Origin: a candidate division WS1 bacterium
GTDB lineage: Bacteria > Armatimonadota > Zipacnadia > Zipacnadales > UBA5352
DNA length: 41,299 nt
NCBI GenBank assembly: GCA_012522765.1
Contig: JAAYJW010000502.1
Coordinates: forward strand, 1 to 41,299
Reading direction: 5' to 3'
Shown here: in pieces, positions 1-41,299 of the stretch
Layout: each line of letters opens with the position of its first letter
Position numbering within the stretch: position 1 is the first letter of the stretch
Notes under the pieces: generated by a model
Database searches by the model: none
What the model saw: the letters and a program-made list of their open reading frames with translations, nothing else
What the model was told of the DNA's origin: nothing
Position numbers and translations under genes: made by a program

Positions 1-142
1 CCCCAGGCGGCGTCGGGAAAAGCAGCCCCTCCTGGAGCACCTGCGAAGGCGCATTTCTTTTGACCACCCGCCGATTTCTGGAATGTGACTGGATGTCTGG
101 CGGGCGACACTCCGTGCCGCAAAGGGGGGACGGTGATCGGCT
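1..142. other. Left-edge stretch without a recognised gene
   Basis: No coding frame with a recognisable product is visible here. A purine-rich run (AAAGGGGGGA, 121-130) lies 12 to 13 bases before the next ATG and is the only candidate ribosome binding site. No convincing promoter was found: TTGACC at about 59 has no acceptable -10 partner. Confidence 0.5.
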
Positions 143-679
143 ATGGCAATGACGCAGCAGGAGATAGTCGAGTTACTTAGAATCGCGGAGCGGAGAGGCA
201 TACCGGTCTGGATAGATGGCGGCTGGGGCGTTGATGCACTACTCGGGCGCCAGACGCGCCCGCACAATGACGCTGACCTCGTCATTGAACGAAGGAATGC
301 CGAAGCATTTGTGGCGGAGATCATCAGGTGCGGGTATTGTGAGGTCGTAGTTGACTACACCACTCCATCACATACGGTATGGCAGACCGAAGATGATCGC
401 ATCGTGGACCTTCACCTCATCGAGTTTGACGAGGCGGGCATTGCGCACTATGAAGGTGAGAGCTATCCTCCCGGGGGGCTTGACGCGACAGGAACCATCG
501 GCGGCGTCTCGGTGCGCTGTGTATCGGCGGAAGCGCAGTTGTTGTTCCACCAGGGATATGAGCACACCCGGACTGACGTGCATGATGTGCTCCTGCTCTG
601 CGAAAGGTTCGACCTTCCTGTTCCCGAGCAGTATGTGGCCGAATCACGAGCGGCTTCAGGAGAATGCGGCTCATGCTGA
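143..679 (+). CDS. Aminoglycoside/lincosamide nucleotidyltransferase-like protein
   Basis: A 178-residue protein with the N-terminal layout of ANT(2'')-type nucleotidyltransferases: a GGWGVDALLGR nucleotide-binding segment (residues about 26-36) followed by RPHNDADLVI, whose acidic residues should bind Mg2+. A third acidic patch, RIVDLHLIEF (about 87-96), completes the usual triad. Known relatives transfer AMP to aminoglycosides or lincosamides, but many chromosomal homologues have no tested substrate, so drug inactivation is only a possibility. The length matches the family. The start is the first ATG; a second ATG two codons later is equally possible and the ribosome binding site is weak. 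Third positions look less GC-rich than in the helicase gene that follows, which may mean recent acquisition. Confidence 0.8.
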   Translation: MAMTQQEIVELLRIAERRGIPVWIDGGWGVDALLGRQTRPHNDADLVIERRNAEAFVAEIIRCGYCEVVVDYTTPSHTVWQTEDDRIVDLHLIEFDEAGIAHYEGESYPPGGLDATGTIGGVSVRCVSAEAQLLFHQGYEHTRTDVHDVLLLCERFDLPVPEQYVAESRAASGECGSC

Positions 680-712
680 GCCGGTGTGGGCAGAAGTGAG
701 TGAGTCGAGTAG

Positions 713-3082
713 ATGGATCTCGCCCGGCTGATCGAAGAAATCCGCAGCGACCCCGATTACCGCGGGCAGATACAGTGGCTGCACGAGATTCCCCCTGGCG
801 AAGCCCGGTATGCCCCGCTGCAGGTCGAGCTTCATCCGGTTGTGCGGCAGATACTCGCGGACCTCGGTATTGAGCAGCTTTACGTCCACCAGGTGCAGGC
901 GATCGAGGCGGCGCTGCGCGGAGAGCACGTGGTCACCGTCACCGGCACCGCGTCGGGCAAGACGCTGACCTACGTGGTGCCGCTGGTCCAGCGCCTCTAC
1001 GAGCGCCCTGCGCGCCGGGCACTACTGCTCTACCCCACGAAGGCCCTCGCGCAGGACCAGCTCCGCAAACTCACGGATTTCGGCGCAGGGAGCGCCTTCC
1101 ATGCCGCCACCTATGATGGCGACACCCCGCGTGGTGACCGCCGGCGCATCAAGCGCGAGGCGCAGGTGGTGCTGACCAACCCGGACATGCTGCACATCGG
1201 CATCCTGCCCTACCACCAGACGTGGAGCGACTTCTTCAGCAACCTGCAGTTCGTGGTGGTTGACGAGGTCCACTCATACCGCGGGGTCTTCGGCTCTCAC
1301 ACCGCCAACGTGATCCGCCGCCTGCGCCGCATCTGCGAGGGCTACGGCTCGAACCCGCAGTTCATCGCCTCCTCGGCCACCATCGGCAACCCGGGCGAGC
1401 ATTTCACCGAGCTGACCGGTGGCCTGGAGCCGACGGTTATTGACGAAGACACCGCACCGCGCGGGCGCAGGTTCCTCGTGCTCTGGCGGCCTCCGGAGCT
1501 TGTCGAGGGAGTGCCGGAGGTGCGCCGCTCTGCCAACATGGAGGCCGCGGAACTGATGGCCGAGTTGGTGAAGGCGCACGTGCGCACCATCGTCTTCGTG
1601 TTCGCGCGCCGGGTGGCAGAGCTTGTTCTGCGCTATGCTCGCGAGGGCCTTGCCGAATTCGAGGACCTTGCCGAGCGGATCATGTCCTACCGCGGCGGCT
1701 ACCTGCCCGAAGAGCGGCGGGAGATCGAGCGCAAGCTCTTTGAGGGCGAACTGCTGGGCGTGGTCTCGACCTCCGCACTGGAGGTCGGAGTGGATATCGG
1801 AGGCCTCGATGCGGCGATCCTCAACGGCTTTCCCGGCACCATCTCCAGCACCTGGCAGCAGATCGGTCGCTCGGGGCGCGGGATGAGCGACTCGCTCGCG
1901 ATAGTGGTTACGCCGCAGGGCGGTGTGCACAGGTACATACTCCAGCATCCGGAGTATCTGCTCGAAGCGGAGAACGAGCGGGCGACGATCAACCCGCGCA
2001 ACCGCTACATCCTGGCGGGGCATCTGCTCTGCGCGGCATACGAGCGGCCGATTGAGGATGCCGACGCCGGGCTCTTCGGCGAAGAGATGGAGGCGATCCT
2101 GCAGATCCTCGCCGATCCGGACTATCGCGACGATTCGGACCTCCCCTTCGTGGCGAAGCGAACGCGCTGGTACTGGGTTGACCCGAACGTCTACCCGGCG
2201 GGCGAGATTTCGCTGCGATCGGCGGGCGGACGCCCGTGGCAGATCCGGCTGACCGATGGGGGAGATCTGCTCGCCACCGTGGACGCGGCGTCGGCCCTGC
2301 GCGTGGTCCATTCGGGCGCGGTCTACCTGCACGCAGGGGAGAGCTACGTGGTGGAGCGGCTGGACCTTGAGGCAGAGACGGCGTGGGTGCGGCAGGAGGA
2401 GCCGGGCTACTACACGCGGCCACGGACGCATTCGCGCATGTCCGTCATGGGTTGGGAGATGGAGCGGCAGACGCCCTCTGGCTCGCGGGTGCTGCTGGGG
2501 GACCTGCAGATCGAATGGCGGGTGATCGGCTACGTGAGAGTGCGCCCGGCGACTGAGCAGGAGCTGGGACGCTTCCCGCTCGAGCTGCCGGCGGATACCA
2601 TCGAGACGGTGGGGCTTACGATCGCTCCCGGTGAGGCGGACATAGAGGCGCTCGCCGCGGGCGGATACGATCTGATGGGCACGCTGCACGCGCTGGAGCA
2701 CGCGATGATCGCGCTGCTGCCGATCTTCGCGTTCTGCGACATCCAGGACGTCGGTGGGATATCCGAGATCGAGCACGAGGACCTGAAGGGGCCGGTGCTG
2801 AGCGTCTACGACTGGTATGATGGCGGCGTGGGGATCGCCGAGATCGCCTACGAGCGTCTCGACGACCTGCTGCGGGCGGTCGCGGAGCAGATTGAGTGCT
2901 GCCCGTGCGAGGATGGCTGCCCCGAGTGCGTGCAGGCCGCCGCCTGCGGCAATGACAACGTGCCGCTGGACAAGGCGGGAGCGCTGCTGCTGGCGAGACG
3001 GCTGGTGGGGGAGGAACGGCGGGCGGTGAGTCGTACGGAGAGGCCGCTCTCGCGCAGCGAGGGTCAGGGGAGTCGAGCGTAG
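713..3082 (+). CDS. DExH-box helicase with C-terminal DUF1998 zinc region (MrfA/YprA-like)
   Basis: A 789-residue superfamily 2 ATPase. Walker A reads TGTASGKT (residues 77-84), motif II is DEVH (184-187), and motif VI reads QQIGRSGRG (about 381-389). The C-terminus carries a four-cysteine cluster, CCPCEDGCPECV (about residue 727 on), typical of the DUF1998 module. In Bacillus subtilis the family member MrfA (YprA) unwinds damaged DNA during mitomycin repair with the exonuclease MrfB; no MrfB partner is seen here. Length is close to MrfA. The start ATG has no strong ribosome binding site. The last 25 or so residues, after LLARRLVGEER, look low-complexity. DNA repair is inferred from the family. 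Confidence 0.9.
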   Translation: MDLARLIEEIRSDPDYRGQIQWLHEIPPGEARYAPLQVELHPVVRQILADLGIEQLYVHQVQAIEAALRGEHVVTVTGTASGKTLTYVVPLVQRLYERPARRALLLYPTKALAQDQLRKLTDFGAGSAFHAATYDGDTPRGDRRRIKREAQVVLTNPDMLHIGILPYHQTWSDFFSNLQFVVVDEVHSYRGVFGSHTANVIRRLRRICEGYGSNPQFIASSATIGNPGEHFTELTGGLEPTVIDEDTAPRGRRFLVLWRPPELVEGVPEVRRSANMEAAELMAELVKAHVRTIVFVFARRVAELVLRYAREGLAEFEDLAERIMSYRGGYLPEERREIERKLFEGELLGVVSTSALEVGVDIGGLDAAILNGFPGTISSTWQQIGRSGRGMSDSLAIVVTPQGGVHRYILQHPEYLLEAENERATINPRNRYILAGHLLCAAYERPIEDADAGLFGEEMEAILQILADPDYRDDSDLPFVAKRTRWYWVDPNVYPAGEISLRSAGGRPWQIRLTDGGDLLATVDAASALRVVHSGAVYLHAGESYVVERLDLEAETAWVRQEEPGYYTRPRTHSRMSVMGWEMERQTPSGSRVLLGDLQIEWRVIGYVRVRPATEQELGRFPLELPADTIETVGLTIAPGEADIEALAAGGYDLMGTLHALEHAMIALLPIFAFCDIQDVGGISEIEHEDLKGPVLSVYDWYDGGVGIAEIAYERLDDLLRAVAEQIECCPCEDGCPECVQAAACGNDNVPLDKAGALLLARRLVGEERRAVSRTERPLSRSEGQGSRA

Positions 3083-3353
3083 CGAGACAGGTGCCTGAGA
3101 TTCCACCCCGGCCCACTGAACAACGACAGCAACGACGGCGACGACAGTAACGGCGACGGCCGACGCATCTAAACGGCAGATGCGTCGCTCCGAACGGCTT
3201 ACGGCAGACGCCAACGGCACAAGTCGGCGCGGGGGCCGGCCTCTCCAACGCCAAACGGCTACGGCTGGTGACAGTTGCCAATGAAGGACCAACCCCCCTC
3301 CGGCGAGAAGCTATCCTTAAGCATCAAGCGCAATCGAGGAAAGTTGGCGATTC
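3083..3353. other. Intergenic region with AACGGC repeats and a hairpin
   Basis: This 271-base gap holds no gene. It is rich in ACGRC/ACGGC units, and the hexamer AACGGC occurs at 3149, 3172, 3193, 3213 and 3254, that is at steps of 23, 21, 20 and 41 bases. A 10-bp perfect inverted repeat lies within it. The ribosome binding site of the next gene (GAGGAAAG) is at its right end. Confidence 0.7.
3161..3187 (+). terminator. Hairpin after the helicase gene
   Basis: CGACGCATCT (3161-3170) and AGATGCGTCG (3178-3187) form a perfect 10-bp stem around a 7-base loop, about 80 bases after the helicase stop. There is no T-run on either strand, so it may be a factor-dependent end point or a processing hairpin rather than a classical intrinsic terminator. 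Confidence 0.4.
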
Positions 3354-4193
3354 ATGAGCTGTGACCTGCACATTCATTCTATCTGCTCGGATGGGACGCA
3401 GACCCCCGAGGAGATAGTTGCCGAGGCAATTCAGAAGAAGCTGACCGCCATCGCCCTCGCCGACCACGATACGGTCGCGGGCGTGGAGACCGCTATGAAC
3501 GCGGCGCGAGGAAGTGACCTGCGGGTCATACCGGCCGCGGAGATCAGCACCGAGTATCAGAAGACCGAGGTGCATATCCTCGGCTACTGGATCAAGCTTG
3601 ACGATGAGCAGCTTCATGAGAAGTTCCGCTACGTTCGCGAGGCGAGGCGCCTGCGCGCGGAGGAGATCGTGCGCAAGTTGCGGTCGCTGGGCATCGAGAT
3701 CACACTGGAAGATGTCGTTGCGCAGAGCGACGGGGTGACGCTGGGGCGGCCGCATGTCGCACAGGCGCTGATGGCGAAGGGCTACATCAAGGGCGTGCAG
3801 GAGGCGTTCGACCGCTACCTGGGGCGCGATCGCCCCGCCTTCGTGCCGCGCTACAAGCTGTCGCCGTATGAGGCCGTCGAGTCTATCCGCGACGCTCGTG
3901 GCTGCCCGGTCCTGGCGCATCCGGGGCTGGGGGTGAGCGATCGTGTCATTGACGGCTTGATCGAGGCGGGCATACAGGGCCTTGAGGCGTATCACAATCA
4001 CCACACGCCCTCCAACACCCGCCGGGTGCTGCGCATCGCGCAGGAGCGAGGGCTGCTGGTGACCGGCGGGACGGACTCGCACGGCCCGGGCGGCAGCCAT
4101 CCTGTCGCCGTCGGCGACGTTGATGTGCCGGACTCTTGTGCTGAGGGCCTTGTCGCATGGGCTCGCGAGCATGGAGCGCCAATGCCGGAGTGA
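3354..4193 (+). CDS. PHP-domain phosphoesterase (YciV/TrpH-like)
   Basis: A 279-residue PHP-domain protein of the YciV/TrpH group, whose E. coli member acts as a 3',5'-nucleoside bisphosphate phosphatase and 5'-3' exoribonuclease. The metal-binding motifs are in order: DLHIH (residues 4-8), LADHD (35-39), the glutamate of AAEIS (about 63), VLAHPG (about 188) and GTDSH near the C-terminus. The expected insertion between the second and later motifs is present and the length is typical. A GAGGAAAG ribosome binding site precedes the ATG. The exact substrate (pAp-like nucleotide or RNA 5' end) is inferred from the family. Confidence 0.88.
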   Translation: MSCDLHIHSICSDGTQTPEEIVAEAIQKKLTAIALADHDTVAGVETAMNAARGSDLRVIPAAEISTEYQKTEVHILGYWIKLDDEQLHEKFRYVREARRLRAEEIVRKLRSLGIEITLEDVVAQSDGVTLGRPHVAQALMAKGYIKGVQEAFDRYLGRDRPAFVPRYKLSPYEAVESIRDARGCPVLAHPGLGVSDRVIDGLIEAGIQGLEAYHNHHTPSNTRRVLRIAQERGLLVTGGTDSHGPGGSHPVAVGDVDVPDSCAEGLVAWAREHGAPMPE

Positions 4194-4248
4194 CCTTCGT
4201 GATCAATGACATCCCGCTGCACTGAAGCGCGGCAAGGGAGGCGTGCTC

Positions 4249-4626
4249 GTGGAGACAACAATCTACAGCTCCGAGAAACACCCGCAGGTCGCGGTGGTCG
4301 AAGTGCATGGCAATGTCGAGTGCGGGGAGTGCGGCACCGACCGCCTCTGCGGACTGCTGCACAACCTCGTGGACAGCGGCGATCGCTGGCTCGTGGTGGA
4401 CCTCACGAAGGCCGGTGACATTGATGAGCGCGCGCTCGCGGAGATGCTCGCGGTGATCGGGCGGCTGCGGCTCCGCGAGGGCGACATGATCCTGGTCGCG
4501 CAACCGGGCGACCTGCCGAGAAAGATGCGCACCATGGGCTTCCACGAACTGACGGTCGTGCTCGACGATGTGGAGATGGCCGTGGAGCAGGCCGCGCTCA
4601 AGGCTGGTGCAAAGCGTGAGCAGTGA
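4249..4626 (+). CDS. STAS-domain protein (anti-sigma factor antagonist-like) with a cysteine cluster
   Basis: A 125-residue single-domain protein with the STAS pattern: a beta strand (VAVVEVHGNV), a hydrophobic core strand (RWLVVDLTKAGDIDERALAEM) and the following helix and strand (DMILVAQPG). The start was set at the GTG at 4249, 7 bases after AAGGGAGG; an in-frame GTG at 4243 is only one base from it. An unusual feature is Cys25, Cys28 and Cys34 (ECGECG then RLCG) in the loop after the first strand. In anti-sigma antagonists the phosphorylated residue is Ser/Thr just after the DLT-type strand; here the segment is DLTKAGDID and no clear phospho-serine is seen. The next gene overlaps its end, so the two are probably co-translated. 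Confidence 0.72.
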   Translation: METTIYSSEKHPQVAVVEVHGNVECGECGTDRLCGLLHNLVDSGDRWLVVDLTKAGDIDERALAEMLAVIGRLRLREGDMILVAQPGDLPRKMRTMGFHELTVVLDDVEMAVEQAALKAGAKREQ

Positions 4627-5323
4627 GGAGATACTCGGGCGGCCGACGATTGTCGGCTTCGGCACGTCAATTACCCGCGGCTATCCGTATGTGCCGGAGG
4701 GCGACACGTGGCCCGCGGTGCTGGAGCGGCGACTGAACCGGAAGCTGCGCCGTGAGCGGACACAGGTGACGGTCATCAACTCCGGCGTGCCGGGGGAGAA
4801 TACCGTCGAGGGCCTCGCGCGGCTGGAGGCGGATGTGCTGGCGCATGAGCCGGCGCTGACGGTGGTGGAGTTCGCCTGCAACGACGTTCGCTACGAGCCA
4901 CACAAGCGGGTGGAGCTTGATCAGTTCCGGCAGAATCTTGAGGAGATCGTGGAGCGGACCCTCGAGGTCTGTGCGGAGATCATCATCTGCACACCCACGC
5001 CGATCGTGGACGCCTTCCACACTTACTCGCAGGAGGTGGACTTCTACGAGCCGTGGGGTGGCTGCAACAACGCGCTGGTGGAGTATGACGCCGTCATTCG
5101 CGAATTTGCGGCAGATGCCGCGCTGCCGGTGTGCGATCTCAAGCAGGCATTTCTCGGCGAGGCAGTGCGGGCTGAGTTTGAGGGCGCGGCGGATGATGCC
5201 GACGACCTCACCAGCATCGCCCACCTGATAAGCCGCTACGATGGCGTGCATCCTACGATTGAGGGGCAGAGGCTGATCGCGGAGGAGCTTTACCGGCTTG
5301 TCCGCGTCATGCCGCTGGGGTAG
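4616..5323 (+). CDS. SGNH/GDSL-family hydrolase
   Basis: A 235-residue cytoplasmic-looking SGNH hydrolase (esterase, lipase or deacetylase class). Block I is GFGTSIT with Ser18 as the predicted nucleophile; block III is FACNDVR (the GxND asparagine, with Ala replacing Gly); block V is YDGVHPT with Asp209 and His212 completing the triad. The start is a GTG lying 11 bases inside the STAS gene; another in-frame GTG at 4607 is possible. There is no signal peptide. Substrate cannot be read from the sequence; relatives act on acylated sugars, lysophospholipids or thioesters. The overlap with the STAS gene suggests a shared role or shared control. Confidence 0.85.
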   Translation: MSSEEILGRPTIVGFGTSITRGYPYVPEGDTWPAVLERRLNRKLRRERTQVTVINSGVPGENTVEGLARLEADVLAHEPALTVVEFACNDVRYEPHKRVELDQFRQNLEEIVERTLEVCAEIIICTPTPIVDAFHTYSQEVDFYEPWGGCNNALVEYDAVIREFAADAALPVCDLKQAFLGEAVRAEFEGAADDADDLTSIAHLISRYDGVHPTIEGQRLIAEELYRLVRVMPLG

Positions 5324-5373
5324 GGTTGGATGCGCAATTTGCGCGAAGGGTTAAGGCAAAGTGATGGAACCTT

Positions 5374-6096
5374 ATGAGCACCCAAGCGTTTGTTGATGGT
5401 GAGGGTCTTCCGGTGACGACCGGCGATACCGATCGGGGCGCGATGGACCGGGCCGACCAGGCCCTGGTCGAAGCGGCGCAGGCCGGCAGCCCCGAGGCGT
5501 TCGGGGAGCTGGCGAGGCGCTACCATGCGAACGTCCATGGCATCGTATACCGGATGTGCGGCGCCGACGAGGCGCCGGACCTCACGCAGGAGATCTTCCT
5601 GCGGGCGTTGCGGGCGTTGCGCAAGTTCCAGTTCCACGGCGACGCCAGCTTCCGCACATGGCTCTACCGCATCGCGGTGAATGCGTGCATCAACGAGTTG
5701 CGCCGGCGCAAACGCCGCTCTGATGTCGAAGGGCCATCGCTGGACGAGGACATTGTGACCGATGACGGGACAGTGTCGCGCTCCGTGCCCGACGAGTCGC
5801 GCAGTCCGCATGTGCTGGCCGAACGGAGCGAGATCCAGCGGGCGGTGCATGCGATCGTGGCGACGCTTACGCCCAAGCACCGGGCGGCGCTGACCCTGGT
5901 GGACCTTGAGCAGCTTGATTACGAGGAGGCGGCGCTGGTGCTCGAATGCCCGCTGGGGACGCTCAAGTCGCGTCTGGCGCGGGCTCGCCGTCAATTCGCT
6001 GAGAAGTGGCAGCTATACGAAGAGGGGAAGCTTTCGCCGGAGTCGGAGCGGGGGCCGCGAACGGTGTCCGATGAGGAAATCGGGAGATTGAGATGA
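5374..6096 (+). CDS. ECF-type RNA polymerase sigma factor (RpoE-like)
   Basis: A 240-residue extracytoplasmic-function sigma factor. Region 2 includes AFGELARRYHANVHGIVYRM and the core-binding DLTQEIFLRALRAL helix; FRTWLYRIAVNACINELRRRKRR marks the end of region 2. A linker rich in Asp and Ser follows, then region 4 with the helix-turn-helix YEEAALVLECPLGTLKSRLARAR. It would direct RNA polymerase to a stress regulon. The stop overlaps the start of the anti-sigma gene (ATGA at 6093-6096), the usual pairing. A GCGCAA-T-TTGCGC inverted repeat lies upstream at 5332-5344. About 30 residues precede region 2, slightly longer than usual. Confidence 0.93.
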   Translation: MSTQAFVDGEGLPVTTGDTDRGAMDRADQALVEAAQAGSPEAFGELARRYHANVHGIVYRMCGADEAPDLTQEIFLRALRALRKFQFHGDASFRTWLYRIAVNACINELRRRKRRSDVEGPSLDEDIVTDDGTVSRSVPDESRSPHVLAERSEIQRAVHAIVATLTPKHRAALTLVDLEQLDYEEAALVLECPLGTLKSRLARARRQFAEKWQLYEEGKLSPESERGPRTVSDEEIGRLR

Positions 6097-7079
6097 AACA
6101 TCCTGGCGCCGCACTGGAGGCGCAACTGAGCGCGATGCTCGATGGTGAACTCTCGGCGGAGGAAGCGGCCGCGGTAGAGGGGCACCTGTCATCCTGCGCG
6201 CAGTGTCGCGGTGTGCTGGCGGAGCTTCGTGGTGCGCGGGAGCTGCTGGAGGCGATGCCTCCGGTCGCCCCGCCGCCCGATCTGCTGGCCGCGATCAAGC
6301 GAGACGCGGCCACGGAGATGGCCCGGGGTGAGAGCGTCGTGAGCGTCTTCTGGCTGCGCTGGCGAGCGCCCGTGGCGGGGCTGGCGGCGGCTGCGGCAGT
6401 TATGCTCGCGGTGCTGGCGCCGTGGCAGAGTGGCGACCGCGGTTCAGATCCGGCGGTTTGCATCGTCCCGGGGCACCAGCCCCTGGTCGCCGAGCAGGCA
6501 CAGCCCGTCGCCGGCGAGATCGCAGCAACCGAGTCAGAGACGATTATTGCCGAAGTGACGCGGGCGCCGGAGGCCGGTGCGGCAATGAGCGGCGTTTCGC
6601 GCGGTTCCCGCGCTGCGCGGCCATCCGCACGAGGCAGGAGGGTGGTCCGCGAGGAAGCCGCTGCCGGAGAGGCCGAGACCTCTGCCCCGGTTAGTGCCGA
6701 AGTTGAGCCTGTGCTGGCTTTCGCGCCGCAGAATGCAGAGCGCGCGTCCGCGCGGGCGGCCGGGCCGGTCTTTGCCGAGGCGCGGCCGGTGATGGTTGCC
6801 TCGCGCACTACCATTGACGAGGACGCGGAGCTCGAACCGGTCGGGCCCTCGCCGGTTGAGGCTGAGTTGGCGACCGGCATCGTGGCGCGGATGGTGCTTG
6901 ACAAGTACATCGGCGAGCATCTCGTGCAGAGTTCCTCAAACATGCTCGCGGTCGTGACCGAGACCCCTTCGGCGGAGCTTGGCACCATGCTGGCGGACGA
7001 TGATGACGCCTCCTTTGGTCTGTGCTTCACCGATGCAATGCGTCGCGCATTGACAGAAACGGAGAATCGCCTCCCCTGA
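6093..7079 (+). CDS. Membrane anti-sigma factor with zinc-binding domain (ZAS)
   Basis: A 328-residue partner of the preceding ECF sigma factor. The N-terminal cytoplasmic domain carries the ZAS motif H-x3-C-x2-C (His31, Cys35, Cys38), which holds the sigma factor inactive. One hydrophobic segment (about residues 91-109, APVAGLAAAAAVMLAVLAP) spans the membrane. The following 220 or so residues are low-complexity, rich in Ala, Glu, Val and Pro, and should lie outside the cytoplasm, where a signal or a protease could act on them. The start overlaps the sigma stop by 4 bases and its own stop overlaps the next ATG, so the three genes form one tightly coupled operon. Confidence 0.9.
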   Translation: MKHPGAALEAQLSAMLDGELSAEEAAAVEGHLSSCAQCRGVLAELRGARELLEAMPPVAPPPDLLAAIKRDAATEMARGESVVSVFWLRWRAPVAGLAAAAAVMLAVLAPWQSGDRGSDPAVCIVPGHQPLVAEQAQPVAGEIAATESETIIAEVTRAPEAGAAMSGVSRGSRAARPSARGRRVVREEAAAGEAETSAPVSAEVEPVLAFAPQNAERASARAAGPVFAEARPVMVASRTTIDEDAELEPVGPSPVEAELATGIVARMVLDKYIGEHLVQSSSNMLAVVTETPSAELGTMLADDDDASFGLCFTDAMRRALTETENRLP

Positions 7080-7849
7080 TGCGCAGAATCCTGCTGGCGG
7101 CAGCATGGCTCATGCTCCTCACCACGGCCGCGGTGGCGCAGCCGGGCGAAGAGATATTTCCCGTTGATGACCCCGCCGAAGCGTCGCTGGAGGAACCGGC
7201 AGATGCTGCCGGAGCAGAGGCAACGCCTCCCGATCTGATGGACCTGCTGGGTTCTGCCACCGAGGATCAGCGCACACGCATGTTGCGCTTCATTCGCAAC
7301 CGCTACCCCAGCATGGGCGTGGATATCTTCGCCCTGCTGCAGACGCGGCACCCCGGCATCTTCACGGACCTCGACCGCGAGATACAGGCGCTGATCACCA
7401 CGCGATACCCGCGGCTTGCCGTCACGGTGGAGAAGCTGCTCCAGCAGTCCATCGCCGAACGTTATCCGCAGGTGCGGCAGGAGATAGCCGAGTTGATCGC
7501 GGAGAAGTACCCGGACGTGTTGCAGGCGATGTATGAAACCGGCGAGGGCGGCGATCCGGCGCAGCGGGCGGCCCGCCTGGTGAAGGAGCGCCACCGCGCG
7601 CTGCTTGAGGATGTGCGGATCCTGCTGCGCGAACGCCACCCCACGCTGCTTGAGGAGGTCCAGCGCGAAGTGATAGTCAAGCACCCGGCGCTGCTTGCGG
7701 ATGTCGCGGGGCTCGTCGCGCGGAAGTACCCCGAGTTGTCGCGTGAGGTGACGGCGACACTGACGAGCAACTGCCCCGAACTGATCCCGGGGATACTGGC
7801 GATCCTCAATCCTCCGGCGGCGGAGGAGCAGGGGCCGCCGCCGGAATGA
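7079..7849 (+). CDS. Secreted protein of degenerate 15-residue [RK][YH]P repeats
   Basis: A 256-residue protein that I do not recognise. The start is the ATG that shares its A with the anti-sigma stop (TGATG). Residues 1-20 form a signal peptide (RR, a hydrophobic core, cleavage likely after AVA). After an acidic spacer, residues 75-244 are built of repeats starting [RK][YH]P and following the pattern xxLLxDVxxLLxx. The units are RYPSMGVDIFALLQT, RYPQVRQEIAELIAE, RHPTLLEEVQREVIV, KHPALLADVAGLVAR and KYPELSREVTATLTS (15 residues each), plus two of about 19 residues and a degenerate one broken by a Gly/Asp/Ala-rich insert (about 153-165). Each unit is an amphipathic helix, suggesting a helical rod or solenoid outside the cytoplasm. 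Its place in a sigma/anti-sigma operon suggests envelope stress sensing or protection. Confidence 0.85.
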   Translation: MRRILLAAAWLMLLTTAAVAQPGEEIFPVDDPAEASLEEPADAAGAEATPPDLMDLLGSATEDQRTRMLRFIRNRYPSMGVDIFALLQTRHPGIFTDLDREIQALITTRYPRLAVTVEKLLQQSIAERYPQVRQEIAELIAEKYPDVLQAMYETGEGGDPAQRAARLVKERHRALLEDVRILLRERHPTLLEEVQREVIVKHPALLADVAGLVARKYPELSREVTATLTSNCPELIPGILAILNPPAAEEQGPPPE

Positions 7850-7872
7850 CTGGCGCCGGCGAGAAGCTTGTT

Positions 7873-7902
7873 GAGGGCCGAGATGCAGGCGGCCCTCTTC
7901 TC
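7873..7902 (+). terminator. Probable terminator of the ECF operon
   Basis: GAGGGCCG (7873-7880) and CGGCCCTC (7890-7897) form an 8-bp stem with a 9-base loop, followed by the pyrimidine-rich TTCTCGTT. An outer GAGAA (7861-7865)/TTCTC (7898-7902) pair can extend the hairpin across a bulge. It lies 24 bases after the repeat-protein stop. Confidence 0.6.
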
Positions 7903-7925
7903 GTTCCGGCAGGTCTGGAGACGGT

Positions 7926-8999
7926 ATGATGAAGTCCATGCTCGCGGCGGTGCTGAAGGGCCCGCACGACCTGGTTGTTGAGCGCGTGCCTGTGCCGGAA
8001 GCGGAGGCGGGGGAGGTGCTCTGCGAGGTCGGAGCCTGCGGGATCTGCGGCAGCGACCTGCGCTACCTCGCCGGGGAGAATCCGTGGGCGAAGCACACGC
8101 TCGGCTATGAGAAGCCGAACCCGCCGAATATGATCCTCGGCCACGAGGTAGCGGGAGCGGTGGACCTCGGGGATGGTCCGGTCAGGGCGGGGCTACTGGC
8201 CTTTCGCACCTGCGGCGTCTGCCCGCAGTGCCGTCGTGGGGCGAGTCAATTGTGCCGGCAGACGGAGCATCTCGGCCATGGCGCAGGCTGGGAAGGGCGG
8301 CCCTTCAATCCCGGCGGGATGGCGCAGTACATGCCCGTATGGCGCGAGAACGTCTACCCGCTGCCCAATCATGTGAGCTTCGAGCAGGCGACCTTCCTCG
8401 ACGGACTCGGTGTGGCGATCCATGCGGTAAGGCGAGCCGACATACGCGGCGGCGACCGGGTGCTGGTGCTCGGCGCGGGGCCTATCGGGTTGCTGATCGC
8501 GCAGTATGCGAAGCATGAGGGAGCGGGGGCATTCGCAGTCTCGGACGTGTACGATGCGGCGCTGGGGTGCGCCCTCGAGCTTGGCGCCCAACGCGCTTTC
8601 GACGGGCGGAAGCTGCAGGCGGATCAGCTTGCCTCCGAGGTCATGAAGTGGACGGCCGGCGAGGGAGTTGACGCCATCTTCGACAGCACCGGCAGCCTGG
8701 CGCTGCAGCAGGCCGCGGCGGGCATGTTGGCGCCGGGAGGCACGCTGATGCTGATGGCCGGGGCCGCCGATGGCCTCACGCTGACGACGGCGGCCATGGC
8801 CGGCGAAAGAGTGGTCACCACCTCCAGCAACAACCTCCCGGAGGATTTCGAGCGTGGTCTTGAGTTGATCGCCCGCGGAGAGGTGCTGGTTGAGCCGATG
8901 ATCACGCACGTGTTTGACCTCGCGGACGCGCCACGTGCCTTCGAGGTGGCGGCGGGGAAGCAGGAGACGGGGGCGATCAAGGTCATCCTCAAGCCCTGA
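7926..8999 (+). CDS. Zinc-dependent medium-chain alcohol/polyol dehydrogenase
   Basis: A 357-residue MDR-family NAD(P)-dependent dehydrogenase. Catalytic zinc ligands are Cys41 (GICGSD) and the His73-Glu74 pair (GHE); the structural zinc is held by Cys96, Cys99, Cys102 and Cys110. The Rossmann nucleotide-binding motif reads GAGPIGLL (about residue 180). The family oxidises alcohols or polyols such as sorbitol, threonine or inositol; the substrate is not clear. GGAG lies 5 bases before the first ATG; the ATG one codon later is also well placed. It stands alone between two hairpins, so it is probably a single-gene transcript. Confidence 0.88.
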   Translation: MMKSMLAAVLKGPHDLVVERVPVPEAEAGEVLCEVGACGICGSDLRYLAGENPWAKHTLGYEKPNPPNMILGHEVAGAVDLGDGPVRAGLLAFRTCGVCPQCRRGASQLCRQTEHLGHGAGWEGRPFNPGGMAQYMPVWRENVYPLPNHVSFEQATFLDGLGVAIHAVRRADIRGGDRVLVLGAGPIGLLIAQYAKHEGAGAFAVSDVYDAALGCALELGAQRAFDGRKLQADQLASEVMKWTAGEGVDAIFDSTGSLALQQAAAGMLAPGGTLMLMAGAADGLTLTTAAMAGERVVTTSSNNLPEDFERGLELIARGEVLVEPMITHVFDLADAPRAFEVAAGKQETGAIKVILKP

Positions 9000-9015
9000 G
9001 AACGCGTACAAGCGA

Positions 9016-9042
9016 ACCGGCCGCGTGGTGTGCGCGGCCGGT
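9016..9042. terminator. Bidirectional hairpin between convergent genes
   Basis: ACCGGCCGCG (9016-9025) and CGCGGCCGGT (9033-9042) make a perfect 10-bp, very GC-rich stem with a 7-base loop. It lies between the converging ends of the dehydrogenase (+) and zinc-ribbon (-) genes, where it can serve both. Neither side has a good T-run. Confidence 0.65.
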
Positions 9043-9070
9043 GGTGATGGCTCAGTGTAACAGGAGCGGG

Positions 9071-9322
9071 TCAGTCGGCGGCCTCGACGGCATTCTCGGC
9101 CTTGTCCTTAGCGGCGGAGGGGCTGCTCTTGCCATTGCCGCGCCCGTAGTCGTTCACATGCCAGCCGCTGCCCTTGAAGATGATCGTGGGCGGGCTGAAG
9201 ATGCGATGCATCTTCCCGTCGCAGTCGTCGGCGCGACAGGTATTCGGACCCTTCTCGTCGAAACCGTGGCTGATCTCGAAGACCTTCCCGCACTTCTCGC
9301 AACGATAGTCGTAGATGGGCAT
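9071..9322 (-). CDS. FmdB-family small zinc-ribbon protein
   Basis: An 83-residue protein starting MPIYDYRCEKCG, the hallmark of the FmdB regulatory-protein family. Cys8, Cys11, Cys29 and Cys34 form a C-x2-C...C-x4-C zinc ribbon; the C-terminal 30 residues are polar and probably disordered. The start ATG lies 9 bases after GGGAGG. FmdB was named from a methylotroph formamidase locus; the function of most members is unknown, and a DNA- or RNA-binding role is only inferred. It has a strong own promoter (TTGACT-17-TATACT) and is divergent from nif3, with a CIRCE element behind the promoter. Confidence 0.88.
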   Translation of the reverse strand: MPIYDYRCEKCGKVFEISHGFDEKGPNTCRADDCDGKMHRIFSPPTIIFKGSGWHVNDYGRGNGKSSPSAAKDKAENAVEAAD

Positions 9323-9340
9323 GGGCTGACGCCTCCCGGA

Positions 9341-9391
9341 TTGGCTGTCGGTAATCCTTTGAAGTATAAACGGCGAGGGATGCGAAGTCAA
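9341..9391. promoter_or_regulatory. Two divergent promoters with overlapping -10 boxes
   Basis: On the - strand, TTGACT (9386-9391) is 17 bases from TATACT (9363-9368), reading into the zinc-ribbon gene. On the + strand, TTGGCT (9341-9346) is 18 bases from TATAAA (9365-9370), reading into nif3. The two -10 boxes share bases 9365-9368, so the promoters should compete for polymerase. The - strand promoter is closer to consensus. Confidence 0.65.
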
Positions 9392-9408
9392 GGTTTGGTC
9401 GCGACCAT

Positions 9409-9435
9409 TTAGCACTCCGACAGGGTGAGTGCTAA
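9409..9435 (+). promoter_or_regulatory. CIRCE element (HrcA operator), perfect match
   Basis: TTAGCACTC (9409-9417), nine bases, then GAGTGCTAA (9427-9435): an exact match to the canonical CIRCE operator bound by the heat-shock repressor HrcA. On the + strand it falls about 30 bases after the predicted start of the nif3 transcript, the usual place for CIRCE; on the - strand it lies 17 bases upstream of the -35 box of the zinc-ribbon gene. No groES, groEL, dnaK or hrcA gene is in the window. Confidence 0.9.
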
Positions 9436-9501
9436 CTCCCGCGCAACGGCCCGCAGTCCATCGCGCCGTTGGTCGCACGAGGGGCGGCCGAGGAGGCAGA
9501 G

Positions 9502-10314
9502 ATGCTGATCGCAGATGTAATGACGCAGATTGAGGCCGTGGCGCCCGTTGACACCGCGCAGGAGTGGGACAACGTGGGGCTGCAGGTGGGGGCGCCCGAT
9601 TGGCCGCTGATGGGTGTGCTCGTGTGCCTGGAGATCACCCCTGCGGTGGTGGACGAGGCCGATCGCCATGGCGCCAACATGATCGTCGCGCACCATCCGC
9701 TGATTTTCCGGCCGCTGACGGCAATCCGCACCGATCGCCCTCTCGGGGCGCTCATCGAGCGACTGCTGGCCGATCAGGTGGGGGTGTATGTCGCGCACAC
9801 CAACCTCGATGCCGCCGCCGGGATCGGCACTGCCGCTGCGCTCGCCGAGCTGCTGGGGGTGGAGAAATCCTCGCCACTTGTTGAGGCCGGCGAGGTGGGG
9901 CTGGGGCTGGTGGGGAACCTGCAGAGTGCCGCAACCGTTGCAGAGCTTGAGGCGCGCGTACGCGAGGTGCTTTCGCCCGCGCGGGTCACGATAGTGGGGG
10001 ATACCTCGCGCACCGTCGGCAGGCTCGCCCTGATGCCCGGCTCGGGCGGGGATGCGGTTGAGGCTGCGGTGAGATCGGGTGCCGACGCTTTGATCTGTGG
10101 CGATCTCAAGCACCACGACGCGCTCGATGCGCTCGCGCTGGGGCTGACGGTAATTGACGCGACACACTATGCCACCGAGCGCCCGGTGGTAGCGCGACTG
10201 GTGAGCCACCTCGTGGAGAAGTTGGGTGCGGACGTCCCGGTGCTGGCCTCGCGCGTGATAACTGATCCGTTTGCCGCTGACCAGGATTCTGCCAATCGGA
10301 GTGATGGCCAATGA
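9502..10314 (+). CDS. Nif3-like dinuclear metal centre protein (YqfO/YbgI family)
   Basis: A 270-residue Nif3-family protein. The N-terminal signature APVDTAQEWDNVGLQVG is typical, and the metal ligands are visible as HHP (His64, His65), the Asp of AHTNLDAA, and DATHYATE near the C-terminus. The family makes toroidal hexamers with two metal ions per subunit; proposed roles include GTP cyclohydrolase-type or metal-chaperone activity, none firmly general. The start is the ATG 5 bases after AGGAGG. The stop overlaps the next start (ATGA). Nif3 next to a C4 zinc-ribbon coiled-coil gene is a widespread bacterial pairing. Expression is probably controlled by the CIRCE element upstream. Confidence 0.92.
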   Translation: MLIADVMTQIEAVAPVDTAQEWDNVGLQVGAPDWPLMGVLVCLEITPAVVDEADRHGANMIVAHHPLIFRPLTAIRTDRPLGALIERLLADQVGVYVAHTNLDAAAGIGTAAALAELLGVEKSSPLVEAGEVGLGLVGNLQSAATVAELEARVREVLSPARVTIVGDTSRTVGRLALMPGSGGDAVEAAVRSGADALICGDLKHHDALDALALGLTVIDATHYATERPVVARLVSHLVEKLGADVPVLASRVITDPFAADQDSANRSDGQ

Positions 10315-11024
10315 CGCCCGAGGATTTCCAGCGCCTCTACGAGCTACAGGTTGTTGACACGGGAATAGACGAGCGCAACGCACTGATCTCAAAGGCCGAC
10401 GACGGGACCTCCGCAAAGGCGGCGCTTGAGGCAGCGGAGGCGCGGCTGGCGGAGTTGGAGGAGCAGCTTCATCAGAAGCAGGCCGAGCAGCAGACCCTCG
10501 AGCTTAACCTCGGCGTGATAGAGCAGGAGAAGCAGGAGAAGAGCGATCGGGCCTACGGTGGCACGGTATCAGACATCAAGGAACTCTCCGCGCTGGAGAA
10601 GAAGATCGCGGAGCTTGAGCGTAACGCGGGGCGCCATGAGGACATGGTCCTCGCCGTGCTCGATGAGGTAGACGATTTGACTGCTCAGGCGGATAAGCAG
10701 CGTGCGGTAGTGGCGGAGCTGCGCGGGCAGTTGGAGCGGATCGTTGCGCATTTCGAGCAGAGCACCGCGCAGGCTCGGGAGGAGATCGAGGCGCTTGAGG
10801 GGCGGCGTGAGGAGCTGGTGGCGGAGATCCCCGAGGCGCTGCTGAAGCAGTACGAACAGATTCGCCCACGCTGCGACGGACTCGCCGTGGCAGCGCTGGA
10901 TGGGTATAACTGCGCGGTCTGCCACGTAGCGATCCCCCGGGTACATCGCCCGATGGTGGTGCGCGGAACCGACATAGTCAAGTGCGAGAACTGCCGCCGC
11001 ATCCTCGTCATACCGGAGGGGTAG
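10311..11024 (+). CDS. C4-type zinc-ribbon coiled-coil protein (former DUF164)
   Basis: A 237-residue protein with a long antiparallel coiled coil (about residues 30-170, rich in Glu, Ala, Leu and Gln) and a C-terminal zinc ribbon with Cys201, Cys204, Cys225 and Cys228 (NCAVC...KCENC). This is the zf-RING_7/CT398 family; structural work on chlamydial and Helicobacter members suggests interaction with other proteins or nucleic acid, but no enzymatic role is known. It starts inside the nif3 stop (ATGA) and is followed 5 bases later by the FmdE-like gene, so the three are co-transcribed. Confidence 0.9.
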   Translation: MTPEDFQRLYELQVVDTGIDERNALISKADDGTSAKAALEAAEARLAELEEQLHQKQAEQQTLELNLGVIEQEKQEKSDRAYGGTVSDIKELSALEKKIAELERNAGRHEDMVLAVLDEVDDLTAQADKQRAVVAELRGQLERIVAHFEQSTAQAREEIEALEGRREELVAEIPEALLKQYEQIRPRCDGLAVAALDGYNCAVCHVAIPRVHRPMVVRGTDIVKCENCRRILVIPEG

Positions 11025-11029
11025 AGCAA

Positions 11030-11470
11030 GTGGCCCGACACCATCACCATCACCATCTTTCGCACGATGAACTCGTTGACCGCCTGAGAGCCTTCCACGG
11101 GCACCTCGGCCCGTTCGCGATCCTCGGATACCGTGCCGGGAGGCTTGCGGTGCGGGAACTGGACGCGCCGACGCACTTCGGGGTGGATGCCACCGTGCAC
11201 TGCCCGCCGCAGCCACCGCCGTCCTGCTTCGCCGATGGCGTGCAGTACAGCACGGGCTGCACTTTCGGCAAGCGCAATATTGAGGTTGTGCCATCGGACG
11301 AGGTGTCGCTCACGCTCGTGGTACGCGACAGCGGCGCAGCACTTACCATCGTGCCGCGCCGCGAGGTGATCGCCTGCTTCGGTCCGTGGATGGAGGAGGC
11401 GGATGATGAGACCGCCGCCCTGCGCGTACTCGACATGTCCGACGAGGAGCTCTTCGAGGAGCGGGCCTAA
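11030..11470 (+). CDS. FmdE-like protein with a natural N-terminal six-histidine run
   Basis: A 146-residue protein of the FmdE (formylmethanofuran dehydrogenase subunit E) domain family. The start is GTG, 9 bases after GGAGG. Residues 1-9 read MARHHHHHH, six histidines coded by alternating CAC and CAT. The FmdE signature FHGHLGPFAILGYRAG follows (His23, His25), and YSTGCTFGKRNIEV holds Cys77. The usual C-terminal zinc ribbon of longer FmdE proteins is missing. No other methanofuran pathway gene is near, so a metal-binding or molybdenum-related role outside methanogenesis is likelier. The stop overlaps the stop of phoU on the other strand. Confidence 0.85.
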   Translation: MARHHHHHHLSHDELVDRLRAFHGHLGPFAILGYRAGRLAVRELDAPTHFGVDATVHCPPQPPPSCFADGVQYSTGCTFGKRNIEVVPSDEVSLTLVVRDSGAALTIVPRREVIACFGPWMEEADDETAALRVLDMSDEELFEERA

Positions 11471-12171
11471 CTATCCCCCTCCTCCGCAGGCTCCTGGGTG
11501 ATCGCATGCGACAGCGCCAGGTCCTCGAACCGCCCGGTCTCCATGTAGGAGACGCGCTCGGCCACATTCACCACATGATCGGCGATACGCTCGAGGTAGC
11601 GCGCCACCAGCAGCAGGTGCGTGGCCTGAAGGATCAGATCGGGATCGCTGCGCATATACTCCACCAGTTCCTCAAGTAGATGCTCCCAGATCGTGTCCAC
11701 CTCGTCATCGCGCTCGATGACCTGTCGCACCAGATCGAGGTCCTGTCGCACAAAGGCCTGCGCGGACATCCGCACCATCGAGATCGTGATCTCGGCCATC
11801 CGAGGGATGTCAATCAGCGCCTTGAAGTAGGGCTCGTCGGCGAGAGTGATCGCGCTCTTGGCGATATCCACGGAGTAGTCGCCCACGCGTTCGAGGTCGG
11901 ATATCACCTTCAGTGCCGTGCCGATGATGCGCAGGTCCTTGGCCATGGGCTGCTGAAGGGCCAGCAGTCTCATACACTCCTGCTCGATGTGCAGGTCAAG
12001 CTCGTCGGCGATGTCATCATCGGCGATGACCTTCTCGGCGAGCGCCTCATCCTGATCGACCAGCGCCCGCACCGCTTCAGCAAGCATCTCGTTGACGATG
12101 CTCGCCAGGCGTGTGACATCCGTCTGTACCTGCTCGATCTGCTCTTCGAACGTCTCGCGCATTCTGCGCAT
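11467..12171 (-). CDS. phoU: PhoU, phosphate signalling regulator
   Basis: A 234-residue all-helical protein with two PhoU repeats; the metal-binding style helices are visible as KVISDLERVGDYSVDIA and LLLVARYLERIADHVVNVAER (the E/DxxxD pattern in each half). PhoU links the Pst transporter to PhoR and keeps the Pho response off when phosphate is ample. The start is ambiguous: ATG at 12171 is used here; GTG at 12180 sits too close to the GAGGAA, and ATG at 12162 is also possible. It is last in the pst operon. Confidence 0.92.
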   Translation of the reverse strand: MRRMRETFEEQIEQVQTDVTRLASIVNEMLAEAVRALVDQDEALAEKVIADDDIADELDLHIEQECMRLLALQQPMAKDLRIIGTALKVISDLERVGDYSVDIAKSAITLADEPYFKALIDIPRMAEITISMVRMSAQAFVRQDLDLVRQVIERDDEVDTIWEHLLEELVEYMRSDPDLILQATHLLLVARYLERIADHVVNVAERVSYMETGRFEDLALSHAITQEPAEEGDS

Positions 12172-12212
12172 GTTAAGCACTTCCTCACGGGCATGGCTGC
12201 GGCGCTATCTGA

Positions 12213-13100
12213 CTACCCGAAGCGGCCACGGACGTACGCGTCGGTGCGCTCATCCTGCGGGTGCTCGAAGATCCGCGGCGTGTCGTCGAACTCGATCAAC
12301 TCGCCCAGCAGGAAGAAGCCCGTGCGGTCCGAGACGCGTGAGGCCTGGTACATGTTGTGCGTGACAATCACAATCGCCATGCGTTCCTTAAGCTCGATCA
12401 TCAGTTCCTCGATCCGGAAGGTGGCGGTCGGATCGAGGGCGGAGCAGGGCTCGTCCATCAGCAGCACCTCCGAGTCGACCGCCAGGCAGCGCGCGATGCA
12501 GAGGCGCTGCTGCTGCCCACCGGAGAGGTCCATCGCGGACTTGCGCAGGCCATCCTTGACCTCATCCCACAGCGCGGCGCCGCGCAGGCTTCGCTCGACG
12601 ATCTCATCGGCCTCGGCGCGCGACAACCTTCGCTGCAGGCGGGGTCCGTAGGCGACATTGTCGTAGATGGACATCGGGAACGGGTTGGGCTGCTGGAAGA
12701 CCTGTCCGACGCGGCGGCGCAGCGTGACGAGGTCCGTTCCGGGCTGGTAGATGTCAACGCCATCGAGCAGCACGTCGCCCTCGGTCCGCGTGTCGGCGAT
12801 CTCGTCGTTCATGCGGTTGAGCGCGCGCAGGTAGGTTGATTTCCCGCAGCCGGAGGGGCCGATCAGGGCCGTGATCTCATTGCTGCGAATCCTGGAGTTG
12901 ATGCCCTTGATGGCGTGAAAGTCGCCGTAGTAGATGTTCAGGTCGGTCGTCTGGATCTTGACCGCATGATCCGCTATCGACTGCTCCGCTGAGCGATCTG
13001 CATCTACCGGAGCGTTGAGAAACGCGCGGTCCTCGTCATACTGCCGGGTTCCGCTGTCGCTCGTGTTACCTGCGGCCGTATCGGTGGAAGAGTCCTGCAT
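12213..13100 (-). CDS. pstB: PstB, phosphate ABC transporter ATPase
   Basis: A 295-residue ABC ATPase. Walker A is GPSGCGKST (residues 81-89), the Q-loop region reads [16 protein letters not shown] (the PstB-typical NPFP), the signature is LSGGQQQR and Walker B is VLLMDEP followed by CSALDP. This powers phosphate import through PstA and PstC. The first 45 or so residues are an acidic, serine-rich extension absent from E. coli PstB (257 residues). GAGGTG lies 5 bases before the ATG. A gap of 54 bases separates it from pstA. Confidence 0.96.
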
Positions 13101-13154
13101 GACACACCTCGCATCTGGCGTGAGCTATGAGTCGGTCAATTCTGCGCACCGTAT

Positions 13155-14006
13155 CTACCAGCGGCGTCGGCGCAGCGTGGTGCGGACGATGGTCGCTACT
13201 ATGTTGAGCCCCAGAACCAGCGCGACGAGCACAAACGCTGTCGCCCACTTGGTCTCGTCCGGGATCTCGGGCATCTCCGTCGCCATCACGAACAACTGGT
13301 ATGGCATCGCAACGATGGGGTCGAAGATGCTGTTTGGGATCGGGTCGCTGAGTCTGAAGTAGGCGACGGTGAAGAGGATCGGCGCAGTCTCGCCTGCTGC
13401 ACGCGCGATGGACAGGATCAGCCCCGTGATGATCCCCGGGAGGGCGTTGGGGAGCACGACGCGCCGGATCGTCTGCCACTTGCTCGCCCCCAGAGCCAGC
13501 GAGCCCTCGCGCAGCCCCTTCGGGATCTGCCGCAGAGCTTCCTCCGCGGTGCTGATCACGAGCGGCAGGACCAGCAGCGCCAGAGTGCATGCGCCCGCCA
13601 GCAGCGAACGCCCCCAGCCGACGAGGATGACGAAGGCGGCCAGCCCGAACAGGCCGTAGACGACCGATGGCACACCTGCAAGGTTGATGATCGCGAGGCG
13701 CACCAGTCGCACGAGCGGCCCGGGGCGCGCATACTCGGATAGATAGATCGCGGCGCCGACCCCTATGGGCGCCGCGACCAGCGCCGTCAGCAGAACCAGG
13801 AAGGTAGTGCCGATGATCGCGGGGTAGAGGCCGCCGTCCGCAGCACTAATAAGCTCCCAGTTGAGCGAACTGGCCCCTCGATAGAGCATGTAGCCGATTA
13901 TGCCCGCCATGGGGAGCATTACCACCACCATGGCCACCCAGAGCAGGGCGAAGGCGACCTTCTCCGTCACGCGCGGATCAACCAGATAGCCTCGCTCGGA
14001 ACTCAT
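13155..14006 (-). CDS. pstA: PstA, phosphate ABC transporter permease
   Basis: A 283-residue inner-membrane permease with about six hydrophobic segments (the first at residues 17-40). The EAA-loop that contacts PstB reads EEALRQIPKGLREGSLALGASKWQTI in part, followed by PNALPGIITGLILSIARAAGETAPI, which is diagnostic of PstA. The start overlaps the pstC stop by 4 bases, so the two permease subunits are made in step. Confidence 0.95.
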   Translation of the reverse strand: MSSERGYLVDPRVTEKVAFALLWVAMVVVMLPMAGIIGYMLYRGASSLNWELISAADGGLYPAIIGTTFLVLLTALVAAPIGVGAAIYLSEYARPGPLVRLVRLAIINLAGVPSVVYGLFGLAAFVILVGWGRSLLAGACTLALLVLPLVISTAEEALRQIPKGLREGSLALGASKWQTIRRVVLPNALPGIITGLILSIARAAGETAPILFTVAYFRLSDPIPNSIFDPIVAMPYQLFVMATEMPEIPDETKWATAFVLVALVLGLNIVATIVRTTLRRRRW

Positions 14007-14905
14007 GCGATGTCCTTCTCACTGCGGCGAACGATTACGTCCGCAATCGTATTGACCGCGAAGGTGATGATGAACAGAAACAGGCCGATGGTGAAGAGCG
14101 CGTGGAAGTGCGTGGAGCCCACCGCGGTCTCACCCATCTCGGCCGCGATCGTCGCAGTCATGGTCCGGATCGGCTTGAGGAAGCCTTCGAGGCCCTGCGG
14201 CATGACCTGCGCGTTCCCGGTGACCATCAGGACCGTCATCGTCTCGCCGATGGCGCGCCCCAGTCCGAGCAGGCAGCCGGCGATGATGCCCGAACGTGCG
14301 GCAGGCAGCAGCGCGCGGGTGATGGTCTGCCAGCGCGTGGCGCCGAGCGCCAGTGAGCTGTTGAAGATGTCGCGCGGCACGTTGTGCAACGCGTCCTCGC
14401 AGATGGAGACGATGGTCGGAAGCGCCATGAATGCGAGCATGACGGAGCCGAGGGCGGCGAACTGCCCGACCCTGATGGCCTCAACGTGCTCGGCGATCCA
14501 CGGGCCGATGACGAGCAGGCCGAGGAAACCGAACACAACGGACGGGATGGCGGCGATCAACTCGATCGCGGGCTTGAGAAACTCGCGCATCCATCGTGGC
14601 GCGATCTCAGCAACGAAGATCGCTACTGCAAGCGCGAGCGGGATCGCGATGATGAGGGCGCCCACCGTCACGTAGAGCGACCCCAGCAGCAGCGGCAGCA
14701 TACCGAAGTGCCCGTCGCCGTGAGTGGGGGACCACTTCTCACCAAGCAGAAGATCGCTCAGGCTGCGCTCCTGGAACATCGGGAGCGAGTTGCGCAGCAG
14801 GAAGAAGAATATGAGTAGGACGAGGATGATCCCGAGCACCCCTGATACCTGTATCAGGCGCTCGATGATCCATTCGGATATGCGTTTTGCGCGCCGCTTC
14901 ATCAT
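14003..14905 (-). CDS. pstC: PstC, phosphate ABC transporter permease
   Basis: A 300-residue permease with six predicted membrane spans. The cytoplasmic loop reads EDALHNVPRDIFNSSLALGA and is followed by RAIGETMTVLMVTGN, the typical PstC conserved end. The start is the ATG at 14905, 6 bases after GGAGGG; a second ATG follows directly. A strong hairpin lies between pstS and this gene. Confidence 0.95.
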   Translation of the reverse strand: MMKRRAKRISEWIIERLIQVSGVLGIILVLLIFFFLLRNSLPMFQERSLSDLLLGEKWSPTHGDGHFGMLPLLLGSLYVTVGALIIAIPLALAVAIFVAEIAPRWMREFLKPAIELIAAIPSVVFGFLGLLVIGPWIAEHVEAIRVGQFAALGSVMLAFMALPTIVSICEDALHNVPRDIFNSSLALGATRWQTITRALLPAARSGIIAGCLLGLGRAIGETMTVLMVTGNAQVMPQGLEGFLKPIRTMTATIAAEMGETAVGSTHFHALFTIGLFLFIITFAVNTIADVIVRRSEKDIA

Positions 14906-14940
14906 GACCGGCCCTCCAACACCGGGATGGCGATCAGTGG

Positions 14941-14975
14941 CCTGGCCCGGCACATTGGTAATGCGCCGGGCCAGG
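14941..14975 (-). other. Stable hairpin between pstS and pstC
   Basis: CCTGGCCCGGC (14941-14951) and GCCGGGCCAGG (14965-14975) form a perfect 11-bp stem with a 13-base loop, starting 18 bases after the pstS stop. No T-run follows, so full termination is unlikely. In binding-protein operons such hairpins commonly protect the upstream mRNA or cause partial termination, giving more PstS than permease. Confidence 0.7.
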
Positions 14976-14992
14976 GGTGATTACCTCTATGC

Positions 14993-15922
14993 TTAGTTGA
15001 CCGGGACGAAACCGGCTTCCTGAACGATCTTCTGCCCCTCTTCGCTCAGCCCCCACTCGAAGTAGGTCGCGATCGCACCGGTCGGCTCGCCATTCGTGTA
15101 CATGTACAGCTCGCGCGCGACCGGGTAGTCGCCGCTCTGGACGCTCTCAACGCTCGGCACGACCGCATCGCCGCCGCCCAGCGGGCTCACTGAGAGGACC
15201 TTCACGCTGTCGTTTATGTAGCCGAGGCCGATGTAGCCGATCGCGCCGGGAGTGCCGGCAACGGTCGAGCGGATGCCCTCGTTGGACTGCTGCTTCAGCG
15301 CGGCGGGCGTATAGTCGCGATCCTCGGCCTCGCCGCCCTGCTGGATCACCATCTCCTTCCAGCTCTCGTAGGTGCCGGATGCTGAGTCGCGGCTCACCAC
15401 GATGATCTCGCTGTCCGCGCCGCCAATCTGCGACCAGTTAGTGACCTCGCCGGAGTAGATATCGGAGAGTTGCTCAATCGAGAGAGTGTCCACGCCCACG
15501 CTCGGGTGGACAACCGCCGCGATGCCGTCATAGGCCACCACGTGCTCGACGGGCTCGACGCCTCGCGCCTGCGCATCCTGTATCTCCTGATCCTTGATCC
15601 CGCGCGAGGCATTGGCGATGTGGGCGGTGCCGTCGGCCAGCGACTTGATGCCGGTACCCGAACCGCCGCCGGAGACGTTGATCTTGATCTCAGGATGGGC
15701 GCTGGTGAATGCCCTCTGCCAGGCTTCAGCGATTGGCAGGACTGTGGTTGATCCGATCTGGTTGATGGCCCCGGATGCGCCTGCGCCCTGCGCGGCATCG
15801 TCAATGGGCGGCTCCACAATCACACCGTCGGCGCTCTGCTGCGGAGGGCATCCTGTCAGGGCCGTGGCTACGGCCAGAAGCGATATCAGCATGACTGTCA
15901 GGCCCAGCTTTGTATACGTCAT
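14993..15922 (-). CDS. pstS: PstS, phosphate-binding lipoprotein
   Basis: A 309-residue periplasmic phosphate-binding protein. The start ATG lies 8 bases after AAGGAG. A lipoprotein signal ends in LTGC, with Cys25 as the acylated residue. Phosphate-site motifs are visible: IGSTTVLPIAEAW, NVSGGGSGTGIKSL, ANASRGIKDQE and SRDSASGTYESW. It passes phosphate to PstCA. A spacer (about residues 26-55) rich in Ala, Asp and Gly links the lipid anchor to the domain. It follows the porin gene by 48 bases and shares its Pho-box promoter. Confidence 0.96.
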   Translation of the reverse strand: MTYTKLGLTVMLISLLAVATALTGCPPQQSADGVIVEPPIDDAAQGAGASGAINQIGSTTVLPIAEAWQRAFTSAHPEIKINVSGGGSGTGIKSLADGTAHIANASRGIKDQEIQDAQARGVEPVEHVVAYDGIAAVVHPSVGVDTLSIEQLSDIYSGEVTNWSQIGGADSEIIVVSRDSASGTYESWKEMVIQQGGEAEDRDYTPAALKQQSNEGIRSTVAGTPGAIGYIGLGYINDSVKVLSVSPLGGGDAVVPSVESVQSGDYPVARELYMYTNGEPTGAIATYFEWGLSEEGQKIVQEAGFVPVN

Positions 15923-15970
15923 CGGTGTTGCTCCTTTCGATTTCACTTCACTGGAAGACTGAACTTCCCG

Positions 15971-16972
15971 TTACTTGTAGATGACCTGCCACTGCACGCC
16001 AACGGTTGTGTCACCGTCGCCGCCGTCGTCAATGTCCTCTATCTGCAGCGTGACGCGGTTGTTGGCAAATACCTCCCACGCGGTGCCGATGGTATGTCGG
16101 CTGTAGTCGCTCGCGCCGGAGACGTCGAGTTCGTCGTAGCGATAGAAGATCGTTGCGTCCGACTCGTTGGGCGTGAACTCCGCGAGTCCGTACCAGCCAC
16201 TGGCATCGGCGACAGCGTAGTTCCGGTGATCGTACCAGTCGCCATCCATATACTCCGCCTGCAGCGCCCAGCCCGAGGCCTGTCCGGCGCCATTCCAACG
16301 CACGTGCGCTCCCCATACGCTTGGGTCGAAGTCCACCGCGGGGTCGGTTGCCGTTGCTTCCACGTCTATGTTCGATGTCATGTAGCTTACGCCTGCAACG
16401 CTGTTGCCACCAAACGGGACCTCCGCGTTTGCCACGAATGAGGTCGCGTCGTCGAGGCGATCCCGATGCCAGTCATCCATGCCGTCAATCACGCCGAGGT
16501 CGAAGTTCACCCCGGGGCCTGCGGGCGAGTGGTACGTCGCGAAGACGCCAAGCCCGCGCTCCCCCGGGAAGAATGTGCGCGTTACCCGGGCTCGCTCGAA
16601 TGGTAGCCGCTTGCTGCTGGAGTACTCAAGCTCGTATCCGAACATGACCGTCCCGTAGCCGACACGCGCCGACCAGTCCTGCGCGAATGGATGCGAAAGC
16701 CAGATGTCCCTGGGGCTGACCTCCTGCCCCTCTCGGGCAAGTAGATCTGAGAAGTCGAGTTGAATTCGGAACGTAGTGCCCTGCTCGTTGACCGTGTCCT
16801 TCCAGTTCAGCCTTACCCGCCGGGTGTCGAAGTCGCCGTCATCATCGGCGTCCGAGTATTCGTAGCGGAACTGACTGTAGCCGTTCACATCCGGCTCCCA
16901 TGCCATCGCCGGCAGTGCCATGGCGACAAGGAGAGCCATGATCCCCACGGTGAGAACGTGTCGCAAGGTCAT
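15971..16972 (-). CDS. Outer-membrane beta-barrel porin of the Pho regulon
   Basis: A 333-residue protein with a signal peptide (cleavage likely after PAMA, residue 24) and then alternating short strands rich in Tyr, Trp, Asp and Gly, such as GYSQFRYEYSDADDDGDFDTR and SARVGYGTVMFGYELEY in parts, characteristic of a porin-type barrel. The C-terminus ends WQVIYK, not the classical terminal Phe. Its position as first gene after the Pho box and before pstS suggests that it is the outer-membrane entry for phosphate, like OprP/OprO, but specific Lys/Arg ladder residues cannot be confirmed. AGGAGG lies 11 bases before the ATG; an upstream in-frame start at 17026 would overlap the promoter. Confidence 0.82.
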   Translation of the reverse strand: MTLRHVLTVGIMALLVAMALPAMAWEPDVNGYSQFRYEYSDADDDGDFDTRRVRLNWKDTVNEQGTTFRIQLDFSDLLAREGQEVSPRDIWLSHPFAQDWSARVGYGTVMFGYELEYSSSKRLPFERARVTRTFFPGERGLGVFATYHSPAGPGVNFDLGVIDGMDDWHRDRLDDATSFVANAEVPFGGNSVAGVSYMTSNIDVEATATDPAVDFDPSVWGAHVRWNGAGQASGWALQAEYMDGDWYDHRNYAVADASGWYGLAEFTPNESDATIFYRYDELDVSGASDYSRHTIGTAWEVFANNRVTLQIEDIDDGGDGDTTVGVQWQVIYK

Positions 16973-17028
16973 GTTGGTCTGTGCCTCCTGAATGCAGTGG
17001 TGGGTGGCGCTTGTCTCACGTCGCAAAG

Positions 17029-17083
17029 ATGATAGCTACTGCTGTTTAAGCGACGGTTAAGTTGGCATTAAGGTCAGGTTAAG
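17029..17083 (-). promoter_or_regulatory. Pho box with four 11-bp repeats and its -10 box
   Basis: Read on the - strand, CTTAACC (17077-17083), CTTAATG (17066-17072), CTTAACC (17055-17061) and CTTAAAC (17044-17050) recur at exactly 11-bp intervals, one helical turn apart, as expected for PhoB/PhoP dimers. Nine bases after the last repeat is TATCAT (17029-17034), a good -10 box, so the repeats replace the -35 box as in known PhoB-activated promoters. It drives the porin-pst-phoU operon and sits just after phoR. Confidence 0.88.
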
Positions 17084-17101
17084 AGAAGGATGTGCTTCGG
17101 G

Positions 17102-18499
17102 TTACGATTTGCGGGGGCCGGACGGGAGAACAACGGTGAAGGTTGAGCCTTCGCCGGGGGTGCTGGCGACGCTGACGCGACCGCCGTGGGCTTCGGCGAT
17201 GTGCTTGACGATGGCGAGGCCGAGGCCGGTGCTGCCGGTCACCCTGTCGCGGGCAACGTCCACGCGGTAGAAGCGTTCGAAGATGCGGTCGAGGTGCTGC
17301 TTCGGTATGCCGATGCCGGTGTCTTGCACCGACAGCTCATAGCCGTCGTCGCCCGAACGCCCGTGGGCGCTGACGCTCCCGCCAGGCGGCGTGTACTTGA
17401 CGGCATTGTCGAGGAGGTTCACGAGCAGTGTGCGGAGCGAGCGGGCGTCGGCATAAACACGCTCTTCCGGGGCGCAGTCGAGCGCGAGAGTGACGTCACC
17501 GGCCTCGGCGGTCGGCCGCACCTGGGCGGCGGCGTCTTCGAGCGCCTGACAGGCGCGCAGATACTCCGGCTCCAGCAGGGTTGCACCGCGCTCCACGCGA
17601 CTGAGCGTGAGCATGTCGTCGAGGATCTCCGCCAGCCGGTCGGCGGCGTCCACTATCTGCCGCAGAAAGCTCGGGGCGTGCTCGGGGTCATTCAGCGCGC
17701 CGCTCTCCAGCGCCTCGGCGAGCGCCTTGATGGCGGCGGCGGGGGTGCGGAGTTCATGGCCGGCATTGGCGACGAACTCCTGCCGGATGCGCGCCGTCTC
17801 CGCCACATGCGTAACATCATGCAGCAGCGCCACGGCTCCGGTGAGCTGTCGCTCGCGATCGAGCAGCGGTGACACCACGGCATCGAGGACCATCTCGCGG
17901 GGTTGCGCCAGTTGGATGCGCTCGTGCTGCACGTTCCCCTGCTGCAGCACTCGCGAGACGATCGCACCGAGCCTGTAGCTGAGCGTGGCGCCCTCGACCT
18001 GGCGGTCAACGCTTTCGTCGGTGCCAAGCTCGAAGATTCGCCCAAATGCCTGGTTGCAGTAGCGGATTCGTCCGCGCTGATCCACGGCGACGACCGCGTC
18101 TGTCATCTGCTGGAGAATCGTGGCGTAGCGGCCGCCCTCATCACCGGCGGCGCTTAGTTCCCCGCGCACCTGCCGGCCTGCCCCGGCGACGGCATCGGCG
18201 AGTTCGCCGAGCGCGCCGGAGGGTCTCTCCACGAAGCCCGGCCCTGCTTCGCCCTCGGCGAGATGCTCGACGGAACGGGTAATCTGGCGCAGGTCGAGGG
18301 TGAGGGATCTGTCCGCGAATATGACGATGATGGCCGCAAGGGCCATCGCGGCGAGCATGACAATCGCCAGTGAGGTGCGCTCGGCGCCAGTCTCAGTGTT
18401 GGCCGAACGGAGGAGCGCGTCGGCGGCAAGCCACGATCCCGCGATGATGATGAGGATGCCGACTATGACGCGGCGGCGCAGAATGCCCAGCAGGTTCAC
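17102..18499 (-). CDS. phoR: PhoR-like sensor histidine kinase
   Basis: A 465-residue kinase: two membrane segments (about residues 11-28 and 43-62) with only a short external loop, as in PhoR; a HAMP-like linker; a PAS domain (about 125-235, DAVVAVDQRGRIRYCNQAFGRIF in part); HisKA with His248 (GHELRTP); and HATPase with DNAVKYTPPGG, DTGIGIP and GSTGLGLAI. The short sensory loop suggests that it reads phosphate through Pst/PhoU. Its start overlaps the phoB stop by 4 bases. Confidence 0.92.
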   Translation of the reverse strand: MNLLGILRRRVIVGILIIIAGSWLAADALLRSANTETGAERTSLAIVMLAAMALAAIIVIFADRSLTLDLRQITRSVEHLAEGEAGPGFVERPSGALGELADAVAGAGRQVRGELSAAGDEGGRYATILQQMTDAVVAVDQRGRIRYCNQAFGRIFELGTDESVDRQVEGATLSYRLGAIVSRVLQQGNVQHERIQLAQPREMVLDAVVSPLLDRERQLTGAVALLHDVTHVAETARIRQEFVANAGHELRTPAAAIKALAEALESGALNDPEHAPSFLRQIVDAADRLAEILDDMLTLSRVERGATLLEPEYLRACQALEDAAAQVRPTAEAGDVTLALDCAPEERVYADARSLRTLLVNLLDNAVKYTPPGGSVSAHGRSGDDGYELSVQDTGIGIPKQHLDRIFERFYRVDVARDRVTGSTGLGLAIVKHIAEAHGGRVSVASTPGEGSTFTVVLPSGPRKS

Positions 18500-19182
18500 C
18501 CCGCGAACTTGTAGCCTGTGCCGCGCACAGTGAGGATATGAGCGGGATCCGCGGGGTCTTCCTCGACCTTCTGTCGCAGCCAGCGGACATGCACGTCCAC
18601 CGTGCGCTGGTCGAGGAAATCCTCATCACCCCAGACGGCGGCGATGATCTGCTCGCGGCTGCGCACCCGGCCGGCATGCATCATCAGGTAGGCAAGCAGG
18701 TCGAATTCTTTCGGGGAGAGATTCACCGGTTCGCCACGCACTCGGAGTTCATGGCCCGCGAGGTCCATCCGGATCTCACCCGCGACGAGCAGCCCCCCGG
18801 CATCCTCACCGCGATCTCCCCCCGCGCGCCGGAGCACCATGCGAACACGCGCCACCAGCTCGCGCATGCTGAAGGGTTTGACGATGTAGTCGTCCGCGCC
18901 CATCTCGATGCCCGCGACTCGATCGGCCTCCGCGGCACGGGCGGTGAGCATGATGACCGGCACATCGCGTCGGCGGCGGAATGCGTTGAGTAGCTGCCAG
19001 CCGCTGAGGCCGGGCAGCATCAGGTCGAGTATCACGAGCGAGGGTGCGAAGCTCTCGAACTGGTCGAGCGCGGAGCGGCCGTCCGCGGCCGTCTGCGTCT
19101 CGAATCCCTCCTGCCTGAGAGTATAAGCCACTGCGTCAGCGACGCTGCGTTCATCTTCGACGATCAGGATTCTCTCAGGCAT
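18496..19182 (-). CDS. phoB: PhoB-like response regulator (OmpR family)
   Basis: A 228-residue two-domain regulator. The receiver has the acidic pair (Glu9, Asp10), the phospho-acceptor Asp53 (LDLMLPG), the Thr of MLTARA and the Lys of VKPF. The C-terminal winged helix reads LSPKEFDLLAYL and RTVDVHVRWLRQKVEEDP. It is directly coupled to phoR and should bind the Pho box at 17044-17083. It is paralogous to the next gene upstream, especially in the recognition helix region. Confidence 0.9.
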   Translation of the reverse strand: MPERILIVEDERSVADAVAYTLRQEGFETQTAADGRSALDQFESFAPSLVILDLMLPGLSGWQLLNAFRRRRDVPVIMLTARAAEADRVAGIEMGADDYIVKPFSMRELVARVRMVLRRAGGDRGEDAGGLLVAGEIRMDLAGHELRVRGEPVNLSPKEFDLLAYLMMHAGRVRSREQIIAAVWGDEDFLDQRTVDVHVRWLRQKVEEDPADPAHILTVRGTGYKFAG

Positions 19183-19213
19183 TGCACAATACTCCGGCGG
19201 CGCTGCCGCGGAC

Positions 19214-19900
19214 TCAGATGTCCATCAGCTTGTAGCCCTCACCGCGGACGGTGAGGATGCGCTTCGGCTCGCTGGGGCTCTCCTCGAGCTTCTCGCGCAG
19301 CCAGCGGATGTGCACGTCCAGAGTGCGCGGGTCGATGTACTCATCTTCGCCCCAGACGCGCTCGAGTATGCGCTCGCGCGGCACAACGCGGCCGCAGTTG
19401 CGCACGAGGTACTCCAGCAGGTCGAACTCCTTGGGCGTGAGTGGGACGTTCTCGCCGCGGAGAGTCACCACGCGCGCTGCCGGCCTGACCGATAGCTCGC
19501 CCAGCTCGATAAGGTGCTGATCGTCGCTCGACCAGTACTTGCTGCGACGCAGCACCGCCCGCACGCGCGCGGCCAACTCGCGGGCGCGGAAAGGCTTGGT
19601 GATGTAGTCATCCGCGCCACGGCAGAGGCCCTCGACCCGATCGTCCTCCGCGGCAAGGCCCGTGAGCATGACGATCGGGACCTCGGAATGCTCGCGGATG
19701 ACGGTGCAGACGTCCATCCCGCCGATCTTCGGCAGCATCAGATCGAGCAGGACGAGGTCGGGCCCTTCGGCCTGGAGTCGCTCAAGCCCCTCCTCGCCAT
19801 CTTGCGCGGTGATCACTTTGTAGCCGGACGCCTCCAGGGCGGCGACAATCGCGTCCCGTACCGGCTCTTCGTCCTCAATCGCCAGGATTACCTCGGCCAT
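19214..19900 (-). CDS. Second OmpR-family response regulator next to phoB
   Basis: A 228-residue regulator with the same plan as phoB: acidic pocket (Glu9, Asp10), Asp53 (LLDLMLPK), MLTG, ITKPF, and a winged helix ending RTLDVHIRWLREKLEESP. The start is the ATG at 19900 after a GGGGG run. It lies 31 bases ahead of phoB on the same strand with no kinase of its own, so it may share PhoR or answer a distant kinase. The recognition segment differs from phoB only in a few residues, so overlapping targets are plausible. A weak 6-bp hairpin (19963-19980) lies upstream. Confidence 0.88.
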   Translation of the reverse strand: MAEVILAIEDEEPVRDAIVAALEASGYKVITAQDGEEGLERLQAEGPDLVLLDLMLPKIGGMDVCTVIREHSEVPIVMLTGLAAEDDRVEGLCRGADDYITKPFRARELAARVRAVLRRSKYWSSDDQHLIELGELSVRPAARVVTLRGENVPLTPKEFDLLEYLVRNCGRVVPRERILERVWGEDEYIDPRTLDVHIRWLREKLEESPSEPKRILTVRGEGYKLMDI

Positions 19901-19982
19901 GGGCCCCCAACTCTCTCTTCTTCCAGACGTATGCGCTCTTCGGTTGCCTGTGACAACGGGCCGACCCGCCTGCACGGGTCAA

Positions 19983-21611
19983 TCAGCGTGCCGTTGACAT
20001 GCCCAGCACCGCGGCGATGTTGCCTCCGAGCACCAGGCGCTTGTCCGCCAGCGGGATGCGCGCCCACGCCGCCCAGCCAAGCTGCGGGGCCGCGTCGCGC
20101 ATCACGCAGTCGGTGCCGAAGAGCACCCGGTCGCGCCCCATCTCGCGCACCAGGTACTCCACGAGGCCGTACAGGATTGCAGTATACGTGATTTCCGCCA
20201 GGATGTTGCTGTGACGTCGAGCCGCCGGGATAAGCGCCTCGGCAAGCGCCCACGAACTGCCCGCGTGCGCTAGCACGAACTTCGCGTTGGGATACATCGG
20301 CGCCAGCGCGGCAAGCTGATCGGGCGTAACAGACCCCTGCGGGCTGAGGCCGCCGTGGCAGAGCACCGGCGCGCCCTGTCTGTCGGCCCACTCGAGCATC
20401 GGGCGATGGCGGATGTCGGTCAGCGGCACCATCTGCCGCGGCGGGTAGGGCTTGTACCCGACCACGCGGCCGCTGCGGAAGACGCGGTCAAGCTCCGCCG
20501 CCGCTTCCTCCGGATAGCGCGGGTTGACCGTCCCGAAGGCCAAAAGGCGCTCGGGATGGCGCTCCACCGCCGCGAGGGCGATGTCGTTGCTCGCCGGATC
20601 GCCGAGGGTAATGCCGCTCCAGGTGCTGAGGATCGCGCGGTTGATGCCGAGACGGTCCATCGTGCCGACGAGGCCGTCGCCATCGTTGTACGGCAGTTGA
20701 ATTGACGCGATGCCCATCGAGCCGTCGTGGGCGATATGCGCGTGGGCATCGAAGATGAACTCGTCGGTCAGCGGTTTGCCCTCGCGCATGGTGGCGACGA
20801 TCGGATCATCGTCCTCGGGTGGCTCGACGGCCGGGATCTCCTCAATCGGCGGCGCCTCGTCGGTCTTCACGTTGAGCAGCAGCCGCAGCAGATTGCTTCC
20901 GGCGATCTGCTCGCGCGCCTCGTCGGGGATGTCCTCGTAGAGCGACATCATGACGGCCGCGCCGGGGCTGCAGTCGGGGAGACCGGTGCCGAAGATCAGG
21001 CGCCCGGGGCCGAAGTCTCTGACGAAGCGCTCGTAGGCGCGGTGGCCCTGAAACGCGTGCGTCTCGATGTGAAGGTTCGGTGCCCGGCGCAGGGCGGGCT
21101 CAAGCTCGCGATCGACTCCCCACGCCACACCGCAGAGAACCACCGGAAGCTCGGGATAACGCCCGCAGATGCCCGCCGCGGCGTCTATGCCGACCTCGGC
21201 CACGTCGGTGAAAAGCGGGATGCGCCGCTCCTCCAGCGCACGGAGGAGTGGGCCGCAGATGTCGTCGCTGAGCGAGAAGCGGTGGGTCTTCGGGCAGATG
21301 CGCGCCGCGCGGACACCGAGGCGGAGCAGCTCCGGCACAAGCTCCTCGGGCGGCGCCATCTCGTGCGTGTGATGAGGCATCAGGACCCACTGGGGGATGA
21401 GCTGGGGGTAGTCCGCGACCTCCTCCAGCAGTTGCCGGTTGCCGTAGTCCTGATGGTACTGCACGGCGGAGGCATGATGAACGAGCGCCGCGCCGATGCC
21501 GTAGTAGGCGTAGTCGCGGGCGAAATCGCGCGGGTGCCAGATCTGCTCCGGATGAGGGGCAGAGCGCCAGCCGACCATCGAGCAGCCGTCAAAGAAACGC
21601 AGACGCGGCAT
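19983..21611 (-). CDS. Tandem two-domain amidohydrolase, first domain degenerate
   Basis: A 542-residue protein made of two amidohydrolase-2 (TIM barrel) domains joined by an acidic linker (about 251-280). The second domain has the full set of metal motifs: DAHAH (Asp288, His290, His292), LCHGG, VLAHAG and FGTDC. The first domain keeps the fold pattern, but the N-terminal motif reads FFDGCSM in place of DxHxH and FGTG replaces FGTD, so it probably has no metal. Single-domain relatives decarboxylate or hydrolyse cyclic or aromatic acids. A catalytic plus regulatory or structural half is inferred. It is the first of this strand's genes after queC, with a 20-base gap. Confidence 0.85.
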   Translation of the reverse strand: MPRLRFFDGCSMVGWRSAPHPEQIWHPRDFARDYAYYGIGAALVHHASAVQYHQDYGNRQLLEEVADYPQLIPQWVLMPHHTHEMAPPEELVPELLRLGVRAARICPKTHRFSLSDDICGPLLRALEERRIPLFTDVAEVGIDAAAGICGRYPELPVVLCGVAWGVDRELEPALRRAPNLHIETHAFQGHRAYERFVRDFGPGRLIFGTGLPDCSPGAAVMMSLYEDIPDEAREQIAGSNLLRLLLNVKTDEAPPIEEIPAVEPPEDDDPIVATMREGKPLTDEFIFDAHAHIAHDGSMGIASIQLPYNDGDGLVGTMDRLGINRAILSTWSGITLGDPASNDIALAAVERHPERLLAFGTVNPRYPEEAAAELDRVFRSGRVVGYKPYPPRQMVPLTDIRHRPMLEWADRQGAPVLCHGGLSPQGSVTPDQLAALAPMYPNAKFVLAHAGSSWALAEALIPAARRHSNILAEITYTAILYGLVEYLVREMGRDRVLFGTDCVMRDAAPQLGWAAWARIPLADKRLVLGGNIAAVLGMSTAR

Positions 21612-21631
21612 CTCAAGCCTCCCTGCTTATC

Positions 21632-22288
21632 TCAACCGCCGTGAGTGTGCTTTTGTTCCCGCCACTGCTCATAGCACCCCGCCTCCTCAAGCGCCGCCTG
21701 GAGCCTGCGGCACGAGGGGCATTGCCAGCAATGCTCGGGGCCGGGACCGTAGCAACTCCACGTCAGGTGCAGCGGTGCGCCCGTCTCAATGCCCAGCGAT
21801 ACTATCTCCCGCTTGGTCAGATCGAGCGTGGGGGAGATGACGCGCGGGTGGTTCTGCGTGGCAAGCTCGAGCATAGCGTCACAGCGGCGTACGAATTCGG
21901 GGGAGTTGTCCGGGAAAGTCGCCGCCTCCTCGGCATTGAAGCCGCAGATGATGGCTTCGGCCCCCATCGCCTCTGCATGTGCGGCCGCGATACTGATGAA
22001 GACGGCGTTGCGGGCGGGGACCCAGACGGAGGCGTCGTCCGCCTCCGCGAGGTCACTCGCCGGGTCGGAGAGCGACGCGGGCGTCAGCCGGCTCATCCAC
22101 GGCAGCTTGATGAGGCGGTGATCCACGCCGATCTCGGCTGCGATGCACAGTGCCGCCTCCGCCTCGCGCGCAGCGGCTCGCTGGCCGTAGTCGAAGGTCA
22201 ATGCGAGTGCAGGAGGATGCGACTCGCGCGCGGCCCATGCCGCGACGAGCGAGTCCAGTCCTCCCGACAGCAGCAGGACGCTCGACAT
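21632..22288 (-). CDS. queC: QueC, 7-cyano-7-deazaguanine synthase
   Basis: A 218-residue ATP-dependent enzyme making preQ0 from 7-carboxy-7-deazaguanine and ammonia, for queuosine or other deazaguanine modifications. The PP-loop is SGGLDS (residues 8-13) and the C-terminal zinc site is C-x7-C-x2-C-x2-C (CYGPGPEHCWQCPSC). Length fits the family. queD lies 5 bases upstream on the same strand; queE and queF are not in the window. Confidence 0.95.
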   Translation of the reverse strand: MSSVLLLSGGLDSLVAAWAARESHPPALALTFDYGQRAAAREAEAALCIAAEIGVDHRLIKLPWMSRLTPASLSDPASDLAEADDASVWVPARNAVFISIAAAHAEAMGAEAIICGFNAEEAATFPDNSPEFVRRCDAMLELATQNHPRVISPTLDLTKREIVSLGIETGAPLHLTWSCYGPGPEHCWQCPSCRRLQAALEEAGCYEQWREQKHTHGG

Positions 22289-22293
22289 AGCCG

Positions 22294-22662
22294 CTACTCC
22301 TCGTAGTATGTGACGGAACTTGTCGCCGATTCGTAGACGGTGACGCGGACGACCTTCACCTGCTCGCCCAGCGCCTCAACGGACCTGCCGTAGATGTGCC
22401 GCGCGAGGTTCTCACTGCTCGGATTGATCTCATCGAAGGGTGCGATCTCGTTGAGGTAGCGATGGTCGAGTTCACTGAGAATCCCGTCGAAGACGCGCTT
22501 GAGGTCGGCGAAGTCCATCAATATGCCGCAATCATCAAGCTCCTCACCGGCGACTACCAGCGCAACGCGGTAGTTGTGTCCATGCATGCGCGCACAGGCG
22601 CCAGGGTGTCCGCGCATTAGGTGAGCGGCTGAGAAATCGCGTTCGACAGTGAGTTCGTACAA
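22294..22662 (-). CDS. queD: QueD, 6-carboxytetrahydropterin synthase
   Basis: A 122-residue enzyme converting dihydroneopterin triphosphate to 6-carboxy-5,6,7,8-tetrahydropterin, the first committed step to preQ0. Zinc ligands are His14, His27 and His29, and the catalytic cysteine is Cys23 (CARMHGHN). The TTG at 22662 gives the classical start MYELTVERDFSAAH and the normal family length; an ATG at 22686 would add eight residues. It is co-transcribed with queC from a promoter with a perfect -10 box. Confidence 0.92.
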   Translation of the reverse strand: MYELTVERDFSAAHLMRGHPGACARMHGHNYRVALVVAGEELDDCGILMDFADLKRVFDGILSELDHRYLNEIAPFDEINPSSENLARHIYGRSVEALGEQVKVVRVTVYESATSSVTYYEE

Positions 22663-22708
22663 GGTGAGCCCCCGGCTGCGAACCATCGGGTCTTGCGTGG
22701 TCGCCGCG

Positions 22709-22736
22709 ATTATAACACAGCCAACAGCGAGCGCAA
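22709..22736 (-). promoter_or_regulatory. Promoter of queD-queC
   Basis: On the - strand, TTGCGC (22731-22736) is 16 bases from a perfect TATAAT (22709-22714). Transcription would start near 22702, leaving a short leader before queD. The short leader leaves no room for a preQ1 riboswitch. Confidence 0.6.
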
Positions 22737-22778
22737 ACCGGGGCGGCGCGGGAACGTCCTTGGCCGGCGGGACGTCAA

Positions 22779-22808
22779 TTGACAGCGGATGCATCGGCCC
22801 CGTATACT
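22779..22808 (+). promoter_or_regulatory. Promoter of the membrane-anchored protein gene
   Basis: TTGACA (22779-22784) and TATACT (22803-22808) with an 18-base spacer. Transcription would start near 22815, so the leader is only about 10 bases and consists essentially of the GGGAGG ribosome binding site. Confidence 0.75.
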
Positions 22809-22824
22809 CCGCACGGGAGGCAGC

Positions 22825-23475
22825 ATGGAAGAGACACGCAAACGCCGCGACACGAGCTTCGCCATCATTGCCATCGTCGCCGGGCTCCTGACCGGTGGCG
22901 TGCTTACGTACGCCTTCGTCAGGCCCGCGCAGGAACCTCCGGCCGAGCCGGAGTATGAGGTCATCGAAGCCCACCGTCTGCCCTACGACATGATCGCTGA
23001 GCAAGCAGCGGGTGATGACGTGCCGGACGAGGAGAGTCCGGCCGCGGCGGCATCGGAGCCGTCGTCATCGGGTGGCGAGACGACAGCCGCTGAGCGCAGC
23101 GTCATCCATGACGCCCGGGAGCAGATGGAAGCCGAGGGTGTCACGGAGTATGTCGAACTGACGGAGGACCTCTTCGTGCGCCTCTCGGCGCGGATGGTGA
23201 TCTTCGCGTCTACGCTGGAGAGCCACCCGCAGGCGAGCGACCCGACCACGATCCAGGGCCTGATGGCCGACTACGCTTCGGGTCTGCTGGCGCGCGAGCG
23301 AGTGGACCCGGACGAGTACCGGGAGTACGCACAGGCGGTCGCCAACGACGGAGCGCGCGTGAAGGAGATGGGGGAGAAGATCCTTCGCGAGGCGGAGAAG
23401 CACACGACACGCAAGATTGACGTCAGCGCGGTGCCGGGGATGTCGCCGATGCCGGTGGCTCAGCCGGAGGACTGA
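22825..23475 (+). CDS. Membrane-anchored protein of unknown function
   Basis: A 216-residue protein that I do not recognise. Residues 1-10 are charged (EETRKRRD), then a single hydrophobic segment (about 11-31) anchors it; the rest should lie outside the cytoplasm. Residues 35-95 are acidic and low-complexity (Glu, Pro, Ser, Ala). The C-terminal part (about 100-200) looks helical, with conserved-looking stretches such as VELTEDLFVRLSARMVIFAS and MADYASGLLARERVDPDEYREYA in part. Its end overlaps the end of the facing oxidoreductase gene by 16 bases. GGGAGG lies 4 bases before the ATG. Confidence 0.8.
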   Translation: MEETRKRRDTSFAIIAIVAGLLTGGVLTYAFVRPAQEPPAEPEYEVIEAHRLPYDMIAEQAAGDDVPDEESPAAAASEPSSSGGETTAAERSVIHDAREQMEAEGVTEYVELTEDLFVRLSARMVIFASTLESHPQASDPTTIQGLMADYASGLLARERVDPDEYREYAQAVANDGARVKEMGEKILREAEKHTTRKIDVSAVPGMSPMPVAQPED

Positions 23476-24512
23476 TCGGGCCCCGCGTCCCACTGCATCT
23501 CCACGCGGCAGCCGGTTCGCTCCGACTCATACGCCGCCAACACCACCGCGAGGGTGTCGCGCGCCAGTTCAGTCGTGGCGACCGGCTCGCGCTCCTCGAC
23601 GATCGCCCCGATCAGGTCGCTGAGCGTCGCCTCCACCGCGTAGGGCTGCACGTAGAGCGGGTTGTGTACCGGCACTGGTGAGAACGCGTCCTCGTGCAGC
23701 AGCGCGAGGGGGATCTCATCCTCCGGATCATCGCGAATGAGCAGCACGCCCTCGGTGCCGACGATCCGCCTATCCGCGCGATAGCGTTCGGCATGGTCGG
23801 CAAAGGTCACCACCACGTTTGCCATCATGCCATCGCCGAAGTTGAGCGCAACGGCGGCAGTGTCCTCGCCGGTTCCCGGCGCATCCACGACGAGTGATCG
23901 GCACATCGCATTGACCTCGCGCGGGCGGCCGAAGAGGTGCAGCAGCAAGTAGAGAGGGTGGTAGCCTGCGTCTATCAGCACTCCGCCGCCGGCGCGCTCA
24001 AGATCGCCCTTCCAGTGCTCGGGGTCGCTCATCCGCGCGACTTCATCATCGTAGATCGTGAAGACCGCGAGGAAGGGACGGCCGATCTCGCCCGCCTCGA
24101 TCAGCCTCTTTGCACCCGCCACCGCCGGGAAGTAGCACTGCGTGAGCGCCACCAGCAGCCGCCGGTCGGCCTCCCTGGCGGCCGCGATCATCTCATCGGC
24201 TTCGTCCAGTGTGCGCGCGATGGGCTTCTCCGAGATCACATGCTTCCCCGCCTGCAGAGCCGCGACGGCGACCTCGCGGTGGCAGTCATGCGGAGTGAGC
24301 ACGTCGACCACGTCCACCGCGTCGTCCTCGACCACCGCCCGCCAGTCCGATTCGGTCCGAGCGATGATCCCGTAGCGGCGCTCGATCTCCGCCAGCGCCT
24401 CCGCGTCCGGATCTGCCGCGATGACCCGGCGTACGTGCTCGTTGCGCACCAGTGCGTCGAGGTGCAGGGGGGCGAACTTCCCGCATCCGATCAGGCCGAC
24501 TGTGAGGTCCAT
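23460..24512 (-). CDS. Gfo/Idh/MocA-family oxidoreductase
   Basis: A 350-residue NAD(P)-dependent oxidoreductase. The Rossmann motif is GLIGCGKFAP (residues about 6-15), the family EKP motif is present (ISEKPIART) with its lysine, and DAGYHPLYLLLHLFG carries the Asp and His of the active site. Substrates in the family include sugars, inositols and sugar derivatives; which one applies here is not known. The start was set at the ATG 6 bases after GGAGG; an ATG at 24518 has no room for one. A structured 143-base element lies upstream. Confidence 0.88.
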   Translation of the reverse strand: MDLTVGLIGCGKFAPLHLDALVRNEHVRRVIAADPDAEALAEIERRYGIIARTESDWRAVVEDDAVDVVDVLTPHDCHREVAVAALQAGKHVISEKPIARTLDEADEMIAAAREADRRLLVALTQCYFPAVAGAKRLIEAGEIGRPFLAVFTIYDDEVARMSDPEHWKGDLERAGGGVLIDAGYHPLYLLLHLFGRPREVNAMCRSLVVDAPGTGEDTAAVALNFGDGMMANVVVTFADHAERYRADRRIVGTEGVLLIRDDPEDEIPLALLHEDAFSPVPVHNPLYVQPYAVEATLSDLIGAIVEEREPVATTELARDTLAVVLAAYESERTGCRVEMQWDAGPDQSSG

Positions 24513-24584
24513 CAGCATCCTCCATCGTGGTGCTTGCATTTGCCCGGAATTCGGGGAGCAAGGACCCTGCATCGCCCGCCCCCT

Positions 24585-24727
24585 GGAGGAGCCGCACGAG
24601 GGCAGATTGCGAAGCGATCTGCACGAGGTCGTCCCTCTACGGTCGTTCGAGCCGCGATAGATTAAACCACCGATGATGGGCCGACCTCGCCGCGATACAC
24701 GGCTATCGCGGCTCGTGCGGCCCCTCC
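24585..24727. other. Self-complementary intergenic element, candidate structured RNA or repeat
   Basis: Outer arms 24585-24600 and 24712-24727 pair over 16 bases with one A-C mismatch on the + strand, which becomes a G-U pair in - strand RNA. Inside are a 9-bp hairpin with a GAA loop (24602-24610/24614-24622), a perfect 13-bp inverted repeat (24648-24660/24703-24715) and an 8-bp one (24624-24631/24682-24689) in crossing order. CCGCGAT at 24690-24696 competes for the same 3' arm (24705-24711). It begins 4 bases after the asparaginase stop. I cannot name it. Confidence 0.65.
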
Positions 24728-24731
24728 TGCG

Positions 24732-25757
24732 TCAGGCCATCATCGTCAACGCGAGGTCAATCGCCTCAACGTGCCCGACCGTGTCGTAGTGGCGGTTGGT
24801 GATGGGCACGCGCTCGAAGCGCTCCGCAAGCGCCTCGGGCACCTCGATGCCGAACCTGCGCATCAGGGCGATCGCCACCGGCGGAAGAGGCCGCCCCGAT
24901 CCGTCCGAGCATTTCACAGCTATCCCCACCTGTCGCGAGGTGGAAGCGAGGCAGAAGAGCCCCTCGGCGCCGCCCTTGGCGATGATGTCGCCCTCACCGG
25001 CCGCCAGCAACTCCGAGTTGAACGAGCCAGCGCTGCTGACCATCACCGGCTCGGCGGCAGTGGCGGCGGCGATGGTGCGTGCCGCCTGCGCGATCTCCGC
25101 GGGAAGGTCATCGGGGCAGGCCATGCGCGCGAAGGCACGCGCCATGGACGCCAGCGGCATCGCCACTGTCGGCGCTCCGCAGCCGTCCCTGCCGACGGCG
25201 AACTGCTCCTCCGGCACCTTAGACAGCAGCGACATGTTCGCGGCGATGAGGCGCTGCACCGGATGGCTGAAGTTGAGGTAGCCCTCGACCGGCACGCCCA
25301 GTCCACGCGCGGTGGCGAGCATGCCCGCATGCTTGCCCGAGCAGTTGTTGTGTAGCTGCGAGGGTTCTTCGCCCTCACAGATCAGCCGGTTGCGCTCCTC
25401 CGCGTCGCCGGGCACTTGTGTGCCGCAGTCGAGCGCGGACTCGTCGAGGCCAAGCTTGCTCAGGATACCGAGCACGGTGGCGACATGATCCGCGGAGCCG
25501 GAGTGTGACGCGCAGCAGACGGATAGTTCCTTCTGCGTCAGCGCAAACTGCTCGGCGGCGCCGGTGGTGACGACGCTGAGGGCCTGGATGGACTTCGACG
25601 CGGAGCGCCAGAACTGCACGGCCTGCGGATCGCCGGCGGATGCCAGCAGCCTGCCATCGGGGGCGCAGACCGCGATCCGCCCGTAGTGAACGCTCTCGAT
25701 CGCGCCGTCGCGGCTAACCGTGCCGACCGGGACATTCGTGCCGGGTGCAATGCTCAT
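24732..25757 (-). CDS. Zinc-type L-asparaginase (Rhizobium etli ReAV class)
   Basis: A 341-residue asparaginase of the class-3 family unlike the classical type I/II threonine enzymes. The SxxK pair is Ser52-Lys55 (RSASKS), a second catalytic Ser lies in CASHSG, and the zinc ligands known from ReAV correspond to Cys139 and Lys142 (NNCSGKHAG) and Cys193 (GRDGCGAP). It would release ammonia from asparagine. No signal peptide is present, so it is cytoplasmic. It follows the DUF1844 gene by 36 bases on the same strand. Confidence 0.9.
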   Translation of the reverse strand: MSIAPGTNVPVGTVSRDGAIESVHYGRIAVCAPDGRLLASAGDPQAVQFWRSASKSIQALSVVTTGAAEQFALTQKELSVCCASHSGSADHVATVLGILSKLGLDESALDCGTQVPGDAEERNRLICEGEEPSQLHNNCSGKHAGMLATARGLGVPVEGYLNFSHPVQRLIAANMSLLSKVPEEQFAVGRDGCGAPTVAMPLASMARAFARMACPDDLPAEIAQAARTIAAATAAEPVMVSSAGSFNSELLAAGEGDIIAKGGAEGLFCLASTSRQVGIAVKCSDGSGRPLPPVAIALMRRFGIEVPEALAERFERVPITNRHYDTVGHVEAIDLALTMMA

Positions 25758-25793
25758 GAACAGCTACCTCCGGACGTGACAGCAAGTGGCGGC

Positions 25794-26189
25794 CTACTCC
25801 GCGGGTGGCTCGCCGCGGCTCTTGCGCTTCATGAAGTTCACGCGCAGGTCGGTGAGCGCCCGGTCGAACTCGCGCTTCTCATCGGGCAGCGCCTCGCCGC
25901 CGAGTTGCTCGATCAGCATTGCCGTGGTGTCAATAGCGATCTTCGCGCAGCGCAGGTCCATCTTCGTCTCACCGGCACCCGGCCGGGGCTGCAGGCCGAG
26001 CGCGATCCACGCCTCCTGCACGAACAACCCGATGGCGGCGCGCAGCATGTCGAAGACGTCCATCTCCGGCGGAGGTGCGCCTGTCCCGGAAGGTTCCCCG
26101 GACTCCTCCGTGGCTTCGGGTTCCTGCGCCTCAGGCTCGTCTGCCTGTGATGCTTGATCCTCTTCCTCAATGCGATCGTCGTCTGCCAT
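25794..26189 (-). CDS. DUF1844-domain protein
   Basis: A 131-residue protein. The first 45 residues are very acidic (Glu, Asp, Gln, Pro); the C-terminal 80 match the DUF1844 pattern, with a helix around MDVFDMLRAAIGLFVQEAWIALG and a conserved DLRCAKIAIDTTAMLIEQLGG segment. The role is unknown. It starts 5 bases after rtcA ends, with a GAGAGGTGAG ribosome binding site inside the rtcA 3' end, so the two are co-expressed. Confidence 0.85.
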   Translation of the reverse strand: MADDDRIEEEDQASQADEPEAQEPEATEESGEPSGTGAPPPEMDVFDMLRAAIGLFVQEAWIALGLQPRPGAGETKMDLRCAKIAIDTTAMLIEQLGGEALPDEKREFDRALTDLRVNFMKRKSRGEPPAE

Positions 26190-26194
26190 CTGTC

Positions 26195-27250
26195 TCACCT
26201 CTCGCGTCCCGGACGTGCGGCGGCCGGCATTCCCAGTCCGGCGACCGTCACGACACCGGTGTCCTCGTTGATCTCGATCTGCACCTCAAGGAACTCTCTG
26301 ATGACCCACGCATTCGTGCGCAGGTGCTCTGTGACCTCTTCGGTGACGAAGGAAGTTGTGCCTCCGGCGAGTGCGGCGTAGAGCAGCAACTGATCGCCGA
26401 GGTGCCGATCCACCGACGCGCTGCCGCCAAGGAAACTCGCCGCCCTCTCACCGGCCTCGGCGCCGACCTCCTCGGCGCTCTTGCCGCGCATGCCGATGGC
26501 GCTGAAGCCTCCGCGCCCGCGTTCGAAGCTGGCGGCGATGGTGAGCATGGTGCCCGGTGACAGCGTGTGCGGATGCCACGTCTCCGCGCGCAGGCCGATC
26601 GATCCGAGTGCGGCACGCGCGCCCTCGACCTGCCGCTTGAGGATATGCCCCGGCAGCCGCGCCTCCGCGACGGAGTATGCCACCAGCGAGCGAAGCTGCC
26701 CCCGCTGCGACCACTCGAGCGGCGTGAGGGCGGCCGACAGAGGCGTCATGCGGGCTTCGATGCAGCCGCCGCCCTTCGGGTAGAAGCCGGGGACCATGCA
26801 GTCGAGACGCACCTCCGCGCCCATGGCAGCCAGCGCGGGAAGAAAGACCTGCGCGATGTACTCCTGCGGCGGGCTCCACGGGACGTTCGTGCCGCCGTGG
26901 ATCTGCACGGATGAGGGATCCGCTGCAAAGAGCAGCGCGGGGAGGATGGTCTGCAGGACGAGCGTCGTGGCGCCGGCGGTGCCGACATCAAGCCGGTGAC
27001 GGCCGCCACGCAGTTCACCCGGGATGAAGGTCAGTTCCTGCGAGCCGAGGCGGTCGCCGGTGACGGTGGCGCCGCAGATTCCGGCCGTGGCATGGACGCT
27101 GGCGAGGTGCTGCGGAGCTAGGCCCGGCTTCGAGCGCCCGGCGCGGATCTGCTCGATGCGGAGCTCGCGGCCAAGCAGCGCGGAGAGAGCGAGGCTGGTG
27201 CGAAGCACCTGCCCGCCGCCCTCACCGTAGGAGCCGTCAATCGTCAGCAT
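26195..27250 (-). CDS. rtcA: RtcA, RNA 3'-terminal phosphate cyclase
   Basis: A 351-residue enzyme that converts RNA 3'-phosphate to a 2',3'-cyclic phosphate using ATP. The N-terminal signature is IDGSYGEGGGQVLRTSLALS, the family motif GTAGATTLVLQ is present, and the adenylated histidine lies in DRHLGDQLL (His283). Length fits the family. No rtcB or rtcR is in the window. A near-consensus promoter lies 20 bases upstream. Confidence 0.95.
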   Translation of the reverse strand: MLTIDGSYGEGGGQVLRTSLALSALLGRELRIEQIRAGRSKPGLAPQHLASVHATAGICGATVTGDRLGSQELTFIPGELRGGRHRLDVGTAGATTLVLQTILPALLFAADPSSVQIHGGTNVPWSPPQEYIAQVFLPALAAMGAEVRLDCMVPGFYPKGGGCIEARMTPLSAALTPLEWSQRGQLRSLVAYSVAEARLPGHILKRQVEGARAALGSIGLRAETWHPHTLSPGTMLTIAASFERGRGGFSAIGMRGKSAEEVGAEAGERAASFLGGSASVDRHLGDQLLLYAALAGGTTSFVTEEVTEHLRTNAWVIREFLEVQIEINEDTGVVTVAGLGMPAAARPGRER

Positions 27251-27269
27251 CGTCTCTCACCGCCATCGG

Positions 27270-27298
27270 AGTATACCAACGCGCCGCAAAAGCGTCAA
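27270..27298 (-). promoter_or_regulatory. Promoter of the rtcA operon
   Basis: TTGACG (27293-27298) and TATACT (27270-27275) with a 17-base spacer on the - strand. Transcription would start near 27263, 13 bases before the rtcA ATG. It looks like a plain housekeeping promoter, with no sigma54 (-24/-12) sequence of the E. coli rtcBA type. Confidence 0.8.
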
Positions 27299-27379
27299 AG
27301 CTCAGTGACGGCGCTCGGCAACGACCTCATGCGGCGGCATGGAGGACGCCGGGGGGAGAACCGCGAAATACGCGCTGGA

Positions 27380-27862
27380 ATGACCACGTCAGAGAACCAT
27401 CGCTTTGCTGAATTGATCGAGGAGACGGCCTCGGTGGAGGAGACGCACGAGCTGGCGCGGCGGCTCGGGCGGATGCTCGCGCCGGGGGATTTCCTCGCAC
27501 TGATCGGGCCGCTGGGGGCGGGTAAGACCGCTCTTGTGCAGGGCCTCGCGGAGGTGCTCGGCGTGGAGGGCGCGGTGACGAGTCCCACCTTCGTCCTGAT
27601 GCGCCTGCACCGGGGCGAACCGGCTCTGTGTCACGTGGACGCCTATCGCCTCGCGAGCGCCGCCGAGATCCTCGACCTCGGGATCGAGGACTGGGCGGAG
27701 GAGAGTATTGTCGCGCTTGAGTGGGCGGACACGGTGCCCGATGCGCTCCCGGAGCAGCGGCTTGAGATACGTCTTGAATACACCGATGACGGTCGCCGGA
27801 TTCACTTTCGCGGGATGGGACCGCGTTACGCTGCGATCGTGGAGCAGATGAGGAAGCAATGA
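27380..27862 (+). CDS. tsaE: TsaE, t6A biosynthesis ATPase
   Basis: A 160-residue P-loop ATPase needed with TsaB and TsaD to make threonylcarbamoyladenosine at tRNA position 37. Walker A is GPLGAGKT (residues 43-50); the switch regions read TSPTFVL and HVDAYRL, and IVALEWAD is the Walker B-like segment. The start was placed at the ATG giving the usual N-terminal length; upstream ribosome binding is weak. Its stop overlaps tsaB (ATGA). Confidence 0.93.
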   Translation: MTTSENHRFAELIEETASVEETHELARRLGRMLAPGDFLALIGPLGAGKTALVQGLAEVLGVEGAVTSPTFVLMRLHRGEPALCHVDAYRLASAAEILDLGIEDWAEESIVALEWADTVPDALPEQRLEIRLEYTDDGRRIHFRGMGPRYAAIVEQMRKQ

Positions 27863-28575
27863 CGATCCTCGGCATCGAGACATCCGCGAAGATCGCCAGC
27901 ATCGCGCTACTGTGTGACGGCGCGGTGGTGGGCGAACGAATCTATGAGGCACGGATGACGCTCAACCAGCGGCTTGCGCCGGGGATAGCGGAGCTGCTGG
28001 ACGAGCATGCGGCCTCGGATGAGCTTGATGCGATTGCTGCGGGCGTCGGTCCCGGCTCCTTCACCGGGGTTCGGATGGGCGTTGCGGTGGCCAAGGCGAT
28101 GGCGCATGCGCTCGGGCTGCCGTTGGCCGGAGTGTCGGCGCCGGAGGCCATCGCGAGCGGGCTGAATGCAGAGCCCGGCTCGGCCGTGCTTGTGCTGCAG
28201 AAGGCGCGGGCCGACGAGGTGTATGCGACGGTGCTTGAGATCGCAGATGACGGGATCGCCGACGAGATCGCGCCGACGCAGGTGCTGTCGCTGTCGCAGG
28301 CCCTGCTGGACGCTGCGCAGATGCTCGATCGGGCCCCCGAACATGTCACTGGTGACGCCGCGGTCGCCTGCAGAGACGACATCCTGCGTGATCTGCCATC
28401 GGCGGAGATCGCCGGCGCAGATCATGCCATGCCGATTGCTCAGCAGGTGGCGCGGATAGCCGCCCTGCGACCGGACAGGTTGGACCGGGCGGCAGCTTTC
28501 ACGCTTGCGCCACGCTACGTCAGGCTTTCACAGGCCGAGCGCGAGTTCGGCGTTGACCTCGGGTTGAGAGGATGA
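27859..28575 (+). CDS. tsaB: TsaB, t6A biosynthesis scaffold subunit
   Basis: A 238-residue ASKHA-fold protein that dimerises with TsaD. N-terminal MTILGIETSAKIASIAL and the family motif GPGSFTGVRMGVAVAKAMA (about residues 56-74) are diagnostic. It lacks the HxxxH metal site of TsaD, as expected. It lies between tsaE (4-base overlap) and rimI (6-base gap). Confidence 0.94.
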   Translation: MTILGIETSAKIASIALLCDGAVVGERIYEARMTLNQRLAPGIAELLDEHAASDELDAIAAGVGPGSFTGVRMGVAVAKAMAHALGLPLAGVSAPEAIASGLNAEPGSAVLVLQKARADEVYATVLEIADDGIADEIAPTQVLSLSQALLDAAQMLDRAPEHVTGDAAVACRDDILRDLPSAEIAGADHAMPIAQQVARIAALRPDRLDRAAAFTLAPRYVRLSQAEREFGVDLGLRG

Positions 28576-28581
28576 TGCGGA

Positions 28582-29130
28582 GTGGCTGATACTCGGCAGG
28601 TAACGAGCACCGTCACCATCCGCAGAGCCGTGCGGGGCGACCTTGATGCGGTCGTGGCGATAGAGAACGTGAGCTTCCCGACGCCGTGGAGCCGCGCGCT
28701 GCTGGCGAGCGAACTGCACCAGCCCGGCAGCGTCTACCTGGTCGCCGACATCGCGGGCTCGGTGGCGGGCTTCGTCGGCCTCTGGCACGTCCTCGACGAG
28801 GGGCATATCTGCACGCTGGCGGTGTCGCCGGACTGGCGCGGGCACGGGATCGGTGAACTGCTGGTGCTGGCGGCACTGCGCGCGGCCATCGAGGTCGGTT
28901 CGGACGCCGTGCATCTTGAGTATCGCGTGGGCAACGGGCCTGCCGAAGCGCTCTACAGGAAGCTGGGCTTCGAGCGCGTGGGCATGCGGGCGGGCTACTA
29001 CTCCGACACGGGCGAAGATGCTGTGCTGGCGCGGCTGACGGGGCTTGGGAGTACCTCCGGACGCGAGCGCCTGAAGGCCGCATGGGAGCGGTGGCGGCAG
29101 GAGAGGGGCCTTCAGGTTGCGATTGACTGA
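28582..29130 (+). CDS. rimI: RimI, ribosomal protein S18-type N-acetyltransferase
   Basis: A 182-residue GNAT acetyltransferase. The acetyl-CoA loop reads SPDWRGHGIGELL and the C-terminal motif is ALYRKLGFERVGMRAGYY, both typical of RimI, which acetylates the N-terminal alanine of ribosomal protein S18. About 25 residues beyond the normal end (after LTGLGST) are Arg-rich. The start is GTG at 28582 with a weak ribosome binding site. It is in the common tsaB-rimI-tsaD order. Confidence 0.92.
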   Translation: MADTRQVTSTVTIRRAVRGDLDAVVAIENVSFPTPWSRALLASELHQPGSVYLVADIAGSVAGFVGLWHVLDEGHICTLAVSPDWRGHGIGELLVLAALRAAIEVGSDAVHLEYRVGNGPAEALYRKLGFERVGMRAGYYSDTGEDAVLARLTGLGSTSGRERLKAAWERWRQERGLQVAID

Positions 29131-30148
29131 CAACAGCCTCGTGCTGGGCATAGAGACATCGTGTGATGAGACCGCGGCGGCTGTCGTGCGCGGCGGGCAC
29201 GAGATCGTGAGCAACGTGGTCGCGTCACAGGTGGAGATACATGCCCACTTCGGCGGCGTGGTGCCCGAAGTCGCCTCGCGTCGTCATGCCGAGCAGATCA
29301 CGTTGGTGGTCGAGCAGGCGATGAGCGAGGCCGATGCGGATTGGGGCGACCTGTCGCTGATAGCGGTGACCCGCGGGCCGGGTCTGGTGGGCTCGCTGCT
29401 GGTCGGGGTGAGCGCGGCGAAGGGCTACTCGCTCGCCACCGGGCTGCCGCTGGTGGGCATCAATCACATTGCGGGGCACATCACCTCGTCTTTCCTGCTG
29501 AGCGCCGAAGGGCGTGAGCCCGCTCCACGTGAGTTCCCCTCCCTTGCGCTGGTCGCCTCGGGGGGGCACTCCGACCTCGCGCTGATCGCGGGGATGGGCC
29601 GCTACCGCCTCGTCGGCTTCACGCGGGATGATGCGGCCGGGGAGGCGCTGGATAAGGCCGCGCGTCTGCTGGGGCTTGGCTACCCCGGCGGTCCCGCGAT
29701 CGAGCGTGCCGCACGAGATGGGGACCCGAAGGCGGTTGATCTGCCGCGTCCGGATACGAAGGACGGCTTTGAGTTCAGCTTCGCGGGGCTCAAGACCGCG
29801 CTGGTGCGGGTGGTTGAGGATGGAGTCGAGCATCCCGTGACAGACCTCGCGGCATCGTTCCAGCAGGCGGTGGTGGATTGCCTGGTGCGGGAGACGCTCG
29901 AGGCCGCGCGGCATTTCAACGCGTGGCAGATCCTCGTCGCGGGTGGCGTCGCCGCGAACAGCGTCCTGCGCAATGACATGAGAGCCGCCGCCGAAGGGGC
30001 GGGGCTGTCCGCCTACTTCCCCCCGATGTCGCTTTGCACGGATAATGCCGCGATGGTTGCAGCCGCCGGTCACTTTCAGGCGGCACTTTCAGGCGCCGAC
30101 GACCTTTCGATGGAGGCCGATTCCGCGCTGCAACTGCCCGCTGACTGA
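29117..30148 (+). CDS. tsaD: TsaD, tRNA N6-adenosine threonylcarbamoyltransferase
   Basis: A 343-residue catalytic subunit that moves threonylcarbamoyl to A37 of tRNA. Motifs: LGIETSCDETAAAVV, the metal-binding HAEQ and NHIAGH segments, LALVASGGHSDL, and AGGVAANSVLR near the C-terminus. The start is TTG at 29117, 8 bases after GAGAGGGG and 14 bases inside rimI, so translation is coupled. Confidence 0.95.
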   Translation: MRLTDNSLVLGIETSCDETAAAVVRGGHEIVSNVVASQVEIHAHFGGVVPEVASRRHAEQITLVVEQAMSEADADWGDLSLIAVTRGPGLVGSLLVGVSAAKGYSLATGLPLVGINHIAGHITSSFLLSAEGREPAPREFPSLALVASGGHSDLALIAGMGRYRLVGFTRDDAAGEALDKAARLLGLGYPGGPAIERAARDGDPKAVDLPRPDTKDGFEFSFAGLKTALVRVVEDGVEHPVTDLAASFQQAVVDCLVRETLEAARHFNAWQILVAGGVAANSVLRNDMRAAAEGAGLSAYFPPMSLCTDNAAMVAAAGHFQAALSGADDLSMEADSALQLPAD

Positions 30149-30700
30149 GTGGACAAATGTTACGAATTCTGCCGCTCCCCCCGGCCTCAGCAGGGTCCGC
30201 CGCCCCGGAATTCCTTGATTCCCTTGCGGATTCGCGCCGGGGATGATTCCGGGCAAATGTGGAAAACCACGTGGATAAGCCCCATCGGGAAGGGGCGTAA
30301 TGTGGAAAAAGGCCCGGGAACATTCGTTCGCCACGGGTTCTCCTCAATCGCGAGCGGGGGCATTCACCGAGGCGGTTCGCACGGCATCGGCTCTTCTGAT
30401 TAGTTGAGTAAAGTGTGACAAATGGTGGCGTGTCATGAGGATGTTCGTGTTGCGCTCAGGTTATCTACTCGGCGCGGCCTGGTCACTGAATGACTTGACT
30501 CGGCGGGCCATCGCCATGTTGAATAGATGCCTGAGTCCGTGTGCCGCGAGCCGTTGCCGCCTGTTCCGCCACGGAGACCGCGGGTCTGCCAAACGGTGGT
30601 AGCGCCGCAAGCGTTACTCCTGCCCGCTCTACGGGAGAAACAAGCGGGCGGCGGATGCCGCGAAACCGGCTCTGACACCTATGCAAGCGGGGTTGACTGA
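30149..30700. other. Long intergenic region with DnaA-box-like sites and hairpins
   Basis: The 552 bases hold no credible gene. The left part has DnaA-box-like 9-mers and a GCCCC (30279-30283)/GGGGC (30292-30296) hairpin. The right part is GC-rich and foldable: AGACC/GGTCT (30575-30579/30583-30587) inside CCAC/GTGG (30569-30572/30596-30599), GCCCGCT/AGCGGGC (30622-30628/30643-30649) and GCGGC/GCCGC (30648-30652/30657-30661). CCCG at 30623 can pair instead with CGGG at 30632. No known riboswitch consensus was matched. Confidence 0.6.
30258..30309 (+). promoter_or_regulatory. Cluster of DnaA-box-like 9-mers
   Basis: TGTGGAAAA (30258-30266), CGTGGATAA (30270-30278) and TGTGGAAAA (30301-30309) each differ by one base from the DnaA box TGTGGATAA and face the same way; AGTGGACAA (30148-30156) differs by two. 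No AT-rich unwinding region and no dnaA, dnaN or parA gene is near, so this may be a minor DnaA-binding site rather than an origin. Confidence 0.45.
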
Positions 30701-32874
30701 GTGGCTGCGGAGACGTTCCAAGCGAATCTGGTTCTTGCGCTGAGCCTGCTTCTGACGGTGGGCTTTGGGCTTGCACGTCTGGTGAAGCTCCTTCATCTGC
30801 CGTCGGTGACGGGCTACATCATCGCGGGTATCGCCCTGGGGCCGACGGGGCTCAACCTCATCACGTCGGAGATACTGGACGAGCGCCTGCAGGTCTTCAC
30901 AAGCATGGCGTTGCTGCTGGTTGCATTCAGCATCGGCGAGCGCTTCGATCTTCAGCAGCTTCGTCCGGTGGCGAAGACGCTGGTGCGGGTCAGTGTATTC
31001 GAGATAGTGCTCGTCTTCGTGCTTGTTGCCGCCGGTGTGACGGCCGGGGCGTTCTGGCTGGTTGGCCTGTCGCCGGCGTACGCGATTGCGACGGGTCTAA
31101 TGCGCGGCGATTGCAGTAGAGACCGCCGCCGCCACGACGATTGCGGTGATCCGAGAGGCAGAGGCGAGCGGGCCCATCTCGCGCCTGATTCTCTCGGATC
31201 TGGTGGTCAATAACGCGATGGCGGTGACGCTCTTTGGCCTGATGGTGGCGGTGGCCCACGGCCTGCTGGGCACTGCCGAGCGTTCCCCCCTGGTGCAGGC
31301 AATGCAGCCTCTGATACTGACCATCGGGGCGCTGGGGGCTTGGGCTCGCAGTCGGCCTCGCCTGCGACTTCATAGTACACCGGCTGAACCGGCGGGCGGA
31401 TGTGCTTGTGGTGGCGCTCGCCGCGGTCTTCTTCTGCGGCGGTCTGGCGACATTCCTGGGCCTGTCGCCGCTGCTGGCCGGTGTCGCGGCAGGCTTCGCG
31501 ATCGTCAATCGCGACCGGCGGGATGTGCGGGCCTTTCGCGCGCTGAACGACTTCGAGCCTCCGCTCTACGGCATCTTCTTCGCTCTGGCAGGCGCGCAGT
31601 TGCACCTGCGCGAGCTGATCGCCGCCGGGGTGTTAGGGCTGATTTTCGTGGTACTGCGAGCGGCCGGCAAGTATTTCGGGGCGCGGCTGGGAGCGCTGTC
31701 GGCAGGGGTGGACCCGAAGCGAGCCTCGCTGCTGGGCCTCGGGCTGATGCCGCAGGCAGGGCTTGCGATAGGTCTGGCATACCTTGTGCGGCAGGACCCG
31801 GCGCTGGCGGAGATTCGCACGCTGATCATCAACCTCGTCCTCTCCAGCGTGGTCATCAATGAGCTTGCGGGGGCGCCGCTGACGCGGCTGATGCTGGTAT
31901 GGTCCGGCGAGAGCGGCGATGGCGCCCGCCGGGAGGATCAGGAGACCCCCGCGGAGGCGGAGGGTGGGAGCTTCGGGGGGATCGACGTGGTCTCGTGGAC
32001 CTGGCCGAAGCTCGAGCCGCCACCGCACACCGGAGGTTCGGTGATCGTCGGAGTAAGTCATCCCCGGACGGCTGCGGGTCTGACTCGTATAGGAGTGCTG
32101 CTGGCACGCAACTATGAGGCGCGGCCGATGGCGGTGCATGTGGCGACCGCGGATACACCGTCGAACTTCTGGGACAGCTCCGAGGACCTCGACGCGGTCA
32201 TGCTCTTTCGGCTTGCGGATGCGGAGGCCGAGAGTCTGGGCTATCCGCTTGATACTGAGGTGGAGTTTGCCAACGAGGAGGCGCACGGCCTGCTGCGGCT
32301 GGCGGAGGAGACGGATGCGCAGGCGATCGTGGTGGGGCATCCGCTCTCGCGGCGGGTCGCGAGGTTCGGCCGGATGGTGGACCATCTTGCGGCGGAGGCG
32401 CTGTGTCCGGTGGTGGTGGTGCGGTTTGTCGGCCCGCTACACACTGAGCGCATTCTCGTGCCTCTGAGCTGTGCGGAAGACTGCATGATCGTCCATCCGA
32501 TTGTTGCGGCGCTGGGCGGGGTAAAGGAACATGAGATTACGCTCCTGAGGCTGATGCCCGCCGAGTGCCGGTCGGAAGAGCTGCGTCTGGCTGAGACAGA
32601 GACCGAGCAGTGCATGAGCTGCGAGCAGATGCCCGGCACATACGTCTCAGAAGCAGTTCCTGCCGAGTCGAGAGTGCATGCGATTCTTGAGGCTGCGGAG
32701 AATCATGACATCATCGTGATGGCGTCAAGCGGCCATCGGGGGCTGAGGCGGGCGTTCTTCGGCTCGCTGGCGGAGGACGTGGCGCTGCAGACGCCGATCC
32801 CGATGATCATGGTCGCCGGAGGGCTTGAGTCGCGCACGATTGAAGAAGCCACTGCATCAATGCGGGACGTATAG
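30701..32874 (+). pseudogene. CPA2-type cation/proton antiporter fused to Usp domains, two frameshifts
   Basis: The three frames together encode about 723 residues. The first (30701 to about 31100) has the start of a Na+/H+ exchanger domain (VKLLHLPSVTGYIIAGIALGPTGL in part). The second (about 31107-31334) continues with AVETAAATTIAVIREAEASG, and the third (about 31339-32874) with LGLAVGLACDFIVHRLNRR, further membrane spans, then two Usp-like domains (IVGVSHPRTA; ILVPLSCAED and IIVMASSGHRG). Each join needs one base skipped: near 31102-31107 and in a five-G run at 31334-31338. The total of 2174 bases is two over a multiple of three. It starts at GTG. No TrkA domain follows, so Usp domains probably regulate it. 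Sequencing error or a real pseudogene are both possible. Confidence 0.85.
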
Positions 32875-32956
32875 GCTCCGCACGGCGGCGAAAATCAGCG
32901 ATCCGCGCTGCTCGCCGCGCATCGTCGGCGATGGCCGCATCGGTCGGACAATGGCC

Positions 32957-32985
32957 TTGCATGCGGCAGCGATTTGGCGTATTCT
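32957..32985 (+). promoter_or_regulatory. Possible promoter of the aminotransferase gene
   Basis: TTGCAT (32957-32962) and TATTCT (32980-32985) with a 17-base spacer. The match is weak (3/6 and 4/6). The rest of the 234-base gap (32875-33108) shows nothing else apart from the AAAGGAG ribosome binding site. Confidence 0.3.
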
Positions 32986-33108
32986 ACGCACACGCTACCG
33001 CGCCGCCAGCGCGCATGGGTCGCCATGCGCAGCGACGGCGCGATTGTGGCATATCCGCATAGCGGAAACAGATTCTTCCGAGAAAGCCACGGATAAAGGA
33101 GTCCTGTC

Positions 33109-34269
33109 ATGAATCTCGCGGAGCGAATGAGCAGGCTGGGCACTGAGACGGCGTTCGAGGTGCTCGCGAGGGCAGGCCAGCTCGAGGCGCAGGGCCGAGA
33201 CATCATCCACCTTGAGATCGGTCAGCCCGACTTCCAGACCCCGGACTACATCATCGAGGCGGCTCACCAGGCGCTCAAGGATGGCTACACCGGCTACGGT
33301 CCGTCCGCCGGTCTGCCGCAGGCACGAGAGCGCTACGCGCAGTATCTCAACGACACCCGCGGCACCGACTACGATGCCTCCGAGATCGTCATCACCCCCG
33401 GCGCGAAGCCGATCCTGTTCTTCGGCATCCTCGCGCTGGTGGACGAGGGCGACGAGGTGATAGTGCCGAATCCCGGCTTTCCGATCTACGAGTCGGTGAC
33501 GGAGTTCGTGGGCGCGAAGGCCGTCCCGGCGCCGCTGCGTGAAGAGCGTGAGTTCAGGCTGGACCCGGATGAGCTTGCCTCGCTTGTGACCGATAAGACG
33601 AAGCTGATCATCCTCAACTCGCCGCACAATCCGACGGGCTCGATGCTTACGATGGAGGATCTTGAGGCTATCGCCGCGATCGCCATCGAACATCAGATCA
33701 TGGTGCTGTCGGACGAGCCCTACTCGAAGATGGTATACGACGGCGAGTTCCACTCGATCGCCGAAGTGGATGGGATGCGCGACCTGACGATCCTGCTCGA
33801 GGGCTTCTCGAAGACCTACGCGATGACCGGATGGCGTCTTGGCTATGCTGCGATGCCAGCGGACCTCGCAACGCAGATCGCCAAGCTGCAGACGAACTGC
33901 ACCTCCTGCACCGCGAGCTTCATTCAGATTGCGGGCATGGCGGCCTACGACGGCCCGCAGGAGGAGTCGGAGGCGATGATGGACTCGTTCAAGCAGCGCC
34001 GCGATGTGATTGTGGCCGGTCTGAACGAGCTTCCGGGCGTCTCCTGCCTCAGCCCCGCGGGCGCGTTCTACGTCTTCCCGAACGTGACCGGGACGGGCAT
34101 TGACGGCAAGCAGCTTGCAAGCGACTGCCTTGAGAAGGCCGGTGTGGCGGTCCTGTCGGGCACCGCGTTCGGCAAGTATGGCGCGGGCTATCTGCGGCTC
34201 TCGTCCGCCAACAGCCTGGAGAACATCAACGAGGCCCTGGAGCGCATACGCACGCTCCTCGAGGGGTAG
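33109..34269 (+). CDS. Class I/II PLP-dependent aminotransferase
   Basis: A 386-residue fold-type I aminotransferase. Lys235 in GFSKTYAMTGWRLGY is the PLP lysine; NSPHNPTG (Asn170 to Gly177), the Asp of LSDEPYSKMVY and Arg243 complete the cofactor site. The overall pattern is that of aspartate aminotransferase subgroup I-beta/gamma; aspartate, alanine or an aromatic substrate are all possible. AAAGGAG lies 8 bases before the ATG. The next gene starts 30 bases after its stop, and they may be co-transcribed. Confidence 0.9.
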   Translation: MNLAERMSRLGTETAFEVLARAGQLEAQGRDIIHLEIGQPDFQTPDYIIEAAHQALKDGYTGYGPSAGLPQARERYAQYLNDTRGTDYDASEIVITPGAKPILFFGILALVDEGDEVIVPNPGFPIYESVTEFVGAKAVPAPLREEREFRLDPDELASLVTDKTKLIILNSPHNPTGSMLTMEDLEAIAAIAIEHQIMVLSDEPYSKMVYDGEFHSIAEVDGMRDLTILLEGFSKTYAMTGWRLGYAAMPADLATQIAKLQTNCTSCTASFIQIAGMAAYDGPQEESEAMMDSFKQRRDVIVAGLNELPGVSCLSPAGAFYVFPNVTGTGIDGKQLASDCLEKAGVAVLSGTAFGKYGAGYLRLSSANSLENINEALERIRTLLEG

Positions 34270-34299
34270 ACTGGCTACACAGAGACAGCCGGTGTCGTT

Positions 34300-35298
34300 G
34301 TGGGGGTGCTGCTTCGCTTGATCACGGTACTTTGCGCCAACGCGGGCATCGACAAGACCTATGAAGTGCCGAATTTCGCACCCGGCGGGTACTATCACCC
34401 GTCTTCCGCCACGACGAGCGCTGGCGGCAAGGGCGTCAATGTGGCCCGGGCGCTGGCGACTCTGGGTCAGGCACATGTGATCGCAGGCTTCGCCGGCGGC
34501 AACAACGGCCGCCTCATCATGCGCAACCTGCTCGATGCGGGACTACAGGCGGATCTGGTCAGCATCGCCGAGGAATCGCGGATAACGATCAGCATCATTG
34601 ATCGCGAGCAGGGGACGCAGACGCGCGTTGATGAGGTCGGCCCGTTGGTGACGCCAGGCGAGATCGGGCGTCTGCGCGACACGTGGCGCAGGAGCCTGCA
34701 GCGGAGCGCGATGGGGATCATCGCCGGCAGTGCGCCGAGAGGCGTCACGCTGGAGCTCTACGCGGAACTGATCGAAATCGCGAAGTCGCTGAAGAAGCCC
34801 GTGATGCTCGACGCGCGCGATGAGCTTTTGGCGCGCGCAGTAGCGGCGAGACCGACGGTGATCACGCCGAACCTCAACGAACTGCAGCGGCTGGTTCGCC
34901 GGCAGCTTAGTGTGCCGGAGGATGTGATCAAGGCCGCAACTGATCTCGTCGAGAGCGGCATTGCGGTGGTGGCGGTTACGCTCGGCGCTCGCGGGGCGAT
35001 CGGCATGGCACGGGCCTCCGGCGTCTGGTGGGCACGGCCGCCTGCCATCGAGCGCGTCAGCAGCGTGGGCAGCGGCGATGCGTTCATGGCGGGCTTCGCG
35101 GTGGCCTCGATGGAGCGGCGGTCGTTTGAGGAGCACCTGCGGCTGGCGGTAGCATGCGGGGCCGCCAACGCCGAGACGGCCGGAGCCTGTGTATTCGATG
35201 CCGCCCGGGTGCGGGAAATCGCCGCTGAGGTCTGCCTTGAGCGACTTGATGGCGGCGATGAACAGGAGAGCGCACCGGAGGCGTCGAAGCAGGCTTGA
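34300..35298 (+). CDS. PfkB-family sugar-phosphate kinase (FruK/LacC-like)
   Basis: A 332-residue ribokinase-fold kinase. The N-terminal NAGIDKTYEVPNF and the glycine-rich SAGGKGVNVARALATLG segment match the 1-phosphofructokinase/tagatose-6-phosphate kinase branch; the catalytic segment is SVGSGDAFMAGF. It would phosphorylate a phosphosugar at C1 or C6. The start is uncertain: GTG at 34300 is used, but GTG at 34306 or TTG at 34318 (giving MITVLCANAG) fit as well. Confidence 0.85.
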   Translation: MGVLLRLITVLCANAGIDKTYEVPNFAPGGYYHPSSATTSAGGKGVNVARALATLGQAHVIAGFAGGNNGRLIMRNLLDAGLQADLVSIAEESRITISIIDREQGTQTRVDEVGPLVTPGEIGRLRDTWRRSLQRSAMGIIAGSAPRGVTLELYAELIEIAKSLKKPVMLDARDELLARAVAARPTVITPNLNELQRLVRRQLSVPEDVIKAATDLVESGIAVVAVTLGARGAIGMARASGVWWARPPAIERVSSVGSGDAFMAGFAVASMERRSFEEHLRLAVACGAANAETAGACVFDAARVREIAAEVCLERLDGGDEQESAPEASKQA

Positions 35299-35325
35299 GA
35301 CAGCGGAAAGCTGGAGGTGTCCGAG

Positions 35326-35574
35326 ATGTTTGGTCTGGGAACACCTGAACTGGTCGTCATCCTCATTCTCGTCCTGGTGCTCTTCGGAGGGCGGAAGATA
35401 CCGGAGATCATGCGCGGCATCGGTGAGGGTCTGCGGGAGTTCCGCAAGGCCTCCACGGATGCTCGAGGCGAGATCAAGCGTCTCGCTGAGGAGCCGGTCG
35501 AGGAGATGGAGAAGCGCCCGCCGACGGTTGTTCATGCAGAGGGCGACGAGGAACTGCCATCCGAACAGAGTTGA
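35326..35574 (+). CDS. tatA: TatA/E, twin-arginine translocase subunit
   Basis: An 82-residue protein: one short membrane span ([21 protein letters not shown] in part), the FGGRKIPE hinge and an amphipathic helix ([14 protein letters not shown]), then a charged tail. It would form the Tat pore for folded proteins. The start is the ATG 7 bases after GGAGGT; an in-frame GTG at 35317 lies inside that site. TatB and TatC are not in the window. Confidence 0.95.
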
Positions 35575-35698
35575 TGATGAGACTGAGTACTACGGTCAGG
35601 ACTGCGGGGTGCACGATGGCCTGCTGCTGTAGGCGGCCGCACTGCAACCTGTACGCGATCGGCGCACGCTAGGAACAGGTCGTCGGAGCACGATACGT

Positions 35699-35733
35699 AC
35701 GGGCGCAGTGGAGTTTGCCGCTGCGCCCGTTTC
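35699..35733 (+). terminator. Terminator-like hairpin just before cysS
   Basis: ACGGGCGCAG (35699-35708) and CTGCGCCCGT (35721-35730) form a perfect 10-bp stem with a 12-base loop, followed by TTCTCT. It lies 125 bases after tatA and only 30 bases before the cysS ATG. It may end the tatA transcript or act as an attenuator for cysS. Confidence 0.7.
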
Positions 35734-35762
35734 TCTGTCACAGCATGCTGGAGGAGAGCAAT

Positions 35763-37154
35763 ATGCTGAGGATCTACAACACGCAGACCCGGCGCAAGGA
35801 GGAGTTCGAGCCGCTGCAGGAGGGGCTGGTGACCCTCTACGCCTGCGGTCCGACCGTGTACGACTTTCCGCACATCGGGAACCTGCGCACCTTCCTGTTC
35901 TCAGACTTGCTCGCGCGCTGCCTCAAGCGCCGGGGCTTTGAAGTGCATAACGTGATGAACGTTACGGACGTGGATGATAAGACGATCAACGGCGCGAACC
36001 GCGAGGGGGTCACGCTGGGCGAGTACACGGCGAAGTACGCTGAGTACTTCATGGAAGATCTGGAGAAGCTGCGCATCCAGCCGGCGTGGAGGTACCCGCG
36101 GGCGACCGAGCACATCGAGCAGATGCTTGAGGTCGTCGAGGGGCTCGTTGAGAAGGGGCATGCCTACGAGCTTGATGGCAGCATCTACTTCGACATCTCC
36201 AGCTATCCGAAGTACGGGAAGCTCTCGGGGATAGTGCCGGAGGAGCAGGAGACGCGGGATTTCGGCCGCCTCGATCGCGATGAGTATGAGCTTGAGGACG
36301 CGCGCGACTTTGTGCTGTGGAAGGCCGCCAAGCCCGGCGAGCCGAGCTGGGACAGCCCGTGGGGCCCCGGTCGGCCCGGCTGGCACATCGAATGTACCGC
36401 GATGTCGATCGAGTACCTCGGCGAGACTGTGGACATGCACATGGGCGGGGTGGACCTGATCTTCCCGCACCATGAGAACGAGATCGCGCAGTCGGAGGCT
36501 TACACGGGCCAGCAGTTCGTTCGCTACTGGCTGCACCCGGAGCACCTGATCGTCGAGGGCGAGAAGATGTCCAAGTCAAAGGGCAACTTCTTCACTCTGC
36601 GCGATCTCGAGGAGAAAGGCTACGACCCCATCGCCGTACGGCATCTGCTGATGACCGCGCACTACCGGCGACAGCTCAACTTCACCATCGAGGGCCTCGA
36701 GCAGAGCCGGCAGGCGCTCACGCGGCTGTGGGATTTCGCCGACCGGCTCGCGGAGGTGCCGGGGGGAGCCGAGGGCGAGGACCTTGCGGCGCAGATAGAG
36801 ACGGCGCGGACGAAGTTCGACGCGGAGATTGATGACGACCTGAACATACCGGGCGCGATGGCGGCGGTCTTTGAGCTTGTGCGCGAGGTGAACCCGCTGC
36901 TGGCGGAGGCGCGAGTGAGTAAGGCGGGCGCGGAGAATGTGCTGGCTTTCCTGCACGAGGCGGATGAAGTGCTGGGGATCATTGCGCATGACAAGGGGTC
37001 GGTGGATGAGGAGATTGAGGCGCTGATGGCGGAGCGCGAACAGGCGCGGGCGGAGAAGAACTGGGCGCGCGCGGATGAGATCCGCGACGAGTTGCTGGCG
37101 CAGGGGATCGTGATCGAGGACACGCCGACCGGGCCGAGGTGGCGCCGGGAGTAG
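35763..37154 (+). CDS. cysS: CysS, cysteinyl-tRNA synthetase
   Basis: A 463-residue class I synthetase. Cys28 (YACGPTVYD) is a zinc ligand; the HIGH motif is HIGN (residues 37-40); WHIECTAMS and PHHENEIAQSEA carry the other zinc ligands; KMSKS reads KMSKSKGNF. The C-terminal DALR-like region (ARTKFDAEIDDDLNIPGAMA in part) is complete. The start is the ATG after GGAGGAG. Length fits the family. The leader contains a terminator-like hairpin. Confidence 0.97.
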   Translation: MLRIYNTQTRRKEEFEPLQEGLVTLYACGPTVYDFPHIGNLRTFLFSDLLARCLKRRGFEVHNVMNVTDVDDKTINGANREGVTLGEYTAKYAEYFMEDLEKLRIQPAWRYPRATEHIEQMLEVVEGLVEKGHAYELDGSIYFDISSYPKYGKLSGIVPEEQETRDFGRLDRDEYELEDARDFVLWKAAKPGEPSWDSPWGPGRPGWHIECTAMSIEYLGETVDMHMGGVDLIFPHHENEIAQSEAYTGQQFVRYWLHPEHLIVEGEKMSKSKGNFFTLRDLEEKGYDPIAVRHLLMTAHYRRQLNFTIEGLEQSRQALTRLWDFADRLAEVPGGAEGEDLAAQIETARTKFDAEIDDDLNIPGAMAAVFELVREVNPLLAEARVSKAGAENVLAFLHEADEVLGIIAHDKGSVDEEIEALMAEREQARAEKNWARADEIRDELLAQGIVIEDTPTGPRWRRE

Positions 37155-37253
37155 TGGATAGCTGCCGCGCTGACGGAGGAATGAGCGGCGCGTTCAGGGA
37201 AGTTGCCGGCGATGCAGACAGACGTGAGACAGAACCAGGGAGGTTCGGGGACG

Positions 37254-38285
37254 ATGGCGACGGTTGTCACCTACGGAGAGATCATGCTGCGGCTCACGCC
37301 GCCGGGATTCGAGCGGTTTGTGCAGGCGCGGTCGTTTGACGTTGTCTACGGTGGGGGAGAGGCGAACGTGGCGGTCAGTCTCGCCAACTACGGCATGGAT
37401 GTGCGCTTCGTGACGGCGCTTCCGCCGCACGAGATCGGCGATGCCTGCGAGAACTTCATCCGCCAGCACGGGGTGGATACGTCTTACATTCTGCGGCAGG
37501 GCGACCGTCTCGGCATCTACTTCCTCGAGATGGGCGCGGTGCAGCGTGGCTCGAAGGTCATTTACGACCGCGCGAACTCCTCGCTGGCGGAGATCAAGCC
37601 GGGCGACGTGGACTGGGGTGCGGTCTTTGACGGCGCCGACTGGTTCCACTGGACGGGCATCACACCGGCCATCAGCGCGGGGACGGCCGAGGTGCTGCAG
37701 GAGGCCGTGGAGGCCGCCTCAGCGGCGGGCGTCAGCGTATCGTGTGACCTCAACTATCGCAGCAAGCTGTGGAAGTGGGGCAAGAGCGCGGGCGAAGTGA
37801 TGGAGGGGCTGGTCGCGCACACCGACTACGCCATCGGCAACGAGGAGGACGCCGACAAGGTCTTCGGCATCCGCCCCGAGGGCGTGGACGTGGAGGCGGG
37901 CGACCTCGACGCAGCGGCATATGAGAGCGTCTGCACGCAACTGATGGATCGCTTCCCGAAGCTGAAGAAGGTCGCGATCACTCTGCGCAGCAGCGTCTCC
38001 GCCTCGCACAACCGCTGGAGCGGTGTGCTGTATGACGGCGAGACGCTGCACCAGGCGAAGGAGTACGACATCACGCACATCGTGGACCGCGTGGGTGGCG
38101 GCGACAGCTTCTGCGGGGGCCTGATCTACGGCCTGCTGGCGGGCAAGTCGGACGCGGACGCGCTGGAGTTCGCGGTGGCGGCAAGCTGCCTCAAGCACAC
38201 CGTCTACGGTGACTTCAACCTCGTGACGGTGGACGAGGTGGAGAAGCTGGCCGGAGGTCCGGGGACCGGTCGCGTGCAGCGCTAG
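37254..38285 (+). CDS. 2-keto-3-deoxygluconate kinase-like PfkB kinase
   Basis: A 343-residue ribokinase-fold enzyme. GGGEANVAVSLANYG is the substrate-binding glycine motif, DLNYRSKLW is characteristic of KDG kinases (typically DxNYRxKLW), and the catalytic motif is RVGGGDSFCGGL. It would phosphorylate 2-keto-3-deoxygluconate, feeding KDPG aldolase in pectin or uronate breakdown. The start is the ATG 10 bases after GGGAGG. The stop codon overlaps that of the opposing gene. Confidence 0.9.
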   Translation: MATVVTYGEIMLRLTPPGFERFVQARSFDVVYGGGEANVAVSLANYGMDVRFVTALPPHEIGDACENFIRQHGVDTSYILRQGDRLGIYFLEMGAVQRGSKVIYDRANSSLAEIKPGDVDWGAVFDGADWFHWTGITPAISAGTAEVLQEAVEAASAAGVSVSCDLNYRSKLWKWGKSAGEVMEGLVAHTDYAIGNEEDADKVFGIRPEGVDVEAGDLDAAAYESVCTQLMDRFPKLKKVAITLRSSVSASHNRWSGVLYDGETLHQAKEYDITHIVDRVGGGDSFCGGLIYGLLAGKSDADALEFAVAASCLKHTVYGDFNLVTVDEVEKLAGGPGTGRVQR

Positions 38286-39304
38286 CCGCTGCTGCTGGTC
38301 AGGTCAAGCGCGGCCTCAATGACCATCTCGGGCGTGACCTCGGTGAGGCATCGGCTGTGCGGGCAGTTGCGGTTGCGGCATGGCCGGCAGTCAATGCCCT
38401 CGGCGAAGACCGTGCGCGCCGTCGGGCCCTTGGGGCCGTTGCGCAGCGGCGTCGGCCCGACGATGCAGACCTGCGGTGTGCCCACCGCGTAGGCCATGTG
38501 CGTCAGGCCGCTCTCCCCACCGATGAAGAGGTTCATCCGGCTGAGGAATGCGGCGGCCTGGCGCATATTCGTGCGACCGGCGAAGACTACCGGGGACTCC
38601 TTGATACGCGCGGCGATCTGCTCGGCGCGCTCTCGCTCGCCCGCGGCGCCGGGGATGATGATGCGGGCGCCGATGCAGTCAATGAGCGTGTCGGCGACGG
38701 TGATGAACGACTCCGGCGGCCACTCCTTGCGCGGTTCGGCGGCGAAGGGAGCCAGGGCCACCAGCGGGCGGCCATCATCAAGCCCCTCTGCGGCAAAAAG
38801 CTCCTCGGTGGGGCCGAAGTCCTCATCAACGAGGAATATCTCCGGCACATAGTCATCGCGGCTGGCGCCGAATGGTTCGCAGAGTTCGAGGTAGCGCTGC
38901 GACACGTAGTCCTGATCGAGCCGCTCGGGGATGATGTCGTTGTAGGCGAAACCGGCGGCCTCGCGGGCCTCCTCTTTGCCGATGCGCCAGGGGGCTGTGG
39001 TGATCCAGACGGCCGCCGCGCTCTTGGCGAGCCCCTGCGGATCCACCGCGATGGTGAACTCCGCGGCTTTGAGGCGCGCCCACGTCTCCACCAGCGCGCT
39101 GGCGTAGATGCCCGACCGCCGGTGGGGGAAGATGATCGTCTCGTCGAGGTGCGGGTTGTGCTCCAGCAGTGACGCGAAGGGGCTCTGCGCCAGCCATGCC
39201 ACGTGGGCATCGGGCAGCGCAGCCTTGATCGCACGGGGCAGTGGCGTGGTTTGTATCAAGTCTCCCATCGCCGACATGCGGACGATGAGGATACGTTCGG
39301 GCAT
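38282..39304 (-). CDS. GT9 glycosyltransferase (LPS heptosyltransferase-like)
   Basis: A 340-residue GT-B enzyme. The N-terminal RMSAMGDLIQTTPLPRAIK and the C-terminal nucleotide-sugar site GGESGLTHMAYAVGTPQVCIVGPTP match ADP-heptose:LPS heptosyltransferases. The C-terminal cysteine cluster (CRPCRNRNCPHSRCL) resembles that of many GT9 members. It would add heptose or a related sugar to the lipid A core. GGAGGG lies 9 bases before the ATG. It is divergent from a second GT9 gene, 48 bases away. Confidence 0.9.
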   Translation of the reverse strand: MPERILIVRMSAMGDLIQTTPLPRAIKAALPDAHVAWLAQSPFASLLEHNPHLDETIIFPHRRSGIYASALVETWARLKAAEFTIAVDPQGLAKSAAAVWITTAPWRIGKEEAREAAGFAYNDIIPERLDQDYVSQRYLELCEPFGASRDDYVPEIFLVDEDFGPTEELFAAEGLDDGRPLVALAPFAAEPRKEWPPESFITVADTLIDCIGARIIIPGAAGERERAEQIAARIKESPVVFAGRTNMRQAAAFLSRMNLFIGGESGLTHMAYAVGTPQVCIVGPTPLRNGPKGPTARTVFAEGIDCRPCRNRNCPHSRCLTEVTPEMVIEAALDLTSSSG

Positions 39305-39352
39305 CGGAAGACTCCCTCCAGGCTTCGGCCGGGACGGCAGAGGGTGAAGTCA

Positions 39353-40522
39353 GTGACGGCGTCCTACAGGTATGACTGTCGCCTCTTCAACGGCTACAAG
39401 CCGTGCGCCTACGATTCTGAGTGCGAAGACTGCGGGCACTTCGAGCCAAGAGGGCCGCGGGTGCTCGTGGTGAGAGTGACTCAACTGGGCAATATTGTCA
39501 AGTCAACGCCGGTGCTGGAAGCGCTGCACCGGAAGTTCGAGCGGCCATGGATCACGTGGCTGTGCAGCCCTGTGGCGGCGCCGCTTCTGCAGGGCCATCC
39601 GCTGGTGGATGAGGTGGTCGAGTACACCTGGGAGGCGGTGCCGCTGCTGATGGCGCGGCATTTCGACCTCATCCTGAGCCTCGAAGCCAACCGGGCGGAG
39701 GCCGCGCTTGCCCAGCTTATCCCCGCCGACGACCGCCTCGGCTTCGGCGTCCACGAAAGCGGCTGCCTCATGCCCATTGACGAACGCTCGGAGGGGTATG
39801 TTTCGCTGAGCCTCTCCAACCGCCTCCGCTTCAAAGAGAATCAGAAGACGCTGGCGGAGCTTTGCTTCGACCTGCTGGGCGTGCCCTACGCGGGCGAGGA
39901 GTACTCGCTCTACCCGACGGAGGATGACGTCGCCTACGCCCGAGGGTTGCTGGCGAGCTTCGGGATAGAGCCGGGGCGAGATCGTATCATCGCTCTCGGC
40001 ACCGGTGGCGACACGAGCCGCTTCCCGACCAAGGACTGGCCGCCGCAGCACTTCGGCGAACTCGCCCGGATGCTCTCGACGCGCTGTGATGCGAAGCTGC
40101 TGCTGGTGGGCGGGCCACTTGAGCGCGAGGTCAATGAGGCGCTGGCGCGGGAGCTCGGCGGCATCGTGGTAAACGCCGGTTGCGGGCACAGCATGATGCA
40201 GTTCGCGGCGCTGCTTTCGCTGTGCGACGTGTCGGTGAGCGCGGACTCGTTCGTCTTCCACGTGGCGGTGGCGATGAAGACGCACGTGGTGGGCCTGTTC
40301 GGGCCGACGCCGCCGCAGGAGATGGCGATCTTCGGGCGCGGGCGGAAGATCGTGACGGAGATGCCGTGCGCACCGTGCTACCTGCGCCGGCCTGAGCAGT
40401 GCCCGCATGGAGTGGCGTGCATGAGCGGCCTGGCGCCGGAGATGGTGGCGGAGGCGGTGCTGGAAGTGCTGGAGCAAGCATGGGGAGGCGAAGAATGCGG
40501 CAGTGGCGAATCCGCACGGTGA
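39353..40522 (+). CDS. GT9 glycosyltransferase with N-terminal cysteine module
   Basis: A 389-residue GT9 protein. Unlike its neighbour, it starts with a 30-residue module containing Cys9, Cys18, Cys24 and Cys27, probably a metal site, before the usual RVTQLGNIVKSTPVLEAL strand-loop. The C-terminal site has SADSFVFHVAVAMKTHVVGLFGPT and a further cysteine group (PCAPCYLRRPEQCPHGVAC in part). The start is GTG at 39353, 8 bases after GAGGG; GTG at 39344 is also in frame. Role in LPS or cell-surface glycan synthesis is inferred. Confidence 0.87.
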   Translation: MTASYRYDCRLFNGYKPCAYDSECEDCGHFEPRGPRVLVVRVTQLGNIVKSTPVLEALHRKFERPWITWLCSPVAAPLLQGHPLVDEVVEYTWEAVPLLMARHFDLILSLEANRAEAALAQLIPADDRLGFGVHESGCLMPIDERSEGYVSLSLSNRLRFKENQKTLAELCFDLLGVPYAGEEYSLYPTEDDVAYARGLLASFGIEPGRDRIIALGTGGDTSRFPTKDWPPQHFGELARMLSTRCDAKLLLVGGPLEREVNEALARELGGIVVNAGCGHSMMQFAALLSLCDVSVSADSFVFHVAVAMKTHVVGLFGPTPPQEMAIFGRGRKIVTEMPCAPCYLRRPEQCPHGVACMSGLAPEMVAEAVLEVLEQAWGGEECGSGESAR

Positions 40523-40571
40523 GCGCTGCTTGAGCGCCAGACGTTCGTTCGGCAATTGAGGGAGGATCCTT

Positions 40572-41299
40572 ATGAAGCTCGGTCTGCTGACGTTCAACAT
40601 GGCGATGGAGTGGGACCTTGACACGATCATCGAGAAGTGCCTGAGCCTCGGCTTTGAGGGCGTGGAGTTTCGCACTCAGCGGGAGCATGCGCATGGCGTC
40701 GAGATCTCGCTGAGCGAGGCGTCGCGGAACGATGTGCGGAAGAAGTTCGAGGATGCGGGTGTGGCCATCTGCGGTCTCAGCACCGGCTGCGCCTTCGACG
40801 CGATCGACCAGGACCTGCTCGAGTCAAACATGGATGAGGCGCGCAAGCACCTCGATCTCGCCGCGGACCTGAACGCTGGGGGTGTGAAGGTCTACGGGAA
40901 CAAGCTGCACCTCGGAGATCAGATTCCGGCGGAGCAGACGATCGAGCAGATCGGCGCCTCGCTTGCGGACCTGTCGGACTACGCGGAGAGCATCGGTGTT
41001 CAGGTGCGCTTCGAGATGCACGGCGACTTCACCTCGCCCGAGGTCTGCAACCGTCTGATGGACCTTGCGGGCGACGGGCCGGGGATCTGTCTGATATACA
41101 ACTGCAACAACGCCTTCGACGTGGATGACAACGGCTCGATCGAGTGGAGTTACCGCGCGGTTGCGGACCGGGTCGGGCATGTGCACGTGCATGACCTCGC
41201 CGATCCGGCGTTCCCGTATCAGGAGCTTGTGAGGCTGCTGAAGGCGGACGGCTACGATGGCTGGTGCACCGGCGAGCTTCCGGATAGCCCCGATCGCGA
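40572..41299 (+). CDS. Sugar-phosphate isomerase/epimerase (TIM barrel), truncated by the window
   Basis: At least 242 residues, cut by the right edge. It begins MKLGLLTFNMAMEWDLD after GGAGGATCCTT. The xylose-isomerase-like (AP_endonuc_2) barrel shows GFEGVEFR, RFEMHGD with a metal-binding Glu and His, HVHVHDL and the late GYDGWCTGELPD glutamate. Enzymes in this family isomerise or epimerise keto sugars and inositols; the substrate is not evident. It follows the GT9 gene by 49 bases on the same strand. Confidence 0.85.
   Translation, partial: MKLGLLTFNMAMEWDLDTIIEKCLSLGFEGVEFRTQREHAHGVEISLSEASRNDVRKKFEDAGVAICGLSTGCAFDAIDQDLLESNMDEARKHLDLAADLNAGGVKVYGNKLHLGDQIPAEQTIEQIGASLADLSDYAESIGVQVRFEMHGDFTSPEVCNRLMDLAGDGPGICLIYNCNNAFDVDDNGSIEWSYRAVADRVGHVHVHDLADPAFPYQELVRLLKADGYDGWCTGELPDSPDR

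Follow-up and report, generated by a model that had tools for sequence, protein, structure and literature searches.

HrcA is a repressor, and HrcA regulons are usually described as containing chaperone genes only. The window analysed here, a stretch of 41,299 nucleotides from a member of Ca. Zipacnadia (Armatimonadota), carries a copy of the HrcA operator CIRCE between a zinc-ribbon gene and an operon headed by nif3, which raised the question of whether this element is a working operator and which of the two divergent transcription units it serves. We consider it highly probable that the element is a working HrcA operator common to both units.

The CIRCE element and its genomic setting

The element at positions 9409-9435, to which no strand is assigned, reads TTAGCACTC-CGACAGGGT-GAGTGCTAA and matches the CIRCE form TTAGCACTC-N9-GAGTGCTAA with 0 mismatches, as the preliminary description of this DNA had stated. 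Allowing up to three mismatches, no second CIRCE was found in the window, and 100 dinucleotide shuffles of the window gave 0 matches. At the same tolerance, the whole 4.9 Mb genome (521 contigs, estimated completeness 97.7%) contained one other CIRCE, also perfect, which is located before groES-groEL (contig C376:2959-2985). The preliminary description had made its proposal dependent on the presence of hrcA, and the genome does encode this gene on contig C86 (PF01628, 130.7 bits; TIGR00331, 229 bits, above the NCBIfam equivalog cut-off of 197).

Two side observations concern the other candidate members of the regulon. No CIRCE was seen near hrcA (C86:1-5626), and the large open reading frame about 780 bp downstream of it resembles FtsZ at its start and does not resemble dnaK, so that autoregulation of hrcA through CIRCE seems absent. 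A second groEL (C401:10006-11499) had no CIRCE within 1.5 kb, which suggests that only one of the two chaperonins is under HrcA. With up to four mismatches allowed, the fetched flanks of hrcA and of this second groEL likewise gave no CIRCE.

The gene to the left of the element (9071..9322, minus strand) encodes an 83-aa zinc-ribbon protein of the fmdB/ruc family (PF09723, 40.9 bits; TIGR02605, 54.4 bits, cut-off 31.3). Its N-terminal zinc ribbon contains four cysteines at positions 8, 11, 29 and 34, the second pair thus forming a CX4C motif, and its C-terminal tail GRGNGKSSPSAAKDKAENAVEAAD is hydrophilic and variable as judged by eye; a PDB search with FmdB returned matches at chance level only. 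To the right, nif3/DUF34 (9502..10314, plus strand; 270 aa) starts 66 nt after CIRCE and matches PF01784 (246 bits) and TIGR00486, the Nif3-like dinuclear metal centre protein family (206 bits, cut-off 130.55). Its stop codon is overlapped by a gene for a COG1579/CT398-type protein with a coiled coil and a C4 zinc ribbon (10311..11024, plus strand; PF24481, 57.9 bits; PF02591, 27.2 bits, slightly below the cut-off of 29.1). The third gene of the operon is FmdE-like (10982..11470, plus strand; PF02663, 89.5 bits), and its real start is probably located after the first GTG; it occupies the same place in seven related genomes. The four gene assignments of the preliminary description were thereby upheld.

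Only one promoter passed the consensus scan (1 found versus 0.1 expected), namely that of fmdB, TTGACT-17-TATACT on the minus strand (9363..9391), whose −35 box begins 17 bp from CIRCE; a promoter of the zinc-ribbon gene close to the operator had indeed been proposed. The promoter proposed at the same time for nif3 fared less well: a candidate exists on the plus strand (TTGGCT-18-TATAAA, 9341..9370), but it is weak and failed the consensus scan. It shares the TATA of the fmdB −10 box, and this shared, symmetric TATA could serve nif3 as well.

Conservation of the element and its constant partner

Conservation in relatives had been named as a test of the element, and CIRCE was found in the same intergenic region, between fmdB and the divergent operon, in 33 of the 41 genomes of the order (our own tally across several locus sets); the other eight genomes have no CIRCE at fmdB. 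In the family, CIRCE stands shortly before nif3 in all eight members that have an orthologue of this gene. In the family alignment the loops and the greater part of the spacer vary whereas the CIRCE arms are kept, the one exception being a change of TTAGC to TTGGC in both copies of the locus in genome G008; the other invariant blocks are the −35 and −10 boxes of fmdB and part of the fmdB leader. As a side observation, G008 contains two diverged fmdB-CIRCE-nif3-COG1579 modules (contigs C27 and C5), each with its own CIRCE, one arm of which reads TTGGCACTC in both copies.

Throughout the order, about half of the loci have nif3 as the right-hand gene and the others COG1579 directly, the latter gene following nif3 or standing in its place. 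We considered nif3 as the key partner of the operator and rejected it, because in many genomes without nif3 at this locus CIRCE lies between divergently oriented fmdB and COG1579.

A survey of 81 Armatimonadota genomes yielded 148 CIRCE sites, of which 146 were classified: 102 belong to groE, 39 to fmdB, two to hsp20 and one, in genome G019, to nif3 alone, and two were left unassigned (one at a contig end, one with two mismatches). Outside the order, seven loci have CIRCE at fmdB without nif3; the element overlaps the fmdB −35 box in two of them, directly follows the −10 box in another, lies at the fmdB start codon in a fourth and stands ahead of fmdB in the remaining three. Genomes were also searched with a combined CIRCE-fmdB pattern, which was strict in demanding an exact right arm and a limited distance and passes over many loci already known from the order. 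The pattern was found in 16 of 291 Armatimonadota and in 2 of 400 Chloroflexota, the latter two having a perfect CIRCE ahead of fmdB and no nif3; the reversed-pattern control gave 0/291 and 0/400 genomes, and this strict pattern was absent from 35 further genomes, nearly all from other phyla. No CIRCE with up to three mismatches was present in the 78 nif3 loci retrieved outside two named Zipacnadia genomes. Given the site classification and the occurrence of CIRCE at fmdB without nif3 both outside the order and in Chloroflexota, gene neighbourhoods indicate that the constant target of CIRCE here is fmdB and not nif3. The emphasis that the preliminary description had placed on nif3 was therefore misplaced, as nif3 is missing from this position in many genomes.

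In the two Chloroflexota loci, the CIRCE loop at fmdB contains TTGACG or TTGACA, and the loci adjoin an apparent tRNA gene and a divergent open reading frame that resembles sucC by eye.

The presence of CIRCE also follows that of its putative repressor. Among the 81 Armatimonadota genomes, 63 had both hrcA and CIRCE, nine had neither, seven had hrcA only and two had CIRCE only (Fisher p = 2e-6, relatedness not being corrected for), and the two genomes with CIRCE but no hrcA are incomplete (69% and 88%).

Operator geometry and possible modes of control

Among 33 loci of the order, 28 have 14-17 bp between CIRCE and the −35 box of fmdB, and the five exceptions (4, 6, 6, 6 and 27 bp) are shifted by about one helical turn, a reading of the phase that rests on these five loci. 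A counterpart of the fmdB promoter was present in all 33 loci scored, with a mean score of 10.7 of 12 versus 6.7 in shuffles. Such nearly fixed spacing points to selection on CIRCE and the fmdB promoter as a pair.

The arrangement differs from that at groES-groEL in the same genomes, although the arms and the 9-base loop are alike. At groES the −35 box usually precedes CIRCE by 27-41 bp (82 of 102 loci with a scorable promoter), which places CIRCE at about the transcription start, whereas the fmdB promoter of the order comes only after CIRCE, at a distance of about 16 bp. By geometry, the CIRCE centre falls near −66 of fmdB, upstream of the promoter, so that simple steric repression of fmdB is not obvious. 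In other lineages, by contrast, the element lies over the fmdB promoter.

We suggest, as a reading that comes close to an even chance, that HrcA co-controls fmdB and nif3-COG1579-fmdE from one operator, reaching fmdB from an upstream position in helical phase. That CIRCE governs fmdB alone, with the nif3 operon an uninvolved neighbour whose start falls opposite by coincidence, is a tentative but serious alternative. It agrees with the finding that no partner other than fmdB is constant throughout the phylum and in Chloroflexota, and with the contrast between the nearly fixed spacing to the fmdB −35 box and the 14 to 236 nt that separate CIRCE from the right-hand start codon across loci of the order. 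In addition, promoter scores in the nif3, or right-hand, direction at the same loci were close to those of shuffles (7.5 versus 7.1). However, genome G019 keeps CIRCE 16 nt before nif3, near a contig end, and the 143 bp remaining upstream show neither fmdB nor its promoter; most nif3-bearing relatives have CIRCE 14-31 nt before the nif3 start codon, a position which transcription of nif3 must pass. We regard a response of nif3 itself to HrcA as likely.

The spacings (4-6, 14-17 and 27 bp) appear to be in helical phase, so HrcA bound upstream of the fmdB promoter might also work through contact with RNA polymerase and could even be an activator there. Measured from the expected start, the site centre would fall near −55, −66 or −77. 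We regard this mode of action as unlikely, as HrcA is known as a repressor, the site overlaps the fmdB promoter in other lineages, which fits repression, and only five loci are shifted, two of them paralogues in one genome. Control of the nif3 operon only, with fmdB as the bystander, is more doubtful still: a CIRCE in the nif3 leader would be in a normal place for a repressor and it does lie upstream of the fmdB promoter in the order, but about half of the order's loci have no nif3 there, and outside the order CIRCE occurs at fmdB without nif3. It is hardly credible that the element is a chance palindrome, or a hairpin in the RNA of the nif3 leader, with no link to HrcA, for although an inverted repeat could fold in RNA, the arms hold the groES CIRCE sequence beyond what mere pairing would require, the loops vary freely, CIRCE co-occurs with hrcA and the reversed pattern was found in no genome.

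Relation to ruc and the predicted stress response

The preliminary description had held that CIRCE is hardly known outside groESL, dnaK and hrcA operons, which overlooks ruc (rv0991c) of Mycobacterium tuberculosis, a gene directly repressed by HrcA (PMC7448276). Its product Ruc (Rv0991c) is a zinc-binding, redox-regulated chaperone that aids the Hsp70 system, and Ruc was found in 73% of 15 Armatimonadetes sampled (PMC7448276). Fragments of Ruc, derived from primer sequences given in PMC7448276 with X at missing residues, scored 55.5 bits against TIGR02605, compared with 54.4 bits for FmdB of the window, and the direct similarity of the two was modest (29%, E = 5e-9 in a tiny database). The profile matches place FmdB of the window in the same family as M. 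tuberculosis Ruc.

In both systems a TIGR02605 zinc ribbon is under an HrcA operator, and the second main target of HrcA is groE (PMC7448276; PMC8557902). They differ in that ruc forms an operon with rv0990c and is co-controlled by SigH, with overlapping sites, whereas fmdB of the window faces the nif3-COG1579-fmdE operon and has its operator upstream of its promoter; the second cysteine pair is CX2C in Ruc and CX4C in the window. As HrcA represses ruc in M. tuberculosis, the CIRCE before fmdB/ruc extends a known link. We found no earlier report of an HrcA site at fmdB/ruc in Armatimonadota, and no literature linking HrcA with Nif3, FmdB or a zinc ribbon under those names, or combining HrcA, CIRCE and Nif3. 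What appears to be new at the sequence level is the conservation of CIRCE-fmdB across the phylum, the sharing of the element with the divergent nif3-COG1579-fmdE operon and the unusual operator position. DUF34 shares operons most often with COG1579 (PMC8469502), and this DUF34/NIF3-COG1579 pair is present in the window as well; the DUF34 study does not mention HrcA or CIRCE (PMC8469502).

A model of the response can be outlined from these data. In unstressed cells, an HrcA dimer on CIRCE would hold down fmdB, and it would probably also repress the nif3-COG1579-fmdE operon, in whose 5′ leader the element would lie. GroE is known to keep other HrcA proteins active, and the HrcA dimer of this host would be kept active in the same way. 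Under heat or protein-folding stress HrcA activity would be lost, and both units would be induced along with groESL. Oxidation-dependent chaperone activity in the FmdB/Ruc family is documented for M. tuberculosis Ruc (PMC7448276); by analogy, oxidised FmdB would lose its zinc and become a holdase that passes clients to DnaK. The placement of these genes in the HrcA heat-shock regulon, as first proposed, is well supported for FmdB and likely for the nif3-COG1579-fmdE operon.

From the occurrence of CIRCE at fmdB/ruc across Armatimonadota and in two Chloroflexota, it seems that membership of the zinc-ribbon chaperone in the HrcA regulon is widespread and no peculiarity of mycobacteria, and the operator placement suggests that a little-studied set of proteins joins the heat-shock response. 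If co-control is true, NIF3/DUF34 and COG1579, two widespread families whose functions are unknown, would be heat-shock proteins in this order, and HrcA would be shown to act on fmdB from upstream in helical phase. The shared operator also offers a functional lead for both families, towards protein quality control or metal handling under heat or oxidative stress.

Apart from these loci, the two CIRCE sites before hsp20 genes (PF00011) were both found in one armatimonad family, and in each of them TTGACG, a possible −35 box, lies inside the CIRCE loop.
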